From the NCBI GenBank assembly GCA_017517665.1, contig JAFWYP010000022.1:57717-121716 (forward strand): a stretch of DNA of 64,000 nucleotides, read 5' to 3'. The position numbers and the translations under genes are program-made. The DNA comes from Clostridia bacterium. Lineage in GTDB: Bacteria; Bacillota; Clostridia; Oscillospirales; Acutalibacteraceae. The notes beneath the pieces are model-generated. The model ran no database searches, was not told the DNA's origin, and was given only the letters and a program-made list of their open reading frames with translations. Each line of letters opens with the position of its first letter. Position 1 is the stretch's first letter. Shown piece after piece: positions 1 through 64,000 of the stretch.

Positions 1-1
1 A

Positions 2-481
2 CTGATTGAATTTGACAAGCGCGAAGCAAAGCTCAAAAATGCACTTGCAACTATTGTTGATGATTTCGATTTCATTTTTCTTGACTGTCCCCCTTCTCTC
101 GGACTCATAACTCTCAACGGTCTTTGCGCTGCAGATACGCTGATTGTTCCGATTCAGTGCGAATTCTATGCGCTCGAAGGTCTTTCACAGCTCATTTCAA
201 CAGTCAGAACGGTCAAGCGTCTTTATAATCCCTACATAGAAATTGAGGGCGTTCTTCTCACAATGTATAACGGTCAGCTCAATCTCACTCAGCAGGTTGT
301 TGAGGAAGTGAAGCGCTGCTTCCCGAAAAAGGTTTATTCAACCGTTATCCCCAGAAATGTCAGACTTTCCGAAGCACCCAGCTACGGTCAGCCCGTTATG
401 TATTACGATAAATCATCCAAGGGCGCACACGCATATAATGACCTTGCAGATGAATTTCTTAGAGTGACGGGAGCAATTTGA
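2..481 (+). CDS. parA: ParA/Soj chromosome-partitioning ATPase (5' end outside window)
   Basis: The reading frame is already open at the left edge, so only the C-terminal 159 residues are visible. They contain the hydrophobic Walker B-type strand FIFLDCPPSLG near the start and the ParA core stretch LIVPIQCEFYALEGLSQL. The C-terminal motif SEAPSYGQPVMYY is typical of chromosomal Soj proteins. The family binds ATP and non-specific DNA and works with ParB at parS sites to segregate origins; in Bacillus Soj also controls DnaA. The deviant Walker A loop lies outside the window. parB follows after a 282-bp gap filled with inverted repeats, whereas these two genes are usually nearly contiguous. Confidence 0.95.
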   Translation: MIEFDKREAKLKNALATIVDDFDFIFLDCPPSLGLITLNGLCAADTLIVPIQCEFYALEGLSQLISTVRTVKRLYNPYIEIEGVLLTMYNGQLNLTQQVVEEVKRCFPKKVYSTVIPRNVRLSEAPSYGQPVMYYDKSSKGAHAYNDLADEFLRVTGAI

Positions 482-488
482 ACTATGC

Positions 489-712
489 CTGAAAGTGAAT
501 CTTTTTAACGCTTTTCGGCATTTCGTGATTGAAAGGCGTCAGCCTTACTGCTCACTCAATTGCCAAAAATCATTTAAAAATCTTTCACTCTCAGGTCTAA
601 GATTTTTTATCGTGAGGATTTTTGGCTTGTCAAGGCACAAAACGGAGCAAATCCTTGACGGATTTGCGAGTATTTTAACGAAGAAAAGGCGGAAATCATC
701 CGATAAAAAACA
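489..712. repeat. two consecutive long imperfect hairpins between parA and parB
   Basis: Arms at 489-508 and 574-594 (CTGAAAGTGAATC-like against its inverse) form the first hairpin. Arms at 601-612 and 701-712, a perfect TTTTTTATCG/CGATAAAAAA core, form the second. Inside the second lies a perfect 8-bp hairpin, GCAAATCC/GGATTTGC, at 647-667. The motifs GATTTTTGGCTTGTCAAGGC and TATTTTAACG...AGGCGGAAA recur, inverted, in the palindromic element at 18.1 kb, so these look like two members of one dispersed intergenic repeat family. An open frame crosses the region but the base pairing explains the sequence better than coding does. Confidence 0.6.
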
Positions 713-763
713 CAGTTCAGATTACTCCCGCCACTCTATAAATAACAAATAAGGAGAAAATAT

Positions 764-1633
764 ATGGCACCGAAAAAAGGCGGTCTCGGCAGAGGACTCA
801 CCTCTCTGCTTGCGGATAATTCTTTGGAAGAAACAAGCGCAGCTCAGCCCGTGAAGCTGAACTTAATGGATATTGAACCCAACAAAGATCAGGCAAGAAA
901 GCAGTTTGACGAAGCAGCTCTTTCAGAGCTTGCCGATTCAATCGCACAGCACGGCGTTTTGCAGCCGCTTCTTGTCCGTCCCCTCATCGGCGGCGGATAT
1001 CAGCTTGTTGCAGGTGAAAGACGCTGGAGAGCAAGCCGCATTGCAGGTCTTACACAAGTACCCGTTGTTATAAAGGAACTCAGCGATACTGAAGCTGCCG
1101 TTATTTCTTTAATAGAAAATTTACAGCGTGAAGACCTCAACCCCGTTGAAGAAGCACTCGGCTTTGCAAGCCTTATGAAGGACTTCAATCTCACTCAGGA
1201 AGAGGCGGCGCAGAGGGTCGGCAAATCACGCCCTGCAGTTGCAAATGCACTCCGTCTTTTGAAGCTTCCCGAAAAGGTGCTCGACATGGTGCGTGAAAAC
1301 AAGCTTTCCGCAGGTCATGCAAGAGCATTGGCGGCAATCGACGACGAAAAGGTTCTTATTTCCACAGCAGAATTAATCGTTGCAAAAGGACTTTCGGTAA
1401 GAGCCGTTGAAAAGCTTGTCAAAACCCTCACCGCCGAAAAGAAAGAGAAGGCAAAGAAAACCGCATCCCGTGCAACCTTCTTTGATGAGGTTGAGCTTTC
1501 GCTCAATAACTCGCTCGGCAGAAAAGCAAAGGTTATCACAAAAAGCGGCAAGGAGTCGGGCACTCTCGAAATCGCTTTCTACGATAAAGACGACCTCGCA
1601 CGCATCGCATCAATTCTTTCGGCTTTAGAGTAA
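764..1633 (+). CDS. parB: ParB/Spo0J centromere-binding CTPase
   Basis: A 289-residue protein of normal family length, starting at ATG with an AAGGAG site 8 bases upstream. It opens with GRGLTSLL and carries the ParB N-terminal domain at about residues 36-110, including the CTP-binding/arginine motif GERRWRA at about 84-90. A helix-turn-helix, LTQEEAAQRVGKSRPAVANA, lies near 143-162 and a basic C-terminal dimerization region follows. The family binds parS, spreads as a CTP-gated clamp and loads SMC. It is in the same orientation as parA. No near-perfect parS 16-mer was recognised by eye in this window, but a systematic search was not possible. Confidence 0.97.
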   Translation: MAPKKGGLGRGLTSLLADNSLEETSAAQPVKLNLMDIEPNKDQARKQFDEAALSELADSIAQHGVLQPLLVRPLIGGGYQLVAGERRWRASRIAGLTQVPVVIKELSDTEAAVISLIENLQREDLNPVEEALGFASLMKDFNLTQEEAAQRVGKSRPAVANALRLLKLPEKVLDMVRENKLSAGHARALAAIDDEKVLISTAELIVAKGLSVRAVEKLVKTLTAEKKEKAKKTASRATFFDEVELSLNNSLGRKAKVITKSGKESGTLEIAFYDKDDLARIASILSALE

Positions 1634-2521
1634 TGCCGCAAGGGTCAGCATGGGAATACAATTTTTGAGTATACCGTCAAAATCGCTTATCGGCAGAGGA
1701 TTTTCACCCTTACCGATTTCGATTGTATAGGCAGGTTTGTTGAAATAATCAATAAACCAATCCTTGAATCCCCCGTGCGAAGCAAGACCCGAATTTTCAA
1801 TAAGATTATAACCGCTGACGGAAGAAAAGATTTTTGCAATCTCTTCACTCCGCGGCGGTTTTTTATTGCCGTATTCCCAGAAGATTTCTTCGCCCTGACT
1901 GTGAAGTGCAATCACCATTCGCGGAGTATAAAGTCTGCAAAGATAAACGAGAGCCTTGGTTTCGGGCTCGCTTTCAGGGGCATATCCGCCGTATCTTCTC
2001 GGTGAGGGTCCGAGTATGCCGCTTTCGGTTTCCATTCTGCGAAGCTCGTTCCAGCCTGCATCAAAATTATGATTTATGTCAACTCCCCTTGCGTTGGAAT
2101 TCCATTTATCATCGGAAACGGCAGCGATTTTTCTGCAGATTTCGGAAAACCTTCCTGCACTCTCAAATCCGTTCAATGCAATCTCAACCCCGTCGGGATT
2201 TACGCACGGAACGATAATTATGCTTCGGGTTATGCCTGAAGGGTCGACACCCCATATCGGAATTCGGTTTGATTTGGAATGAAGTATAATTTCTGCAAAT
2301 CGCAGGGCAAGGAGAGTTGTGAGCCATTCCTGAGCATGAAAACCCGCCGCGATTATAACGGGATTTCGGCTTTTTCCGACTGTCAGAGAATAAATATTTC
2401 TCTGACACATAGACTTTCCGATAATGTTCACTCCGATAAACGGATAAGCTTTTTTTAAAGAAAAAATCATTTTTCTTTGATTTTCATATGTCATTCTTGT
2501 AGGGTTTGTGATATAATTCAT
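1625..2521 (-). CDS. M14-family zinc carboxypeptidase
   Basis: A 298-residue M14 peptidase without a signal peptide. Counting from the ATG at 2521, zinc ligands are His62 and Glu65 (HAQEW) and His207 (ALHSQGE). The substrate-binding motif NARGVDINHNF is at 143-153 and the catalytic Glu is E268 in YTIEIGKGENP. The layout resembles the gamma-D-glutamyl-diaminopimelate peptidases that trim peptidoglycan stem peptides, but no LysM or other wall-binding domain is present, so the substrate is inferred. A GTG nine bases upstream is in frame, but GAGGTG sits 6 bases before the ATG, which is preferred. It is convergent with parB and the stop codons overlap. Confidence 0.9.
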   Translation of the reverse strand: MNYITNPTRMTYENQRKMIFSLKKAYPFIGVNIIGKSMCQRNIYSLTVGKSRNPVIIAAGFHAQEWLTTLLALRFAEIILHSKSNRIPIWGVDPSGITRSIIIVPCVNPDGVEIALNGFESAGRFSEICRKIAAVSDDKWNSNARGVDINHNFDAGWNELRRMETESGILGPSPRRYGGYAPESEPETKALVYLCRLYTPRMVIALHSQGEEIFWEYGNKKPPRSEEIAKIFSSVSGYNLIENSGLASHGGFKDWFIDYFNKPAYTIEIGKGENPLPISDFDGILKNCIPMLTLAALL

Positions 2522-2563
2522 AAGTAACACCTCAATAAACTATATGCAAGAGGAGAATTTATT

Positions 2564-3112
2564 ATGGAGATATTTGAAAAAACGGTTGAAAAGAATTATG
2601 TATATAAAGGAAAGATTATTAACGTGCGCTGTGACAAGGCAGAGCTTCACAACGGCAAACCCTGTACACGCGAGGTTGTTGAGCATAACGGCGGTGTATG
2701 CGTTGCGGCACTTACAGATGAAAACGAGCTGATTTTTGTCCGCCAGTTCAGATATCCTTATATGGAGGTTATTCTTGAGCTTCCCGCAGGCAAGCTCGAG
2801 CTTGGCGAAGACCCCTTTGAAGCAGGCAAAAGAGAGCTTGAAGAAGAAACCGGTACTGTTGCGGAAAAATATTATGACCTCGGAAAGTTTTATCCCACTC
2901 CGGGATATTGCGGTGAAATCATTCATCTTTATGCCGCTTCAAATCTAAAATCAACTGCAATGAATCCAGATGAGGATGAATTCCTTGAGGTTGAGAAAAT
3001 TGCGATTGATAAAGCGGTTGATATGGTTCTTAATAACGAAATCCGCGACGGTAAAACACAGACACTTATAATGAAAGTTTCGGAAATGCTCCGCAGAGGT
3101 ATAATTGAATGA
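2564..3112 (+). CDS. NUDIX hydrolase, ADP-ribose pyrophosphatase type
   Basis: A 182-residue protein with a full NUDIX box at residues 76-98: Gly, then Glu82, then the RELEEETG core, matching GX5EX7REUXEEXGU. The preceding strand FVRQFRYPYMEVILELPAG is typical of ADP-ribose pyrophosphatases (NudF/YqkG type), which hydrolyse ADP-ribose to AMP and ribose-5-phosphate. An AGAGGAG site precedes the ATG. Its last codons overlap the start of maf by an ATGA junction, implying translational coupling of two nucleotide-cleaning enzymes. Confidence 0.93.
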   Translation: MEIFEKTVEKNYVYKGKIINVRCDKAELHNGKPCTREVVEHNGGVCVAALTDENELIFVRQFRYPYMEVILELPAGKLELGEDPFEAGKRELEEETGTVAEKYYDLGKFYPTPGYCGEIIHLYAASNLKSTAMNPDEDEFLEVEKIAIDKAVDMVLNNEIRDGKTQTLIMKVSEMLRRGIIE

Positions 3113-3654
3113 AAAAAATAATTCTTGCATCCTCATCGCCGAGAAGAAAAGAGCTTCTCACAACGGCGGGAATTGAATTTGAAATTCATGTCAAAGAGGT
3201 TGACGAATCCGTGCCCGATGGCACTCCCCCTGCCGAAGCCGCAAAAATGACGGCAGCCAGAAAAGCCGCCGCCGTTGCAGAAGATTATGCTGATTGCGTT
3301 GTTATCGGCGCAGATACCATAGTTGTTGCAAACGGAAAAATTCTCGGAAAACCGAAGGATGAAGCCGACGCAGAATCAATGCTCAGAATGCTTTCAGGCA
3401 TTGAGCACGAAGTTATAACCGGCGTTTGCATTATCAGAAACGGTACACCCGAAACCTTTGCACAAATCAGCAAGGTTAAATTCTATGATCTCACAGATGA
3501 AGAAATTTCCGCTTACGTTGCCACAAAAGAGCCTATGGATAAGGCAGGCGCATACGGAATTCAGGGTCTCGGCTGCAAGCTTGTTGAACACATCGAGGGT
3601 GATTATTTCAATATAGTCGGTCTGCCCGTTGCCGAGGTTTGCAGAAGAATATAA
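3109..3654 (+). CDS. maf: Maf-family nucleoside triphosphate pyrophosphatase
   Basis: A 181-residue Maf protein. It begins with the signature strand ILASSSPRRKELL (residues 4-16) and has the catalytic GADTIV and GKPKDEADA segments, then GAYGIQGLG near the C terminus. The family hydrolyses non-canonical or modified NTPs (dTTP/UTP/m5UTP), and overexpression blocks septation in Bacillus. It overlaps the NUDIX gene by four bases (ATGA). The next gene is convergent, with only three bases between the stops, so there is no room for a separate terminator. Confidence 0.95.
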   Translation: MKKIILASSSPRRKELLTTAGIEFEIHVKEVDESVPDGTPPAEAAKMTAARKAAAVAEDYADCVVIGADTIVVANGKILGKPKDEADAESMLRMLSGIEHEVITGVCIIRNGTPETFAQISKVKFYDLTDEEISAYVATKEPMDKAGAYGIQGLGCKLVEHIEGDYFNIVGLPVAEVCRRI

Positions 3655-3657
3655 TTC

Positions 3658-4749
3658 TTAAATTTCATCGGGATACCAGTCGCTCTGTCGGATTCTTTCC
3701 GTCAGGGCTTTTGCTATTTTTTCGGTTTTTTCAAAATTCATCGCCTCAATATAAACCGCTTCAAGCTCATCGTGGATATCCTTTGCCATTTTAAGAGCGC
3801 AGACCGCTTCATCAAGAAGCTCTTTTGCCGCTTTTTTTGAGAAAGACAATCTTGCACGGTGAGAAAGCAACTCTTCTGAAGAATAAAAACGGCGGAGCGA
3901 TACCGTTTTGGTAGGATTCAGTTTCAAATCGCATAATTTATCGGCGGTGAAAAATCCGAGTGACAATTCTTTAATAATAATATGACGGATTGCGCCCTCT
4001 CTGCTGACCGACGGACTTGAAATAACAGAATAACCGCTTGCAAGCGCATAGGTGCGAAGTCTGTCGATAAGCACGGAAGAAGCAACTCCGAAATCATCCT
4101 CAAAAACAATAATTTCATCGCAAAGAAAATCAACCGTTTCCGAAAGAAAATAATATCCTTTCGGAGTTACGGCATCGAGAAGCCTGATTTTTTCAAGACC
4201 GATTCTGCCGTTCGGTTTTTTGAAATGTCGGTTGGAAAGCCTTGATGCGTAACGGATAAGCCTTCCGTTATCAAGGCAGTCACGGCAGATTTTTTCGCCG
4301 TCGCCGAAGATTGAAAACGCCGATTCAATGAACCGTCTGCTTCTCATATGGCAGGCTCTGTTTTTATCCGTCAGCTCAATTATTTTTTCTTTTTTATCAA
4401 AAAGAAGTTTTTTATTCCAGCATTCGCCAAGATTGATTATCTCACCTGTTGCGCCCGGATAATCGGGGTCGATTGTGTGGGGCGAAGTGCCGTCGGCAAT
4501 GCTGACCCGAAGCGACGGAATGATGATTCCGTCAAGCGATGAGGGGTCTGACGAACAGAAAATTTTTTCGCATTCAATATCCATTTTTTCTATTTCCGAT
4601 GCAATTTTTTTCATCATGGAGGATTTTCCCGTTCCCGGACCGCCCTTTATAATAAATGTATATTGACCTTCGATTTTCGGTGTAAGCTGTGAAAAGCATG
4701 AAAAAAAGCCGTTTTTACCGCTTGAACCCAAAAAATATCCCTGATTCAT
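3658..4749 (-). CDS. P-loop ATPase of the PRK06851 type, function unknown
   Basis: A 363-residue cytoplasmic protein with a clear Walker A motif, GGPGTGKSS, at residues 36-44. A second conserved-looking block, PKGYYFLSE followed by IIVFEDDFGVASS, suggests a second degenerate nucleotide-binding half, as in the PRK06851-like proteins of spore-forming Firmicutes. That assignment is from memory of the family's appearance and is not certain. No membrane segment. An in-frame ATG lies 18 bases further upstream, but GGGGGT is positioned correctly only for the ATG at 4749. The biochemical role is unknown. Confidence 0.75.
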   Translation of the reverse strand: MNQGYFLGSSGKNGFFSCFSQLTPKIEGQYTFIIKGGPGTGKSSMMKKIASEIEKMDIECEKIFCSSDPSSLDGIIIPSLRVSIADGTSPHTIDPDYPGATGEIINLGECWNKKLLFDKKEKIIELTDKNRACHMRSRRFIESAFSIFGDGEKICRDCLDNGRLIRYASRLSNRHFKKPNGRIGLEKIRLLDAVTPKGYYFLSETVDFLCDEIIVFEDDFGVASSVLIDRLRTYALASGYSVISSPSVSREGAIRHIIIKELSLGFFTADKLCDLKLNPTKTVSLRRFYSSEELLSHRARLSFSKKAAKELLDEAVCALKMAKDIHDELEAVYIEAMNFEKTEKIAKALTERIRQSDWYPDEI

Positions 4750-4886
4750 ATCAAGACCCCCAACCATGTTTTAATACTAATTTATTCAAAATTTCGGTAT
4801 TTGTGAAAAAACATTATGATTTTTATCTGCTTTTTTATTTTTTTACCTTAAATTGAAAATATAGCAATAAAAAACAAAAATTTCTC

Positions 4887-4915
4887 TTGATATTATTTTA
4901 ATTATAATATATAAT
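4887..4915 (+). promoter_or_regulatory. sigma-A promoter of the SRP RNA gene
   Basis: TTGATA at 4887-4892 and TATAAT at 4910-4915 are separated by exactly 17 bases, in AT-rich DNA. Transcription would begin near 4922, just before the SRP RNA. The dnaX start is 185 bases downstream and may depend on read-through. Confidence 0.8.
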
Positions 4916-4932
4916 ATAAAGGTATCTGAACA

Positions 4933-5077
4933 GGCATTTCTTTAGTCATGTGGCGTGTGGGTCCTGTGCGACAGGGCGCCGTGAACCATGTCAGGCGGGT
5001 GAACCGAGCAGCATTAAGCGGATAGTCTTGTGCGCCACAGTCTGCCTGCCGCCATATGACTAAGGAAATGCTTTTTT
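4933..5077 (+). ncRNA. ffs: bacterial signal recognition particle RNA (4.5S/small SRP RNA)
   Basis: The two ends pair over a long helix: GGCATTTCTTTAGTCATGTGGC at the 5' side matches GCC..CATATGACTAAGGAAATGC at 5051-5071, followed by a T run that ends transcription. The apical Ffh-binding domain is intact, with GTCAGG on one side and AGCAGC on the other of the symmetric internal loop (about 4997-5020). The loop at the tip is GTGAA closed by CGG/CCG rather than the usual GGAA tetraloop. SRP RNA lying directly upstream of dnaX is a familiar Firmicutes arrangement and supports the call. Confidence 0.9.
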
Positions 5078-5107
5078 AATAAATAACCTGTAAAGGAGAG
5101 TGAAAAG

Positions 5108-6736
5108 ATGTATCAGGCGTTATACAGAAAATGGAGACCGCAGACTTTCAATGATGTTTACGGTCAGCCTCATGTCACAAAAACTCTGCAGAATCAGCTT
5201 TGCAGCGGGAGAATTTCACATGCCTATCTTTTCACGGGTTCAAGAGGTACGGGCAAAACAACCTGCGCAAAGATTCTTTCAAAGGCGGTAAACTGTCTTT
5301 CACCGATTGACGGCAATCCCTGCAATGAATGCGAAATCTGCCGCGGAATTGATAACGGCTCAATTCTTGACGTTATTGAAATTGACGCCGCAAGCAACAA
5401 CGGTGTTGATAATATCCGTGACTTGCGCGAAGAAGCAAACTTTACTCCCGTAAATGCAAAATACAGAGTTTATATAATCGACGAGGTTCATATGCTTTCA
5501 ATCGGCGCATTCAATGCGCTTCTGAAAACTCTTGAAGAGCCTCCCTCACATGTTATTTTTATTCTTGCAACAACGGAAATTCATAAGCTGCCGTCAACCA
5601 TTCTTTCAAGATGCCAGCGTTTTGATTTCAAGAGAATTGCACCCGAGGATATAACCTCCAGACTTCTCTATGTTGCGGAAAAAGAAAACGTAAATCTCAC
5701 CGAAAACGCCGCAAACCTTATTGCACGAATAGCCGACGGCGGTATGCGTGACGCACTTTCACTTCTTGACCGCTGCTTTGCAATGGGAACGGATATTGAC
5801 GAAAACGCAGTCAGCGATGCCGCAAGTATTGCAGGCACAATTCATCTTTTCTCATTTTCGGAATACGTTGCAAACGGTGATTTTACAAGTTCATTGAAGC
5901 TTGTTTCAAAGCTCCACAGCGAAAGCTGTGATATTGACAGCCTCTGTACGGAGCTTACTCTGCATTTCAGAAATCTTATGGTTGCAAAAACCGTTTCGGA
6001 ATGCGAAGGACTCATTGTTTGCTCAAAGGATGAACTTGCATCTCTCAAAGAAAGAGCTGCTTCGCTCAAGCTCTCAAAAATTCTTGAATGCATTGAAATT
6101 CTTGAACAGACAGCCAAAAACATAAAAAATGCCGCAAACAAAAAAATTCAGCTTGAAGCGGCAGTCATAAAAATGTGTGCACCTTCATCGGCAGACGCGG
6201 CAATTTCCGAAGGACTTGAGGAAAGAATTTCAAAGCTTGAAGAATTGCTTGTAAACGGAGTCAGACCTGCCGCCGCACCCGTAGCTGTACCTGCACCCGT
6301 TCAGGAAACAAAAAAAACCGAACCGATTCCGGAGCCGATAAAAGAAGAACCAAAACCCGAAATCAGAGAGCCTGAAAAAGCTCCCGAACCTGCACCCGCT
6401 GCACCGCCCGCAGAGCAGAGCGACGTTGCCGACGGTCCGTTTGTTAACTGGGTTGATGTTCTCGATAAAATCAAGCTCTATGATATTCCCCTTTTCGGAA
6501 TCATGGCAAACACAACGGCTGTAATCAAAAACGGCAGAGTTGTTATCTCTTCGAATAATCCCACTCTTTTTGATTTCATCTGCACGGATACCCATTCAAA
6601 AGAGCTTGCAAGAGCTGTTTATGAAGTAATGGGCAGAAAAATGAAAATTGCGGTTTCAAATCCCGAAAAAGCAAAGGCAGAAAAAAGTCCGCTTGAGGAT
6701 TTAAAAAACAAGATAAATAAATTCAATAATAATTGA
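5108..6736 (+). CDS. dnaX: DNA polymerase III subunit tau/gamma
   Basis: A 542-residue clamp-loader ATPase. Walker A is GSRGTGKT at 44-51, followed by a four-Cys zinc module (about 64-79), Walker B YIIDEVHML and the sensor/arginine-finger region STILSRCQRFDFKR. After domain III there is a Pro/Ala/Glu-rich linker (about 390-440) and a C-terminal tau-like domain expected to contact polymerase and helicase. An AAAGGAGAG site precedes the ATG. An uninterrupted run of eight A at 6310-6317 (ACA AAA AAA ACC) sits at the start of the linker; loss of one A would end translation at codon 411, giving a gamma-like product. ybaB and recR follow as an operon. Confidence 0.97.
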   Translation: MYQALYRKWRPQTFNDVYGQPHVTKTLQNQLCSGRISHAYLFTGSRGTGKTTCAKILSKAVNCLSPIDGNPCNECEICRGIDNGSILDVIEIDAASNNGVDNIRDLREEANFTPVNAKYRVYIIDEVHMLSIGAFNALLKTLEEPPSHVIFILATTEIHKLPSTILSRCQRFDFKRIAPEDITSRLLYVAEKENVNLTENAANLIARIADGGMRDALSLLDRCFAMGTDIDENAVSDAASIAGTIHLFSFSEYVANGDFTSSLKLVSKLHSESCDIDSLCTELTLHFRNLMVAKTVSECEGLIVCSKDELASLKERAASLKLSKILECIEILEQTAKNIKNAANKKIQLEAAVIKMCAPSSADAAISEGLEERISKLEELLVNGVRPAAAPVAVPAPVQETKKTEPIPEPIKEEPKPEIREPEKAPEPAPAAPPAEQSDVADGPFVNWVDVLDKIKLYDIPLFGIMANTTAVIKNGRVVISSNNPTLFDFICTDTHSKELARAVYEVMGRKMKIAVSNPEKAKAEKSPLEDLKNKINKFNNN

Positions 6737-6749
6737 TTGGAGAATAACT

Positions 6750-7085
6750 ATGAAAGCAAGAATTCCCGGCGCACCTCAGGGTGGCGGCAACATGATGAAA
6801 AAAATTCAGGAAATGCAGGAAAATATGACAAAAATCCAGCAGGAAGTTGAAGCAACAGAGTTTTCCTCAACAGTCGGCGGCGGCGCTGTTGAGGTTGTTG
6901 TAAACGGCGCACATGAAGTAACTGCTGTTAACCTCAAACCCGAAGTTGTTGACCCCGATGATATTGAAATGCTTCAGGACCTCATTATTTCCGCATTCAA
7001 CGAAAGCATCCGCAAGGCAAACGATGCTATGGAGCAGGGTATGGAAAAGGCTAAAGGCGGTCTTTCAATCCCCGGTCTTTTCTGA
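6750..7085 (+). CDS. YbaB/EbfC nucleoid-associated protein
   Basis: A 111-residue protein with the family's amphipathic N-terminal helix (MMKKIQEMQENMTKIQQEVE) and the conserved core VGGGAVEVVVNGAHEV, ending in a glycine-rich tail. The family forms dimers with a tweezer shape that bind DNA without strong sequence preference. Its place between dnaX and recR is nearly universal. It starts 13 bases after dnaX with a TTGGAGA site, and its stop overlaps the recR start by one base. Confidence 0.95.
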   Translation: MKARIPGAPQGGGNMMKKIQEMQENMTKIQQEVEATEFSSTVGGGAVEVVVNGAHEVTAVNLKPEVVDPDDIEMLQDLIISAFNESIRKANDAMEQGMEKAKGGLSIPGLF

Positions 7086-7684
7086 TGAGCGGATTTACAC
7101 CGTCTTTAGAAAGACTTATCGAGCAGTTTGCCCGTCTGCCGTCGGTCGGAAAAAAGAGCGCACAGCGCCTTGCATTCCATATTCTCAATATGACCGAGGA
7201 AGAGGCAAAAAAATTCACGGATTCAATAAACGATGCCCGTAAGTCTATAAAAAAATGCACCGTCTGCTGCAATCTGACAGACGGCGAGGTGTGTCATATC
7301 TGCACTTCTCCGACAAGGGATAAATCAACAATCTGCGTTGTTGAGGACCCGAGAGATGTTATTGCAATTGAACGCACACACGAATTCAACGGCTTATATC
7401 ATGTTCTTCACGGCGTTATTTCTCCGATGAATGATATAAATCCCGAGGATATCTGCATAAAAGAGCTTCTTCTCCGTCTCGGTGACGATACCGTTAAAGA
7501 GGTTATCATGGCAACCAATCCCACCGTTGAGGGCGAAGCGACTTCGATGTATATTTCAAGGTTGATTAAACCTCTCGGAGTTAATGTGAGCCGTCTTGCA
7601 TACGGTGTGCCTGTCGGTGCAGATCTCGAATATGCGGATGAATTCACTCTTATCCGTGCTCTTGAGGGCAGAAAAGAGCTTTAA
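7085..7684 (+). CDS. recR: recombination protein RecR
   Basis: A 199-residue RecR of standard length. It has the N-terminal helix-hairpin-helix (LPSVGKKSAQRLAFHIL), a four-Cys zinc finger (CTVCC...CHIC, about residues 59-74) and the Toprim domain beginning ICVVEDPRDVIAIE. The family loads RecA with RecF and RecO at gaps. Here recR and recF flank the origin-like region and dnaN. The ATG overlaps the ybaB stop (TGATG), so translation is coupled. Confidence 0.97.
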   Translation: MSGFTPSLERLIEQFARLPSVGKKSAQRLAFHILNMTEEEAKKFTDSINDARKSIKKCTVCCNLTDGEVCHICTSPTRDKSTICVVEDPRDVIAIERTHEFNGLYHVLHGVISPMNDINPEDICIKELLLRLGDDTVKEVIMATNPTVEGEATSMYISRLIKPLGVNVSRLAYGVPVGADLEYADEFTLIRALEGRKEL

Positions 7685-7696
7685 AATACCAAAAAG

Positions 7697-7970
7697 TTTT
7701 CCACTTTTTTATACTTTTCCACACATGGGTTTTCCACATATTCACAATGGCAAAAACAGGGAAGTGAATAACCTTAATTTGTCCACATACCCATGTTAAT
7801 AATTTACAGCCGATTTTCCTTTATTTCTCAACAGTTTCGGGAGTTATACCATATTTTCACCCTCCCTACTACTACTACTATAAATATATATAATATATTA
7901 TTTATTTCATTGAGAAAAAATCTTAAAAAATTCAAATCCGTCTTTCGGAATTCAAAATGAGTGTGGATAA
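7697..7970. other. oriC: oriC-like region: DnaA boxes, GC patch, DnaA-trios, AT-rich unwinding element
   Basis: DnaA-box-like 9-mers occur at 7715-7723 and 7730-7738 (TTTTCCACA), 7738-7746 (ATATTCACA), 7763-7771 (inverse TTATTCACT) and 7779-7787 (TTGTCCACA), with a weaker one at 7697-7705. A perfect inverse TTATCCACA lies at 7962-7970. A C-rich patch (7860-7866) runs into four TAC trinucleotides (7867-7880), then about 30 bases of pure A/T. The order of boxes, GC patch, DnaA-trios and AT-rich element just before dnaN matches the Bacillus subtilis basal unwinding system. Unusually, recR rather than dnaA is upstream. Residual possibility: a DnaA-regulated dnaN promoter rather than the active origin. 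Confidence 0.75.
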
Positions 7971-8001
7971 ATTTCCGGAAGAAAAACAGGAGGATATTTA
8001 C

Positions 8002-9111
8002 ATGAAAATAATTTGCAGCACAGCTGAACTTTGCGAGGCTTGCCAGAACGTTCAGAGAGCAGCTTCAACCAAAACCGCGATTCCCGCAATCGAAGGTATT
8101 CTCATGGTTGCGGAAAACGGAACTCTCACTCTCACAGGCTATGACCTCGAAATGGGAATAACAACTTCAATTCCCGCAAAAATTGAAGAAGCGGGCGAGC
8201 TTGTTCTCAATGCGCATATGCTCAGCGAAACTCTCAGAAAGCTTCCCGAAGAAACAGTAAGTATCTTCAGCGATAAAAGAAATATCGCTGCGATTTCCTG
8301 CGGCGATTTTGAGTCAACACTCATCGGTATTTCTGCCGAAGAATATCCCGAGCTTCCTTCGGTTTCGGGCGGATATCCCATATCAGTTCCTCAGGGCGTA
8401 CTTAAGGACATGGTAAGAAAAACAATTTTTTCCGCAGCGGTTAAGGACAGCAAAATCGTTCATACCGGTATCAAGTTTGAAATTGAAGAAAATCATATCA
8501 GACTCATTGCTGTTGACGGTGTTCGCCTTGCCATCAGAAACGAAGTTATAAACTACAGCGGTGAAGTTCTTTCTTTCGTTGTTCCCGCAAAAACACTTTC
8601 AGAAGTTGTTAAACTCATGAATGATGACGATGCATTGGTAACTCTCGGAGTGGGCAAGCGCCATATCATTTTTGAAGTTGGCGGTTACAACATAATTTCA
8701 AGACTTCTTGACGGCGAATTCCTCAATTATAAAGCTGCTATTCCTTCATCAACAAAAACGGTTATCCGTGTCAATACAAGAAGCTTTATCGAAAGCATTG
8801 ACAGAACATCGCTTATTATCACAGAAAAAATCAAGAGCCCCATCAAGTGCGTATTTGATGAAAATATGATCAAGATGTCAAGCATCACATCACTCGGTAC
8901 TGCCAACGACAGACTTATGGCAAATATCGAGGGCGAAGCCTGCACAATAGGTTTCAATAATAAATATATGCTTGATGCACTGCGTGCCTGCGACAGCGAC
9001 GAAGTGAGAATTATGCTCAACGGCGCGGTTGCACCCATTCTTATTGTTCCCAACGAAGGCGACGAATTTATATTCTTGATTCTTCCCGTGAGGTTGAAAA
9101 ATGAAAATTAA
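8002..9111 (+). CDS. dnaN: DNA polymerase III sliding clamp (beta subunit)
   Basis: A 369-residue beta clamp. N-terminal MKIICSTAELCEACQNVQRA and C-terminal APILIVPNEGDEFIFLILPVRL are typical, and three clamp domains fit the length. The start is the ATG at 8002, preceded by AGGAGG eight bases upstream. A longer in-frame start at 7957 would run through the perfect DnaA box and lacks a ribosome binding site. It follows the origin-like region and overlaps the next gene by eleven bases, forming dnaN-rlbA-recF-remB. Confidence 0.97.
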   Translation: MKIICSTAELCEACQNVQRAASTKTAIPAIEGILMVAENGTLTLTGYDLEMGITTSIPAKIEEAGELVLNAHMLSETLRKLPEETVSIFSDKRNIAAISCGDFESTLIGISAEEYPELPSVSGGYPISVPQGVLKDMVRKTIFSAAVKDSKIVHTGIKFEIEENHIRLIAVDGVRLAIRNEVINYSGEVLSFVVPAKTLSEVVKLMNDDDALVTLGVGKRHIIFEVGGYNIISRLLDGEFLNYKAAIPSSTKTVIRVNTRSFIESIDRTSLIITEKIKSPIKCVFDENMIKMSSITSLGTANDRLMANIEGEACTIGFNNKYMLDALRACDSDEVRIMLNGAVAPILIVPNEGDEFIFLILPVRLKNEN

Positions 9112-9340
9112 AGCAAGAGTTGTTGAAAAAAAGCAGATATTAAAGAAAATTGATACTGATTTTATAAGACTTGATGCCTTCCTTAAGATGTGCGATGCCG
9201 TTCAGACGGGCGGACACGCAAAAATCGTTATTCAGGAAGGCGAAGTCAGGGTCAACGGAGAAATCTGCACCCAGAGAGGAAAAAAACTCCGCAGCGGCGA
9301 CAAGGCGGAGTTTGAAAGAGTTATTTATATTGTTGAATAA
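9101..9340 (+). CDS. S4-domain RNA-binding protein (YaaA/RlbA type)
   Basis: A 79-residue protein that is mostly one S4 domain: FIRLDAFLKMCDAVQTGGHAK, then EGEVRVNGEICTQRGKKLR. Small S4 proteins sit between dnaN and recF in most Firmicutes; the Bacillus homologue (YaaA, RlbA) has been linked to ribosome assembly. The start overlaps the dnaN end, indicating translational coupling. About 60 bases separate it from recF and contain a GC-rich inverted repeat, GGGCGCCCGTCGGGCGTCC (9352-9370), without an obvious T run. Confidence 0.9.
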   Translation: MKIKARVVEKKQILKKIDTDFIRLDAFLKMCDAVQTGGHAKIVIQEGEVRVNGEICTQRGKKLRSGDKAEFERVIYIVE

Positions 9341-9397
9341 AAAAAGTAGGGGCGCCCGTCGGGCGTCCGTATCTTTAAAAGAAAGGAATGGTTAAAT

Positions 9398-10492
9398 TTG
9401 ATAATTACACACCATTCCGCCAAAAATTTCCGTAATATCGGAAGCATTTCTTTTGAACCGCATCCCGAAATGAATATTATTTACGGCGAAAACGGTCAGG
9501 GAAAAACAAATATTATTGAAAGCATATGGCTTCTGACGGGGTTTTACAGTTTCCGTGCAAGAAAAAATATTCAGCTTATTTCGCAGGGACATGACGAAGC
9601 GGAAATTCTGACGAGGTTTTATTCACATATGCGTGAACAACTCGCCGAGATGAAAATTAATAAGCGCAAAGAGCTTGTTTTAAACGGCATAAAAGAAGAA
9701 TCTCCGCGCGTTATGATGGGAAAATATTTTGCCGTTGTTTTTTCGCCCTCAACGCTCGGAATTGTGCAGGACGGACCCTCGGAAAGAAGAAAGCTTCTCG
9801 ACATCGCTCTGAGCCTCATAAAGCCGAATTACGCGGTTGTTATGTCGCGCTATCTGCGTGTGCTTGACCAGAGAAACGCTCTGCTAAAAAAAATGGGCGA
9901 AAGATGCTTTGAAAACGGATATATTGAGCCGTGGGATAATGAGCTTGTTTCGCTCGGCACAAAAATCGTTAAATACCGCCTTGATTATATCGAAAAATTA
10001 TCGGCATTATCGGGCGAAATATATAACGGAATCAGCTCGGGACGCGAAAAATTCACTTTTCACTATGATTTTTCACCCGAAAATATTTCCGAAGAAGAAA
10101 TAAAAGAAAAGTTAATTGCAGATATAGAAAAATATCGCGATGCAGACCTCAAAAAGCTTTATACAAACGCAGGACCTCATACTCATGACCTTATTCTCAG
10201 TCTTAACGGCAGAGATGCGAGAGTTTTCGGTTCGCAGGGTCAGCAGAGGTCGTGCGCGCTTGCAATGAAGCTCGGCGAAGCATCAATTATTGAAGAAATA
10301 ACGGGCGAAAGCCCTGTTGTGCTTCTTGATGATGTTATGAGCGAGCTTGATGAAGGCAGACAGACCTTTATTCTCAATTATCTTGATAACTGGCAGGTTT
10401 TTATCACCTGCTGCGATCCGTCACAGCTTCTGCGTTCCAAAAAAGGCAAGGCATTTGAGGTTATTGACGGCGATATAAAAGAAATGGAGTAA
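9398..10492 (+). CDS. recF: DNA replication and repair protein RecF
   Basis: A 364-residue SMC-like ATPase. Walker A is GENGQGKTN at 30-38, the ABC-type signature is FGSQGQQRSCALAMK, and Walker B is SPVVLLDDVMSELD. It recognises single-strand/double-strand junctions and helps RecR and RecO load RecA. The start is a TTG at 9398 with AAAGGA about ten bases upstream; the nearby ATG at 9388 is in another frame. It lies in the dnaN operon and remB follows after three bases. Confidence 0.96.
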   Translation: MIITHHSAKNFRNIGSISFEPHPEMNIIYGENGQGKTNIIESIWLLTGFYSFRARKNIQLISQGHDEAEILTRFYSHMREQLAEMKINKRKELVLNGIKEESPRVMMGKYFAVVFSPSTLGIVQDGPSERRKLLDIALSLIKPNYAVVMSRYLRVLDQRNALLKKMGERCFENGYIEPWDNELVSLGTKIVKYRLDYIEKLSALSGEIYNGISSGREKFTFHYDFSPENISEEEIKEKLIADIEKYRDADLKKLYTNAGPHTHDLILSLNGRDARVFGSQGQQRSCALAMKLGEASIIEEITGESPVVLLDDVMSELDEGRQTFILNYLDNWQVFITCCDPSQLLRSKKGKAFEVIDGDIKEME

Positions 10493-10495
10493 AAA

Positions 10496-10768
10496 ATGTA
10501 TCTACACCTCGGAATGGACAAGGTTATAACCTTTGACGAAATAATAGGAATTTTTGATTTGGACACAACCACCGTTTCAAAGCGCACAAGAGATTATCTT
10601 GCAAAGGCGGAAAAGGCGGGAATAGTTGAAAATGTGTGCTACGATATTCCGAAATCATTTATTGTCTGCCGTGATAAAAACGGCAACGAAAAGGTGTATA
10701 TCTCGCAGATTTCGTCAACAACACTTCTTAAAAGAACGGGGTATGTTGACTCTCTTACAAATGTATAA
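10496..10768 (+). CDS. remB: extracellular matrix regulator RemB (DUF370)
   Basis: A 90-residue DUF370 protein beginning MYLHLGMDKVITFDEIIGIF and ending near SSTTLLKRTGYV, characteristic of RemB/YaaB. In Bacillus the RemA/RemB family affects biofilm-matrix gene expression through DNA binding. Between recF and gyrB is its usual address; here gyrB does not follow and the operon stops at a terminator. Confidence 0.92.
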   Translation: MYLHLGMDKVITFDEIIGIFDLDTTTVSKRTRDYLAKAEKAGIVENVCYDIPKSFIVCRDKNGNEKVYISQISSTTLLKRTGYVDSLTNV

Positions 10769-10775
10769 AAAAATT

Positions 10776-10808
10776 ATCCTGCTTGCAAAAAACAAGCAGG
10801 ATTTTTTA
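10776..10808. terminator. bidirectional terminator after remB
   Basis: A perfect 10-bp stem, ATCCTGCTTG/CAAGCAGGAT (10776-10785 and 10793-10802), has a 7-base loop and T tracts on both strands. It closes the dnaN-remB unit and the convergent lipase gene. Confidence 0.9.
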
Positions 10809-10811
10809 TTA

Positions 10812-12737
10812 TTAAAGTAAACTGCAGGGAAGAAGCCAGATATCGTGGTCACGGAAGAAGAATTTATTAACTTCCGCAAGGAATTTTGTTATTTTAAGAA
10901 GCACAGGCATGAGCTGATATTTAACGAAGGGACTGTCTGCGCTGTCGGAAAGAAGACCTGCTTCTGACATTGCCTTGTAGAATTCTTCTTCAGTTTCAAG
11001 AGTTTCGGCTTCTGTCCATGACTTGTCTTCGAGGAGTGCAAGAGCCTTTTCGTAGCCTGTATCAACTGCCGCGCGCTTATCTGCATCAAGAGAATCAAGG
11101 TCTGCTTCCTCGTATCTTCTTATCATATCCTCAATTGTTTTGAGGTTTCTGTATTCAAGGAACTGAGGATATCCGCCGTTGTTTACTCTTGCGTCGGTGA
11201 TTTCATCGTTTGTTACAAGCTCAACGCACATTCCGATGATATCGTTAACGCTTGCCTGAAGAGTGAGGTGGCTCTGATTTTTGACGAACCATGTGTTATC
11301 GGGAAGTGCGCAGGTGCCTGCGTCAACAATGCCGTCAGGGCTGATGTAGCTTGAATCAATTGCAGGTTTATAATCCTTGCTGAGAACCGAACCCACATCT
11401 GCGAAAGTGCCGCCGATTGAGGTGGATGATGACTGAATGATGTTATCCGAGCTGAGTTTATAGTGACCCACAGCTGCGGGAAGCTCAAGGTTATAGCCGC
11501 TGATAACGAAGATATTCATGCCTTCGTCACTGAGCTTTTTGAGAGTTGCGCCTGCATTTTTCTGGATATTATAGTATCTGTCAGTCTTTTCCTTAAGAGC
11601 AGCGTGTTCCGCATCGGAAATAAGCTTTGCACTCATTTCGGGATAAACTGCGCTGGGAACGAGTGCCCACATTGAGGGGCAATTATAGAGAAGCTTACCG
11701 AGAACTTCGTCAATTGCTCTGTCAAGAGTTTCTTCAAGGAAATCGCTGAAGAATTCCTGCGGAATTGCTCTTACAACGGGACTCAGGAAATAACCGAGAG
11801 CAAAATATTCTTCTGCGGCAAGCTTGATGATGTTGGGAACAAGGTCATTGTAAAGAGCGTTGCCGTCGCTGAAGGTTGTGTTGCCTGCCATGAGGTCGGC
11901 AAGGAGATATGAGCCGTCAACCGCTGCAGCGGCAAAAACAACTCTGTCAATATCATCGGGGTCGCAGTATTCGGCAAGATAAACGTTGCCGATTGTGCCG
12001 CCGAGGCTGATAAAGCAGATGCTTACCTTATCGTGACCTGTCTGTGCCTTTACCATCTGAACATATTCATCAAGCTTTTCTGCGGCGGAAATAACGTCGC
12101 CGAAGGAGCTGTAGGAATAATAATATGTATGGTCATAGCCGTATTCTTCGCAGAATTCTTCCATGTTGACCTGACGCTTGATGAAATCGTATTCGTTTTC
12201 ATACTTTGTGGTGGGAAGAACGTTGCCGTTTTCATCCTTTGAATAACCCTTTGCGTAGTTATAGGATTTTTCGGGCTTTGTTTTGCATTTTTCGAGTGAA
12301 TACCAGTATTCGTCAACCGCAACGTCATTTACTCTTGTTCCGTCGGGATTGAAATAGTGGCTTGCAAAGCCTTCGTCAAGAACACCGAGAAGAATGTCAA
12401 GAAGCTTATCTCTGTTGTGAAGCGCAACAGCGCCGAGGATATCGCCGATTTTTTCTTTGAGAGAATTTTCAAGAGCGATTGTATCAAACATGAAAGCAAG
12501 GTCCATGCCTTCAACGATGGGGAAGCCGTCGCTTGTGAGCAGGTCTTTGCCGTTTTCATCCTGAACATAAACCTGTGACTGCATGATGCCTGGAACGATA
12601 ATCAGCGGACTTGTGCCGCAATCGCCGCCGCAGTCGGTTTTGCATTCGCTGTCCCAATCCATTGCATATGCAAGCGGTGCAATCGAAAGCACCATGCATA
12701 TTGAAAGAACAACGCAGAGAAGTTTTCTGAGTTTCAT
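10812..12737 (-). CDS. secreted alpha/beta hydrolase, LCAT/lipase-like
   Basis: A 641-residue exported protein with a signal peptide (KLLCVVLSICMVLSIAPLAYA, cleavage after about residue 25) and a Cys-rich mature N terminus (CKTDCGGDC). The strand PLIIVPGIMQSQVYVQD and the nucleophile elbow FISLGG (Ser244) resemble lecithin:cholesterol acyltransferase-like lipases. The elbow lacks the first glycine of GxSxG (it reads FISLG). A hydrophobic insertion (about 270-350) could be a lid. There is no anchor motif, so the protein is probably released. Substrate unknown. It is convergent with remB, and the GH4 gene lies 19 bases upstream in the same direction. Confidence 0.7.
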   Translation of the reverse strand: MKLRKLLCVVLSICMVLSIAPLAYAMDWDSECKTDCGGDCGTSPLIIVPGIMQSQVYVQDENGKDLLTSDGFPIVEGMDLAFMFDTIALENSLKEKIGDILGAVALHNRDKLLDILLGVLDEGFASHYFNPDGTRVNDVAVDEYWYSLEKCKTKPEKSYNYAKGYSKDENGNVLPTTKYENEYDFIKRQVNMEEFCEEYGYDHTYYYSYSSFGDVISAAEKLDEYVQMVKAQTGHDKVSICFISLGGTIGNVYLAEYCDPDDIDRVVFAAAAVDGSYLLADLMAGNTTFSDGNALYNDLVPNIIKLAAEEYFALGYFLSPVVRAIPQEFFSDFLEETLDRAIDEVLGKLLYNCPSMWALVPSAVYPEMSAKLISDAEHAALKEKTDRYYNIQKNAGATLKKLSDEGMNIFVISGYNLELPAAVGHYKLSSDNIIQSSSTSIGGTFADVGSVLSKDYKPAIDSSYISPDGIVDAGTCALPDNTWFVKNQSHLTLQASVNDIIGMCVELVTNDEITDARVNNGGYPQFLEYRNLKTIEDMIRRYEEADLDSLDADKRAAVDTGYEKALALLEDKSWTEAETLETEEEFYKAMSEAGLLSDSADSPFVKYQLMPVLLKITKFLAEVNKFFFRDHDIWLLPCSLL

Positions 12738-12756
12738 AATATTCCTCTTTTCGATA

Positions 12757-14079
12757 TTATTTATAATCCTTCATGTATTCGCCGTGGGCTTCGATAAGCT
12801 CATCAACCATTGCCTTGATATCGTCGATTGAAAGTTCGGCGGCGGTGTGGGGTTCAAGCATAGCCGCCATATAGATGTCTTCTCTCTTCTTTGTAACGGC
12901 GGCGTTGATTGTGAGAAGCTGTGCGTTGATATTTGTCTGGTTCATTGCGGCGAGCTGAACGGGAAGCTTGCCTACGTGGCAGGGATGAATGCCCTTGCCG
13001 TCGATGAGGCAGGGAACTTCAACGCAGGCGTCTGCGGGAAGGTTGTCGATAAGTCCCGTGTTGAGAACGTTGCCGCCGATTTTATAGGGATTGCCCGTTA
13101 CGATGGATTCCATGATGTAGGAAGCATATTCGCCTGAACGCTCATGGGTAATCTGACCGTTATCGAGGATTCTTTCTTTTTCAGCTTTCCAGCCTGCAAT
13201 CTGATTTACGCAGCGGCGGGGATATTCGTCAAGAGGAATGTTATATCTGTCGATAAGCTCGGGATATTTATCCTTGATATAGAAGCAGTTGTATTCTGCG
13301 TTATGTTCGCTGGATTCGGTGCAGTAATATCCGAAGTTTCTGATATACTCGAATCTTACCATGTCGCTGTGTTTTTCTCTGTCGTTCATTTCAACGGCTC
13401 TCTTGCGGATTTCGGGATAGAGGTCGTTGCCGTCCTTATCTTCGATTTCAAGAAGCCAGCCCATGTGGTTGATGCCTGCGATAAGCTCTTTTCTGCCTTC
13501 GAGCTTATCTTCCATGCCGAGTCTGTTGAGCAAATCTCTTGAACAGCTCTGAACGGAATGGCAAAGACCGATTGTTTTGATTTTTGTGTATCTCTGCATA
13601 TAACCCGAAAGGATTGCCATGGGATTTGTGTAGTTGAGGAACCATGCGTCGGGGCATACTTCTTCCATATCGTCTGCGAAATCCTTAAGAACGGGAATTG
13701 TTCTCAGACCTCTCATGATACCGCCGATGCCGAGAGTGTCGGCGATTGTCTGACGCAGACCGTATTTCTTGGGCACTTCAAAGTCAATGATTGTGCAGGG
13801 GTCATAAAGACCGACCTGAATTGCGTTAACAACGAATGTTGCACCGCGGAGTGCATCCTTTCTGTTTTCAACGCCGCAGTATTTTTCGATTTTTGCTCTG
13901 CCTTCGTTAACATTCTTGTTCATTGCGCTGAGGATGATGTAGCTGTCTTCAAGTCTTTCTTCGTCGATATCGTAAAGAGCGATAACACTGTCACGAAGCG
14001 CAGGTGTGCACATGCAGTCACCGAGAACGTTTCTTGCGAATACGGTGCTTCCCGCACCCATGAATGTGATTTTAATCAT
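12757..14079 (-). CDS. glycoside hydrolase family 4, alpha-galactosidase type
   Basis: A 440-residue GH4 enzyme. The Rossmann NAD-binding loop is GAGST (8-12), followed by NAIQVG and the NYTNPM motif. The metal-binding signature is CHSV, and the second His is in AGINHMGW. In GH4, CHSV is the subgroup mark of MelA-type alpha-galactosidases, which use NAD and Mn in a redox-elimination mechanism on alpha-galactosides such as melibiose or raffinose breakdown products. No transporter is adjacent. It is divergent from the YdjC-like deacetylase, suggesting a shared carbohydrate context, and is followed by the secreted hydrolase. Confidence 0.9.
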   Translation of the reverse strand: MIKITFMGAGSTVFARNVLGDCMCTPALRDSVIALYDIDEERLEDSYIILSAMNKNVNEGRAKIEKYCGVENRKDALRGATFVVNAIQVGLYDPCTIIDFEVPKKYGLRQTIADTLGIGGIMRGLRTIPVLKDFADDMEEVCPDAWFLNYTNPMAILSGYMQRYTKIKTIGLCHSVQSCSRDLLNRLGMEDKLEGRKELIAGINHMGWLLEIEDKDGNDLYPEIRKRAVEMNDREKHSDMVRFEYIRNFGYYCTESSEHNAEYNCFYIKDKYPELIDRYNIPLDEYPRRCVNQIAGWKAEKERILDNGQITHERSGEYASYIMESIVTGNPYKIGGNVLNTGLIDNLPADACVEVPCLIDGKGIHPCHVGKLPVQLAAMNQTNINAQLLTINAAVTKKREDIYMAAMLEPHTAAELSIDDIKAMVDELIEAHGEYMKDYK

Positions 14080-14189
14080 AATTTTTCTCCTTTCGGAAAT
14101 TGTTGCCTTTAAAGCAACACTTATTCAAGATGATTATATAATATATAAATAAAAATATCAATGATAAATATCGCTCTGCAAAAAATATG

Positions 14190-14217
14190 TTGATTATTTT
14201 GGAAATTGTGATATGAT
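14190..14217 (+). promoter_or_regulatory. probable promoter of the YdjC/ChbG gene
   Basis: TTGATT at 14190-14195 and TATGAT at 14212-14217 are spaced by 16 bases, about 35 bases upstream of the ATG. Confidence 0.5.
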
Positions 14218-14252
14218 TAAACTGTAAAATAATCCGTGAAGGAGAAAAAAAT

Positions 14253-15140
14253 ATGCCTAAATATCTTATTGTCAACGCAGACGACTACGGTATGTGCCAT
14301 GCGGCAAACGAAGCTGTTGCAGAGCTTTTTGAAGGCGGATGGCTCAAATCCGCAACAGTTATGATTCCCTGTCCCACAGCAAAAGAAGCTGTTGATTTTT
14401 CAATCGCTCATCCCGAATACGCAATCGGTGTTCACCTCACAATGACAAGCGAATGGGGCAAATACCGCTGGAAACCCCTCACAAACGGCAAAACTCTTCT
14501 CGACGAAGAAGGTTTTATGTGGCATGAGAGCGACCAGGTTGAAAAGAATGCTTCCTATGAGGACCTCGAAGCTGAAATCAGAGCACAGATTGACCTTGCT
14601 CATAAGTGGGGCATGAAACCCTCACATACAGATAACCACATGGGCTCGCTTTACGGCCATTACACAGGCAGACTCGGCCTTGCAAAGATGACTCTTCGCG
14701 TCTGCGGCGAATATGGCTATGCTTACCGTCTTTACACAAAGCACGACAAGAGAATCTGCCCTAACGGCACACCCTATTTCCTCTATGCGGCAATCACCCT
14801 TCTTTCAAAGAGATGGGGCAAGAAATATAACGTTGTTATTCCCGATTATCTTCTTTTCCCCGACTGGAATGACGATATGCGTGTAAGCTACGAAACATAC
14901 AGAGAAACAATTCTCAAAATCTGGACAGACATTCCCGAAGACGGCGTTACCGAAACATTCATCCATCCTTCCGTTGAATGCGACGAGCTTAAGGGTATCA
15001 CCGGCAGATGGCAGGACAGAGTATGGGAATATCAGCTTATGAAAGACCCCTACACACATAAGTATCTCAAGGACCACGGCGTTGAGCTTATCAGCTACAG
15101 AGAGCTTATCAAAATGAAGGGCGGAGTAGTAAAAGGATAA
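14253..15140 (+). CDS. YdjC/ChbG-family carbohydrate deacetylase
   Basis: A 295-residue protein starting MPKYLIVNADDYGMC, where the paired Asp is the metal/catalytic site of the family. Other ligand motifs are IGVHLTMTSEWG and KPSHTDNHMGSLYGHY. The family removes acetyl groups from small N-acetylated sugars such as chitobiose. It is cytoplasmic, with no signal peptide, and an AAGGAG site precedes the ATG. Divergence from a GH4 alpha-galactosidase suggests a role in processing scavenged glycans; the exact substrate is not readable. Confidence 0.88.
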   Translation: MPKYLIVNADDYGMCHAANEAVAELFEGGWLKSATVMIPCPTAKEAVDFSIAHPEYAIGVHLTMTSEWGKYRWKPLTNGKTLLDEEGFMWHESDQVEKNASYEDLEAEIRAQIDLAHKWGMKPSHTDNHMGSLYGHYTGRLGLAKMTLRVCGEYGYAYRLYTKHDKRICPNGTPYFLYAAITLLSKRWGKKYNVVIPDYLLFPDWNDDMRVSYETYRETILKIWTDIPEDGVTETFIHPSVECDELKGITGRWQDRVWEYQLMKDPYTHKYLKDHGVELISYRELIKMKGGVVKG

Positions 15141-15283
15141 GTTTTATTCCCCTTCGGCGAGTTATATTGCTTCGCAGTTATATTATGCTTCGCATAGTGG
15201 TATTGACCTTTGGTCAGTTATCAGTAAAAAACTGAAACTGTAAAGTTTCAATAACACTCCGTTGCAGACGGAATAAAACTCAA
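15131..15283. repeat. array of short hairpins bounded by an 11-bp inverted repeat
   Basis: The outer arms AGTTTTATTCC and GGAATAAAACT enclose a series of small hairpins in a row: TTGCTTCGCA, TATGCTTCGCATA, TTGACCTTTGGTCA, CAGTAAAAAACTG, TGAAACTGTAAAGTTTCA and TCCGTTGCAGACGGA. The string TTCGGCGAGTTATA also occurs at 23559. It is non-coding and starts at the end of the deacetylase gene. Confidence 0.55.
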
Positions 15284-15299
15284 AACTTAACACTCAACA

Positions 15300-15343
15300 A
15301 AAAAAGAGGTAATAAAGTCATTTCAGACTATATTACCTCTTTT
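15300..15343. terminator. bidirectional terminator between the deacetylase and LCP genes
   Basis: A 13-bp stem, AAAAGAGGTAATA/TATTACCTCTTTT, with T runs on both strands. Confidence 0.85.
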
Positions 15344-15426
15344 AATATTTAATTTTGAAAACTCTGTTTTACTTTGCGGGTAGTTTTGATTTTATGGTTT
15401 TCAGAGATGAAATAAGCATCCTGCGA

Positions 15427-15460
15427 ATAAAACTGCCGAGTGTTCGGCAGAACACCCGGC
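15427..15460 (-). terminator. terminator of the LCP gene, member of a repeated hairpin
   Basis: On the minus strand GCCGGGTGTTC pairs with GAACACTCGGC and is followed by AGTTTTATTCGC. The same hairpin with the same tail occurs on the plus strand at 23521-23560, so it is a duplicated terminator module. Confidence 0.8.
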
Positions 15461-15465
15461 ACATA

Positions 15466-17052
15466 TTACCATGGACCGTAAAACGGATCGGTAGTGGTTT
15501 CTTCTTCGTAATAACCGCTATCTTCGGTGGTTTCTTCTTCATAGTAACCGCCGTCATCGGTAGTTTCTTCCTCGTAATAACCGTTATCTTCGGAGTATTC
15601 CTCGGTTGTGGTTTCAAACGGATTATACCAGTTTCGGGTTGTTTCTTCGTCGCTTGTTGTTCTTTCTCCGCGGTTAAGCCAGTCATTGTTGAAAAAGCTC
15701 TTTCTGGTTGATGAAACCTCCTCGGTATAATAATGAGGCTCATAATCATCGGTGGTTTCTTCGTCATAACGGTTATCATCGTCATCGTCGTAGTTGTTTG
15801 ACGAAGCGGATTTACCCCTTGCAAGGTCGATTGCCGAAATATGAGTCATGGGATTGATTTCGATATTCGTCTGACCGTAAAGACCGAGCTGAAGCTCTCT
15901 TGCCGCCTTTATATAGTCAACAATCCACACATCCAGATATCCCGTGTAAGTGCGGAAATTTGAAACACCGTAGCGAAGCTCTTCCGTGGGCATAACCTGA
16001 CTCACGATTTCGTATTTCAGCCAGCCCTCACTCAATGCCTGCATACCGAGAGAAAGAATTTCACCCGATGAATAGTTGGTTGTGATATAGGGAAGGAAGG
16101 TTTCGATTGCGTAATTAAGGTCGGAAAGCGAAGAAGCCTTCACGTTTTTGATTACCGAGCTTATCAGCTCACGCTGTCTTCTTGTTCTTTCAACCTCGCT
16201 GTCAAGCTTTCTGATTCTTGCGTAAATCAAGGCTCTTTCGCCGTTGAGCAGAACGCTGTCACCGCTTTCAAAGCCCTTGACACGGGTTGTTCTGTTCATA
16301 TATTTTGCTTCTTTTTCAGTGATGGGAACGGTAACGCCGCCCAGAGCATCAACCGCCGCCTTGAATGATTTATAGTTGATTGAAACATAGTGGTCAATCT
16401 TTATTTTGTAGTTATTGGAAAGAACTTCCATAAGAGCCGCCGCACCGCCCCATGCATAGGAGTGGTTGGTTTTGTCGTATCTTTCATGACCTTCGATGTT
16501 CATGTAGGTATATGAATCACGAAGGAAGGATGTAATTGTTATCTTCTTTGTTTTGGTGTTTACCGAAACAAGCATTGTTGAGTCGGAACGGTGAGAGCCG
16601 TCTTCGTCATCCTCACCGATAAGGAGAACATTTATAACCTTTTTATTATAAATCTTCTCGCCGCCGTTGGTTGCCCATGTCTTGAGAAGCTCCTTGATTG
16701 AATCCGCGCTCATGATATCCGCAATCGTGTCGAACGACATCGCTTCGTCAACATCTTCAGCGCCGAAGGTTGCATCAAGGTTGCCGAAATTGCCTGAATT
16801 TACGTTAATGAGCGAAAGCATCTTTCTGATGTATGCGCCGCCTGCCGCAGAAACAACAAGAATAAGGCAGATAAAAATGCTGAGTATCGCCTTAAGGTTT
16901 CTTTTCTGATTTTTGAGGAAGAAGGGCTTGAACCTGAAAGTCCAGAAATATTTTATTTTATTTCCGAAACCCTTTGGGGTGCTGTAGCTCGAGATATCCT
17001 CATATTTTCCCGTGCGTTTCTTTTTCTCACCCAAAGTATCACCTACTGTCAC
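15466..17052 (-). CDS. LytR-CpsA-Psr (LCP) family cell-wall polymer ligase
   Basis: About 528 residues: a basic cytoplasmic N terminus, one membrane segment (LKAILSIFICLILVVSAAGG), then an extracellular LCP domain with NVLLIGEDDEDG, RSDSTMLVSV, FLRDSYTYM and the Arg-rich RIRKLDSEVERTRRQRELI. LCP enzymes move teichoic-acid-like or capsular polymers from lipid carriers to peptidoglycan. The C-terminal 100 residues are low-complexity Asp/Glu/Thr/Tyr with three near-identical YYEEETT units. The longest frame begins at GTG 17052, but an in-frame TTG at 17034 has a better-placed AGGTGA, so the true start may be six residues shorter. Confidence 0.92.
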   Translation of the reverse strand: MTVGDTLGEKKKRTGKYEDISSYSTPKGFGNKIKYFWTFRFKPFFLKNQKRNLKAILSIFICLILVVSAAGGAYIRKMLSLINVNSGNFGNLDATFGAEDVDEAMSFDTIADIMSADSIKELLKTWATNGGEKIYNKKVINVLLIGEDDEDGSHRSDSTMLVSVNTKTKKITITSFLRDSYTYMNIEGHERYDKTNHSYAWGGAAALMEVLSNNYKIKIDHYVSINYKSFKAAVDALGGVTVPITEKEAKYMNRTTRVKGFESGDSVLLNGERALIYARIRKLDSEVERTRRQRELISSVIKNVKASSLSDLNYAIETFLPYITTNYSSGEILSLGMQALSEGWLKYEIVSQVMPTEELRYGVSNFRTYTGYLDVWIVDYIKAARELQLGLYGQTNIEINPMTHISAIDLARGKSASSNNYDDDDDNRYDEETTDDYEPHYYTEEVSSTRKSFFNNDWLNRGERTTSDEETTRNWYNPFETTTEEYSEDNGYYEEETTDDGGYYEEETTEDSGYYEEETTTDPFYGPW

Positions 17053-17094
17053 TATATTATGTCAATAATTCACCTATTTTACTATTATTTAGGT

Positions 17095-17123
17095 ATTATA
17101 ACACAATATACCGCAAAAGTTAA
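17095..17123 (-). promoter_or_regulatory. promoter of the LCP gene
   Basis: On the minus strand TTAACT (17118-17123) and TATAAT (17095-17100) are separated by 17 bases, about 45-60 bases upstream of the start. Confidence 0.7.
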
Positions 17124-17160
17124 CAGGTTTTGCAAAATTTGTTTGAAAAATTTTTGTGAA

Positions 17161-17188
17161 CAAAAAGACTGCCACCGAAGCGACAGTC
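17161..17188 (-). terminator. terminator of the YjdF-like membrane protein gene
   Basis: Minus-strand AGACTGTCG...GGCAGTCT stem followed by TTTTTG, nine bases after the stop codon. Confidence 0.75.
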
Positions 17189-17197
17189 TGTATAATA

Positions 17198-17923
17198 TTA
17201 TTCAAAGTTGAATTTATATTTTCCCTTGTGGCGGTAGGGATAAATCTTTATGAATATGTAGGAAACAACAGCGCCCACGGTATTGAGAACGATATCCGCC
17301 ATGGTATCCATGATGGGCCAGCGTTCGGGAACGATGGGGTCGAAAAGGGTAAGTGCCTTGGGAGTTCCTTCCGCGAGAGCAAGCGACCAGTGCTGTGCAT
17401 CGCCGGGGTATCCGCCCATCATGCCTGCAATCTGATCAAATCCGAATTCAAAAAGCTCCCAGCCTGTTGCACCGAGGAAAGAAAATCCGACGGAAGCAAG
17501 AATAACAAGCGCAAGAGGCGCGTTTTTTTTGTCTCTTTTAAGAATTGCGCATACGATTTCGTAGCCGAAGAATACGCAGGCGCCGCCGCCGACAAAATGG
17601 AGAATAACATCCCACCAGCGGAAGTCATAATAGAGATTGAGGAATTTTCCGCCGAAGGAAGCGCAGAAAATCATAACCGTCAGGAATGACTGGAAAGCAG
17701 ACGAAAGGTGTCTGAAAATGCTTTTTTCGGGGAAGAGCATGAATATTTCCCAGAGGAACATACAAATGAAGTTTGCGCCGACCTGCAAGGGGTCGGTGAT
17801 ATCAAATGGTTTTTTGAAGAAGCCTGCAACAAAAGCATAAAGCATAAGAGCTCTGAATATCCACCAGAAAATAAATCTTCGTTTCGGGCAGTTATCCGAA
17901 AGGCGTTTAAAATACTGTTTCAT
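17198..17923 (-). CDS. YjdF/DUF2238-like integral membrane protein
   Basis: A 241-residue polytopic membrane protein with about six hydrophobic segments. The charged motifs inside membrane regions, WWDVILHFVGGG, GWELFEFGFD and MDTMADIVLNTVGA, match the pattern of the YjdF/DUF2238 family, where conserved Asp, His and Glu line the bilayer. Function is unknown for the family. It is a single gene with its own terminator, directly upstream of the LCP gene on the same strand. An open frame on the opposite strand (17156-17689) is a shadow. Confidence 0.7.
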   Translation of the reverse strand: MKQYFKRLSDNCPKRRFIFWWIFRALMLYAFVAGFFKKPFDITDPLQVGANFICMFLWEIFMLFPEKSIFRHLSSAFQSFLTVMIFCASFGGKFLNLYYDFRWWDVILHFVGGGACVFFGYEIVCAILKRDKKNAPLALVILASVGFSFLGATGWELFEFGFDQIAGMMGGYPGDAQHWSLALAEGTPKALTLFDPIVPERWPIMDTMADIVLNTVGAVVSYIFIKIYPYRHKGKYKFNFE

Positions 17924-18073
17924 TTTTTCTCTCCGTTCTGTGTTTATGATGTGAGTATATCATATTCTTTTTGCTTTGTCATTGGTTTTTTAAAATTTTT
18001 CGCTGATATCCGACATTTATTTTAGTTTGTATGAGTTAAGAATTTATATCGGAAAAATTACAGCTTTATTAAG

Positions 18074-18102
18074 TTTACAAAACATATATATTGTGGTATA
18101 CT
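18074..18102 (+). promoter_or_regulatory. promoter reading into the palindromic element ahead of the AlaX gene
   Basis: TTTACA (18074-18079) and TATACT (18097-18102) with a 17-base spacer. The -10 hexamer lies within the left terminal inverted repeat of the element at 18096-18378. Confidence 0.55.
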
Positions 18103-18378
18103 TTAATAAATAACAAGCCATAAGGTTTTGAAAGGTATCTTTCCGCCTCGGCATCGTTAAAATTCCTTGAAATAGCCTCGTATTTCTGCAGATTTTCGCC
18201 TTGCCGAGTCAAAAATCTACTCTTTCAAAACTGCTCTGCATCTGAAATGCAATAGATTGCGTGCAGTCGGGCATTTCTTCGATGCAGGCATACGGGCGTA
18301 TGGCAAAGAGAAAAATGTCCGAATGTGCGTGATATTATTGCATTTCAGACTTATGTATTGTTGTTTATTAAAGTATAC
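18096..18378. mobile_element. 283-bp MITE-like nested palindrome
   Basis: Terminal inverted repeats at 18096-18124 and 18350-18378 match at 26 of 29 positions (GTATACTTTAATAAA core). Inside are two long hairpins. The first has perfect arms GTTTTGAAAG/CTTTCAAAAC (18125-18134, 18222-18231). The second has perfect arms TCTGAAATGCAATA/TATTGCATTTCAGA (18241-18254, 18336-18349) that continue with wobble pairs to nearly 40 bp, capped by a GCATAC/GTATG hairpin. No open frame or transposase. The GATTTTTG..CAAGGC and AGGCGGAAA blocks are shared, inverted, with the parA-parB gap. It ends 27 bases before the AlaX start. Confidence 0.6.
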
Positions 18379-18405
18379 TTAAAAAATTATCGCAAGGAGA
18401 TTATT

Positions 18406-19545
18406 ATGGCACGCAAGCTTTATTATGAAAATGCATATATAAAAGATTTCACCGCAACCGTTATTTCATGCACCGGGGGCAAAAGAGGCTTTGAGGTTGT
18501 TCTTGACGAAACAGCATTTTTTCCCGAGGGAGGCGGTCAGCCGGGTGACACGGGATTTATCGGCGAGACTGAGGTTATCGACACCGTTGAAAAAGGCGGA
18601 GAGATAATCCACATCTGCAAAACGGCGGTTGAAACGGGCAAAACCGAATGCAGACTTGACTTTGAAAAGCGTTTCACAAACATGCAGCAGCATACGGGCG
18701 AGCATATTTTTTCGGGCATACAGCATTCCGTCTGCGGATTTGACAACGTCGGCTTTCACATGGGTGAGCACTGCATAACCGTTGATTTCAACGGAGTTAT
18801 TTCGGCAGAGGAGCTTGAAAGAATCGAGCGTCTTTCAAACGAGGCGGTGTTTAAAAATATTCCCGTTGAGGCTCTTTATCCGAGCGACGAAGAGCTTGAA
18901 AATTATGCTTACAGAAGCAAAAAGGAGCTTGAGGGTCAGATTCGCCTGACTAAAATCGGCGATGTTGACCTTTGCGCCTGCTGCGGCACTCATGTTGCAT
19001 ATACGGGAGAAGTGGGAATAATCAAGGCAGTTTCGATGATGAACTATAAGCAGGGCGTGAGAATTACCCTGCAAATCGGCAGAAAGGCTCTTGAGGATTA
19101 TAAAGAAAAGAACAGGAGCGTGCTTGAAATTTCCAATCTTCTCAAGGCAAAGACCGAGGAAATTACCGAAGCGGTTGAAAGAACTCTTGAAAAACTGAAG
19201 GAATCCGTGTTTGCTTATTCCGTACTCAAAAAAGAGCTTTTTGCGCTTAAAGCAAAGGATGCTGAGGGTGAAAGATTCCTCGCTTTTGACGATTCGGGAA
19301 GTGCCGACGATGCAAGGATTTTCAGCGATATGCTTGCGGAAAAGGTCGGAATTGCCGCTGTATTTTCGGGCGACGACGAAAACGGCTATAAATATGCGGT
19401 AACATCGAGAAACACCGATGTGCGTGAAATCGGTAAGTCGCTCAATGCGGCGCTGTCGGGCAGAGGCGGCGGGAAACCCGATATGGTGCAGGGCTCGGTT
19501 GCGGCAGCAAAAGAACAGATTGAAGAATTCTGGAAAAGTATATAA
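18406..19545 (+). CDS. alanyl-tRNA editing protein (AlaX type, DHHA1-containing)
   Basis: A 379-residue protein homologous to the editing half of alanyl-tRNA synthetase. Zinc/active-site residues are His96 and His100 (QQHTGEH) and Cys192/His196 (CCGTH); the AaxxP-type strand DETAFFPEGGGQPGDTG precedes them. A coiled-coil linker (about 230-270) leads to a C-terminal DHHA1-like domain ending RGGGKPDMVQGS. AlaX proteins hydrolyse Ser- or Gly-mischarged tRNA-Ala in trans. The ATG at 18406 has AAGGAG seven bases upstream; an earlier in-frame ATG at 18325 lies inside the palindromic element and is rejected. Confidence 0.92.
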   Translation: MARKLYYENAYIKDFTATVISCTGGKRGFEVVLDETAFFPEGGGQPGDTGFIGETEVIDTVEKGGEIIHICKTAVETGKTECRLDFEKRFTNMQQHTGEHIFSGIQHSVCGFDNVGFHMGEHCITVDFNGVISAEELERIERLSNEAVFKNIPVEALYPSDEELENYAYRSKKELEGQIRLTKIGDVDLCACCGTHVAYTGEVGIIKAVSMMNYKQGVRITLQIGRKALEDYKEKNRSVLEISNLLKAKTEEITEAVERTLEKLKESVFAYSVLKKELFALKAKDAEGERFLAFDDSGSADDARIFSDMLAEKVGIAAVFSGDDENGYKYAVTSRNTDVREIGKSLNAALSGRGGGKPDMVQGSVAAAKEQIEEFWKSI

Positions 19546-19550
19546 CATGA

Positions 19551-19592
19551 AAAAACCCAAGTGCAACATTTGATGCACTTGGGTGATTTTTT
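19551..19592. terminator. bidirectional terminator, AlaX/antiporter
   Basis: An 11-bp perfect stem ACCCAAGTGCA/TGCACTTGGGT (19555-19565, 19574-19584) with A-rich and T-rich flanks serves both convergent genes. Confidence 0.9.
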
Positions 19593-20872
19593 TATATTTT
19601 GGGAGGCGCAACTCTGTGCTTTCTGTGTTTTTCGTGGGGTTTGGGTTCGATGTTGCCTGCCTTTGTAAGAGCGATTTTTGTAAGAACGGGACCAACAAGC
19701 TCGTAAATAAGAACGGAGAAAAGAACGATATTGCGAACAATCTGTCCTACCTCGCCGAGCTCCATGGCAGTTACAGACATTCCGAGAGCAACGCCTGCCT
19801 GCGGAAGAAGAGTAATGCCGAGATATTTCGTTGTTTTTTCGTCGCATTTCATGAGCTTTGCGCTTGAGTATGCGCCGAGATATTTACCGAGTGAACGGCT
19901 GATGATATAAGCAACGCCGATGCCGACGATAACAACATCCGTGAAAACGCTCAGTTCAAGCTCTGCGCCGCTCATTACGAAGAAAAGAACAAACAGGGGG
20001 ACTGTCCATTTATCTGTTTTTTCCATGATTTCAGCGGAGAAATCGCAGAGATTGCAGAACATGGTGCCGAGCATCATGCATACAAGAAGAGTTGAGAAGC
20101 CGACATGGATGCCGAAAACCTCAAACTTAACCATTGAAAGCGCAACGGTGAAAAGTACGCAGGTGACGGAAAGGCAGAGTCTTTTGCTGTTTGAACTGAA
20201 AAATCTCTCGAAAACGGAGAAAAGAAGACCCATAATCAGACCGAGAAGAAGCGATGCGATAATTTCAACGAGAGGCTCGATTACGATTGCCGCAATATTG
20301 AACTGACCGTGCTCGATTGCCTTTGCAATGCCGAATGAAACGGCAAAAATAATAAGACCGACTGCGTCGTCAATAGCAACGATGGGAAGAAGCAAATCCG
20401 TGAGCTTACCCTTTGCCTTGTACTGACGGACAACCATCAGAGTTGCGGCAGGTGCGGTTGCGGCGGCGATTGCGCCGAGAATAATTGCCATTGAAAGAGG
20501 AAGCTTGTCGGGAATTATGAAGTGAAGTCCGATAAGCGTTGCATCAACGAGAAGTGTTGCGATGAGTGCCTGAAAAATACCGATAAAGGTTGCGGTTTTA
20601 CCGATTTGCTTGAGCTGCGAAAGACGGAATTCGTTACCGATTGCAAATGCGATGAAGCCGAGTGCAGCATCGGAAATAATCTGATATTCCTTGACATTTT
20701 CAACAGAGGTGAAGCCCATTCCTTCAAATCCGAGAGCACCGATGGCATAGGGTCCGATGAGAATACCGGCAACGAGATAACCCGTTACGGAGGGCAGACC
20801 GAGGGGTTTTACGACTCTGGACATCAGAAGTCCTGCGCCGAGAGCAATTGAAATGCAAAACAAAGTTTCCAT
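19592..20872 (-). CDS. CPA2-family cation/proton antiporter
   Basis: A 426-residue membrane protein with about 12 segments. It has the family's LGLPSVTGYLVAGILIGP near the N terminus, the paired acidic residues IVAIDDAVGLIIFA that carry ions in CPA transporters, and a charged cytoplasmic tail rich in Lys and His. There is no C-terminal TrkA-N (NAD-binding) domain, so it is not a KefB/C protein; Na+/H+ or K+/H+ exchange is the likely activity. It is monocistronic and divergent from the LexA-controlled cassette. Confidence 0.88.
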   Translation of the reverse strand: METLFCISIALGAGLLMSRVVKPLGLPSVTGYLVAGILIGPYAIGALGFEGMGFTSVENVKEYQIISDAALGFIAFAIGNEFRLSQLKQIGKTATFIGIFQALIATLLVDATLIGLHFIIPDKLPLSMAIILGAIAAATAPAATLMVVRQYKAKGKLTDLLLPIVAIDDAVGLIIFAVSFGIAKAIEHGQFNIAAIVIEPLVEIIASLLLGLIMGLLFSVFERFFSSNSKRLCLSVTCVLFTVALSMVKFEVFGIHVGFSTLLVCMMLGTMFCNLCDFSAEIMEKTDKWTVPLFVLFFVMSGAELELSVFTDVVIVGIGVAYIISRSLGKYLGAYSSAKLMKCDEKTTKYLGITLLPQAGVALGMSVTAMELGEVGQIVRNIVLFSVLIYELVGPVLTKIALTKAGNIEPKPHEKHRKHRVAPPKI

Positions 20873-20975
20873 TTTCTGACCTTCTTTTGAAGTTATTTTT
20901 TATTAAAATTTTTCCGTGTAGTATATTAGCAGATTGGTATAGCAATGTCAAAATGAAAAATTAACAAAAAAATCC

Positions 20976-21030
20976 TTGACAAATCATGTTTTTATCGCTA
21001 ATATGTTAATTGCAACCGAACAAATGTTCG
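20976..21030 (+). promoter_or_regulatory. SOS promoter with a perfect LexA box
   Basis: TTGACA (20976-20981) and TAATAT (20999-21004) are spaced by 17 bases. Immediately after the expected start, at 21017-21030, is CGAACAAATGTTCG, an exact match to the Gram-positive LexA consensus CGAACRNRYGTTCG. LexA bound there would block the promoter until DNA damage. Confidence 0.88.
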
Positions 21031-21049
21031 ATAAATAGGAGGTGGATTC

Positions 21050-21289
21050 ATGGATAAGAAAAACTATACACATCAGAATGAAATTCAGGTTTCGGAAATT
21101 GAACAGCAGGTGGACTATGCGCGCACCGTCTGCTCCGACCTTTTCAGGCTCTTTTCGCCCGAAGTGCCGGATGCGGATTTTCTTAAAAGTGAATATTCCT
21201 CCGTTCGTACCAGACTTTCCATGATGCTCGATTTTCTCTTTCAGGCAAAGCTCTGGTGCGAAGCAATTAATTCAGAAAAGGAGAAATAA
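21050..21289 (+). CDS. unknown 79-residue protein, first gene of the SOS lysis cassette
   Basis: A 79-residue, charged, probably helical cytoplasmic protein with no membrane segment and no motif I recognise (NEIQVSEIEQQVDYARTVC... LSMMLDFLFQAKLW). The start has a strong AGGAGGT site seven bases upstream, just 20 bases after the LexA box. Its stop overlaps the next ATG (TAATG). By position it is the first product made on SOS induction. A regulator or anti-holin is possible but nothing in the sequence shows it. Confidence 0.75.
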   Translation: MDKKNYTHQNEIQVSEIEQQVDYARTVCSDLFRLFSPEVPDADFLKSEYSSVRTRLSMMLDFLFQAKLWCEAINSEKEK

Positions 21290-22152
21290 TGGAAACTTTC
21301 AGAATTGACTTCACCTTGTCAAACCCTTTTCCCGACGGCAAGAAGCTCGGTGAATGCGGCGAGAAAAATGCGGCGCAGCTCATTATAACGCCCCCCGAAA
21401 ACCTTGCATCGAGGGAAGAAATAAGGTCTTATGTTGTTGCGTTTTCAACGGAAAAAGGTCCGGTCAGATACGGTCCGGTTCCGAAATCGGAAACAGTAAC
21501 TGTTCCCGTCTGCAACGCTCTTACCGTCGGCACTGCGCTTTCCGTTCAGGTTGAGGGATATGATGCAGACGGTGAATTTGTTATAAAAAGTCCCGTGCTC
21601 AGCGGCATAACGGTTTCAAATTCGATTTCTTTGGGCAGCCGCGATGATGAAGAAACGGTTATTCCCGGTCACACGCATGGAAATCTTGAATATCTCAATT
21701 GTTTTAAAGAAATTAACGGTTTGCTTTTGTATAAAAACAGAATAATTTCCGACGGAAGCGAAAATCATGCTTCTCCGATGGAGCTTTCTTTTTCCAAGGG
21801 CAGTTTTTCCGTTTTTTCAGATTCTCCGTTTTCCAACTGTCTTACTTTTGTTGCAGGTAAAAAATCCGACGGAGAGCTGTTTGTTCCCGAAGGTCTTGTT
21901 ATCAGAAGCATAGAGATGAATTTTTCTGACCCGCAAAATCCTGTGTGGATTGATTTGCGCGATATGAATGATTCGCAGTTGTTTGTACCTTATTTAATCA
22001 ATATGTATAAATCGGTTTATTCGGAGGTATATAACGGAACGATTCTTGCGTGTGTTTATTTTCCCTTTGATACAACAAATCTTTATCATGCCGCCGCAAA
22101 CTACGAGATTAACTCGATCAGGGTAGTTTATGAAGAAAGCGGTGACAAGTAA
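21289..22152 (+). CDS. phage tail fibre / baseplate upper-protein-like
   Basis: A 287-residue protein. The N-terminal half (about 1-115) looks like a beta-rich baseplate-type domain (FRIDFTLSNPFPDGKKL... VTVSNSISLG). The centre has GHTHGNLEYLNCFKEINGLL, the HxH..N..L....G.L.Y linker found in phage baseplate upper proteins and tail fibres. The C-terminal half is beta-rich and unfamiliar. No signal peptide. One-base overlaps (TAATG) with both neighbours tie it to the holin-endolysin unit. A tail protein without any other tail genes is odd; it may be a receptor-binding or wall-binding protein released on lysis. Confidence 0.6.
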   Translation: METFRIDFTLSNPFPDGKKLGECGEKNAAQLIITPPENLASREEIRSYVVAFSTEKGPVRYGPVPKSETVTVPVCNALTVGTALSVQVEGYDADGEFVIKSPVLSGITVSNSISLGSRDDEETVIPGHTHGNLEYLNCFKEINGLLLYKNRIISDGSENHASPMELSFSKGSFSVFSDSPFSNCLTFVAGKKSDGELFVPEGLVIRSIEMNFSDPQNPVWIDLRDMNDSQLFVPYLINMYKSVYSEVYNGTILACVYFPFDTTNLYHAAANYEINSIRVVYEESGDK

Positions 22153-22367
22153 TGAACACAGAGGTTATTGTTTCGCTCATTACGCTTTGCGGTTCGGCGC
22201 TCGGCACGTTTGCGGGTATTGCGGTTAATTCAAAGCTTACGAATTTCCGTCTTGAGCAGCTTGAAAAAAGGGTGAATAAACATAATAACGTCATTGAACG
22301 TACGGGAAAGCTTGAAGAAAGAGTCGGTGCGCTTGATTACAGACTCAAAGAAATTGAAAGCAGGTGA
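22152..22367 (+). CDS. membrane-anchored coiled-coil protein, XhlA/holin-accessory-like
   Basis: A 71-residue protein: one N-terminal membrane segment (VIVSLITLCGSALGTFAGIAV) followed by a heptad-patterned helix (LEQLEKRVNKHNNVIERTGK). This layout is that of small phage lysis-accessory proteins such as XhlA that sit next to holins. The start overlaps the upstream stop (TAATG) and the holin begins four bases after its stop. Confidence 0.65.
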   Translation: MNTEVIVSLITLCGSALGTFAGIAVNSKLTNFRLEQLEKRVNKHNNVIERTGKLEERVGALDYRLKEIESR

Positions 22368-22371
22368 GAAT

Positions 22372-22572
22372 ATGGAAATTAACTGGAAAAGAAAACTTAC
22401 AAGCAGAAAATTCTGGGCGGCAGTGGTCGGATTTATAACCCCGATTATGCTTGCCTTCGGAGTTTCGGACAGCGTCACAACTCAGGTGACCGCAATCATC
22501 ATGGCAGGTGCGGCGGTTGTTTCATATATTATCGGCGAAGGCTTCATTGATGCCTGCGGAAAGGAGGAGTAG
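22372..22572 (+). CDS. phage holin, phi-LC3 type
   Basis: A 66-residue holin. The N-terminal signature MEINWKRKLTSRKFWAAVVG matches the INWK.R...K.FW pattern of phi-LC3-type holins. Two membrane segments follow (about 15-31 and 38-58) and the tail is charged. The ATG at 22372 has AGGTGAGA before it; the longer in-frame start at 22294 would overlap the upstream gene by 74 bases and is unlikely. The holin would permeabilise the membrane so that the downstream hydrolase reaches the wall. Confidence 0.85.
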   Translation: MEINWKRKLTSRKFWAAVVGFITPIMLAFGVSDSVTTQVTAIIMAGAAVVSYIIGEGFIDACGKEE

Positions 22573-22576
22573 TTTT

Positions 22577-23260
22577 TTGAAAACTAATACGGGACTTGTT
22601 GACTACGCCCGTGCACAGCTCGGGAAGCCCTATTGGTACGGCACTTTCGGCAACACCGCAACAAAAAGCCTGCTCAAATCCAAAAAGAAGCAGTATCCTT
22701 CTCATTACAGATTCGAGCGTATATATCAGTATGAATCTGAAATCGGTGAAAGAGTTCACGACTGTGTGGGACTTATAAAAGGATATCTCTGGAGCGAAAA
22801 TTTTGTTGCGCCTCCGAAATATAACGAATCGCAGGATGTTTCCGCAAACGGAATGCTTAAAGTATGTAAGGAAAAAGGCGATTTTGCAACCATGCCCGAA
22901 ATGCCGGGAATTCTGGTGTTCAAAAAAGGACATGTCGGGGTTTATGTCGGCAACAAAAAGGTAATCGAAGCAAGGGGGTTCAATTACGGCGTTGTTGAAA
23001 CCTCGCTCGGTAAAAGAGGCTGGACTCAATGGGGCAAATGCCCCTGGATTCAATATCCGAAGGAGGGAAACTATTTCATGGCTTGCGCCCATGATGAGGT
23101 TTCAATCGTTGATGCGCTTAAGAATATCGGCGAGAAAAGCTCCTTTGATTACCGCAAAACCGTCGCAATAAAAAACGGTATGCCCGATTACACGGGAAAA
23201 GAAAAAGAAAACGTGAAGCTTCTTTCGCTTCTTCGCACGGGAATGCTCATAAAGCCCTGA
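22577..23260 (+). CDS. NlpC/P60-type phage endolysin
   Basis: A 227-residue hydrolase without a signal peptide. The catalytic Cys is in RVHDCVGLIKGYLW (about residue 58) and the His in FKKGHVGVYVG, as in NlpC/P60 amidase/endopeptidases. The C-terminal ~55 residues (VSIVDALKNIGEKSSFDYRK ... LLSLLRTGMLIKP) resemble the wall-binding tail repeated in clostridial phage endolysins. The start is a TTG 7 bases after AAGGAGGAG; an upstream in-frame ATG at 22508 lies within the holin gene. With the holin it forms a complete lysis pair. Confidence 0.88.
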   Translation: MKTNTGLVDYARAQLGKPYWYGTFGNTATKSLLKSKKKQYPSHYRFERIYQYESEIGERVHDCVGLIKGYLWSENFVAPPKYNESQDVSANGMLKVCKEKGDFATMPEMPGILVFKKGHVGVYVGNKKVIEARGFNYGVVETSLGKRGWTQWGKCPWIQYPKEGNYFMACAHDEVSIVDALKNIGEKSSFDYRKTVAIKNGMPDYTGKEKENVKLLSLLRTGMLIKP

Positions 23261-23281
23261 TTTAACGGAAAATTTAACCGT

Positions 23282-23338
23282 CTTAAGAAATTCTTAAGGA
23301 TTTTCCTCCTTTTTTCTTAAGAATTGAAATGCTATAAT
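23282..23338 (+). promoter_or_regulatory. phased CTTAAG repeats before a TATAAT box
   Basis: CTTAAG occurs at 23282-23287, 23293-23298 and 23316-23321, spaced 11 and 23 bases apart (about one and two helix turns). The first two form the perfect palindrome CTTAAGAAATTCTTAAG. TATAAT is at 23333-23338 with no good -35, a layout suggesting an activator site. The next gene encodes the 29-residue membrane peptide. Confidence 0.4.
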
Positions 23339-23393
23339 AAAAGCGTAACAAAAAGCCGTTTCATAATGACGGCGGAAAACGGAGGGTAAAAAT

Positions 23394-23483
23394 ATGGCAG
23401 TTTTTGCAGTAATCGTAACAGTTCTCACAATAACAACAGGAGTTCTTCTCATAACAGATGAAACCCCCGTTGCAGCTGAATAA
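23394..23483 (+). CDS. 29-residue predicted membrane peptide
   Basis: ATG at 23394 with GGAGGG eight bases upstream encodes MAVFAVIVTVLTITTGVLL followed by ITDETPVAAE, a single hydrophobic helix with a short acidic tail. A promoter-like TATAAT lies 55 bases before it and a strong terminator 38 bases after it, so it is an independent small transcription unit. No family recognised. It may be a small membrane regulator or toxin-like peptide. Confidence 0.5.
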   Translation: MAVFAVIVTVLTITTGVLLITDETPVAAE

Positions 23484-23520
23484 CAATTTCCTTTCAATCA
23501 AAATTCATGGGGACAAGAGA

Positions 23521-23553
23521 GCCGGGTGTTCGTCAGAACACCCGGCAGTTTTA
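23521..23553 (+). terminator. terminator, second copy of the GCCGGGTGTTC hairpin
   Basis: Perfect 11-bp stem GCCGGGTGTTC/GAACACCCGGC with AGTTTTATT after it. The same module ends the LCP gene at 15427-15460. Confidence 0.85.
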
Positions 23554-23625
23554 TTCGCTTTCGGCGAGTTATAAAGCTTGCAAAATTTTATTATTTATTT
23601 TAAAATACATTGCGGGGGAATGAAA

Positions 23626-24324
23626 ATGATTTATGTAACTTCTGATTTGCACGGATATCCGCTTGAAAAATTCGGGGCATTGCTTGAAAAAGCGGAATTT
23701 TCGGAAAAAGACTTCTGTTTTGTGCTCGGCGACGTTATTGACCGCGGTACAGAGGGGATAAAAACTCTGCGCTGGCTTATGGCTCAGCCGAATTTTGAGC
23801 TTGTTCTCGGTAATCATGAGTCGATGATGCTCGGATGCGATTTTATCTGCGAGGACATAACCGATGAATCAATCGCAAAGCTTACGGGTGCAAAGCTCGG
23901 CATTTATTCGTCGTGGATTACAAACGGCGGCGGAGAAACTCTCAAGGAGCTTTATGCTCTTTCGCCCGAGGAGAGAAGAGATGTTTTTGATTTTCTGCGC
24001 GATGCACCTCTTTATGAAACCGTAACTGCAGGCGGCAGGGATTTCATTCTCACTCACAGCGGACTCGGTTCTTTTCATAAAGACAAAAAGCTTTCCGAAT
24101 ACATACCGCACGACCTTATATGGACCAGACCGAGCCTCGGCACACGCTATTTCGATGATATAACAACGGTTTTCGGGCATTCGCCGACACTTCTTTACGG
24201 CAGTAAATATGAGGGCAGGGCGATTTTTACCGATACATGGATTAATATCGACACGGGCGCGGCATGCGGACTGAGTCCCATGCTTCTCAGGCTTGATGAT
24301 TTGAAAGAATTTTATGCGGACTGA
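23626..24324 (+). CDS. calcineurin-like Ser/Thr protein phosphatase or metallophosphoesterase
   Basis: A 232-residue metallophosphoesterase with all family motifs in order: SDLHG (residues 6-10), GDVIDRG, GNHE, ILTHSG and VFGHSPT, which bind two metal ions. The arrangement is that of PP2A/bacteriophage-lambda-type phosphatases or diadenosine-tetraphosphatases. Two ATGs six bases apart are possible; GGGGG is best placed for the second, at 23626. It starts a five-gene same-strand run with MmcQ and two zinc-ribbon membrane proteins. Substrate not readable. Confidence 0.85.
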   Translation: MIYVTSDLHGYPLEKFGALLEKAEFSEKDFCFVLGDVIDRGTEGIKTLRWLMAQPNFELVLGNHESMMLGCDFICEDITDESIAKLTGAKLGIYSSWITNGGGETLKELYALSPEERRDVFDFLRDAPLYETVTAGGRDFILTHSGLGSFHKDKKLSEYIPHDLIWTRPSLGTRYFDDITTVFGHSPTLLYGSKYEGRAIFTDTWINIDTGAACGLSPMLLRLDDLKEFYAD

Positions 24325-24329
24325 TAAAT

Positions 24330-24704
24330 ATGAACAGAAATGAAATTATTGATTACATAAGCCTGACCTACGGTGCAGATGCGGAACATCCGTTTCTGCA
24401 GTATCCTGATACGGCAGTTTTCCGCCACTCAAACAACAAAAAATGGTTTGCCGTGATTATAAACGTTGCAAAAACAAAATTGGGGATTGACGAAGAGGGC
24501 ACGGCTGATATAATTAATCTTAAATGTGATCCGATTCTGACGGGTTCTTTACGAAACGAAAAAGGCTTTTATCCCGCATATCACATGAATAAAACAAACT
24601 GGATTTCGGCATTTCTTAACGGCGAAGCCGACGAAGAAAAAATAAAGTGGCTGATTGATGTCAGCTTTGACCTGACTGCGAAAAAAGTCAGAAAGGTAAA
24701 ATAA
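24330..24704 (+). CDS. MmcQ/YjbR family protein
   Basis: A 124-residue protein with the family pattern: a helical start (NEIIDYISLTYGADAEHPF), VFRHSNNKKWFAVIINV, then FYPAYHMNKTNWISAFLNG. MmcQ/YjbR proteins are small CyaY-like fold proteins thought to bind DNA; their role is unsettled. It begins five bases after the phosphatase gene, and the next gene starts one base after its stop, so these are co-transcribed. Confidence 0.88.
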   Translation: MNRNEIIDYISLTYGADAEHPFLQYPDTAVFRHSNNKKWFAVIINVAKTKLGIDEEGTADIINLKCDPILTGSLRNEKGFYPAYHMNKTNWISAFLNGEADEEKIKWLIDVSFDLTAKKVRKVK

Positions 24705-24705
24705 T

Positions 24706-25089
24706 ATGTTTACAATGCTTGTTTCAATCTTTACATGGGTTGCGTTTTTGTGGATATGGTTTCTCTCATCCGCTGCCGTGGGGATTTTTATATTGATAAA
24801 CTCAAAAAAGCACAGAATGAATACTGTTTTATGGGTTGTAATTGGTCTGGTTTTCAATATTTTCGGTCTTTGTGCCTATTTTATTGCGAGGGAAAAAACG
24901 AACAAGGCACATTGTCCCGTCTGCGGTGCAAAAACCGAGGAGTGGGATACATTCTGCACTCAATGCGATGTCAGGCTTGAAACGGTCAGACCGAAAATGA
25001 AGTCGGCAACAAAAATTTTTATCGGTTTATGTGCGGCGGTTGTCGCGATTACGGTTGCCGAATATCTGATAACTGCTTTTTGGAGGTAA
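24706..25089 (+). CDS. membrane protein with internal zinc ribbon (paralogue 1)
   Basis: A 127-residue protein: two N-terminal membrane helices (about 5-28 and 40-60), a cytoplasmic double-CxxC zinc ribbon (CPVCGAKTEEWDTFCTQC, about 69-86) and a C-terminal helix. The layout TM-TM-ribbon-TM repeats in the next gene, so the two arose by duplication. Such zinc-ribbon membrane proteins are common in Clostridia; function unknown. Confidence 0.7.
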   Translation: MFTMLVSIFTWVAFLWIWFLSSAAVGIFILINSKKHRMNTVLWVVIGLVFNIFGLCAYFIAREKTNKAHCPVCGAKTEEWDTFCTQCDVRLETVRPKMKSATKIFIGLCAAVVAITVAEYLITAFWR

Positions 25090-25091
25090 CC

Positions 25092-25496
25092 ATGGGAGCA
25101 ATGCTTATCGGCATGATAACGGGCGGGATTGCCTGGATGATGTTTATTATTTCAAGCATCATAAATGCCGTTATAATGTTTTTCCTTGCCCGATATCTGA
25201 AAATGAATTCGGTCAAGTGGGCTGTTTCGGGGCTTATTTTAAATTTTTACTGTGAAGTGTTTTTCGTGATTGCTCTGATAGCCATGAATACAAGAAAATG
25301 CAAGTCATGCAGCGCAAGGGTTGAAAATATTGACGGCTTCTGCGTGAATTGCGGAGAAAAAATTTCAAAGCTTGATGACGGAAAATTTGCTCTGAAATAT
25401 CCGCTTATTATCTGGTTTTCCATTCTGGGAATCGGCGGAATCGTTATGATTATATGCTCCGTGCTTTCCGAGCTCGGAGTAGTTATTAAAGTATAG
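25092..25496 (+). CDS. membrane protein with internal zinc ribbon (paralogue 2)
   Basis: A 134-residue protein with the same plan as its neighbour: two membrane helices, a CKSCSARVENIDGFCVNCG ribbon (about 75-93) and a C-terminal helix. The motif LKMNSVKWAVSGLILNFYCE parallels HRMNTVLWVVIGLVFNIFGL of paralogue 1. ATG at 25092 is preceded by TGGAGGT inside the last codons of the upstream gene. Confidence 0.7.
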   Translation: MGAMLIGMITGGIAWMMFIISSIINAVIMFFLARYLKMNSVKWAVSGLILNFYCEVFFVIALIAMNTRKCKSCSARVENIDGFCVNCGEKISKLDDGKFALKYPLIIWFSILGIGGIVMIICSVLSELGVVIKV

Positions 25497-25512
25497 AAAT
25501 GAGGATAATTTT

Positions 25513-26760
25513 ATGACCGCACCGAATTTCAAACGAACAAAGCTTGCCTGCTATACGGCATATTTCACAATGTCGTCGGTATTCAGTCTGCCGCCGCTTC
25601 TGTTTGCGTCGCTTCAGGATATGTACGGCATTTCTTACACGCTTTTAGGAACGCTTGTGCTCACAAATTTCTGCACACAGCTTATCGTTGACCTGATTTT
25701 CACCGCATTCCCGAAATATTTCAACGTTAAAAAGGTTGTCAGAGTGATGCCGCTGATTACCTCGGCAGGTCTTCTGATTTATGCCCTTTCGCCCGTAATT
25801 TTTGCTGATAATGTTTACATAGGTCTGCTTATCGGAACAATTCTTTTCTCCGTTTCCGCAGGTCTTTCCGAGGTGCTTCTCAGCCCCGTTATCGCGGCAA
25901 TTCCCTCGGATAATCCGCAGAAGGATATGAGCCTTCTCCATTCGCTCTATGCGTTCGGTGTTTTCACCGTTGTTGTTATCAGCACTCTTTTCCTGCGCTT
26001 TTTCGGCAAGGAAAACTGGATGTATCTCACCGTTTTCTGGGCGGTGCTTCCCGTGCTGGCGGCTGTGCTTTTCATGCTTTCTCCCATGCCCGATATGGAC
26101 GTTACGGCATCGTCGGAGGGAACGAAGGGAACAAAACGCAGAACTCTTGCTCTTGCAATCTGCGTCGGCTCGATTTTCTTCGGAAGCTGCGCGGAAAATG
26201 CGATGAGCAACTGGGTTTCAACCTTCATGGAAAATGCCTTGCAGATTGATAAAACCCTCGGCGATATCCTCGGCATGGCGATGTTTGCGATTCTTCTCGG
26301 AATTGCACGTATTTCCTATGCGAAATTCGGCAAAAACATCATGCGTGTGCTTCTCGGCGGTATGTTTTGCTCGGCGGTCTGCTATATCACCATCGGTCTC
26401 ACGTCGAATGTTGTCATTGCATTCCTTGCCTGCATTCTGACGGGTCTTTTCACCTCGATGCTCTGGCCCGGCACACTCATCATGATGGAAGAAAATCTTC
26501 CCGGTCTCGGTGTCGCGGCATACGCTCTCATGGCGGCAAGCGGAGATCTGGGAGCTTCGATTGCGCCCCAGCTTCTCGGAATTGTTGTTGATAAGGTTGC
26601 GGCAAGCGGATTTGCCCTCGAGCTTGGTGCAAAGCTCAGTATGGATGCTGAGCAAATCGGTCTGAAGGCAGGTATGCTCGTGACAGCTGTTTTCCCGATT
26701 CTCGGCACTGCGGTGCTTATTTTCGCAATAAAATATTTCAAAAAGATGAAAAATCAATAA
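25513..26760 (+). CDS. major facilitator superfamily transporter
   Basis: A 415-residue protein with 12 predicted membrane helices in two halves of about 200 residues, joined by a charged loop (SSEGTKGTKRRT, near 200-212). The second half ends with the usual Lys-rich cytoplasmic tail. It resembles the sugar/drug-type MFS proteins of gut Firmicutes (fucose-permease-like), but no substrate motif is readable. Last gene of the run begun by the phosphatase; a terminator follows 35 bases on. Confidence 0.85.
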   Translation: MTAPNFKRTKLACYTAYFTMSSVFSLPPLLFASLQDMYGISYTLLGTLVLTNFCTQLIVDLIFTAFPKYFNVKKVVRVMPLITSAGLLIYALSPVIFADNVYIGLLIGTILFSVSAGLSEVLLSPVIAAIPSDNPQKDMSLLHSLYAFGVFTVVVISTLFLRFFGKENWMYLTVFWAVLPVLAAVLFMLSPMPDMDVTASSEGTKGTKRRTLALAICVGSIFFGSCAENAMSNWVSTFMENALQIDKTLGDILGMAMFAILLGIARISYAKFGKNIMRVLLGGMFCSAVCYITIGLTSNVVIAFLACILTGLFTSMLWPGTLIMMEENLPGLGVAAYALMAASGDLGASIAPQLLGIVVDKVAASGFALELGAKLSMDAEQIGLKAGMLVTAVFPILGTAVLIFAIKYFKKMKNQ

Positions 26761-26794
26761 GTCCGTTTTAAGGGACTGAATATATGATATTATA

Positions 26795-26828
26795 AAACCG
26801 AAGCAGAGATGCAGCTGCTTCGGTTTTT
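26795..26828 (+). terminator. terminator of the MFS unit
   Basis: AAACCGAAGCAG/CTGCTTCGGTTT, a 12-bp perfect stem with an 8-base loop, followed by TTTTT. Confidence 0.9.
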
Positions 26829-26848
26829 ACTCTCTTTCTCTTTCTTTG

Positions 26849-26890
26849 GAGTGGCGGAAGTAATTCGTTTCGTATTATTTCCGTCACTCC
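26849..26890. repeat. imperfect hairpin in the convergent intergenic region
   Basis: GGAGTGGCGGAAGTAAT pairs, with mismatches, with ATTATTTCCGTCACTCC. The 26761-27116 gap holds this, one hairpin on either side and otherwise plain AT-rich DNA. Confidence 0.5.
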
Positions 26891-26911
26891 TTCGTTTTGC
26901 ACAAAAAAAGA

Positions 26912-26946
26912 TGTACTGCCGGATGTGTGCAGCATCCGGCAGTACA
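26912..26946 (-). terminator. 14-bp perfect palindrome, probable terminator of the M18 gene
   Basis: TGTACTGCCGGATG/CATCCGGCAGTACA with a 7-base loop. The minus-strand copy is followed by CTTTTTTTG. Confidence 0.75.
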
Positions 26947-27116
26947 TTGGGGAAAGAGAAAATAAAAATGAAAAAAGAAGTTGTTGATATAAGGTCAAAT
27001 AACTATCTGACAATTTGTATAATATTGCATAAATGCTTTGTTATTGTTGTGTAAATATTAACAAACTGTAAACAAATGACGATTTTCGCCAAATCTGTTC
27101 AATTTTCAGCCTTATT

Positions 27117-28523
27117 TCAGCTGTTCTGGTCTAAAAAAGCCCTGAATCCCTTGTATGCCATATAAACATCAAGCTTTGAAACAACCTCGAAGGGTGCGTG
27201 CATGGAAAGAACGGGAACACCTACGTCAACAACCTCAACACCGAGATTTGCAACGTATTTGGCAACCGTTCCGCCGCCGCCCTCGTCAACCTTGCCGAGC
27301 TCGCCCGTCTGCCATGAGACAGAAGCGTTATCAAAGATTGTGCGTACCTTTGACATGAATTCGGCGCTTGCATCGTTAGTACCGCTCTTTCCCCTTGAGC
27401 CTGTGTATTTTGTTACGACGATGCCTTTGTTGAGGCAAGCCGCATTGAGTTTATCGTGAACGGAAGGATAGGTCGGGTCAAAGCCTGCGTTAACGTCTGC
27501 GGAAAGGCATTCCGATGCTCTGAGAACATCTCTGCCTTCAAGACCCTGAGTTTTTGCGATATCGGCAATGAAATGCTTGAGGAAAGCGGAATGCAGACCC
27601 GTATTGCCGTCTGAGCCTGTTTCTTCCTTGTCGGTGATAACGGTGACGGATGTGAATTCGGGATTCACCGTGTCGATTTCCGCCATAACGGAAGGATATG
27701 CGCACACTCTGTCGTCATGACCGTAAGAGCCTATCATGCTGCGGTCAAAACCGATATCCGATGCTTTGTAAGCGGGAACAGCTTCAAGCTCCGCGGAAAG
27801 GAAATCCGCCTCAACGATGCCGTATTTTTCATTGAGAAGCCTGAGAATATTGAGCTTCACCATTTCGCTGCCCTTATCCTTTCCGAAAGGACGGCTTCCG
27901 ATAAGAATATTGAGATTTTCGCCCTCGATTGCTTCACCGAGAGGTCTGTTTGCCATTTTTTTATCAAGATGGGGGAGAAGGTCGGTAACAACAAACTGCG
28001 GGTCGCCCTCATCCTCGCCGATACGCACGGTCACACATGAGCCGTCGCGGCGGTAAATAACGCCGTGGAGTGCAAGAGGAGTTGCGGTCCACTGATATTT
28101 TTTGATTCCGCCGTAATAATGGGTCTTGAAAAGAGCAAGCTCTGCATCCTCATAAAGGGGATTGGGCTTGAGGTCAAGACGGGGGGAATCAATGTGGGAA
28201 GCAACGATTTTTGCGCCGTTTGCAAGGCTCTTTTCGCCGAATGTGCAGAGAATGAGCGCCTTTGAACGGATATCGGAATAAACCTTGTCGCCTGCCGCAT
28301 AAATCATGTTGGGGTTAAAGGGCTTGTAGCCGTTTCTCTTCGCAAGCTCTTTCACAAAAGCAACTGCCTCGCGCTCTGTTTTACAGTTGTTGAGGAAATC
28401 CTTGTATCCCTCGCAAAAATCATCGGCAACGGCAATCTCGCTGTCATCACATACATAAGAAGCGTGCTGCGCCGAATAGAAAAGTTCTTCTTTAAGCAAT
28501 TCTGCCTGAGTTTTTTCACACAT
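27117..28523 (-). CDS. apeB: M18-family aspartyl aminopeptidase
   Basis: A 468-residue metallopeptidase. Zinc ligands are visible in VASHIDSPRLDLKP, ITDKEETGSDGNTG (catalytic Glu and bridging residue), ADVNAGFDPTYPSVHDK and, near the C terminus, VPVLSMHAPFEVVSK. M18 enzymes are cytoplasmic and remove N-terminal acidic or neutral residues from peptides. The ATG at 28523 has AAAGGA upstream, inside the end of the transglycosylase gene; a further in-frame ATG at 28562 would overlap that gene and lacks a site. Confidence 0.95.
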   Translation of the reverse strand: MCEKTQAELLKEELFYSAQHASYVCDDSEIAVADDFCEGYKDFLNNCKTEREAVAFVKELAKRNGYKPFNPNMIYAAGDKVYSDIRSKALILCTFGEKSLANGAKIVASHIDSPRLDLKPNPLYEDAELALFKTHYYGGIKKYQWTATPLALHGVIYRRDGSCVTVRIGEDEGDPQFVVTDLLPHLDKKMANRPLGEAIEGENLNILIGSRPFGKDKGSEMVKLNILRLLNEKYGIVEADFLSAELEAVPAYKASDIGFDRSMIGSYGHDDRVCAYPSVMAEIDTVNPEFTSVTVITDKEETGSDGNTGLHSAFLKHFIADIAKTQGLEGRDVLRASECLSADVNAGFDPTYPSVHDKLNAACLNKGIVVTKYTGSRGKSGTNDASAEFMSKVRTIFDNASVSWQTGELGKVDEGGGGTVAKYVANLGVEVVDVGVPVLSMHAPFEVVSKLDVYMAYKGFRAFLDQNS

Positions 28524-28524
28524 T

Positions 28525-29097
28525 TCAATCTGTCCTTTCGTTATATAAATTGTTATACACATTCAATGCTTTGTTGACTTTTCTGACGTAATGAGCCGTT
28601 TCGTCAATCGGAATTTCCGAAAGAGTTATTCCGTCGGGCGATAAATTTTTATCTTCAAGCCACTCGTTGACTCTGCCTCTGCCTGCGTGATAGGCGGCTA
28701 TGGCGGTGTCGGTGTTTCCGAATTCATCAAGGAGATAACCGAGGAAAAACGCGCCGTACTTAACGGATGTTTCGGGGTCGGTGAGAGTTAGATTTTTATC
28801 CTCCTCGCCGAGCTTTGTTTTAAGCCATTCAAAGGTTTCGGGGGTTATCTGCGTGAGTCCCACGGCATCGGCACTCGAAACGGCATCGGGCTTGAACGAG
28901 CTTTCGGTTTTTATCACCGCATAGAGCAGATTTTTGTCAATGCCGAAATCCGAGCTGTATTTTTCAACATATTCCGCGTATTTCTGCGGATATATTATTT
29001 TCATTATTCCCTTTGATACCGAAAAAAATGATGCGAATAAAATCAAAACGGATATTAAAACTATAATCAGTATTTTTGCTTTGCCTTTAAGTGTCAT
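28525..29097 (-). CDS. membrane-anchored lytic transglycosylase (SLT domain)
   Basis: A 190-residue protein: N-terminal membrane anchor (KILIIVLISVLILFASFF), then an SLT domain with the catalytic Glu in YAVIKTESSFKPDAVS, the GLTQITPET motif and AIAAYHAGRGRVNEWL. It cleaves glycan strands to 1,6-anhydro-MurNAc ends. It overlaps the Sua5-CoaE gene by 11 bases and abuts the M18 gene, forming a three-gene operon. Placement of a transglycosylase next to coaE is common in Clostridia. Confidence 0.93.
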   Translation of the reverse strand: MTLKGKAKILIIVLISVLILFASFFSVSKGIMKIIYPQKYAEYVEKYSSDFGIDKNLLYAVIKTESSFKPDAVSSADAVGLTQITPETFEWLKTKLGEEDKNLTLTDPETSVKYGAFFLGYLLDEFGNTDTAIAAYHAGRGRVNEWLEDKNLSPDGITLSEIPIDETAHYVRKVNKALNVYNNLYNERTD

Positions 29098-30685
29098 TCA
29101 AAACCTCGCTGAGCTGTTCTTTCAGGTCGTTTGTGCCGTCATTATTAATAATGATATCCGATTTTTCGGTGTAATATTCCGCAGGCGGCTGTGCATTCAT
29201 GCGGAGAAGCGCATCGTTTTCCGAAATTCCGTCACGCTTCATGATTCGTTCAAGTCGGATATTTTCGCTTGCGCAAACGCTGACTGTTTTATCGCAAAGG
29301 CACGCAAGCGGACTGTCAAAGAGCAACGCAGCATCAATAACCGCCGCTTTTGCTCCGCTTTCGTATGCCTTATGTATCAGCTCAACCGAAAGACGGGTGA
29401 TTTCGGGATGAGTTATCGCACTGAGCTTTTCCGTGCCTTCTTTTGTTGCGAATGCTCTTCTTGCAAGCTCACGTCTGTTGAGCACACCGTTTTCGATGAT
29501 ATCATCGCCGAATTCCTTGCAGAGCATGGCGATAACTTCAGGATTTTCAACCGCTTTTCGCGCGAGAATATCGGTGTCGACAATTGCGCATCCGTTTTCT
29601 TTAAGAATTGCGGCAACTGTTGTTTTGCCTGAGCCTGTCTGACCCGTAAGACCGATTACGGGGATTTTTATATCGAGGTCGATAATTCTGAATGCCGCCG
29701 AGCGAAGAAGTCTGTTATAAACCGCAAGACCAACGCCCTCCGACATCGGACAGCGCACGAATGCCCTTTTGCATCCCATGGCATCAACCTCACGCAGAGC
29801 ATCAAAAAGGCTGTGCGCCTGCGAAAACTCATCGTTCTTTTTTCCGTATTCGATATATTTTTCAAAATGCTTTCCTTCACCCTCAAAGCATACGGCGCAT
29901 ACCGTGTCTTTTTGTGCGAGAAGGAATTTTTTATAGTTTTCAAAGCTTCCTCTGATAATCGTGACCTGCGCGGAGGGGGCATAGTGCTTATATTTCATAC
30001 CTGGCGACTGTGCCTGCTCGCCGTCCTTGAGCTTTTCATAAACTGCCGATGAAATATTGAGCTCGCCGAGGACATCAACAAGCTGGTCGGGAGTAATTCC
30101 GCCGGGTCGCAGAAGTGTCGGAGGGTCGGTGACAAGTGTCACAACCGTTGATTCAACGCCTACGTCACTTTCGCCGCCGTCAATAACTGCGTCGATTTTT
30201 CCGTCAAGGTCCTCAATGACATGAGCCGCCTTTGTGGGACTGGGTTTGCCCGAAGCGTTTGCGCTGGGTGCGGCAAGGGGTACACCCGATTCCCTGATTA
30301 TCGCCCTTGCGCATTCATGCGACGGCATACGAATCGCAACCGTGTCGAGATTCGGGCTGACCTCATCGGGTATAAGGTCGGATTTTTTAAGTATTATTGT
30401 CAACGGGCCGGGCCAGTATTTTTCGGCAAGCTTATAAAGTCTGGGGTCAACGGATTCAACGAGAGGGTTGATTTCCTCAAGCGAAGAAATATGAACAATC
30501 AGCGGATTGTCGTTGGGTCTGCCCTTTGCCTCAAAGATTTTTTTGACCGCCTCACCGTCAAGCGCATTCGCCGCAAGACCGTAGACCGTTTCGGTGGGTA
30601 TGGCAACAAGACCGCCGCTTCGTAGAATTTCCGCCGCGGTGGTTATTGCGTTTTTATCGTTTGAATTCAGATGAAGTGTTTTCAT
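29087..30685 (-). CDS. fusion of threonylcarbamoyl-AMP synthase (Sua5) and dephospho-CoA kinase (CoaE)
   Basis: A 532-residue uninterrupted frame containing two enzymes usually encoded apart. Residues 1-~195 are the YrdC domain (GGLVAIPTETVYGLAANA, KGRPNDNPLIVH, PSANASGKPSPT) and ~196-335 the Sua5 extension; together they make threonylcarbamoyl-AMP for tRNA t6A. Residues 341-532 are a complete CoaE, with P-loop IGLTGQTGSGKTT (348-356 region), the CoA-binding DTDILARKAV and the LID-type RLERIMKRDG, catalysing the last step of CoA synthesis. No internal stop, frameshift or separate CoaE start with a ribosome binding site was seen. ATG start at 30685. Confidence 0.93.
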   Translation of the reverse strand: MKTLHLNSNDKNAITTAAEILRSGGLVAIPTETVYGLAANALDGEAVKKIFEAKGRPNDNPLIVHISSLEEINPLVESVDPRLYKLAEKYWPGPLTIILKKSDLIPDEVSPNLDTVAIRMPSHECARAIIRESGVPLAAPSANASGKPSPTKAAHVIEDLDGKIDAVIDGGESDVGVESTVVTLVTDPPTLLRPGGITPDQLVDVLGELNISSAVYEKLKDGEQAQSPGMKYKHYAPSAQVTIIRGSFENYKKFLLAQKDTVCAVCFEGEGKHFEKYIEYGKKNDEFSQAHSLFDALREVDAMGCKRAFVRCPMSEGVGLAVYNRLLRSAAFRIIDLDIKIPVIGLTGQTGSGKTTVAAILKENGCAIVDTDILARKAVENPEVIAMLCKEFGDDIIENGVLNRRELARRAFATKEGTEKLSAITHPEITRLSVELIHKAYESGAKAAVIDAALLFDSPLACLCDKTVSVCASENIRLERIMKRDGISENDALLRMNAQPPAEYYTEKSDIIINNDGTNDLKEQLSEVLNDT

Positions 30686-30701
30686 TTTTGTTCCTTTGTA
30701 A

Positions 30702-30755
30702 GTGAATAGTTAAAAGTGAAGAGTTAAGAGTTAAGGACGGGTTTCACCCGTACCC
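30702..30755. repeat. dispersed intergenic repeat, copy 1
   Basis: GTGAATAGTTAAAAGTGAAG followed by GAGTT and a GACGGG..CCCGTACCC hairpin. The same string with small changes lies at 33679-33733. Confidence 0.55.
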
Positions 30756-30849
30756 GATATAATTGCTACGCAAAAGTTAGGAATATTTTGAAAAAAAATA
30801 TAATTTGTGTTAAAGATTTGTAACTGATATTTTTGAATCCATAGTTTTA

Positions 30850-31056
30850 TCAGTCTGCATCTTCAAATGAATCATCATCAAGCAGGAAATTTATTATGTC
30901 ATCTTCATTTATATCAGCTTCATCTTCAAGCAAAGAAACAAGTTCATCAACTTTTTGTTTTTCTCTTGCACCTAAGCAAACTCCTGTTATGAAACCGATA
31001 TCGTCATCAATATTGCGTAAAAGACGAATAAGTTTTCTTTCGTTGTTACTTGCCAT
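30850..31056 (-). CDS. hypothetical acidic 68-residue protein
   Basis: A small acidic protein (MASNNERKLIRLLRNIDDDI ... NFLLDDDSFEDAD) with a predicted helical body and no membrane segment. AAAGGTG lies eight bases before the ATG, which supports expression. It is 19 bases downstream of the small membrane protein gene on the same strand. No family recognised. Confidence 0.5.
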   Translation of the reverse strand: MASNNERKLIRLLRNIDDDIGFITGVCLGAREKQKVDELVSLLEDEADINEDDIINFLLDDDSFEDAD

Positions 31057-31075
31057 TATAACACCTTTCTGTTTT

Positions 31076-31306
31076 TCAATGATTAATGAATTTTATTAAA
31101 CGGCAGATTGCATAAGAAACAGCGGCGATTAATATAATTGCAAGAATAACCGCAAATACAATTCCGACAACAGGAAATACACGGAATATAGCTGCAATCA
31201 AAGCGCCAATACCTATAAGCGTACCGATTACAAGACCAAAAGCGCCTACTATGGATACAATGCCTAAAACAACCTTGAATGTAATAAAAAGAGCTGTTAA
31301 AAACAT
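31076..31306 (-). CDS. hypothetical small membrane protein (two helices)
   Basis: A 76-residue, very hydrophobic, glycine-rich protein with two or three membrane segments (VVLGIVSIVGAFGLVIGTLI; VGIVFAVILAIILIAAVSYA) and a short basic end. AAGGGTG lies seven bases before the ATG. It is probably co-transcribed with the acidic 68-residue protein. Its composition resembles small holin-like or stress-membrane proteins, but nothing identifies it. Confidence 0.5.
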   Translation of the reverse strand: MFLTALFITFKVVLGIVSIVGAFGLVIGTLIGIGALIAAIFRVFPVVGIVFAVILAIILIAAVSYAICRLIKFINH

Positions 31307-31343
31307 AACGTCACACCCTTAATTGAGCATTGAGAACTGCGAA

Positions 31344-32411
31344 TTATTCATTCTTCAGCTTTTCCGCTGTATCGGCGGTGACGAGTGCGTCAATAATCTC
31401 ATCAAGATCGCCGTTGAGAATTGCCTCTATTCTGTAAAGAGTCAGGTTTATTCTGTGGTCGCTGACTCTGCCCTGCGGATAGTTGTATGTGCGGATTCTC
31501 TCGCTTCTGTCGCCCGTGCCGACCTGTGCACGTCTTTCACCTGCGATGGCATCATGCTGTTTTGCCTGCTCGGCTTCGAGTATCTTTGAACGGAGAATTT
31601 TCATCGCTCTGTCCTTGTTTTTATGCTGGCTTCTCTCGTCCTGACATTCAACAACCGTTCCCGTGGGAAGGTGCGTAATTCTGATTGCGCTTTCGGTTTT
31701 GTTGACATGCTGACCGCCTGCACCGCCCGAACGGTAAGTGTCAATCTGCAAATCAGCAGGATTTATTTCAATATCAACCTCTTCCGCTTCGGGAAGCACC
31801 GCAACGGTTACGGTTGAGGTGTGGATTCTGCCCTGACTTTCGGTTTCGGGAACACGCTGAACTCTGTGAACACCGCTTTCAAACTTGAAGCGTGAATACG
31901 CGCCCTCGCCCTCAATCATGAAGCTTACTTCTTTAAAACCGCCGAGTTCTGTGGGATTGGAATTGAGAATTTCCGTTTTCCAGCCCTTTGTTTCGGCATA
32001 CATCGAGTACATTCTGTAGAGCACGCCTGCAAAAAGAGAAGCCTCTTCGCCGCCTGCGCCGCCTCTGATTTCAACAATAACGTTCTTATCGTCATTCGGG
32101 TCGCGCGGCAGAAGAAGAATCTTCAGCTCTTCCTGAAAAACCTCAATATTTCTGTTTGATTCCTCGTATTCTTCCCATACCATCTCGCGGAAATCCTTTT
32201 CCATTCCGCCCATGTCGAGCATTTCCTTTGCTTCGTCACGGGTTGCCTGCGCGGCTTTGAGCTGGCGGTATTTTTCAACAATCGGGGTTAAAACCTTGAG
32301 TTCCTGCATAAGCTTTTTATACTGGGCCATGTCGGAAACGGCATCGCCTTCGCAGAGCTTTGCATTGATATCCTCAAAGCGTTCTTCAACTTTTATCAAT
32401 TTATCGAGCAT
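31344..32411 (-). CDS. prfA: peptide chain release factor 1
   Basis: A 355-residue RF1. The catalytic GGQ is in [16 protein letters not shown] and the codon-recognition tripeptide is PET in [14 protein letters not shown], the RF1 form (UAA/UAG). Start and length match the family. It follows the DUF951 gene by 12 bases on the same strand. The usual neighbour prmC (GGQ methylase) is not in this window. Confidence 0.97.
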
Positions 32412-32423
32412 AAATCCTCCGAA

Positions 32424-32606
32424 TTATTCCTCGCGGATTATTTTTTTTATGTTTTTTTCAACCTTGACTCTTCCGAGCATAACCTCTCTGCCGCAGCCGA
32501 GGCATCTTATGCGGAAATCCGCACCGATTCTAAGAACTGCAAACTTATCAGCACCGCAGGGATGTTTTTTTTTCATAAGAAGTGTATCTCCGACTCTTAC
32601 ATCCAT
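32424..32606 (-). CDS. DUF951 zinc-ribbon protein
   Basis: A 60-residue protein with the DUF951 pattern: VRVGDTLLMKKKHPCGADKF, then RCLGCGREVMLGR and VEKNIKKI. The Cys residues suggest a zinc site. Found beside housekeeping genes in most Firmicutes; function unknown, probably nucleic-acid related. Confidence 0.9.
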   Translation of the reverse strand: MDVRVGDTLLMKKKHPCGADKFAVLRIGADFRIRCLGCGREVMLGRVKVEKNIKKIIREE

Positions 32607-32755
32607 AAATATCTCCCCGTAAAATGTAAATAATAGGTAATATATTATATCACAAATATAAAAAAATGTATATGATATGTGTTAATTTTTTTGGTATTAA
32701 TTCAGCGATGATGACATATAAATTTCATATGAAACTATAGGAACGGTGGTCAATA

Positions 32756-33682
32756 ATGAAGCTTTTTAAACCTGAGGGTCAGACAATAACAACCGAAGAA
32801 AACAAAAGATATCTCTCCAGCACCTTTGCCCTGCGTGACGCATTCTATTCCGATGCGCTTCTTGAGGGAAGAGTCACTCGCTGTGACAGCGAGCATAATC
32901 TGCACGTTGACCTCGGATGCATGAGGGGAATTATTCCCAGAAATGAGGGTGCTGTGGGCATCGAAGAGGGAACTGTGAGGGATATCGCCCTCATCTCGAG
33001 AGTCAATAAACCCGTTATGTTTTCCGTGACGGGCTTCCGCACTGATTCATGCGGTGAAACTGTTGCGATTCTTTCAAGAAGAAAGGTTCAGCGCGAATGC
33101 ATGAACGGATATATTGCAGGTCTGAAACCCGGCGATGTTATCCCTGCAACGGTTTCACATATTGAGGGATTCGGAGTTTTCTGCGATGTTGGTGCAGGTC
33201 TGAGCGCGCTCATGCCGATTGACAGCATTTCCGTTTCAAGAATCCCCCACCCGAGTGCAAGATTTACGGCGGGTCAGAATATTTTTGCCGTTGTTAAAAG
33301 CATTGACGAAAACGGCAGAATAACGCTCAGCCACAGAGAGCTTCTCGGCACATGGGAGGAAAACGCTTCTCTTTTCAACGTAGGCGAAACCGTGCCGGGT
33401 ATAGTCCGTTCCGTTGAAAAATACGGAATTTTCGTTGAGCTTACTCCCAATCTCGCAGGTCTTGCGGAGTTTTCAGAGGGAATAACCGCAGGCTGCCATG
33501 CAGGTGTTTATATCAAGAGCATAATTCCGTCAAAGATGAAAATAAAGCTGATTATCGTTGATTCCTTTGATGCCGATTATCCCGTTGCGCCCCCGAAATA
33601 TTTTATCAGAGACGGTCATATTGATTCATGGAATTATTCGCCCGAGGGAAGCGATAAGGTGATTGAAACAATTTTTGAGTGA
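32756..33682 (+). CDS. S1-domain RNA-binding protein
   Basis: A 308-residue protein with at least two clear S1 motifs: GDVIPATVSHIEGFGVFCDV (about 125-145) and GETVPGIVRSVEKYGIFVEL (about 213-232). A more divergent one sits at the N terminus (ALLEGRVTRCDSEHNLHVDL). It resembles the clostridial ribosomal-S1-like proteins of about 300 residues found outside the IspH fusion. It probably binds mRNA or ribosomes. Monocistronic; the stop lies inside an intergenic repeat. Confidence 0.88.
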   Translation: MKLFKPEGQTITTEENKRYLSSTFALRDAFYSDALLEGRVTRCDSEHNLHVDLGCMRGIIPRNEGAVGIEEGTVRDIALISRVNKPVMFSVTGFRTDSCGETVAILSRRKVQRECMNGYIAGLKPGDVIPATVSHIEGFGVFCDVGAGLSALMPIDSISVSRIPHPSARFTAGQNIFAVVKSIDENGRITLSHRELLGTWEENASLFNVGETVPGIVRSVEKYGIFVELTPNLAGLAEFSEGITAGCHAGVYIKSIIPSKMKIKLIIVDSFDADYPVAPPKYFIRDGHIDSWNYSPEGSDKVIETIFE

Positions 33683-33733
33683 AAAGTTAATAGTGAATAG
33701 TGAAGAGTTTCGGACGGGTTTTATCCGTACCCT
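33679..33733. repeat. dispersed intergenic repeat, copy 2
   Basis: GTGAAAAGTTAATAGTGAAT ... GGACGGGTTTTATCCGTACCC, related to 30702-30755. It is followed by a GGGTG/CACCC hairpin and an inverse AACTTTTCACTTTTCACTC tail at 33764-33790, so the whole gap can fold back on itself. Confidence 0.55.
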
Positions 33734-33770
33734 TTATATTTGGGTGTGGGATTCGCCCACCCATAACTTT

Positions 33771-34820
33771 TCACTTTTCACTCTTCACTTTTACTTTAAT
33801 TATTCTTCCCCCTCCGATAACCGTATCTCCGTCATAGAAAACCGCACTTTGTCCGGGGGTGATTGAACGCTGAGGCTCATCAAAAATAACGCTCACGGTG
33901 CCGTCATCCAACGGAGTGACGGTTGCGAGTGCGGGTTTTGCGCGGTAACGGATTTTGACATCCGCTTTTATCGGTGCATTGAGAGCATCAAAAGGAATAA
34001 AATTCAGTCTGTCGGCAATGAGTCCGATGCTGTACTGACTGCCGTTTTCGCCGATTGTAACTGTATTGTTTTCGGCGGAAATTCCCGTCACAAACATCGG
34101 CTTTCCGAATGCGCCGAGACCCTTGCGCTGACCGATTGTATAGTTGATAATTCCGTTGTGAGTGCCGAGAACATTGCCGTTTATATCAATGAAATTACCC
34201 TTCGGAGAGGTTACTCCGAGAGAGGCAAGATAGGATATATAATCGTCATTCGGCACAAAACAGATTTCCTGACTGTCGCTCTTTTCGGCAACGGGAAGTC
34301 CTGCATTCAGCGCGATTTGTCTTATTTCATTTTTTTCAAGTCCTTCAAGCGGAAAAAGAGTGTGGGCAAGCTGATGCTGGGTGAGTCTGTATAAAAAATA
34401 GCTCTGGTCTTTGGGGCTCTGCGATTTTTTCAGAATAAATCTTCCGTCATTCTCTTCAATTTTTGCATAATGACCCGTTGCAATGCCGTCGCATCCGATT
34501 TCAAGTGCGTAATCAAGCATCGCACCGAATTTTATAACGCTGTTGCATTCGACACAGGGATTGGGAGTTCTTCCGCTTTTGTATTCCGAAACAAACGGTT
34601 CGATAACATTCTTTCTGAAAAATTCACGGCGGTCAAGCACATGAAGCTCAATTCCGAGCTTGTCCGCTATTTTCTGCGCGTCGGATATATCCGCATCGGC
34701 AAGTGACTCGGGCTTGAGGCGCATGATTATGCCCGTAACGTCATATCCTTTTTCAAGAAGAAGATATGCCGCCGCCGCGCTGTCAACTCCTCCACTGAGT
34801 CCGATTGCAATTTTTTTCAT
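33771..34820 (-). CDS. mnmA: tRNA-specific 2-thiouridylase MnmA
   Basis: A 349-residue enzyme with the PP-loop GLSGGVDSAAAAYLL (8-22), TPNPCVECNSVIKF (first catalytic Cys), ATGHYA and the second Cys in DSQEICFVPNDDY. The C-terminal beta barrel ends QRSITPGQSAVFYDGD. It makes 2-thiouridine at position 34 of Lys, Glu and Gln tRNAs, taking sulfur from an IscS-type desulfurase. Convergent with the S1 gene; its last 20 bases overlap the repeat tail. Confidence 0.96.
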   Translation of the reverse strand: MKKIAIGLSGGVDSAAAAYLLLEKGYDVTGIIMRLKPESLADADISDAQKIADKLGIELHVLDRREFFRKNVIEPFVSEYKSGRTPNPCVECNSVIKFGAMLDYALEIGCDGIATGHYAKIEENDGRFILKKSQSPKDQSYFLYRLTQHQLAHTLFPLEGLEKNEIRQIALNAGLPVAEKSDSQEICFVPNDDYISYLASLGVTSPKGNFIDINGNVLGTHNGIINYTIGQRKGLGAFGKPMFVTGISAENNTVTIGENGSQYSIGLIADRLNFIPFDALNAPIKADVKIRYRAKPALATVTPLDDGTVSVIFDEPQRSITPGQSAVFYDGDTVIGGGRIIKVKVKSEK

Positions 34821-34950
34821 TGTGTCTGCCCCCCTGAATATACTGAATATGCATTTTTCTCTATAAAAATAATAGTTACAATTATATAATATATTATAGT
34901 GTAAAACCGCAGAAAATCAAGAAATATCCGTCTCAAAATTCAAAAAATGC

Positions 34951-34979
34951 TTGCACATCTTTTTCAAATGGTATATAAT
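34951..34979 (+). promoter_or_regulatory. promoter of the PHP-domain gene
   Basis: TTGCAC (34951-34956), 17-base spacer, TATAAT (34974-34979), 51 bases before the start codon. Confidence 0.75.
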
Positions 34980-35029
34980 TATGTTATATATTGAGCATTT
35001 TATGCATTTTTTTGAGAGAGGTAAAATTT

Positions 35030-35884
35030 ATGTCAGCGGATTTGCACTGCCACACAAAGCTTTCCGACAGTTCGATGGGTATTGATGACCTCATCGTTCT
35101 TGCTCAGAAACGCGGAATTTCAACAATTGCCATAACAGACCGTGACTGCCAGGCAGGTACGGTCAGGGGAAAAATTATCGGTGAACGCAGAGGCGTAACC
35201 GTTATTCCCGGTGTGGAAATTTCCGCTACAGACTCCGAAACCGGCAACAATGTTGAGATTCTCTGCTATCTGAGCGACAGTCCCGACAGACTTGAGGGTC
35301 TCTGCCACAGAAATACTCTGACAAGAAAAAAAGCAAGTCAGCTCATGACTCTTAAAATTGCAAAAAAATATCCCATAACTCCCGAGCTTGTTCTTAAATG
35401 TGCAACGGGTGCAACCGCAGTTTTTGAACATCACATCATGCACGCTCTGCTTGAATGCGGTCTTACCGATAAGATATACGGCGACCTTTATTATGAGCTT
35501 TTCTCACCCGAAAGTCCCGAAAATGTGCTCGTAAAGGTGAGCTATCCCGACCCGAAAGAGGTTATAGATGCAATTCATGAGGCAGGCGGCATTGCCGTGC
35601 TTGCTCATCCCGAAAGCCCTGAGCTTTTTGAAAAGCTTATTCCCGCGGGAATTGACGGCGTTGAGGTCTGGAATCCCGAAATTGACGAAGAGCTTGAAAA
35701 GAAGCTTTCCGCAGCCGCAAAGGCAAACGGTCTTCTCACCGTCGGCGGCACAGAATTCAGAGGCATGTATTCAAAGAAACCCATCAGTGTCGGCGAATAT
35801 TCAACTCCCGATATGCAGGTCAAGGCACTTATGAACTATAAAACCAAGATGAAAAAGAAAAAAGCAGCTATGGAGAATAAATAA
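35030..35884 (+). CDS. PHP-domain phosphoesterase
   Basis: A 284-residue PHP protein. Metal-binding motifs are ADLHCHTKLSDSS (3-15), ITDRD, IPGVEIS, EHHIMHALLECG and VLAHPESPELF. It resembles the YciV/RNase AM and 3',5'-nucleotide phosphatase group, which act on nucleotides or RNA 5' ends. The ATG at 35030 has AGAGAGG eight bases upstream; an in-frame ATG at 34991 is too close to the promoter. The next gene begins two bases after the stop. Confidence 0.9.
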   Translation: MSADLHCHTKLSDSSMGIDDLIVLAQKRGISTIAITDRDCQAGTVRGKIIGERRGVTVIPGVEISATDSETGNNVEILCYLSDSPDRLEGLCHRNTLTRKKASQLMTLKIAKKYPITPELVLKCATGATAVFEHHIMHALLECGLTDKIYGDLYYELFSPESPENVLVKVSYPDPKEVIDAIHEAGGIAVLAHPESPELFEKLIPAGIDGVEVWNPEIDEELEKKLSAAAKANGLLTVGGTEFRGMYSKKPISVGEYSTPDMQVKALMNYKTKMKKKKAAMENK

Positions 35885-35886
35885 AA

Positions 35887-36435
35887 ATGAAAGCACACGA
35901 CGAAGATATTAAGATTTTTCACCCTAAAAAAACTGACGGTGCAGCTGCAGAACTTGCAGAGCTTGCCTTGCTTATGGATAATTTCCGCAGCAACGGCAAT
36001 ATGGACAAGGCGGCGGCTCTCGGAAAGAAGCTTGCAGCTCTCAAACCCGAAATGCTCTGCCCGAACGATGCCGCAAAGCTGACAACGAATGAAGTTCGCC
36101 AGCTCCGTGCGCTCATTGTTTTTTCTGTTCAGATTGCGCTTCAGAAATATATGCAGCATCCCATGCTTACCTCGCAGGTTGTCAATGCAATGTATGCCGA
36201 GATAAGCGAAACCGCACCCGGTTTCTTTGCGAATATTTCCGACGGTTCATCCTATACATTCTATTTCCTTTCGGTAAGAAAGAACAGAAATGTTGAAGAA
36301 AGTATCGGCAAGAATTTCGCTATGCTCTGCGACAGAGATAATGACGAATATTATGAATCCCTCGGAGAAAGAGTTTTTGCTCTGACCGATTTCAAAGTCT
36401 GTGATATGATTGAAGAAGCAGAATTTATGGAATAA
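35887..36435 (+). CDS. conserved-looking hypothetical protein
   Basis: A 182-residue soluble protein I do not recognise. The N-terminal third is Ala/Leu-rich helix (AAAELAELALLMDNFRSNGN); the centre, ALIVFSVQIALQKYMQHPML, is amphipathic; the acidic C terminus ends MIEEAEFME. No signal peptide or catalytic motif. Two bases from the PHP gene and sharing its terminator, it is almost certainly co-expressed with it. Confidence 0.65.
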   Translation: MKAHDEDIKIFHPKKTDGAAAELAELALLMDNFRSNGNMDKAAALGKKLAALKPEMLCPNDAAKLTTNEVRQLRALIVFSVQIALQKYMQHPMLTSQVVNAMYAEISETAPGFFANISDGSSYTFYFLSVRKNRNVEESIGKNFAMLCDRDNDEYYESLGERVFALTDFKVCDMIEEAEFME

Positions 36436-36442
36436 AAAACAA

Positions 36443-36477
36443 GGCTTGCAAAGGATAAAACCTCTGCAAGCTTTTTT
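36443..36477 (+). terminator. terminator of the PHP operon
   Basis: GCTTGCA/TGCAAGC stem with a 14-base loop and TTTTTT. Confidence 0.8.
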
Positions 36478-36506
36478 AATGACTATTTAAAAATTATAAT
36501 TCTGAA

Positions 36507-37169
36507 TTATTTATCGTTCGTCGCATCGCCGTTACCCCAGACGGGAATTGCTTCGCCGAGATATGTCGGTTCGGGCTGAAAGATTGTGTAAACCAAATCC
36601 TTGTTTCTTGCAAGAATTTCACGGATATCCCTGAAAATCTGACCGCCGTAATCCCTCAGGTCGCTTGTTACGCCGTAAGCCTCAAGACCGAGTCTGCGTG
36701 CAACAAAAATCGCGCGGTAAAGATGATATTCCTGCGTGACGATGAGCACCTTTTTTGCCTTGAAAATGGCCCTCGCACGGTACATACTTTCGTATGTTGA
36801 AAAACCGGCGTGGTCCATGAAAACGTCCCCGGAGTCAAGACCTCTGTCGGTTGCAAATTTCTTCATAACGTTAACTTCGTCATATTCATCTCTGCCGTGG
36901 TCGCCGCTCATGAGAAGCTTTTCGCTTGCGCCGTTTTTGCAAAGCTCAATGCCCACAAGGAGTCTGTCCTCGAGCATATGGCTGGGCCTTTCGCCCCAGA
37001 CTCCGCAGCCGAGAACCAGCACGCAGTCATAGCCTTCGCCCGCCTTGTCCATGTCGAGAATATATTTCTCCGACGATTTCACAACATAAAAATTAATTCC
37101 GAGAACCGCCGCCGAGCATATGATACCTGTGCATATGACGGCGATTATTATTTTTTTAAGTATTTTCAT
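36507..37169 (-). CDS. SanA/YdcF-like (DUF218) envelope protein
   Basis: A 220-residue protein with an N-terminal membrane anchor (IIIAVICTGIICSAAVLGIN) and an extracytoplasmic DUF218 domain: CVLVLGCGVWGERPS, LLMSGDHGRDEYDEV, FSTYESMYRAR and LIVTQEYHLYRAIFVARRLG. SanA and ElyC homologues affect envelope permeability and carrier-lipid economy, but the enzymatic activity is not settled. Monocistronic. Confidence 0.88.
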   Translation of the reverse strand: MKILKKIIIAVICTGIICSAAVLGINFYVVKSSEKYILDMDKAGEGYDCVLVLGCGVWGERPSHMLEDRLLVGIELCKNGASEKLLMSGDHGRDEYDEVNVMKKFATDRGLDSGDVFMDHAGFSTYESMYRARAIFKAKKVLIVTQEYHLYRAIFVARRLGLEAYGVTSDLRDYGGQIFRDIREILARNKDLVYTIFQPEPTYLGEAIPVWGNGDATNDK

Positions 37170-37188
37170 AATATTTTCTCCCCTGAAT

Positions 37189-37231
37189 GATAAAAGACGC
37201 AGAACAGAGAAACTGTTCTACGTCTTTTATC
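37189..37231 (-). terminator. long hairpin, probable terminator of the WG/SH3 gene
   Basis: GATAAAAGACG-C-AGAACAG pairs with CTGTTCT-A-CGTCTTTTATC: 18 pairs and one mismatch around a 5-base loop, 130 bases after the WG/SH3 stop on the minus strand. Confidence 0.6.
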
Positions 37232-37360
37232 GGATGGCTCTGACATTGTTGCTCACAAATGCAGATATATGATTTTGACATCATACACCGACAGTATAAA
37301 TCATAAAAATCAAAAGGTCAACAGTTTTTTTGCAAATAGTTCAATTTTTGTTCATTTTTG

Positions 37361-38596
37361 TTATGTTGAAACAGTTGTCTGGGTTGAAGAAGCCGTTGTC
37401 AGCGGTGCTTCAACAAGGAATGCTGAGCTGACCCAGCCCGAGAATGAATTATATTTTGCATAAGACCAGCCCGAAACGGATTTCGTGACGTGAAGAATTG
37501 TTCCGTTGGGAATCTTTGCAACAACTTCGGAATTTGAATCCGCCTCTGCCCTCATGTTGAGGACGCTTCCCGAGGTTTTTACCATGTAATATCCCTGCGC
37601 AACGGCGGGTTCGTTGTTTGCAGGTGCGGTTGAAGCGGTTGTTTCGGGAACAAAAAGCTCTTTATCAACAGTGATTATACCCCATTTTCCGCCGCTGCAA
37701 GCAATGTATTTTCCGTTTTCGCCCTGAAGAATGATATCAAATGTAAAATCAGCAACGGTTTCGCCCTTGGAATTGATTATTCCGAATTTTCCGTCCTTGC
37801 AGACGGGTGCAAGACTGTTTCTGAAACCGAAAGCGATATCGCCGCCCATGGTATCCGCCAGAGCGCACGAGTCAAATTCAAACGGAATAACCGTAACGCC
37901 GAGGTTATTGATATAACCCCATTTGCCGTCTTTTTTAACAGCTGCAATATCCTCGGAAAAGTCGCGGGCATTCTCGTAAACTGCCGCAATTTCAAGGCGG
38001 AGAGCTCTTCCGATGTAGCCGTATTTTGCGTCAGCGCCGAGAGATGTTGCCACGGGATAAAGACCGGGTTCGAGAGAAACTTCCTTTGTTTTGACTTCGC
38101 CTGCATAGCCTTTTTCGTCAGTCCATGCAAGGTGCTTGCCGACCTCGCTCCAGCAGGGAATCATTTCGGGCTTCTGCAAGCCGTGATACTGACGGGTTGT
38201 TACGGTTTTTGTCTGTGCATCGGCAAGAAGCAGATATTCCGAACGGGGACTTTCGACTATGTAGCGGTAGTTTCTCCAGGAATCGCTGCAAACGGTGATT
38301 TTGTTATGCTCAGCTTTTTCCGTGATTTCACCGCCGAGAGTCATGATTCCGACCTTGCCTGTTGCCGAATCGGTGAAAACCGCCATTGTTTCGTTAAGAC
38401 ATGAAACCGAAGAAATATTCTCAAAATCCTTGGTGACAAAAGTATATCCCTCGGGCTTCGGCGGTTTGGTGTCCTTTATAAGAAGTTTCGCGCCTATAAA
38501 TATTCCCGCAATAATCACGGCACACACCGCAACGCAGATTATTGCAATAAGATTTCGCGAAATTCTTCTTCTTTTTTTGAATTTTATGTTTTTCAT
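37361..38596 (-). CDS. membrane-anchored WG-repeat protein with C-terminal SH3 domain
   Basis: A 411-residue protein: basic cytoplasmic tip, one membrane segment (LIAIICVAVCAVIIAGIFIG), and an outer region with WG repeats (KYGYIGRALRLE, KWGYINNLGVTVIPFEFD, KFGIINSKGETVADFTFD, KWGIITVDKE). A Thr/Ala/Pro linker then leads to a bacterial SH3b domain (SVLNMRAEADSNSEVVAKIP) and a Ser/Thr-rich tail. WG repeats form a propeller-like scaffold and SH3b usually binds peptidoglycan. The start at 38596 has GGGGGTG before it; an apparently longer frame reaching 39280 is an overlap with spoVT and lacks a start signal. Confidence 0.85.
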   Translation of the reverse strand: MKNIKFKKRRRISRNLIAIICVAVCAVIIAGIFIGAKLLIKDTKPPKPEGYTFVTKDFENISSVSCLNETMAVFTDSATGKVGIMTLGGEITEKAEHNKITVCSDSWRNYRYIVESPRSEYLLLADAQTKTVTTRQYHGLQKPEMIPCWSEVGKHLAWTDEKGYAGEVKTKEVSLEPGLYPVATSLGADAKYGYIGRALRLEIAAVYENARDFSEDIAAVKKDGKWGYINNLGVTVIPFEFDSCALADTMGGDIAFGFRNSLAPVCKDGKFGIINSKGETVADFTFDIILQGENGKYIACSGGKWGIITVDKELFVPETTASTAPANNEPAVAQGYYMVKTSGSVLNMRAEADSNSEVVAKIPNGTILHVTKSVSGWSYAKYNSFSGWVSSAFLVEAPLTTASSTQTTVST

Positions 38597-38709
38597 TTCG
38601 CACCCCCATATTTTTCCATGTATAAAGTATATCACATCATTTTCAATAACACAATTACAAAAGTATGACAATATAATTAAATTTGTTAACAATCCGAGTA
38701 CAGTTGAAC

Positions 38710-38759
38710 AAAAAGAAAGCTCTCCGACAAAAGGTTGCCTTCTGTCGGAGAGTTTTTTA
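38710..38759 (-). terminator. terminator of spoVT
   Basis: CTCTCCGACA/TGTCGGAGAG stem (38720-38729, 38743-38752) just past the stop, with a T-rich minus-strand tail and TTTTTT on the plus strand. Confidence 0.8.
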
Positions 38760-39296
38760 TTCTTCCATCTGTTTTCCAAGGAATGATGCCGCAATCTGGG
38801 CAAGCTTTGTTTCGGTCTGTGTGGGACATGAACCGTTATCGTTGAGAAGCATAACGAGCGCGCCTGAAATGTCGCCGCCGCCGATAATAGGACAAACAAC
38901 TGCTGCTTCTTTGTCAACACCTTCAATGGGACGGATACGCTCGCTGTCAACACAGCAGACGTAATTTTCGCGCTTCTCCATGATGCTTTCAAGGCTCTGA
39001 CTGATTCTGCGGTCAAGCACCTCTTTTTTTGAAATGCCCGCGCAAGCGATAACGCTGTCACGGTCGGTGATGACAACTGCAAGACCCGTGCCGCGCGCAA
39101 GCACGTCGGCATACTGCGCAGTAATCGAGGATAATTCCCCGATAGGCGAATACTTCTTGAATATAACTTCACCGTCTGTGTCCGTGTAAATCTCCAACGG
39201 GTCGCCTTCACGGATACGCATGGTGCGGCGGATTTCTTTGGGGATAACGACCCTTCCGAGGTCGTCGATTCTTCTGACAATACCTGTGGCTTTCAT
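38757..39296 (-). CDS. spoVT: stage V sporulation protein T, AbrB-type regulator
   Basis: A 179-residue protein with an N-terminal SpoVT/AbrB swapped-hairpin DNA-binding domain (MKATGIVRRIDDLGRVVIPK, REGDPLEIYTD) and a C-terminal GAF-like domain (YADVLARGTGLAVVITD to SFLGKQMEE). SpoVT controls late forespore genes under sigma-G, so it indicates a sporulating lineage or recent descent from one. The ATG at 39296 has GGAG upstream; a longer frame from 39323 begins in the ribosome binding region. Confidence 0.93.
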   Translation of the reverse strand: MKATGIVRRIDDLGRVVIPKEIRRTMRIREGDPLEIYTDTDGEVIFKKYSPIGELSSITAQYADVLARGTGLAVVITDRDSVIACAGISKKEVLDRRISQSLESIMEKRENYVCCVDSERIRPIEGVDKEAAVVCPIIGGGDISGALVMLLNDNGSCPTQTETKLAQIAASFLGKQMEE

Positions 39297-39373
39297 TTTA
39301 TATCTTTCTCCTTTTTCAGACAAATCTTGATGTTATTATCTGCTTTGGAATAGAGTTTATACTTTTGGATTGA

Positions 39374-39459
39374 TGATTTCACGAATAAAATCATGCAATA
39401 AAATTTATTTTTATATAGTTTTTCAACCATAAAATAAAAATTTCTAAAACGTGAAATCA
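39374..39459. repeat. 10-bp inverted repeat in the gap upstream of spoVT
   Basis: TGATTTCACG (39374-39383) and CGTGAAATCA (39450-39459) flank 66 bases of AT-rich DNA. The 39297-39732 gap contains this, a direct repeat copy and an open-frame fragment, and nothing else I can name. Confidence 0.4.
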
Positions 39460-39504
39460 CTTTGCAATGTAGTTGATTCTTATATAGTCTACATAAATTG
39501 CTTG

Positions 39505-39525
39505 TGATATTTGTAGAAAAAACGC
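39505..39525 (+). repeat. direct repeat, left copy, flanking the LytTR gene
   Basis: TGATATTTGTAGAAAAAACGC, matched by TGATATTTGTAGAAAAAAAA then CGCC at 40431-40454, two A longer. The left copy runs into the palindrome AAAAAACGCGTTTTTT. Confidence 0.55.
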
Positions 39526-39562
39526 GTTTTTTATAGAAAACAAACCCTCACAAACAAGTTAA

Positions 39563-39736
39563 GAGTATATAATTTTTTGTCACATAGGAAAAATTGCATT
39601 CGAAGAAGACAAAAACCAAACCTTTGCAGAAAATTGTCAGAAGATTTTTCAAAAATATGATGACTGTGCGGAGTATAATCGAGCTTCTGCGGTAATGGAA
39701 TTCAGATTTTTGTGTGATGAGGGATTAGAAATATGA
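39563..39736 (+). pseudogene. start-less open frame fused to the LytTR start
   Basis: A 57-codon frame without ATG, GTG or TTG start (EYIIFCHIGKIAFEEDKNQT... VMEFRFLCDEGLEI) ends in a TGA that overlaps the LytTR ATG as ATGA, the junction expected of a coupled gene pair. It may be the tail of a deleted upstream partner, or may start at an ATT codon after TAGGAAAA. No family recognised. Confidence 0.3.
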
Positions 39737-40422
39737 GGATTTTAATATTTGCTGATGACGAGGCAACTTCAAATCAGCTTGAAACGATAATTTTAAAAAA
39801 GGAAACAGAATGTATTATTGAAATAGTCAAGAACATAAAGGATGCTGAACGGTTCAAAAGCAAAGCTTTTGATATGGCTTTTGTTGATGTTTGTATGCAC
39901 GAAGAAAGCATGGCTAAGATGTTATTTATTCAAAAGCTGTTTCCTGAATGTAAGATTGTTTTCATTTCTGACAACTTGAGCAAAGTATCTGAATTAATGT
40001 TGAGTGTTATGCCTTTTGGGGTTATAGAAAAGCCTTTGAAGCTACATATAATCTACAAATATTTAGACAATGCAAGAAATGAAACAAATAATATTACCCA
40101 AAAGTTTTATTTTATGGAAAAAGGCAGAAAAAGGAGCTTGATGTTTTCGAATATTATATATCTTGAAAGCAACAGAGAAAGGCTACTTGTAAAAACAGTC
40201 CGGTCAGATTTCAGTTTATGGATGAAAATGAGAGATGCAGAAACACAGTTTCCGGATTGTTTTGTAAGATGTCACAACAGTTTTCTTGTGAATATGAAGT
40301 TTATTTTGGAGTATAAAGGGAATTGTTTTAGGCTTGTAAATGGTGAAGAGATAATGGTGAGTCGTTCAAAGAAAGACCAGACAATAGAAAAATTTTATGC
40401 ATATAAGGATGCAACAAGGTAA
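39733..40422 (+). CDS. LytTR-family response regulator
   Basis: A 229-residue regulator: receiver-like domain (about 1-115) with acidic pair ADDE, phospho-acceptor Asp in FDMAFVDVCMHEES and the conserved Lys in VIEKPLK; then a LytTR DNA-binding domain (YFMEKGRKRSLMFSNIIYLE ... VRCHNSFLVNMKFILEY). AgrA/LytR-type regulators bind direct repeats and often respond to peptide or envelope signals. No histidine kinase is adjacent. It precedes the Tad operon in the same direction, with a terminator between, and is the obvious candidate regulator. Confidence 0.9.
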   Translation: MRILIFADDEATSNQLETIILKKETECIIEIVKNIKDAERFKSKAFDMAFVDVCMHEESMAKMLFIQKLFPECKIVFISDNLSKVSELMLSVMPFGVIEKPLKLHIIYKYLDNARNETNNITQKFYFMEKGRKRSLMFSNIIYLESNRERLLVKTVRSDFSLWMKMRDAETQFPDCFVRCHNSFLVNMKFILEYKGNCFRLVNGEEIMVSRSKKDQTIEKFYAYKDATR

Positions 40423-40430
40423 AAAAGTGT

Positions 40431-40454
40431 TGATATTTGTAGAAAAAAAACGCC
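40431..40454 (+). repeat. direct repeat, right copy, flanking the LytTR gene
   Basis: Second copy of the TGATATTTGTAGAAAAAA string at 39505-39525, 926 bases away; here it continues into the LytTR terminator. Confidence 0.55.
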
Positions 40455-40479
40455 GATTGTATAATTGGCGTTTTTTTAC
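40443..40479 (+). terminator. terminator of the LytTR gene
   Basis: AAAAAACGCCGATT/AATTGGCGTTTTTT stem with a short loop and T run. Confidence 0.8.
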
Positions 40480-40490
40480 TTATTTAAATA

Positions 40491-40498
40491 AGTATAAT
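40491..40498 (+). promoter_or_regulatory. probable activator-dependent promoter of the Tad operon
   Basis: AGTATAAT gives a perfect -10 hexamer at 40493-40498, but no -35 hexamer lies 16-18 bases before it, only the T run of the preceding terminator. A promoter of this kind usually needs an activator; the neighbouring LytTR regulator is the candidate. Confidence 0.4.
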
Positions 40499-40549
40499 TA
40501 ATTTATATATTCAAAGAAGATAACAAAAGGCGGATTGGAGAATGTGATA

Positions 40550-41785
40550 ATGGATAATAGATATGACGAACTCGAACGAAAAATAAAATCCTATGTTGCT
40601 GAAAATGTTGTTATGAAACAGTTGTCTGATGAAGAACTGAAAGAAAAAATTGACAACATAACTCAGCAGTTTTGTAATGATTTCTATCTGCCTATTTCGA
40701 TCAAGGCTCAGATAGCCGAAAGCGTGTTTGATTCAATCAGAGGTTTTGGTCTTCTTGACGGAATCTTAAAAGATGATTCCATAACAGAAGTCATGATTAA
40801 CGGTGAAAATAATGTTTTCATCGAAAAAAACGGCAGGCTTATCAAGGAGGAAAGAACATTTGAATCTGAGAAACAGCTTGTTGATATTATTCAAAGAATA
40901 GTTGGTCTTGCAGGTCGTGAGGTTAACCAGGCGAACCCTATTGTTGATACCCGTTTGCCGGACGGATCACGTGTTAATGTAGTTCTTCCGCCGGTTGCAC
41001 TATGCGGTCCCACGGTAACAATACGTAAGTTCTCCAAAACACCCATGACTATACAGCAGCTTATCAGATACGGATCAATTACTCAGGAAATTGCAGACAA
41101 GCTTGAGGTTCTTGTTAAAGCAAAATACAACATTTTTATCAGCGGCGGTACAGGTTCCGGTAAAACAACCTTCCTCAATGCGCTTTCAAATTATATTCCG
41201 AAAGATGAACGTGTTATTACTATTGAAGACTCTGCCGAACTTCAGATCGCCAATATTGATAACCTTGTAAGTCTTGAAACACGTAATGCCAACACATCCG
41301 GTACGGGTGCGATAACTATCAGAGATCTTATTAAATCTTCATTGAGAATGAGACCTGAAAGAATAGTTGTCGGTGAGGTTCGTGGCGGTGAAGCACTTGA
41401 TATGCTACAGGCTATGAATACGGGCCATGACGGTTCACTTTCGACAGGTCACGCAAACTCAGTTAAGGATATGCTCAGCCGTCTTGAAACAATGGTTCTC
41501 CAGGGGGCTGACGGACTTCCGCTTGAAGCTATCAGACAGCAGATTGCCTCTGCGGTAGATATTATCATCCATTTGTCAAGACTCAGGGACCACTCCAGAA
41601 AAACCATGGAAATTTGTGAAGTAGTCGGTTACGAGGACGGAAAGATAAAACTGAATCCGCTTTATGTGTTTGAGGAAGATGAAAACTCAACGCTTGAAAA
41701 GGTTTCGGGTGGGCTTAAACGAACCGAAAATCCGATGATAAATGACTTCAAACTCAGACTTATGGGTTATAAAGAAACTATATAA
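40550..41785 (+). CDS. cpaF: Tad pilus secretion ATPase CpaF/TadA
   Basis: A 411-residue secretion ATPase of the type II/IV superfamily. Walker A is ISGGTGSGKTTFLNAL, followed by the Asp-box TIEDSAELQI, Walker B RPERIVVGEVRGGEALDM and the His box STGHANSVKDML. In Tad systems this hexamer powers pilin extension and probably retraction. Three in-frame starts exist (TTG 40535, GTG 40544, ATG 40550); GGAG at 40537 fits the ATG. First gene of an operon of at least 17 genes. Confidence 0.95.
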   Translation: MDNRYDELERKIKSYVAENVVMKQLSDEELKEKIDNITQQFCNDFYLPISIKAQIAESVFDSIRGFGLLDGILKDDSITEVMINGENNVFIEKNGRLIKEERTFESEKQLVDIIQRIVGLAGREVNQANPIVDTRLPDGSRVNVVLPPVALCGPTVTIRKFSKTPMTIQQLIRYGSITQEIADKLEVLVKAKYNIFISGGTGSGKTTFLNALSNYIPKDERVITIEDSAELQIANIDNLVSLETRNANTSGTGAITIRDLIKSSLRMRPERIVVGEVRGGEALDMLQAMNTGHDGSLSTGHANSVKDMLSRLETMVLQGADGLPLEAIRQQIASAVDIIIHLSRLRDHSRKTMEICEVVGYEDGKIKLNPLYVFEEDENSTLEKVSGGLKRTENPMINDFKLRLMGYKETI

Positions 41786-41796
41786 GGAGAGAAAAA

Positions 41797-42660
41797 ATGG
41801 GATTGTTTAAAAAGAAAAAAAATGTGGAAGAAGAGCCGGAATTCCTTGCATCGGTACTGAATACACCTACTTATAATTACGGAGTCTATAATCTTAAAAG
41901 CAAAGAAAAAGCAATAAGTTTTGCTCTTGCATTTGCTGTGGGTGCGTTTGTGGGATATGTTTTTTACGGCGGAATCGGAGTTGATTCATACGGTGACCCC
42001 ACTATAGTTACATATATATGCAATATTGTCATTTCGGGAATTGCAGGTTTTCTTTTTGGAAAAGCTTTTCTTCCAATCCGAAAAGACATGGTACTTAAAA
42101 GCAGAAAAAATCAGCTTAGAACACAGTTTATTTCGCTTCTCGATTCACTTTCAACTTCAATTGCTTCCGGCAAAAATGTTCCTATGGCATTTGAGTCAGC
42201 AAGAGAAGACCTTTCAGTTCAGTTTTCAGATGATTCGTATATTATCGGTGAGTTGGATATAATCCTTGAAGGTTTGCGAAACAATGTTCCTATTGAAGAT
42301 ATGCTGGCAGATTTTGGCAGAAGAAGCAGAATAAAGGATATTGAAGATTTCGGAAAGGTTTTTGAAACTTCGTATCGTCGAGGTGCCAACATGAAGGATG
42401 TTATCCGTAATACCCATGACATTCTTTGCAAAAAGATACTTATTGAGGCAGAAATAGAAACAAAGATAACTTCAAGCAAAAACGAACTTTATATTATGCT
42501 CGTTATGCCTGTTGGTCTTATGGCAATGCTTAAGTTTACTGAAGGCGGTTTCGCAGAAAATTTTGTTTCACCGGCAGGTTTGGTATCAACAACGGTTGCA
42601 ATAGGAATGTTTGTTGCCTCGTTCTTTGTCGGAAGAGCGGTTATGAAAATTGAGGTGTAA
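41797..42660 (+). CDS. tadB: Tad inner-membrane platform protein TadB
   Basis: A 287-residue type II secretion F-domain protein: two N-terminal membrane helices (about 35-90), a cytoplasmic four-helix F domain (LRTQFISLLDSLSTSIASGK ... GEIDIILEGL-like region) and two C-terminal helices. With TadC it forms the platform on which CpaF acts. It starts 11 bases after cpaF with AAGGAGAG. Confidence 0.9.
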   Translation: MGLFKKKKNVEEEPEFLASVLNTPTYNYGVYNLKSKEKAISFALAFAVGAFVGYVFYGGIGVDSYGDPTIVTYICNIVISGIAGFLFGKAFLPIRKDMVLKSRKNQLRTQFISLLDSLSTSIASGKNVPMAFESAREDLSVQFSDDSYIIGELDIILEGLRNNVPIEDMLADFGRRSRIKDIEDFGKVFETSYRRGANMKDVIRNTHDILCKKILIEAEIETKITSSKNELYIMLVMPVGLMAMLKFTEGGFAENFVSPAGLVSTTVAIGMFVASFFVGRAVMKIEV

Positions 42661-42663
42661 GTT

Positions 42664-43530
42664 ATGGTTTTAACGATTATTGTTCTTATATTGTCAACTG
42701 TTGCTGCAGGCGGATTTATATTTTTGTTGCTGACATCTTCAGAATATGAACCTCTTGTTGAGCCACTTGATGACAAGAGCTTTCCTCTTAAATTTTTATA
42801 TTGTGCAGGCTTTAAGTTTCTTGACATGATTAATTTTAAGTATACAAGCAAGGGCGCAATAAAGCTCAGAAGAGAAGCTGTTATTCTTTATGGTGAAAAA
42901 TACGGTGATTACTATCTTCGTGTTTTTTATGCACAGAGAGTGTCTTTAACAATGGCAACTTTTGTTGTTGCGGCAATTTTTGCAGGCTTTATGGAAACTG
43001 ATTCTGTTGCAATGATGTTTGTTATGGCGATTGTGTTTGCTTTTGTTGTTTATTATTACTTCATGACTCAAGCACATGAAACCATCAAAAAACTCAGTAA
43101 AAGATATATAAGTGAATTTCCTTCTATTGTTTCAACGCTTGCTCTGCTTGTTAATGCGGGTATGGTGCTCAGAGAAGCCTGGGATCTTATTGCTTCCAGT
43201 GGTGAAACTGAAATGCATGAGCAGATGAGAAGAGTCACAGAGGACAGAAACAACGGTATGATTGAAGCGGATGCTTTTAATGCAATGGCAAGACGATGTG
43301 CAACCCCTGAAATATCAAAATTTATTTCAATGGTTATTCAGGGTCTTGATAAGGGCAGCAGCGATCTTGCATATACCCTCAAAGAGCAGTCGGATGAAAT
43401 GTGGGAGCTTAAACAACAGAAGCTTCTTCAGGAAGGAGAAAAGGCTTCCGGTAAGCTTTTGATTCCCATTATGGTTATGTTTGCCGGTATTCTTATTATG
43501 ATTATGCTTCCCATAATGAGTACACTTTGA
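42664..43530 (+). CDS. tadC: Tad inner-membrane platform protein TadC
   Basis: A 288-residue partner of TadB with the same F-domain plan: N-terminal membrane helix, second pair near 95-130, the cytoplasmic helices (FPSIVSTLALLVNAGMVLRE, ISKFISMVIQGLDKGSSDLA) and a C-terminal membrane helix (LLIPIMVMFAGILIMIMLPI). It begins four bases after tadB. Confidence 0.9.
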   Translation: MVLTIIVLILSTVAAGGFIFLLLTSSEYEPLVEPLDDKSFPLKFLYCAGFKFLDMINFKYTSKGAIKLRREAVILYGEKYGDYYLRVFYAQRVSLTMATFVVAAIFAGFMETDSVAMMFVMAIVFAFVVYYYFMTQAHETIKKLSKRYISEFPSIVSTLALLVNAGMVLREAWDLIASSGETEMHEQMRRVTEDRNNGMIEADAFNAMARRCATPEISKFISMVIQGLDKGSSDLAYTLKEQSDEMWELKQQKLLQEGEKASGKLLIPIMVMFAGILIMIMLPIMSTL

Positions 43531-43571
43531 TTTTCATTCCGCACTGTGGATGGAAATATAAATTGCCGATT

Positions 43572-43595
43572 ACGGGGTGAAGGTAAGTTCCCCGT
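43572..43595 (+). other. stem-loop upstream of the pilin gene
   Basis: ACGGGG/CCCCGT with a 12-base loop, no T run, 42 bases before the pilin start. It may protect a processed pilin mRNA end. Confidence 0.45.
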
Positions 43596-43636
43596 GTTGA
43601 GGTTGAATTGTTGTATAAAGAAGGAGGTGAAATATA

Positions 43637-43888
43637 ATGCAGGATTTCAGAAATTTCCTTATTGCAAAGTATGTCGAAGCAAAAATGAAGATGGAAGGTT
43701 ATCTTAAGAACGAAAAGGGTGAAGCTAACATCATCGCTGTTATTCTTGTTCTTGCCATTGTTATTGCTCTCGTTGTTATCTTCAGAAAGAGTATCACAAA
43801 TATGGTAAACGAGATCTGGTCAGAAATTTCAGGAAACATGAAAGATGCAACCGGAGGCACCGGTGGTATGCAGGGATATGGTACATAA
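43637..43888 (+). CDS. flp: Flp1-like type IVb pilin
   Basis: An 83-residue prepilin. A long basic/acidic leader (about 30 residues) ends KNEKGEANIIAVILVLAIVI; cleavage after the Gly of KGE would leave Glu at +1 and a hydrophobic assembly helix, as in Flp1-like pilins. The mature part is about 50 residues with a Gly-rich end. It has the strongest ribosome binding site of the operon (AAGGAGGTG) and is bracketed by stem-loops, fitting a subunit needed in large amounts. Confidence 0.88.
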   Translation: MQDFRNFLIAKYVEAKMKMEGYLKNEKGEANIIAVILVLAIVIALVVIFRKSITNMVNEIWSEISGNMKDATGGTGGMQGYGT

Positions 43889-43901
43889 TATCCAAACCAA
43901 C

Positions 43902-43926
43902 TTCTCCCCGCTTTGTGCGGGGAGAA
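43902..43926 (+). terminator. attenuator-like stem-loop after the pilin gene
   Basis: A perfect 10-bp stem TTCTCCCCGC/GCGGGGAGAA with a TTTGT loop, but followed by TAGTCCCTCTT rather than a T run. Partial termination or a 3' stabilising structure is likely, since the operon continues. Confidence 0.6.
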
Positions 43927-43959
43927 TAGTCCCTCTTAAAAAATCGAAGGAGATTTTTG

Positions 43960-44679
43960 ATGGTTTATTTGGTCTATGCAGCTTCGGCATTGTTGGGCAC
44001 TGTACTTGTTTGGCTCGCTCTCAAAACTTTCGGTGTTTCCGGTATAAGATATGTTGAGGCAGATGCCGTTGAAACTTCGGAAGAAATAAAAGAAGAAGAA
44101 AAAATAATTCCTTACAGCAAATTTCAGACAATCGTTATTCTGGTGTTGTTTGCGATTGTTTCTTTTCTTGTTGCATTGGCAACGGGCAAAAATACTATTG
44201 CCGTTGAAATGTCACCGCGTTTAATTATCGGATACATAAAACTTTTCAGTGTGTTTGTGATAATCGCCTCAAGTGCGTTTATTGATTTTAAAAAGAGAAT
44301 AATTCCAAATAAGCTTGTGTTGGTTGGTCTTGCGTTTAGAGCGGCACTTTACTTATGTGAGCTTGTTTGGTGCAGAGATATAATTGTTGAAATTGCAAAA
44401 TCCGATTTAACAGGATTTTTTATCGGATTCGGCATTTTATTTGTGGCGGGGTTGGTAACAAGAGGAGCCGTCGGATTCGGAGATGCAAAGCTTTTTGCTG
44501 TTATCGGACTCACGGCAAGTTCGTTGGCAACTTTCGGAACCTTGCTTTTCAGCCTGATAGCATCTTCGGTTTGCGGTATTGTTCTGTTAATTAAATACCG
44601 TGACAGAAAACGAACATTTCCGTTCGCACCGTTTATTCTTATAGGCTACAGCATTGTGATATTCATGGGTAATTTCTAA
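43960..44679 (+). CDS. A24-family prepilin peptidase (CpaA-like)
   Basis: A 239-residue membrane protein with about seven helices. The two catalytic Asp of A24 aspartic peptidases are in SSAFIDFKKRIIPNKL and GAVGFGDAKLFAVIG. A charged cytoplasmic loop (ADAVETSEEIKEEEKI) separates the first two helices. It lacks the N-terminal double-CxxC domain found in full prepilin peptidases; that domain is encoded separately at 52091. ATG at 43960 with GAAGGAGA. Confidence 0.88.
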   Translation: MVYLVYAASALLGTVLVWLALKTFGVSGIRYVEADAVETSEEIKEEEKIIPYSKFQTIVILVLFAIVSFLVALATGKNTIAVEMSPRLIIGYIKLFSVFVIIASSAFIDFKKRIIPNKLVLVGLAFRAALYLCELVWCRDIIVEIAKSDLTGFFIGFGILFVAGLVTRGAVGFGDAKLFAVIGLTASSLATFGTLLFSLIASSVCGIVLLIKYRDRKRTFPFAPFILIGYSIVIFMGNF

Positions 44680-44701
44680 ACAAAGTGAGGAGCAGATTGT
44701 T

Positions 44702-46072
44702 ATGGATAACAAAAAATTAGTGTGTATCGGACTTGCTTTTGCGCTGATTCTTTCATGGTACATGGGAATTTCAAATATGGGCTCGGATTCGAACGGTTAT
44801 GAGGTTCATCTTGTTCAGGGAAACAAGTATGCGGAAGAAAATCTTTTCAGAAAAGCAGTTGCTGAATATGAAACTGCGCTTACTTTTGAAGATAATCTCG
44901 ATTTGAGACTGAAAATAAGTGAAACTTATATTAAGGCACTCGAGAATGGAGAGCTTTCAAGTGACGGTAATCTGGTTTCAATGCTTCTTGAAACCATGAC
45001 TGTTTATAAGGACGAGCCTGCCGCTTATGAAACAGCATGCAACTATTTTTTTAAAGTTACAGATTACGATGAGCTTTCAAATGCTCTTTTGGTAGCGGAG
45101 AATTACGGTGTTACCTCAAAGGACCTCGACAAAGTCAAGGCAAATGTCAGATATCTTTTTGAAAGAAGTTATTCATCATATTCTGATTTTATTGACCTTA
45201 CAAACGGATATTATATAATCAAGGAACCGGGAAACTGTTCTGCAATAAGAGAGGATTTTTCAACGGTACTTAAGGGTTGTGAATTTATTGCCCCTTACTC
45301 CTTCGATGCGCATACAGTTGCAAAGAAAAACGGTAAAGTATTTATTATAGATTCTGAAGGAATCAGACAGAAATATCTTGATGACAATGTTATTGCTTGC
45401 AGCGGAATTGCAAACGGAAACATTGCTTGTAAAATAGGGGATGTTTATTCCTATTATAATGTTCAGGCCGAAAAAGTTTCAGGGGACTATTTTTATGCCG
45501 GAAGATTCAGTAACGGTGTTGCAGCTGTTCAGAAGGAAGAAGGAAAATGGATTCTTATCAACAAAAATTTTGAGCAGATTACCCAAAATGTCTACGAGGA
45601 TATTAAGCTGAATACTGCAGAGGAATGTGTTGCAGGCGGAATTATTCTTGCAAAGTCAAACGGTAAATACAACATATTAAATGTAATTTATAATGATGAT
45701 TCTCCCGAAGATGTTTCAGTTAAGGTGAATGAAAAGTTTTCGTGTGACGGATGTTCGCTTCCCGTTGATGCAACAATCGGTTCAAATAAGGGTATGGTTT
45801 GGTTTGCTTTCAAGCAGAACGGAAAATGGGGTTATGCCGATACGGACGGTTCGGTAATGATAAAGCCTCAATTTAATGGTGCAAAATCGTTTTCTAATGG
45901 TTTTGCCGCAGTCAGCGATGGTCAAACATGGGATTTCATAGATGAATCGGGTGTGGTTGTTATGGATCTCGGTTTAACAAATGCAAACTATTTCAATTCA
46001 TTGGGTCTTTGCTTTGTTAAGTTTACAGACGGATTCTGGAATTATTTGAGAATGTATTTTTGGCAGATTTAG
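44702..46072 (+). CDS. TPR/WG-repeat protein of the Tad operon
   Basis: A 456-residue protein with an N-terminal membrane/signal segment (LVCIGLAFALILSWYMGI), TPR-like helices (NKYAEENLFRKAVAEYETAL) and a long WG-repeat-like propeller region (KWILINKNFEQITQNVYEDI, KWGYADTDGSVMIKPQFNGA). It has no enzymatic motif. In the pilus operon it could be an extracytoplasmic scaffold, perhaps functionally analogous to the TadD TPR pilotin of Gram-negative Tad systems. Confidence 0.75.
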   Translation: MDNKKLVCIGLAFALILSWYMGISNMGSDSNGYEVHLVQGNKYAEENLFRKAVAEYETALTFEDNLDLRLKISETYIKALENGELSSDGNLVSMLLETMTVYKDEPAAYETACNYFFKVTDYDELSNALLVAENYGVTSKDLDKVKANVRYLFERSYSSYSDFIDLTNGYYIIKEPGNCSAIREDFSTVLKGCEFIAPYSFDAHTVAKKNGKVFIIDSEGIRQKYLDDNVIACSGIANGNIACKIGDVYSYYNVQAEKVSGDYFYAGRFSNGVAAVQKEEGKWILINKNFEQITQNVYEDIKLNTAEECVAGGIILAKSNGKYNILNVIYNDDSPEDVSVKVNEKFSCDGCSLPVDATIGSNKGMVWFAFKQNGKWGYADTDGSVMIKPQFNGAKSFSNGFAAVSDGQTWDFIDESGVVVMDLGLTNANYFNSLGLCFVKFTDGFWNYLRMYFWQI

Positions 46073-46088
46073 TACTTGAGGGGATTAT

Positions 46089-46757
46089 ATGAAAATCAAA
46101 GAAATCTCAAAAAATGAAAAAGGATCAGCCGCTGTTGAAGCATCAATTGTTGTTCCAATTGTAATCATGATTATTTTTGTGATGATGTATATGGGATTCA
46201 TTATGTATCAGCAGACCGTTTTGACTGTTATTGCAAATGAAACGGCGTCAAGTATCGGTCAGGTATATTCCACCAACAGCAAGGACCCGTTTATAGGATT
46301 TACAACACCGCAAAAGCTTGGCGATACTGACTATTACAGGACTCTCAAAAATGTGTTGAACAATTTTGTAACCATTCACGGTTCGCTTGAATCTGAAGCT
46401 GCAACTAAATCAAACTGGTATGCACAGTACAGGCTTGCATCAAGCAAGCTTTATAAAGAAGCCGGAGATATCAAAATAAAAACGGAATTTGAGAAAACAC
46501 CGGGAATGGTTTTGCAGAAAACGGCGGTTGTAACCGTAGAGGCAACATATGACTTGCCGTTTATAAGATTTTTTGGAATTGTTGATTCAACCATAGAAGT
46601 TGCTGCTGTCAGTAAAGCACAGTGTTTTGATATTTTGGATTACGGCAGTGCGATGTCACTTGCAACAACAATAGCAAAAGATGTTGTTGATCCTATGGCA
46701 TCAGAAATTGACAGGGTGTTTGAAGCGATCAAAAAAATATGCTCAATGTTTAAATAA
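46089..46757 (+). CDS. TadE-like pseudopilin 1
   Basis: A 222-residue TadE-type protein. The N terminus KNEKGSAAVEASIVVPIVIM is the TadE signature, with Gly before the assembly helix and Glu at +5. The extracytoplasmic part is beta-rich. TadE-like pseudopilins are minor subunits processed by the same A24 peptidase. Confidence 0.88.
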   Translation: MKIKEISKNEKGSAAVEASIVVPIVIMIIFVMMYMGFIMYQQTVLTVIANETASSIGQVYSTNSKDPFIGFTTPQKLGDTDYYRTLKNVLNNFVTIHGSLESEAATKSNWYAQYRLASSKLYKEAGDIKIKTEFEKTPGMVLQKTAVVTVEATYDLPFIRFFGIVDSTIEVAAVSKAQCFDILDYGSAMSLATTIAKDVVDPMASEIDRVFEAIKKICSMFK

Positions 46758-46779
46758 CATCGGAAGGAGATGAAATCAT

Positions 46780-49700
46780 ATGAATAAAGGATTAAAAAAC
46801 GCATCCGGAATTATTACAGTTATGGTTTCGCTGCTTTTGATACCTTTGCTTTCTTTCGGAACTCTGATAATGGAGGCCGGAAGATATTCGAGCGCAAAGC
46901 AGTTGCTTGCTGATGCACAGATAACAGCTTCAATGTCAATTCTTGCAAACTATAATACATATCTTTATGAGCGTTTCGGTATTCTCGCAATTGATCCCGA
47001 TACATCAAAAGATCAGACAAAAGCAACTTTTGTTAATAACCTTAAATATAACTCTGATAATGTTGATAATATTTCGTCTTCATCAAAGCTTTATAATCTT
47101 AACAGCGATATAACATTTGAAACAATATATAACTTATCGGATTATGCTGTTCTTAAAAGGCAGGTTCTTGAGTATTCTAAATATTCGGTTCCGTATGAAA
47201 TTATTTCAAACAATCTTGATCCGGAATCCTTGTTTGAAAGTATTGCAAAAAAACTTACCGGTAATGCCGTATTTGATTTTATAGAAAAAATTGCTCTTTC
47301 TTCAGAAGAATCAGTCAATGTAATGGATCTTGCATTTATATCGTTGGGAAGATATGAATACAGAACGCTTGATCTTCTGAATTATCTTTCCGAAGATTCG
47401 AAAAAAGAATATAGCAAGGATGACTATACCGACGATTTATATTCAGAATACATAAAGAAGGATGAAGAAGGCGGAAAGGGCAAGCTTGGGAAATACAGTG
47501 AATCTGATCGATATGTTTCCGGAAGAAAAGCTTATATAGATGCAATAACCGAAAAAGAAAATTATATGAGCAGCCATCCTGACCCCGGCAATTCGCTGAA
47601 CTACGCAAAAAACAATATTTCTGCCTCATCGACAAGCGTAAACTATAATAATCTCTATAAAGCCGCTATAAAGGAATTCCTCGAAGATGAGGCTAACAAG
47701 CCTACAGATGATAATGCTCTTGGTGCCCTGATAGATATTGGTACAAAAAAAACAACTGTATCACTTACTGTTGATAAAGGATATTCGTATAGCTATGATC
47801 TCAGCAAAGGCACAGCAAAAGTTTATCAACAAAGCGGAACAGAAACAAAATACATTCAAATTACAACAGCGGTTCAGAAAATAAGCGGTGATTCTGACTT
47901 AACCGTACCACATTACAAAGATCTTGAGAGCTTTGCGGAGCATTACAGTATAACACAAAGCTCAAGTTATTATTTGGGTCAGTATAAATCGGATCTTAAT
48001 AAAAACGCAAAATCGGTTGCAAAAAACGAACTTATCAATGAACTTACCCAAAAGAAAAATGATTACGATGAAGAAATCGGCAGACTGAACGGTAAAATTA
48101 ATACAGGGAAAACAGAATATCTCGGCAAGCTCGGAACAGCCAAGGACAAGTTTAATGAGCTTATAAAAACCATAGAGGACGACACCAAAAAAGTAAGAGC
48201 CCTTGTTGCCAACGAAAACGGTGATATGGTTGAAGGAACCACAAGCACCAAATATAACGAGGGCGCAATCGGAAGACTTAAATATGCGCAGGAAACCTAT
48301 AAACAAACTGCCGAGCTTGAGGCTGAAAATGCTGAAGATCTCGGTTCGAATTCACAGAAGGTAAACGAATCGGTAGGTAAGGTTATAAAGTTTCTCGGAG
48401 AAAGGAAAACCGCAGCTCAGAACGCAGTTACTCTCATTGATAAGCTGATAACTAATGTAAGCGGCACTCAGGCAAGCTCAATAAAAAGCCATTGGAACAA
48501 TAACGGTGCTGATTATGTTACGGGAAATATCCATGTGGGTTCAACCTGCGGAGTGCTTGCAGGATATGTGAGCAGCAATTTTTCAAGCATAGAGGAGTTT
48601 GTTACGACGCCTGTTGTTGATGCTGAAGGTTCAGGTGATTTCAGCATGGATAGTTTGGCGGGAACACTCGGAATCAGTGATATCTGGAATTCAATAAAAA
48701 GAATAAAAGATGTCATGAATTTTGTTCCTGCGACATATGACCCTAATTATGTTGTAAAACTGAATGATTCAGATGTTTCAATTTTGCCTAATATGACAAA
48801 TGCAGATGACACCGGTGGAGCAGCTTACAATTCAGCTGATGAGGAATATCAGAAAAAAATGCTTGAAGAGGTTCAAAAAACCTTGGGAGATGTCTTTGGA
48901 AACACCGTGTTTTCCGAAGAAACAGCTGAACCGGACACAGAAACTTTCACTAATAATACATCTTCTCTTTTTGGAAGCGGCGGTGAAGATGGCAGTACCG
49001 ATGACAGTACAATTTCCGATCTGAGCAATGAAGCCGATAGTAATAAGAGTACAGGATTGCTTAAACTTGTTACAAAAATCAAGGATATAATTAAAACGAT
49101 AAAGGAGGCTTTTCAGGCTCTTAAAAACCTTTTCGGTGAAATTAAAAAACTGTTTTCCAATTTTATTGAGCAGTCAATGCATGCATTGCTTATTAATACA
49201 TATATAATTCAGAAATTTCCGAACAGAATGAATCCCGTAAACGGAGCAACTACTTACCCCACAGAATCAACAAGCGGTTCTTATTTCAGCAGTTGCTGTG
49301 TTGAATACTGTATGTTTGGCAATTCAAGTGAAAAAAAGAATCAGAGCACAGCGTTCTGGTTAATTTTCGGAATCAAAGCTGTTATAAACTGTATACAGAT
49401 TCTTACGGATCCGGATACGATGTCGCTTATTTCTTCTTGCAATATTTTTGCACCGCTTATGTTTATTGCAATGCTTTATATGGAAACAAATATCGATATG
49501 AACTATCTGCTCCGACTTGGTCAGGAGGTTCCCATTTGGAAGGACCATCTTAATCTTTCTATTGAAGGACTTACTGAAATTGCGGACGATTTATTGAAGC
49601 TTGATCCTAACGCAAGCGGAAATGATGTTACCGTCAGGGTGTGCACAAGCGGTGCAGGAAAGAGATATCACAAGCTTGACGAAAAGTCTTGCTTTACATT

Positions 49701-50106
49701 GGTTTCTTCGCCCGACAGAGTAGTAAAAACTACCACAAAAGCACTTAAGGCTGCAGTTAGTGAAGGATATACAGCTTGTCAGGTTTGCAAGCCTGTTGAA
49801 ATGAAAGAAGCAAAAGAAGATAAAAGCAAGGGTATTATCCCTCTGGATTATACAGAGTATTTGTATATTCTTATGCTTTTTAAGAGCACTAATACAAAAC
49901 TCGGAAATCTTGCAAATCTTATTCAGCTTGAAACACGATATTATGAATCTGAGCAAGGCATTAAATCTTCGTTCAGAATTGATAAAGCTTCAACCTATGT
50001 CAGATCTAAGGCTATAGCATCATACAACACAATGTTACCGATGTTTTCTCTTGGTTCTTCCGGCGGGTTTGCGGAAATCGGCGGCTTGGAGTATGTGGGT
50101 TATTAA
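46780..50106 (+). CDS. giant DUF5702/TadG-like protein with an Ada-like zinc insert
   Basis: An 1108-residue protein. It begins with the DUF5702 segment ASGIITVMVSLLLIPLLSFG (membrane helix) and SAKQLLADAQITASMSILAN. A long extracytoplasmic coiled-coil region (about 410-560) follows, then a Ser/Thr/Asp-rich linker (about 720-760) and two hydrophobic segments (about 860-920). Near 950-1010 there is a compact His/Cys module (GKRYHKLDEKSC ... EGYTACQVCKP) that looks like the Ada-type zinc module seen in nucleases and secreted proteins. Probably a large surface or pilus-tip component. Confidence 0.8.
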   Translation: MNKGLKNASGIITVMVSLLLIPLLSFGTLIMEAGRYSSAKQLLADAQITASMSILANYNTYLYERFGILAIDPDTSKDQTKATFVNNLKYNSDNVDNISSSSKLYNLNSDITFETIYNLSDYAVLKRQVLEYSKYSVPYEIISNNLDPESLFESIAKKLTGNAVFDFIEKIALSSEESVNVMDLAFISLGRYEYRTLDLLNYLSEDSKKEYSKDDYTDDLYSEYIKKDEEGGKGKLGKYSESDRYVSGRKAYIDAITEKENYMSSHPDPGNSLNYAKNNISASSTSVNYNNLYKAAIKEFLEDEANKPTDDNALGALIDIGTKKTTVSLTVDKGYSYSYDLSKGTAKVYQQSGTETKYIQITTAVQKISGDSDLTVPHYKDLESFAEHYSITQSSSYYLGQYKSDLNKNAKSVAKNELINELTQKKNDYDEEIGRLNGKINTGKTEYLGKLGTAKDKFNELIKTIEDDTKKVRALVANENGDMVEGTTSTKYNEGAIGRLKYAQETYKQTAELEAENAEDLGSNSQKVNESVGKVIKFLGERKTAAQNAVTLIDKLITNVSGTQASSIKSHWNNNGADYVTGNIHVGSTCGVLAGYVSSNFSSIEEFVTTPVVDAEGSGDFSMDSLAGTLGISDIWNSIKRIKDVMNFVPATYDPNYVVKLNDSDVSILPNMTNADDTGGAAYNSADEEYQKKMLEEVQKTLGDVFGNTVFSEETAEPDTETFTNNTSSLFGSGGEDGSTDDSTISDLSNEADSNKSTGLLKLVTKIKDIIKTIKEAFQALKNLFGEIKKLFSNFIEQSMHALLINTYIIQKFPNRMNPVNGATTYPTESTSGSYFSSCCVEYCMFGNSSEKKNQSTAFWLIFGIKAVINCIQILTDPDTMSLISSCNIFAPLMFIAMLYMETNIDMNYLLRLGQEVPIWKDHLNLSIEGLTEIADDLLKLDPNASGNDVTVRVCTSGAGKRYHKLDEKSCFTLVSSPDRVVKTTTKALKAAVSEGYTACQVCKPVEMKEAKEDKSKGIIPLDYTEYLYILMLFKSTNTKLGNLANLIQLETRYYESEQGIKSSFRIDKASTYVRSKAIASYNTMLPMFSLGSSGGFAEIGGLEYVGY

Positions 50107-50120
50107 AGGGAGGATACGCT

Positions 50121-50666
50121 GTGAAAAGAAAAAATAATGAAAACGGTATTCTCGCTGTTGAAGCTTCAATTGTGTTGTTCTTTCTTATCTTTTTTATGCT
50201 GTTCATATGGAATTTTGCGGGAGTGTTTACGGCACAGAACGCAGTTTCTCATGCATCTATGCAAGCAACTCAGGCGATTGCGGTTGATAATCTCAGCAAA
50301 TCACTTTCGGAATCCAAGAATAACACAACCGTACAGGTAATTGGAGATGTAACGGAATTTATAAATCCCATACTTGATTTTTTGGGCTTTGACATGATAA
50401 ACGAGTTTAAAACTTTTGATCAGAATGCAGCAAAATATCAGGTATATGAAGATTTGTTCTATTATTTTATCGGCGGAGAAGATGTTGCAAAAGCATTGGG
50501 TATAGATACCAGAGATATCAAGTTTGAAATTGACGAAACGGTGTTGAGTGCCGGAACACTGAATGTAAAGGTAACGTATAATGTCAAACTGAAATTCGGT
50601 GTTTTTGGTTTTGACAATATGCAGTTTGTTAAGCATACCTCTTGCAAACTGTTTGGTACAGCTTAA
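50121..50666 (+). CDS. TadE-like pseudopilin 2
   Basis: A 181-residue TadE-like protein starting MKRKNNENGILAVEASIVLF, with the processing Gly, Glu at +5 and a hydrophobic helix. The outer domain is unrelated to that of pseudopilin 1. It follows DUF5702 by 14 bases with GGGAGG. Confidence 0.85.
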   Translation: MKRKNNENGILAVEASIVLFFLIFFMLFIWNFAGVFTAQNAVSHASMQATQAIAVDNLSKSLSESKNNTTVQVIGDVTEFINPILDFLGFDMINEFKTFDQNAAKYQVYEDLFYYFIGGEDVAKALGIDTRDIKFEIDETVLSAGTLNVKVTYNVKLKFGVFGFDNMQFVKHTSCKLFGTA

Positions 50667-50675
50667 ATTAAATTG

Positions 50676-50700
50676 TCCGGAGGTTTCTAAAACCTCCGGA
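50676..50700 (+). promoter_or_regulatory. hairpin overlapping the ribosome binding site of the foldase gene
   Basis: TCCGGAGGTTT/AAACCTCCGGA, an 11-bp perfect stem with a CTA loop. The 3' arm contains GGA of the GGAG that lies ten bases before the ATG at 50712, so folding would hide the ribosome binding site or act as an attenuator. Confidence 0.55.
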
Positions 50701-50711
50701 GTGAAAAAATT

Positions 50712-52091
50712 ATGATAAAAATTACAAATAAAAACAGAAAAATTGCAGTTGCAATTATTATAAGTGTTACATTTACCGTGCTGATGGGTTTGTTTTTATT
50801 CAGGCCTAACAATGCGGAGATTCTTGTTCCCGGTAATATAGCAATGACTGTGGATGGATTAAATGTTTCCGTAGGATTTTATAACTATTTTTATTCTGCT
50901 TCAACATCACCGGAGATATTGCTTGAATTGGAAAAGCAATATGAGGATTTTGATCAAAATATTCCGTTAGATGAGCAGATTTATGACGCAAAAACGGGAG
51001 AAACATGGTCTGAATATACTCGAAAAACTGTTGAGGAACAAATAACTTCTCTTATTAAAGCTTATAACGAAGGGATTAAGGCGGGAGTTTTTGTTTTTGA
51101 TGAGCAGCAAAAAAATATTGATACAATCATAAAAGCTCTTGAATCTGAGGCGAAAGAACTTTCTATCGGAACAAGTGATTATACGGGTTACACATATGGG
51201 GATTATGTAGGTGTAAAAACCGTAAGAAAGATTCTTGAAATGAGCTACATTGCTCAGAATTATTATGAATACTTTGTTGTTAATAACACACTGTCACAGG
51301 AAGATTATAAAAAGTTTTTTGAAAACAACAAAACTAAACTGATTTCGGTTGAGTATTTTTGCTGTGAATTCACAGTAGATGAAAAATCCTTGGATGAAGC
51401 AGAAAATGCAGTTGAGTTACTTATTCCGGAGTTATCAAGCAGCAATTTTGAAAAAATATTAAAGAAGAGTTTTTCTGAATTTAGTTTGTCATTTTTTAAG
51501 GGCAGAAACAATTTGTTGTATTTTGAAGGCAGTGAAAAAATGAAAAACTGGCTTTTTGATGATTGCCGCAAAGCGGGCGATAAAATTGTCATAGCCGATG
51601 AAGAGGAAAAGCGACTTTATGTTGTTTTGGTTTTAAAGGAACCGAAAGATGAATTAAAAGTTTCTTGTTCAGCAAGAGAAATAGCAATGCGAGTTTCAGA
51701 TTTCGGAGATTGGGACTCTTTGGAAAAAACGGCAAATGAAATTGAAGCCAAAATCAAAGAGGCAGATAATAAGGAATTTGCGTTTGCTGTTTATGCAGAT
51801 ATTTATATGAATAATATCAAATCTGATAAGTATTCAGGAGGGCTTGTAACAAATCTGGAAAACGGAGACGGGGAAGCTGAGAAATGGCTTTTTGATTCAG
51901 ACCGGAAGAGAGAAGATTTTGTTCGCCTTAAAACCGAGAACGGATACTATTTAATAATGTATGTTGAAAGAAAACCTTCTTGGCAGTTTTATGCTGATGA
52001 AGAAATAAAATCTTCAGAATTTAAAAAGATTATGAAAAACAGTAAGCTGCAAAAACGATATGCTTTTAAGTTTACAGAGGGATATAGTTAA
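50712..52091 (+). CDS. SurA/PrsA-like membrane-anchored foldase (degenerate parvulin)
   Basis: A 459-residue protein with a membrane anchor (IAVAIIISVTFTVLMGLFLF), a helical SurA-N-like region (IAMTVDGLNVSVGFYNYFYS ... YEYFVVNNTLSQEDYKKFFE) and two parvulin-like segments. The second, SARGIAMR-like SCSAREIAMRVSDFGDWDSL with YSGGLVTNLENGDGEAEKWL, has the family's GG turn. It would fold exported pilus or surface proteins outside the membrane. Catalytic residues are not clearly conserved, so a chaperone role is more likely than isomerase. Confidence 0.7.
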   Translation: MIKITNKNRKIAVAIIISVTFTVLMGLFLFRPNNAEILVPGNIAMTVDGLNVSVGFYNYFYSASTSPEILLELEKQYEDFDQNIPLDEQIYDAKTGETWSEYTRKTVEEQITSLIKAYNEGIKAGVFVFDEQQKNIDTIIKALESEAKELSIGTSDYTGYTYGDYVGVKTVRKILEMSYIAQNYYEYFVVNNTLSQEDYKKFFENNKTKLISVEYFCCEFTVDEKSLDEAENAVELLIPELSSSNFEKILKKSFSEFSLSFFKGRNNLLYFEGSEKMKNWLFDDCRKAGDKIVIADEEEKRLYVVLVLKEPKDELKVSCSAREIAMRVSDFGDWDSLEKTANEIEAKIKEADNKEFAFAVYADIYMNNIKSDKYSGGLVTNLENGDGEAEKWLFDSDRKREDFVRLKTENGYYLIMYVERKPSWQFYADEEIKSSEFKKIMKNSKLQKRYAFKFTEGYS

Positions 52092-52573
52092 TGGACAAAA
52101 CAAATTTAATAAGAGTTGCAATTTGCCTGACATACTATCATATTGGCGGTTTGGCAACGACAAATATTGAACGTTTGCTTAAGGGAAGCAATATGTCTGT
52201 AACGAATTCGAAGTGTTTTTGTCCAGTGTGCAAAAAAAGAATTAAATGTTTTTTTCAGTTGCCAATTATTTCATACATAATATGTCGAGGCAAATGTTTG
52301 GAGTGTTCGAGTAAAATACCGGTTAAATCATTGGTTCTTGAAATAACGGTTTTTGCGGTGATGACAGTAACTTCAATATTGTTTGATTTTTCACCCGTGG
52401 GCGTGTTAATCAGTTTTACCGCCTATGAGATAATAAAAATAATTTGTATAGTAATTAACGGAAAAAGAGAAAACGGATTTGCAAAGGAATATGTTATTTC
52501 TGTTTTGCTTATGTTTATTTTCTTTATTATGACAGAATTTATGGCATTACTTTTATATTCCATTAAATCATAA
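52091..52573 (+). CDS. stand-alone prepilin-peptidase cysteine domain (DiS_P_DiS)
   Basis: A 160-residue membrane protein. The stretch CPVCKKRIKCFFQLPIISYI followed by CRGKCLECSSKIPVKSLVLE is the double-CxxC domain normally fused to the N terminus of A24 prepilin peptidases. Here there is no catalytic Asp region; the C-terminal half is three membrane helices. The catalytic half is the separate gene at 43960. The start overlaps the foldase stop (TAATG). Confidence 0.8.
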   Translation: MDKTNLIRVAICLTYYHIGGLATTNIERLLKGSNMSVTNSKCFCPVCKKRIKCFFQLPIISYIICRGKCLECSSKIPVKSLVLEITVFAVMTVTSILFDFSPVGVLISFTAYEIIKIICIVINGKRENGFAKEYVISVLLMFIFFIMTEFMALLLYSIKS

Positions 52574-52593
52574 AACAATTAGGAGTGGTATTA

Positions 52594-53661
52594 GTGAAAA
52601 TTAAGGTTGCGGTGCTTGATGACAATAAAAGTTATCTTAACAGACTTGCTGTGGTATTTACCGGAAAGTTTGCAGATAAGCTTGAGGTTTATTCGTTTTC
52701 GTCGCTTGAAGGTGCGTTGGCAGGTCTTGTTGAAAACAAGATAGATGTTTTTATTTCCAGCGACGCTTTTGATGTTGATGTAAAAAAAATACCGTCAGGA
52801 TGCGGATTTGCTTATTTTGTTTATTCACCTGATGTAAGTAGCTTGCGTGACCAAAGAACAATTTGTAGATATCAGAAAGCAGAAATGATTTACAAAGAAA
52901 TTCTCGGAATCTTTTCGGAAAACGCAACAGATATTGGATTTAAAATGGAGGGTAACGGTGAAACAAGGGTTTGCACTTTTACTTCTGCCAGCGGTGGTAC
53001 CGGCGCATCTACGCTTGCGGTCGGTTTTGCCAAACGATTAGCAAAAATCGGTAAAAAAGTTTTATATATGAACCTTGAAAAGTTTGGAAACAGCGATTTG
53101 TATTTTTCAGGTGAAGGACAGTTTAGCTTTGGCGACATAATTTTCTCTTTGAAAAGCAAGAAAGTTAATCTGGCAATTAAAATGGAAAGCTATGTAAAAG
53201 AAGATCCGTCGGGAGTATATTTTTATTCATCATCACCCAATGCTCTTGATATTGCAGAGATAACAAAAGACGATGTTCGTCAGCTTGTTTCTGCAATAAA
53301 AGCAATGAACAGCTATGATTTTATTGTTATTGATACGGGCTTCCAGTTTTCGTCATCGGTAATTGAAATTTTCAATCAGTCAAACGATATTATTTTTGTT
53401 TCCGACGGTTCTGAAGTTGCAAATGAAAAGTTTATGCGTGTTTATAATGCCATTGATATTTATGAGAGACAGAAAAACATTAAAATTCTCTCAAAGGTAT
53501 CATTGATCTATAATAAGTTCAGCAACAAAACAGGAAGAATTATTTCTGATTCAAATATCAGAATTCTTGGTGGAATTGTTCGTTATGAAAATGCTTCATC
53601 GGAGCAGATTATAGGTCAGATTACAAACTCTGACGATTTGGCGAAAATAATATTTATGTAA
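52594..53661 (+). CDS. cpaE: CpaE/TadZ-like ParA-family ATPase
   Basis: A 355-residue protein with an N-terminal receiver-like domain (KIKVAVLDDNKSYL; the phospho-acceptor region IDVFISSDAFDV lacks the usual geometry) and a MinD/ParA domain with deviant P-loop TSASGGTGASTLAVGFA. The signature Lys of KGG is replaced by Ser-Gly, and GKS by GAS, so ATP hydrolysis may be weak. TadZ/CpaE proteins localise the pilus machine. The GTG at 52594 has AGGAG eight bases upstream. Confidence 0.88.
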   Translation: MKIKVAVLDDNKSYLNRLAVVFTGKFADKLEVYSFSSLEGALAGLVENKIDVFISSDAFDVDVKKIPSGCGFAYFVYSPDVSSLRDQRTICRYQKAEMIYKEILGIFSENATDIGFKMEGNGETRVCTFTSASGGTGASTLAVGFAKRLAKIGKKVLYMNLEKFGNSDLYFSGEGQFSFGDIIFSLKSKKVNLAIKMESYVKEDPSGVYFYSSSPNALDIAEITKDDVRQLVSAIKAMNSYDFIVIDTGFQFSSSVIEIFNQSNDIIFVSDGSEVANEKFMRVYNAIDIYERQKNIKILSKVSLIYNKFSNKTGRIISDSNIRILGGIVRYENASSEQIIGQITNSDDLAKIIFM

Positions 53662-53682
53662 TCCGTGAAAAGGGGAATTAAA

Positions 53683-55245
53683 ATGAGCATTTTTACTATT
53701 GAAAATCAGGGAGTTAATACATATATCGTATACAAAGTTACGGCTGAGGATGAGTTTGACTCTCTCAGCTTCGGTATGCTTGCTAACAATAAAATAAGAG
53801 GTATAGCACCGATCCTATTCACTCAGGTTGACGCAGATAAATATCTTAAATACAATATTTCATCAAAAATTCCTGTCAGCACATATTTTAAAGGAACAGT
53901 AACAAGAAAAAAACTTCTTGATATTTTTTCGGGAATAGCTTCTGCTGTAATGGCTGCAGAAGAATATATGGTAGACACATCGCTTTTCATTTTTGATATC
54001 GACCACATATATGTTGACGCAACCACAAACGAAACAACTATCATATGTATACCGGTTGTAAATTGTGCTCACAGTACGGTTGATTTGCAGATGTTTTACA
54101 AGCAGATAATGTACAGCACTCAGTTTGATCAGAATGAAAATTGTGATTATATCGCTCCGATAATCAATTATCTGAATAGTACTCAAGTATTTTCCCTTGC
54201 AGATTTCAAGAAACTTATTGACAGATTGAATTTTTCTGCAGCTCAGAGTGCAACAGTCGTTGCTTCATCAGGAACATCATATCAGCCTCAGCCTTCTGTT
54301 AATTCATCTGTATCCGTTCAAAACCCTGCACCTGCACCGGCTCCTGTATATACAGAAAACAGAGTCGTAAAAGAAGAACCAGTCAAAAATCCGCTTGTTA
54401 ACACACTTCCGATAATGCCTGACACAGTTAAGTCTGTTCCCGCAGCAATGCCTCCTGTTCCTCAGAAGGCTGCAAAAGCAAGCAAAGCAGCAAAGAAGAC
54501 TCCGCCCGTACCTGAAGTAAACAATGATGTTACTGATGAGAAACAGATATCTCTGTTAACACTTTTAACTAAGTTCAGCAAAGAAAATCTTGATTTATAT
54601 AAGGCTCAGAAAGCCAACGGAAAACCTGCTAAAAAGGAAAAGACTCCCAAAGCAACAAAACCTGCTAAAGCGGCGCCAATGGGATTTGCAATTCCCGGAC
54701 AGAACTCCTCGATTAATTCGGATTCACCGACAGTACCTGCTTCAGCTTCACAGCCTGTTGCGGTTGCTGCTCCTAAGGCACCGCCTGCTCCGGCAAAGAC
54801 AACGGTTGAGTCTTCATACCAACAGATTCCGGTTGCTCCATCTAAGCCGGTCAATGTTCAACAGGCAAATTTTGGAGAAACAACTGTGCTTTCGAGTGCT
54901 GCAGTTGGTGAAACAACGGTTCTTGGGGTTGCACCTGTTGTATCGCAGCCTGTCGGTCATCTTGTCAGAGCTAAAACAGGTGAAAAAATTGCAATTAACA
55001 AGCCTGCATTCAGAATCGGTAAAGAGAAGAGCTATGTTGATTATTTTATCGGTGACAATACTGCAATCAGCAGAAGCCATGCAGATATTATTATGAGGAA
55101 CGGCAATTATTATATTATTGATCTCAATTCAACAAATCATACTTTCGTTAATGAAACGATAGTTGAAAGCGGAACCGAAAACTTAATCAAAGCCGGAGAT
55201 AAAATCAGACTCGGTAACGAAGTATTTGATTTTATTATGTTATAA
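53683..55245 (+). CDS. DUF6382-FHA protein with ETTVL motifs
   Basis: A 520-residue cytoplasmic protein. Residues 1-~190 form a DUF6382-like domain (FTIENQGVNTYIVYKVTAED...). A long Pro/Ala/Lys-rich disordered linker (about 200-395) follows, then two ETTVL motifs at 399-403 and 410-414, and a C-terminal FHA domain at about 443-520 with Arg444, Ser465/His466 and Asn485 in FRIGKEKSYVDYFIG and STNHTFVNE. FHA domains bind phosphothreonine, and the adjacent ETTVL sites resemble substrates for the kinase encoded two genes downstream. ATG at 53683 with AGGGGA. Confidence 0.85.
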   Translation: MSIFTIENQGVNTYIVYKVTAEDEFDSLSFGMLANNKIRGIAPILFTQVDADKYLKYNISSKIPVSTYFKGTVTRKKLLDIFSGIASAVMAAEEYMVDTSLFIFDIDHIYVDATTNETTIICIPVVNCAHSTVDLQMFYKQIMYSTQFDQNENCDYIAPIINYLNSTQVFSLADFKKLIDRLNFSAAQSATVVASSGTSYQPQPSVNSSVSVQNPAPAPAPVYTENRVVKEEPVKNPLVNTLPIMPDTVKSVPAAMPPVPQKAAKASKAAKKTPPVPEVNNDVTDEKQISLLTLLTKFSKENLDLYKAQKANGKPAKKEKTPKATKPAKAAPMGFAIPGQNSSINSDSPTVPASASQPVAVAAPKAPPAPAKTTVESSYQQIPVAPSKPVNVQQANFGETTVLSSAAVGETTVLGVAPVVSQPVGHLVRAKTGEKIAINKPAFRIGKEKSYVDYFIGDNTAISRSHADIIMRNGNYYIIDLNSTNHTFVNETIVESGTENLIKAGDKIRLGNEVFDFIML

Positions 55246-55272
55246 AAACGCACCTTTAAGGATGGAATACGA

Positions 55273-56040
55273 ATGAATTATTTTATTGCTGCAGATACGG
55301 ATATCGGAATAAAGAAAAATACGAATCAGGATGCACTGTCTGTAAAACAGTTAAGAACAAATACAGGCAATATGGTTTTTGCCGTTTTGTGTGACGGAAT
55401 GGGAGGTCTTGCAAAAGGTGAACTCGCAAGCACTGAAGTGATAAGATCATTTAATAAATGGCTTGCAAATGATTTTTCCGGTGAATGCAGAACGCAAGAA
55501 GATTTTGAGCTGATCAAAAATCAATGGACCCAAGTAATCAACAACGAAAATAAAAAAATAGGTTTGTACGGCAGACAGTATTCCATAAATCTTGGAACGA
55601 CGGTTGTTGCGCTGCTTTTAACAGATAACGGTTATATTGCAATGAATGTCGGAGATTCCAGAGCATATGAAATTGGAACCGATTCAATTCAGATAACAAA
55701 AGACCAAAGTGTTGTTGCACAAGAAATCGAGATGGGAAAATTGACAGAAGAACAGGCTTTGAAAGATTCCCGAAGAAACGTATTGCTTCAGTGCGTCGGA
55801 GCTTCAGATACTGTTATTCCTGCTTTTTATCGGGGAGAAACCAAACAAAACCATGTTTATATTTTGTGTTCGGACGGTTTTGTTCACGAAATAAGCAACA
55901 AAGAAATTTGCACTTTACTTTCGCCGCAGTCTGCGGTTGATAAAAACACAATGGCAAGAAATATCAGAAGTCTTATCGAGTTAAATAAATCTCGATTGGA
56001 ACAAGATAATATTTCGGTTGTTGCGATAAAAACATTTTAA
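55273..56040 (+). CDS. PP2C-type Ser/Thr protein phosphatase
   Basis: A 255-residue PPM phosphatase with all metal motifs: ADTDIGIKKNTNQDAL, LCDGMGGLAKGELAS, MNVGDSRAYEI, LCSDGFVHEI and EQDNISVVAIK. It would remove phosphate from threonines placed by the neighbouring kinase. Lies between the FHA and kinase genes with gaps of 15-27 bases. Confidence 0.95.
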   Translation: MNYFIAADTDIGIKKNTNQDALSVKQLRTNTGNMVFAVLCDGMGGLAKGELASTEVIRSFNKWLANDFSGECRTQEDFELIKNQWTQVINNENKKIGLYGRQYSINLGTTVVALLLTDNGYIAMNVGDSRAYEIGTDSIQITKDQSVVAQEIEMGKLTEEQALKDSRRNVLLQCVGASDTVIPAFYRGETKQNHVYILCSDGFVHEISNKEICTLLSPQSAVDKNTMARNIRSLIELNKSRLEQDNISVVAIKTF

Positions 56041-56055
56041 AGGGGATTATGCGGC

Positions 56056-57825
56056 GTGTTAGAGATAGGTTCCGTTCTTGATGGCAAATATAAAATATTA
56101 AGTGAAATCGGGCACGGCGGAATGAGTGTCGTTTATATGGCACTTAACGAAAAAGCTAACAAAACATGGGCAGTCAAGGAAATCCGAAAAGACGGAAAAA
56201 TGGATTTCAACATTGTCAGACAAGGCCTTGTTGCTGAAATTGAAACATTAAAAAAATTAAATCATCCGAACTTGCCGAGCATCGTTGATGTTATTGAAGA
56301 TCAGGATTCATTCATAATTGTTATGGATTATATCGAAGGCAACTCATTGGACAAGGCGTTGCTTGAACATGGTGCACAGCCTCAGGACAATGTTATAGAG
56401 TGGGCTATGCAGCTTTGCGACGTTCTCGGTTATCTGCATTCATGTAATCCGCCAATAATTTACAGAGATATGAAGCCTGCAAACATAATGCTGAAGCCTG
56501 ACGGAAACATTGCGCTCATTGACTTCGGAACTGCAAAGACATATGAGATTGATCTCGGCGAAACAACAGGTATCGGTACAATAGGTTATGCCGCTCCCGA
56601 ACAGTTTATAGGCAGCGGACTCGGAAGAACCGATGCAAGAACGGATATTTACTGTCTCGGAATAACTCTCTATCATTTGCTTACGGGAATTGACCCTTGT
56701 AAGAATGTTATTGCCGATAAATCGATAAGAGCTGTTAATCCGACACTATCACAGGGACTTGATGAGATAATAATCAAATGTACACAGCCTGACCCCAAAG
56801 ACAGATATCAGTCATGTGATGAACTTCTGTATGCGTTTGAACACCATAATGAAATGGGTATTGCATACAGAAAAATGCAGAAAAAGAAACTTAAAAGATT
56901 TATTGCTACTGCTGCGGCAACCATCATTTCCGCATTTGTTGCGGTTTTTGGGTTTGTTTCTGCTGAAAATGCCAAAACGGCAGACTACGAAAAATTGCTC
57001 GGAGAGGCAGAAAATATAGTATTGGATATCAAATCCGAAACTTTTAAAGAGGACTTCAAGAAGAAATGTGACAAATTTGTTGAAGCGATAGCAACGTCCC
57101 CCGAGAGATATGATGCAGAGAATGAAAATGATGCATATAACAAAATGATTAAGCTTTTTGAAAGCGAAATTTCGGACAAGGGAACGGAGCTTTCGACAAC
57201 CGAGGCTAAATATATAAGTCAGTTAGAAACAGGATATGATGTTGTGGATGCTTTTGGAAACTCAACCACAATTTATCCTATAGAAGAGCTTAAAACAGTG
57301 AATACTGACAACTATGAGGAGTTGTGTTTGGATATAGGAATTCTTTATTGGTACAGCTATGAAGTTCAGGAATCGAGATATGAGTACGGTGGAAAATGGT
57401 TCGGATATATTGCTGAAGAGAATTCCATGGCGATGACCTTTAAAGAAATTGCGGATATAACCGAAAAAATTCGTGCGCTCAGAGCTACAAGCAAGAAAAA
57501 TATAGAAAATTTGCTCAAGATAAAAAAAGAAATACCCGAACTCTGGAACAAAATCAAAGGTCTATATGATAATGCTTCAGATTATGACGAAGATATGAAA
57601 ATAATTGCTCTCAGAGAAGTTATTTCCTGCATTTCTTCCGAAGTGGATTCGTTTATTGCTTTGGAAAATGTAACGAAAGAACAAATTGTTGATATGCTTA
57701 ACGGAGCAAAAGCTGGAATAGACAGTTATGGCGAAGATGCTTTTTCGGAACTGAGCAAACAGGCTGACGAAGCAATAAAAAGAGCAGTGTCAGTAAAAGA
57801 AAACGGTAAGGAGGCGATGCAGTAA
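56056..57825 (+). CDS. transmembrane Ser/Thr protein kinase (Hanks type)
   Basis: A 589-residue receptor kinase. The Gly loop is EIGHGGMSVVYM (17-28), Lys41 is in WAVKEI, the catalytic loop is YRDMKPANIM (136-145; Tyr in place of His of HRD, as in many clostridial kinases), DFG is at 156-158 and the APEQF end of the activation loop at 180-184. The activation loop has ETTGIGT, similar to the ETT motifs of its neighbours. One membrane helix (about 280-300) leads to a ~290-residue helical outer domain without PASTA repeats. GTG start. Confidence 0.93.
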   Translation: MLEIGSVLDGKYKILSEIGHGGMSVVYMALNEKANKTWAVKEIRKDGKMDFNIVRQGLVAEIETLKKLNHPNLPSIVDVIEDQDSFIIVMDYIEGNSLDKALLEHGAQPQDNVIEWAMQLCDVLGYLHSCNPPIIYRDMKPANIMLKPDGNIALIDFGTAKTYEIDLGETTGIGTIGYAAPEQFIGSGLGRTDARTDIYCLGITLYHLLTGIDPCKNVIADKSIRAVNPTLSQGLDEIIIKCTQPDPKDRYQSCDELLYAFEHHNEMGIAYRKMQKKKLKRFIATAAATIISAFVAVFGFVSAENAKTADYEKLLGEAENIVLDIKSETFKEDFKKKCDKFVEAIATSPERYDAENENDAYNKMIKLFESEISDKGTELSTTEAKYISQLETGYDVVDAFGNSTTIYPIEELKTVNTDNYEELCLDIGILYWYSYEVQESRYEYGGKWFGYIAEENSMAMTFKEIADITEKIRALRATSKKNIENLLKIKKEIPELWNKIKGLYDNASDYDEDMKIIALREVISCISSEVDSFIALENVTKEQIVDMLNGAKAGIDSYGEDAFSELSKQADEAIKRAVSVKENGKEAMQ

Positions 57826-58454
57826 TGGCTCAAAACACATCAGCGGCCTTGACCGGTGCAATGTCTTTGTCCGATATTTATATGATAGTTTGTTATGTAG
57901 GCATCGCTCTTTGCATTCTTTTCCTGATAATAACGCTTGTTTTATTTTTTAAGGATAACATTATAGAAGTTATCGGAGACCTTTCGGGTTCGAATGCAAG
58001 AAAAGGAATCGAAAACATCAGAAACCAGAATCGTTCATCGGGAAACAAGGCTCACAAGCCGAGTCATGTTAACCTTGAACGAGGAAGACTTACCGATAAA
58101 ATAACAAAATCGGGAGCATTGATACCTGCGGGAGAATCTGTGGGTGTAAGTGTCGGAACAGAAAAATTCCAAACAGGAAAGCTTGTGACCGACGAAACGA
58201 CTCTTCTTGACGTGCAGGAAACAGAAGTGTTGATTGCGGAAGAAGGACAATCTGTCGACGAAACAACGATTCTCGTCGGAAACGATTTCGGAGCAACAAC
58301 CGTTCTTGATGCAAGTACTAATGAAACAACGGTATTGTCGTATGGTTCGGAGGAAACAACCGTTCTTAATATGGCAGGTTTTGAAACCTTCAGAACAGGC
58401 GTTGTTGTTGAAGATGAAATTATTTTTGTTCATTCAAATGAATATATAAACTGA
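57825..58454 (+). CDS. single-pass membrane protein with six ETTVL-type repeats
   Basis: A 209-residue protein: short N terminus, one membrane helix (20-42), basic juxtamembrane stretch, and a cytoplasmic tail with ETTLL (124-128), ETEVL (132-136), ETTIL (146-150), ATTVL (157-161), ETTVL (167-171) and ETTVL (177-181). Each is acidic then Thr-Thr with Leu at +3 of the first Thr, the spacing favoured by FHA domains (pT-x-x-I/L/V). It overlaps the kinase stop (TAATG). It looks like a phosphothreonine docking scaffold for the upstream FHA protein. No known family recognised. Confidence 0.75.
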   Translation: MAQNTSAALTGAMSLSDIYMIVCYVGIALCILFLIITLVLFFKDNIIEVIGDLSGSNARKGIENIRNQNRSSGNKAHKPSHVNLERGRLTDKITKSGALIPAGESVGVSVGTEKFQTGKLVTDETTLLDVQETEVLIAEEGQSVDETTILVGNDFGATTVLDASTNETTVLSYGSEETTVLNMAGFETFRTGVVVEDEIIFVHSNEYIN

Positions 58455-58473
58455 TATATGGAGATGAATCAAA

Positions 58474-58956
58474 GTGGGAGTTATTGCGAAAAATGATAAA
58501 ACAAGCAGAATAATGTTTGTCTTATCCCTTGTTTTCGGATTTGTTTTTGCCGCATCATTTTTGTTGATGCCTGCAGCAAGCAGTATATCCTTGAATGAAG
58601 GAAAAAACGAACTACTTTATCTGGCAGGAGCATTATTTTGGAGTTCATTGTTTTTATCAATTGTAACAACAGTTATTGTAACGGTAAAAAGAAAAAAATA
58701 TTTTAAAAACAAAGAAAATTCTAATCTTCCGAAATATCCCGGAATCATAACTTTCTTTTCCTCAAAAAAGGCCAAAATTGCGGATATTCTTATGATTGTT
58801 TTTCTTTTTGCATTTATAGCTTGTACTATATTTGCAGATGGTTACCCTATTTATGTTTTTCTGTTCTTATCGGTGTTGGCAATTCAGTATCACTGTGTTC
58901 TGAACGGTAAAAATCTTATATTTATAAAAGAATTGAAGTCAGGGGGCAGCGTGTAA
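58474..58956 (+). CDS. hypothetical four-helix membrane protein
   Basis: A 160-residue membrane protein with four helices in two pairs (about 12-35, 45-68, 98-118, 122-140) separated by a basic cytoplasmic loop (VKRKKYFKNKENSN). No motif recognised. GTG start with GGAGATG upstream. Its stop overlaps the ATG of the giant surface protein (TAATG), suggesting coupled synthesis and perhaps a role in its export. Confidence 0.65.
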   Translation: MGVIAKNDKTSRIMFVLSLVFGFVFAASFLLMPAASSISLNEGKNELLYLAGALFWSSLFLSIVTTVIVTVKRKKYFKNKENSNLPKYPGIITFFSSKKAKIADILMIVFLFAFIACTIFADGYPIYVFLFLSVLAIQYHCVLNGKNLIFIKELKSGGSV

Positions 58957-61900
58957 TGAACAGTAAAACAAGATCAACAGTATTAAGGCTTCTGTCGCTT
59001 GCACTTTCATTTATGATGGTGATAAGTGTTATTCCCGTAAATGGTATGGTGGTATTTGCCGCTGAAGAAGATACAATTTCCATTCAGTATTTGAGCAAAA
59101 ACATTGTTCAGGAAGGCGTGGAAATCAAAATCAAGCCTAATGATGCTACAGACGACAGCTACATAGGAAAAACTGATAAATACGGTATATGGAAAACTGA
59201 AGTGTTATGGAAAGACCTTTCCGAATCATTTTATATTTCCATTAACGGAGATTCAAAGAAAATTGTCAGATCCGATGAGCCGAAAAGCTTCCTTATCGTA
59301 ATAGATGACGAAAAGAAGTGGACGGATGAAGCAATGCCTGTTGCCGTTATTTCAATTGAAGCTGATAAAACTTCTGTCGGAAGAGGCGAATCCTTCGAGA
59401 TCAGTTCAACAGTATTCGGCACCCCTGATAAGTATCAGTGGTATCGTGATTCTCAGGAAATTGCAAGCGCAACATCCTCAGTTCTTAAAATTGACAATGC
59501 AGCCGTTACAGACACTGGCGCTTATTCATGCAAAGTAATTGATATTAACGGAGATTCAAGAACATCCGATTCAATCGAAATCACCGTTACTGAAAAGGCT
59601 CCTGAGGGTCTTGCTCTCAAGGCATATGCAGACGGCTCGGAGATCGACGGCCCCGTTTCGAGAGATTCCGTAAAGGAAATTGAACTTAAGCTTGAAAATA
59701 TTCCCGATGATGCAGCTGTAACAGATGTTGCATATTATGTAAACGGCAACTGTGTAAGCTCGGGAACATCGGAAACATCTTATGTTTTTGCTCTTGAGTC
59801 AGGCGTAGAGGAATATACATGCGAAGTAGAGCTTACATTTGATAAGTACTATGAGCAGACCAAGGTTGCTCTCTCTGCACCTGTTCAGGCTCCTCTTCTT
59901 TCACAGAGTGAAATCGTAATTACTGTTGAAGGCGCAGAATACGATGCAGCAGAAGGTGCTTATGTTCTCACATATTCGGATTCTCCCAAAGCAAAGCTCG
60001 AAATAACAGTTTCGGGTGGTTCAGGCGACGGCGAATATAAGCTTGAGCTCGTTGAAGAAAAGAACTCTGACGGTTCAAACGCAAGCTATGTTGGTAGAAA
60101 TGTAAAAATCGACAAGGTTTACGGACAGAATAAATGGAAAGCAGAAATCAAGAATGCAGGTTCATTCAAGCTTGAAGCAAGCAAAGAAGGCGATGGAAAT
60201 TATGAAGCAATTGCTCCTGTTTACGCAAGCTTCAAAGTGAATAAGGCATCTGCAGGTGATTTTGCTTTTGAAATTCCTTCTCCCGAAGCAGTTGTTTATA
60301 ACGAAAATAACAATGAATTTGTAAACAAAATCGTTGGTGAATTCAGTGATGTAAAATATGAAATCATAGATGGCGACTGCGCTGTAATTGATGAAGCAAC
60401 AGGCAAGCTCAGCATCAAGAAGGCAGGCATTGTTACCGTTAAGGCTTCTCTTGCTGAAAGTGAGAATTATCTTGCAGCATCGGCAGAGTATACTCTTACA
60501 GTCAACAAGGCTGCACAGACCATCAAATTCGAAGACAAGGCTGCAACAATTTATTACGGTCAGTCATATTCAAGAGTTGCTGCTCCCGAAGCAGTTGACG
60601 GCGCAGCTGACGGTTACGGATATAACCATGACGAAGGTGTCAAGCCCGTATACAGCATTGTTGTTGCAGACGGAGCTGAAGCAATTGCTGCCGTAGCTGA
60701 AGACGGAAGCCTTGCATTCGAAAATCAGAAGACAGGTACTGTTACAGTCAAGGCTGTTCTTGCAGGAAATGACTGTTACGAAACTGCAGAAGCAGAATAT
60801 ACTCTCACAGTTGAAAAATATACCGTTGAAAATGCATATTCGGTCAGCGGTGAGCAGCTCAATTCAGAAAGCGGATGGTATACAGGTGATGTAACCGTCA
60901 CACCTGCTGAAGGTCATCAGATAAGCAAAACTAACAACCTCGGTGATACAAACGAATGGTCTGAATCGCTTGTAATAAGCGCCGAAGGAGTTGAAAACGG
61001 TTTAGATATCTATCTTAAGAATGTAGAGACAGGTGCAATTTCGGAAGTAAGCACTGTTAATTCCGACAGAGTAAAAATCGATAAGACTGCTCCTGCAGGC
61101 CTTAAGGTAAATTATAAGACATCCGTATGGTATGAGGATGTATTGAATTCAGTAACATTCGGTTACTATAACTCAACAGTTATCTTCACTCTTGAAGCAA
61201 AGGATGAAACATCGGGAATTGAGTATTTCGTATGGAGTCTTGTTTCGCATGAAGATGACGAAAATGCAGAGTCTGCAACTATAGTTCCCGAAACAAAAGT
61301 TACTGCAGAGAAAAAAGGCGATGTTTATGAATCCGAAGCATGTGTACTCGGAGATAAAAACGCTCTTGATGCTCTTTGCGGAAAGATTTCGTTCTCTGCA
61401 TATGACTATGCAGGTCATTCAGAAGAATATGAAGACGGATATGTTATCGTTATTGATACGGAAGATCCCGAAGTAAGCATCGAAACAGATGCTTCTTACA
61501 AGAGCATGGTAAATAACGCTTATCCTTATGATGATGCAGATGAAAACAGCTTGTCTCCTATTGAAATTTATTCCGATTCTGTGAATGTCAAATTCAGAGT
61601 AATAGAGAAGAATTTCTTCGTTCAAAATGCAACTGCAAGCGTAAACGGTGAGGATGTTACTGATGAGCTCTTGTGGAAATCAGAAGGCGATAACCACTAT
61701 GCAGTTTATAACATTGAAGAAGACGGCGATTACAGTATAGTTTTCGTTTATGAAGATATTTTTGGTGAGGACATCGAAAATTCAGCAGTTAAAAACAAGT
61801 ACGAGCTTTCAAAGCATATTTCGGTTGATACAGTTGCTCCCGAAGTAACAGTTACACTCAGCGAAGCAGATTTTGAAGCTAAAAACACAAAGTACTACGA

Positions 61901-64000
61901 TGAAACCGTAAGTGCCGAAATCAGCGTTAAGGAAGAAAAGTTTAATCCCGCAAACCTTAATGTTTCCGAAGTCGAAGGTTTTGACGGTATGAGTGAGGAA
62001 AATAAAGCTCATCTTGCTCAGTCATCAAGCTGGGATTATAACGAAGAAACAGGCGTGTATACTGCTACTATAGTTTTTGCGGCTGAAAATTCCGATGGGA
62101 ATTATGCGTTTGCAGTTGATTATTCAGACCTTGCAGGCTATGCTGCAGTACAGGCTGAATCAGGCAAGTTTGTTATTGACACAAAAGCTCCAGAAACTGC
62201 TGTTAATTCAGTTGCAGAAGCAACAATCACTGTAAATAACAATTATCCTTATGAAACAGTTGAAAAGGACAGCGAAGGCTCTGTTGACATTTTCAGCGAC
62301 AGCACAGAAATTGTTTTTACAGTTAATGACAAGAATTTCTTTGAAGACAGAGCAACTGTTAAAGTAAACGGTAATATTGTTTCTGGTCTTGCTTGGAGCA
62401 AAGAAGGTGATGTTCACACCGCAACATATATGTTCAATGAAAGCGGCGACTACAAAATCGAACTTTCATATGAGGATATCTTTAACGGTGCAATTTATGA
62501 ATCATCTGATTTTATTGCGGTTGACAAAGATGCTCCCGTTATAAATATTGCTCTCAGCAAGGAAAATACCGAGAACAATGAAGTTAAATATTATAACAAC
62601 GATGTAACAGCAGTTATCACTGTTGAAGAAATCAGATTCCGTCCTTCGGAATTATCGGTTTCCGAAGTGGAAGGTCTTTCAGGCATGAGCGAGGAAAACA
62701 AGGCTTATCTTGCACAGTCCTCAAGCTGGGCATATGACGCAGAAAACAGCAACTATACTGTATCTGTTGTTTTTACAGCTGAAAATGCAGACGGAAATTA
62801 TGCGTTTGCAGTTGATTACACAGATCTTGCAGGCAATGCTGCGGCACAGAATGAATCAGGAAAGTTTGTTGTTGATACTATAAAGCCTGTTATTTCTGTT
62901 GATTACGGTGTAGCAAAGATTCTTGATAAGCAGTTCGTTATACAGGAAAGTCTTGAAGGCAGAGATTTCAAAAACACAATCATTTTTGATGATGATGATA
63001 TTATTGTTACTGTTGAAATTGATGAAGTGAACTTTAACCCCGACAAGGCTGTTGCAATGCTTTCTGTTGATGGTGCCGAAGCAAAAGAGCAGAAGTTTGA
63101 TGGTGAATGGATAACAGAAGGCACTGTTCATACAAACACCATTACAATCAGCGAGGAAGATTTATACAGTCTTACAATTGATTGCACAGACAGATCTCTC
63201 AATAGTGCTGACGACTACAATTCACCTGAAATCGTACTCAGTAAAGAACTTCCCTCTGTATCAATTGAAATAACAACAGAAAACGATGTTGAAAATACAT
63301 ATTTCAACAAGGATCAGGTTGAAGTTGTAATCAGAGTTCTCGATGACTACTTTGATGAGGGTCGTGTGAAGGTAACTGCTGCAGATAAGATGGCAACTGA
63401 TATTAACGGTAAAGCTATTGTTCTTGCAGAGACCGATATTATTCCCGATTTCAGCAGGGATAAAACATGGACAGAAGGTAAAAATGCCGATGGAAAGATA
63501 TTCCATAGTGCGACAATTACCTTGACAACACAAGCAAGATTTTCATTCAGTGCAGAATATGAAAACGCAGTAGGTTCAACAAGCAGTGCGAACTGCTCAC
63601 TTGTTCTCGACAGAACAAAGCCAACACATACCATAACTTATGCTGCTCAAGAAGCAGAAACATTCCTTCAGGCAGTGTCTTTCGATCTTTATAACCCCAG
63701 TGTTTTCGTGAAGATTAAAGCAACTGATGATATTTCGGGTGTTGACAAGATAGACGTAGAATACCCTGCTCACCTTGCTCCCGGAAATGCTTATAATTCA
63801 GATGATTTTAAAACAAAAGAAACATTCTTCTCAGACGATACTTCAGGTGATCAGGAAGCCCTTGAAGGTGTATGGGAGGTTAACAAGGAAAAGGCAAGTG
63901 TTCAGGCAAAGGCTCAGATCACTGTCGTTGCAACTGATAACTGCCGTAATTCAACAGACGAAGAGTTCAGAACAGATACACAGATTACGGGCATAGATAA
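58956..64000 (+). CDS. giant secreted Ig-repeat surface protein (3' end outside window)
   Basis: An uninterrupted frame of 1681 codons that continues past the right edge. The signal peptide is about 38 residues (LRLLSLALSFMMVISVIPVN, then FAAEE). An immunoglobulin-like domain (VSRG..; YQWYRDSQEIASATSSVLKI ... AYSCKV) is followed by Big-type repeats joined by TLTVNKAAQ and TLTVEKYTVE, then Ig-like modules introduced by DTVAPEVTV, DTKAPETAV, DKDAPVINI and DTIKPVISV. A unit of about 240 residues is duplicated (61513-62200 and 62233-62880). It is likely an adhesin carried or exported with the Tad system; any wall anchor would lie beyond the window. Confidence 0.9.
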   Translation, partial: MNSKTRSTVLRLLSLALSFMMVISVIPVNGMVVFAAEEDTISIQYLSKNIVQEGVEIKIKPNDATDDSYIGKTDKYGIWKTEVLWKDLSESFYISINGDSKKIVRSDEPKSFLIVIDDEKKWTDEAMPVAVISIEADKTSVGRGESFEISSTVFGTPDKYQWYRDSQEIASATSSVLKIDNAAVTDTGAYSCKVIDINGDSRTSDSIEITVTEKAPEGLALKAYADGSEIDGPVSRDSVKEIELKLENIPDDAAVTDVAYYVNGNCVSSGTSETSYVFALESGVEEYTCEVELTFDKYYEQTKVALSAPVQAPLLSQSEIVITVEGAEYDAAEGAYVLTYSDSPKAKLEITVSGGSGDGEYKLELVEEKNSDGSNASYVGRNVKIDKVYGQNKWKAEIKNAGSFKLEASKEGDGNYEAIAPVYASFKVNKASAGDFAFEIPSPEAVVYNENNNEFVNKIVGEFSDVKYEIIDGDCAVIDEATGKLSIKKAGIVTVKASLAESENYLAASAEYTLTVNKAAQTIKFEDKAATIYYGQSYSRVAAPEAVDGAADGYGYNHDEGVKPVYSIVVADGAEAIAAVAEDGSLAFENQKTGTVTVKAVLAGNDCYETAEAEYTLTVEKYTVENAYSVSGEQLNSESGWYTGDVTVTPAEGHQISKTNNLGDTNEWSESLVISAEGVENGLDIYLKNVETGAISEVSTVNSDRVKIDKTAPAGLKVNYKTSVWYEDVLNSVTFGYYNSTVIFTLEAKDETSGIEYFVWSLVSHEDDENAESATIVPETKVTAEKKGDVYESEACVLGDKNALDALCGKISFSAYDYAGHSEEYEDGYVIVIDTEDPEVSIETDASYKSMVNNAYPYDDADENSLSPIEIYSDSVNVKFRVIEKNFFVQNATASVNGEDVTDELLWKSEGDNHYAVYNIEEDGDYSIVFVYEDIFGEDIENSAVKNKYELSKHISVDTVAPEVTVTLSEADFEAKNTKYYDETVSAEISVKEEKFNPANLNVSEVEGFDGMSEENKAHLAQSSSWDYNEETGVYTATIVFAAENSDGNYAFAVDYSDLAGYAAVQAESGKFVIDTKAPETAVNSVAEATITVNNNYPYETVEKDSEGSVDIFSDSTEIVFTVNDKNFFEDRATVKVNGNIVSGLAWSKEGDVHTATYMFNESGDYKIELSYEDIFNGAIYESSDFIAVDKDAPVINIALSKENTENNEVKYYNNDVTAVITVEEIRFRPSELSVSEVEGLSGMSEENKAYLAQSSSWAYDAENSNYTVSVVFTAENADGNYAFAVDYTDLAGNAAAQNESGKFVVDTIKPVISVDYGVAKILDKQFVIQESLEGRDFKNTIIFDDDDIIVTVEIDEVNFNPDKAVAMLSVDGAEAKEQKFDGEWITEGTVHTNTITISEEDLYSLTIDCTDRSLNSADDYNSPEIVLSKELPSVSIEITTENDVENTYFNKDQVEVVIRVLDDYFDEGRVKVTAADKMATDINGKAIVLAETDIIPDFSRDKTWTEGKNADGKIFHSATITLTTQARFSFSAEYENAVGSTSSANCSLVLDRTKPTHTITYAAQEAETFLQAVSFDLYNPSVFVKIKATDDISGVDKIDVEYPAHLAPGNAYNSDDFKTKETFFSDDTSGDQEALEGVWEVNKEKASVQAKAQITVVATDNCRNSTDEEFRTDTQITGID
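61513..62880 (+). repeat. tandem duplication inside the surface-protein gene
   Basis: Two copies about 720 bases apart: AACNNTTATCCTTATGA starts each, and both encode GMSEENKA.LAQSSSW and DGNYAFAVDY.DLAG. DNA identity is highest in the last third of each copy (GATGGNAATTATGCGTTTGC). Confidence 0.75.

Follow-up and report, generated by a model that had tools for sequence, protein, structure and literature searches.

A candidate phosphothreonine switch built on a short shared motif, beside Tad pilus genes and in type VII secretion loci of Clostridia

The window, i.e. the whole stretch of 64,000 nucleotides that was analysed, raises the question of why an FHA protein, a phosphatase, a kinase and a single-pass membrane protein are encoded in one run beside the genes of a Tad pilus. 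In our literature search, which covered mostly titles and abstracts, none of the papers listed explained what switches on Tad pili or the Clostridia type VII variants discussed below.

A kinase-phosphatase-FHA cassette next to Tad genes

Directly upstream of the run lies the gene for TadZ/CpaE (52585..53661; Pfam TadZ-like_ARD, E = 1.5e-42; all features described here are on the + strand). Pfam matches upstream also included a T2SSE ATPase, two T2SSF proteins, Peptidase A24, TadE and DUF5702, and the locus has the TadA-type ATPase, two TadB/C-type proteins, TadE, TadZ and prepilin peptidase of a Tad pilus locus. The first gene of the run (53683..55245, with an alternative start at a GTG, 53665) encodes a protein of 520 residues, termed J, with an N-terminal DUF6382 domain (53713..54156; Pfam, residues 17-164, E = 3.9e-20) and a C-terminal FHA domain (55012..55215; Pfam, residues 450-517, E = 1.9e-14); it is TseJ-like by domain order. 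It is followed by a TseF-like PP2C phosphatase (55273..56040; Pfam PP2C_2, E = 8.3e-11), a TseD-like transmembrane Hanks kinase (56056..57825; Pfam Pkinase, E = 1.4e-48) and a single-pass protein, K (57825..58454), which had no Pfam match at E = 0.1 and whose transmembrane segment (57876..57950) was read from the sequence. We presume that J is the reader, the phosphatase the eraser, the kinase the writer and K, with its motif-bearing tail, the scaffold. All four genes lie where a preliminary description had put them, in a run after CpaE, and Pfam agrees for the first three. Downstream are X160, a small membrane protein (58474..58956) that comes next after K in many cassettes, and a large surface protein (58956..64000) with a signal-like start and Ig-like domains, which is TsdI/TseI-like by description; its C-terminus lies past the contig end, and any C-terminal transmembrane segment is thus out of view.

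By description, the cassette matches TseJ, TseF, TseD, and TseK or TseH of the T7SSe/T7SSj systems (Garrett 2024, PMC11217815). The set given in the accessible part of that paper comprises a DUF6382-FHA protein, a PPM phosphatase, a membrane kinase, a single-transmembrane protein with an unstructured cytoplasmic stretch and a large Ig-like protein with a Sec signal peptide and a C-terminal transmembrane segment. The window has the N-terminal DUF6382 with C-terminal FHA domain, the adjoining PPM phosphatase and membrane kinase and, in K, a single transmembrane segment with what reads as an unstructured cytoplasmic stretch. However, the window cassette sits beside Tad genes; no type VII ATPase or WXG100 gene was recognised among the ORFs of the window, and its genome (88.67% complete) gave no type VII ATPase match at 1e-20. 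The same paper raises control by phosphorylation for T7SSe/T7SSj, and its accessible part names neither a docking motif nor repeats, and no cassette of this kind beside Tad genes. It was the only paper on DUF6382 found in the literature search, and ETTVL as a printed term gave no relevant paper by title.

A short threonine motif in J and K

The linker of J carries two ETTVL sites (54877..54891 and 54910..54924), spaced by 11 residues, and the tail of K carries six sites: ETTLL (58194..58208), ETEVL (58218..58232), ETTIL (58260..58274), ATTVL (58293..58307) and two of ETTVL (58323..58337 and 58353..58367). Most copies are encoded with different codons, the exception being K sites 4 and 6, with four identical TTVL codons. 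The preliminary description had counted six ETTVL-like motifs in K and two before the FHA domain of J, and these counts are right. ETTVL as the core was rejected, because one K site is ETEVL and another ATTVL; the second Thr and the Glu at -1 vary. Conservation falls on the first Thr, in J and K as well as in the kinase loop, and on the Leu at +3 in J and K. Judged from sequence, the conserved core of the sites is T-x-[VIL]-[LIM], as would be wanted by an FHA domain that reads phosphothreonine together with the +3 residue.

In the window, the 170-residue tail of K has six sites against 0.64 expected, a number reached by none of 500 shuffles, and the linker of J has two against 0.41 expected. 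Among homologues, 64 distinct K tails contained 198 copies of T-x-[VIL]-[LIM], compared with 28.7 expected from composition shuffles, i.e. an excess of about seven-fold; all 64 had at least one site, 56 at least two and 41 at least three. There was no enrichment in these tails of the Ser version (17 versus 22.8 in its own shuffles) or of the reversed motif (20 versus 28.9). When the set was thinned to 25 sequences less than 40% identical, 85 sites were found against 11.2 expected, with at least one in every sequence. Taken singly, 13 of the 64 tails were not above shuffles at 0.05, eight of these being single-site tails. The linkers of the 64 partner J, from cassettes with K, contained 155 copies against 17.1 expected, with at least one site in all 64 and at least two in 60, and neither the reversed (10) nor the Ser version (15) was enriched. 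Absence of the repeats from homologous loci, which the preliminary description had named as the outcome that would count against it, was seen in neither set. Identical sequences were counted once and near-identical ones kept, except in the thinning; the main comparison set was without L021, L023 and L024 (the L023 J lacks a site, and the L024 J has a single weak one, ITSLI).

Clusters of at least two sites per 60 residues occurred in 73 of 111 J, 52 of 65 K and only 14 of 1344 other ORFs; the 111 were distinct J-labelled ORFs, five of which, without an FHA anchor, were dropped for the linker count. The profile used to label K may favour motif-bearing tails, and K was therefore also sought by its position after the kinase. 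For 82 kinases, the next ORF was present in 75 cases and was K in 64 of them. K follows three further kinases (L079, L161 and L172) in a frame dropped by the ORF filter; the remaining eight without K next were seven with another or unparsed loop type, plus L055, whose kinase has the loop signature described below; this last case counts against the switch proposed there.

Chance or low complexity was rejected on the basis of the shuffles, the reversed and Ser controls and the thinning. The K tails are interrelated and Thr-rich, as they would be if the sites reflected chance or the common ancestry of a tail with no function; nevertheless, the excess over shuffles survives thinning and is confined to the forward Thr form, and the same pattern recurs across different kinds of protein, namely J, K and, in its activation loop, the kinase, so that we regard this explanation as very improbable indeed.

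The kinase loop, the FHA domain and a proposed switch

The ETTG that had been noted in the activation loop of the kinase is present as ETTGI (56560..56574), followed by GT, and fits the same T-x-x-[LIM] pattern as the sites in K and J. All 57 parsed kinases from loci containing K (parsing was restricted to loops ending APE or SPE) had a T-x-x-[LIM]-G-[TS] loop, and T170 was invariant in 51 kinases, T171 not. This loop is absent from the other PrkC-like kinase of the window genome. When J adjoined a kinase with this loop it had the motif in 72 of 73 cases; the motif was also present in seven of 14 J adjoining a kinase with another or unparsed loop, and these seven count against the switch proposed below. 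We also examined eight loci picked for the absence of this kinase class in the flank of J (L129 and L141 are one genome; L059, L080, L081, L126, L140, L157 and more J with no kinase in view were left out). A kinase of this class was found elsewhere in eight of eight genomes; a motif-bearing K came directly after it in the seven whose J has the motif, and in the one whose J has none there was no K beside the kinase.

Some loops, such as DTTVLGT and DTTCLGT, resemble sites of K. This resemblance would suit K as a kinase decoy or pseudosubstrate that copies the activation loop and is not read by J, but the same sites recur next to the FHA domain in J, and the preference for Thr over Ser, together with Leu at +3, is what recognition by an FHA domain would require; we consider a decoy unlikely.

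In 46 aligned J, T400 (the first Thr of site 1, counted from the ATG) is invariant and L403 at least 90% conserved, as are T411, V413 and L414 of site 2. In the FHA domain, G446, S463, R464, H466 and N485 are invariant in the same 46, which are mostly Tad-linked; S463, R464 and N485 are the phosphate-site residues. In 57 of 64 J, the last site precedes the FHA Ser by 49-54 residues, and the gap between the last two sites is 8-13 residues in 51 of 58. The total length of J varies widely, while the distance from site to FHA domain is near-fixed.

The FHA domains of GarA and OdhI are among the nearest solved ones to that of J, and these proteins also have an ETT phospho-site N-terminal to the FHA domain. 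They are small proteins without DUF6382 that act on metabolic enzymes, whereas J has 520 residues, DUF6382 and a membrane partner. In FHA domains an Arg is usual before the phosphate site; J has Lys there, which counts against reading by this domain. So does a modelling paper (PMC4037201), the accessible part of which doubts that the +3 residue alone sets FHA selectivity.

On balance, we think it probable that the cassette encodes a portable phosphothreonine switch, in which the kinase writes on sites of K and J, the FHA domain of J reads and the PP2C phosphatase resets. The membrane kinase would activate itself on the loop Thr within T-x-x-[LIM]-G-T. Its further targets would be the T-x-[VIL]-L sites that resemble this loop, both in the K tail on the cytoplasmic side and in the J linker, each modified at its first Thr, and the phosphothreonine with Leu at +3 would be read by the FHA domain of J. 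Phosphorylated K would be a multivalent membrane platform gathering J, with its DUF6382 domain, at the export machine. The two sites of J, about 52 residues before the phosphate-site Ser, may compete in cis or link J in trans, and either would create a threshold. The direction of switching, like phosphorylation and binding, is a prediction, and what the switch controls may be either how the Tad pilus is assembled or how the large Ig-like protein is displayed.

It is quite conceivable, although not the reading we would choose, that the linker sites chain J head to tail in trans and build a polymer or condensate together with K, instead of keeping J autoinhibited in cis. The set is multivalent, since each J contributes one FHA domain plus two sites and most K contribute several, and FHA-linked condensates are reported, in the accessible parts of these sources, for Rv1747 (PMC9312465, a review) and PpkA-Fha (PMC12607579). 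However, given how widely the length of J varies, the near-fixed distance between site and FHA domain fits a cis switch no less well.

The proposed writer-reader switch resembles two type VI secretion systems, in which, from what is accessible of the papers, an FHA protein helps to start the secretion machine: in PpkA-TssL-Fha (PMC3953482) and TssW-PpkA-Fha (PMC12607579), the target of the membrane kinase is a Thr of a membrane component or else Fha itself. They differ in that the machine is unrelated and one Thr is mapped on TssL, with no repeated T-x-x-L code in those parts. Rv1747, with PknF and PstP (PMC9312465, likewise in part), combines FHA domains, a disordered linker, kinase and phosphatase in reversible condensation, but its FHA domains and linker are all within one ABC transporter. 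The switch makes a cheap and precise prediction, testable with peptides, of which Thr, which reader and which partner.

Tad and type VII settings

The cassette of J, PP2C, kinase and K was found both beside Tad genes and in type VII secretion loci, and a Tad-only cassette was rejected on the latter ground. The preliminary description had proposed a kinase, phosphatase and FHA circuit with repeated pThr+3-type sites in a Tad operon; comparative sequence bears out its conservation across Clostridia, but not as a feature of Tad as such. In gut Clostridia the kinase, phosphatase, FHA reader and motif-bearing membrane protein travel together and, by sequence, look like one switch for two export machines.

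The K of the window matches that of a type VII locus in genome G020 (E = 9.4e-7), whose type VII ATPase has an FHA domain of its own. This domain could be the true reader, with the Tad cassettes holding a relic; yet all 41 Tad-linked K have the motif, no such ATPase was found in the window genome (88.67% complete), and J keeps its FHA residues without variation in a mostly Tad-linked set, making a relic more doubtful still than a decoy.

We rather favour, with less assurance than the switch itself, the idea that a single T-x-[VIL]-L docking code matching the kinase loop makes a plug-in switch, shared by unrelated Tad pili and type VII systems, which further membrane proteins could join by carrying a site. 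Because the motif is short, further partners can be sought in genomes. Convergent gain of sites by unrelated membrane proteins (L082, L083 and L160) is not claimed, because a zinc ribbon is common to them and a type VII-type J (L158) and the segment may be inherited. Near its home the cassette is patchy, because among 59 sampled relatives (36 of the same genus) DUF6382 was found in only four, and in none of these did the cassette lie next to Tad genes. On a kinase tree, Tad cassettes separated from the rest, and the motif occurred on both sides.

Gene order of the cassette

The window forms the terminal part of a 121.7 kb contig from a genome of 2.77 Mb that is 88.67% complete. Starting at 39.7 kb, a LytTR regulator gene precedes a Tad locus with the order T2SSE ATPase, two T2SSF proteins, A24 peptidase, WG-repeat protein, TadE, DUF5702, a TadE-like protein, a 459-residue protein that passes no Pfam family cut-off, an A24 N-terminal protein and TadZ. 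Downstream of TadZ lie genes for a DUF6382-linker-FHA protein (J), a PP2C phosphatase, a transmembrane kinase, a 209-residue protein with one transmembrane segment (K) and a small membrane protein; the last gene, for a large Ig-like-domain protein, continues past the contig end. The closest named relative found was a Clostridia genome from goat colon (74% identity in J; L094). Records under names such as Lachnospiraceae, Oscillospiraceae and Clostridium show the same arrangement, J-PP2C-kinase-K-(small membrane protein)-large Ig-like protein. The window's genome encodes another Tad-type ATPase (G000:C6:141955-143085), 48% identical to that of the window.

A threonine motif repeated in K and J

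The window has six sites on K and two on J, which the preliminary description had read as (E/A)TTVL-like. In an alignment of 46 J proteins, site 1 had an invariant first Thr and a Leu at +3 that was conserved to at least 90%; in site 2, Thr, Val and Leu each reached at least 90%, and in both sites the second Thr fell outside the conserved columns. Among 198 sites in the tails of 64 distinct K proteins, the +1 residue was Thr in 95 and otherwise Glu, Asp, Ala, Ser, Val, Met or others, and the preceding residue was Glu in 119. Leu was enriched 4.5-fold three residues after Thr in the K tails, and Leu three residues after Ser was not among the top three enriched. Because the first Thr and Leu at +3 are conserved, the second Thr is variable and the Leu bias is linked to Thr, the site is T-x-[VIL]-[LIM], and the first Thr is the one expected to carry the phosphate. 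Phosphothreonine is what FHA domains read; the weight of the +3 residue in their selectivity is disputed (PMC4037201).

The J loci had been gathered through FHA and DUF6382 domain patterns or a DUF6382 model, independently of the motif. The 198 sites in the K tails compare with 28.7 expected from composition shuffles; as controls, the reversed pattern occurred 20 times (28.9 in its own shuffles) and a Ser version 17 times (22.8). At least one site was present in all 64 tails, at least two in 56 and at least three in 41, although individually 13 of the 64 failed the 0.05 level against shuffles. When K was thinned to below 40% identity (n = 25), there were 85 sites against 11.2 expected, with at least one in 25/25. 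The J linkers of loci with J, kinase and K held 155 sites against 17.1 expected (reversed, 10; Ser, 15), at least one in 64/64 and two in 60/64. The motif was rarer in J-type proteins elsewhere: 13/17 beside a kinase without K, 6/10 adjoining a type VII ATPase and 9/15 of the others. Of the distinct ORFs in the fetched loci, 73/111 J, 52/65 K and 14/1344 others had clusters of two sites within 60 residues. K also has a conserved C-terminal box of approximate form [HSA][ST]xE[VI]I (58425-58451 in the window), found in 46/64 K with a narrow pattern.

In three loci outside the clade of the Tad cassettes, four zinc-ribbon membrane proteins between J and the phosphatase (L082:4036-4692, L083:12308-13114, L160:12465-14419) carry two or three T-x-[VIL]-L sites near the N-terminus and are possible further clients of the proposed switch; two additional ones in L083 have one site each. 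None of the four matched the J or K profile. Since a zinc ribbon can also be part of type VII-type J, the motif-bearing segment may be inherited rather than newly gained. Near another J, a 664-residue membrane protein (L087:4789-6780) has three (E/G)TVLL sites.

Correspondence with the kinase activation loop

All 57 parsable kinases from loci with K had the activation loop T-x-x-[LIM]-G-[TS], often DTTCLGT, and in 51 aligned kinases the first loop Thr was invariant and the second was not. The other PrkC-like kinase of the window's genome has a different loop spacing. Where the nearest kinase had this loop, 72/73 J carried the motif, compared with 7/14 for other or unparsed loops. In three type VII-type loci (L022, L074, L077) the kinase loops were of other kinds and J lacked the site; J of L080 also lacked it, and no kinase was seen in the fetched stretch. 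From this tracking of the loop by the J motif, we infer that the docking sites are copies, in appearance, of the kinase's own phosphorylation site, as expected of kinase substrates. In L122, L131, L147 and L086, J adjoins kinases of ~950-1000 residues without a T-x-x-L-G-T loop, and no K was seen; the J sites are DTVVI/M-like in L122 and L131 and of other kinds in L086, with none in L147.

As a test that was able to fail, we took eight loci in which the fetched flanks of J lacked a kinase of this class, and searched the whole genomes. Such a kinase was present elsewhere in 8/8. For the seven J proteins with the motif, the kinase in each genome was followed by a K with at least two sites; six of these cassettes were new, the genome of L129 being that of the L141 cassette. 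The eighth J (L132) had no site, and likewise none was present in the ORF after its kinase.

In the mechanism we propose, the membrane kinase would be the writer and K, anchored beside it, the platform, its tail being cytoplasmic to judge by the basic residues that follow the helix. J would be the reader, through an FHA domain whose phosphate-site residues are invariant in the 46 aligned J; GarA, OdhI and Rad53 FHA1 are among the nearest solved relatives of this domain. PP2C would be the eraser. The last J site lay 49-54 residues ahead of the FHA Ser in 57/64, and the spacing of the last two sites was 8-13 in 51/58 (exactly 11 in 30). As J length varies widely while the distance from site to FHA domain is nearly fixed, the task of these sites would be tied to that domain, which they could occupy in cis, or they could chain J in trans. 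With J, the DUF6382 domain would reach the export machine, where either assembly or the display of the closing Ig-like protein could be controlled.

Tad and type VII settings

The gene set is known in part: Garrett (2024; PMC11217815) describes type VII variants with TseJ, TseF, TseD, TseK, TseH and TseI, and brings up phosphorylation as a means of control. Recruitment through phosphothreonine and FHA is known in type VI secretion (PMC3953482, PMC12607579), and Rv1747 forms FHA-linker condensates with kinase and phosphatase (review, PMC9312465). Searches of the open-access literature turned up no account of a repeated T-x-x-L code, of a match between it and the activation loop, or of the cassette within Tad loci.

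Upstream of the 64 distinct K there were Tad genes in 41 cases and type VII genes in 2, with 21 not assignable from the flank. A quick, midpoint-rooted tree of 68 kinase domains, in which two branches were long, gave two supported halves (SH-aLRT 99 each), one of 49 rows (41 Tad, 8 without a setting assigned from the flank) and one of 19 (3 type VII, 16 without). For 15 of those 16, genome searches found a type VII ATPase in 12 (missing in G255, G434 and G435) and a Tad ATPase in 4 (missing in 11); the type VII ATPase adjoins the cassette in at least two (G344, G400). The motif is present in both halves, and would therefore either predate their split or have arisen twice.

The distribution is patchy, with DUF6382 in 37/394 genomes of the order and 4/59 close relatives. 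None of these four has the cassette beside Tad genes; one (G020) has it inside a type VII locus, with a Tad-type ATPase elsewhere in the genome. In the window's own genome, 88.67% complete, the search for a type VII ATPase gave no match. In five loci, Tad operons continue directly into type VII genes: in L133, L134 and L154, a second J comes after the first, then a TadZ-like protein and an FHA-FtsK-type ATPase, and in L149 and L150 the ATPase comes directly after J, with WXG100 genes in L149.
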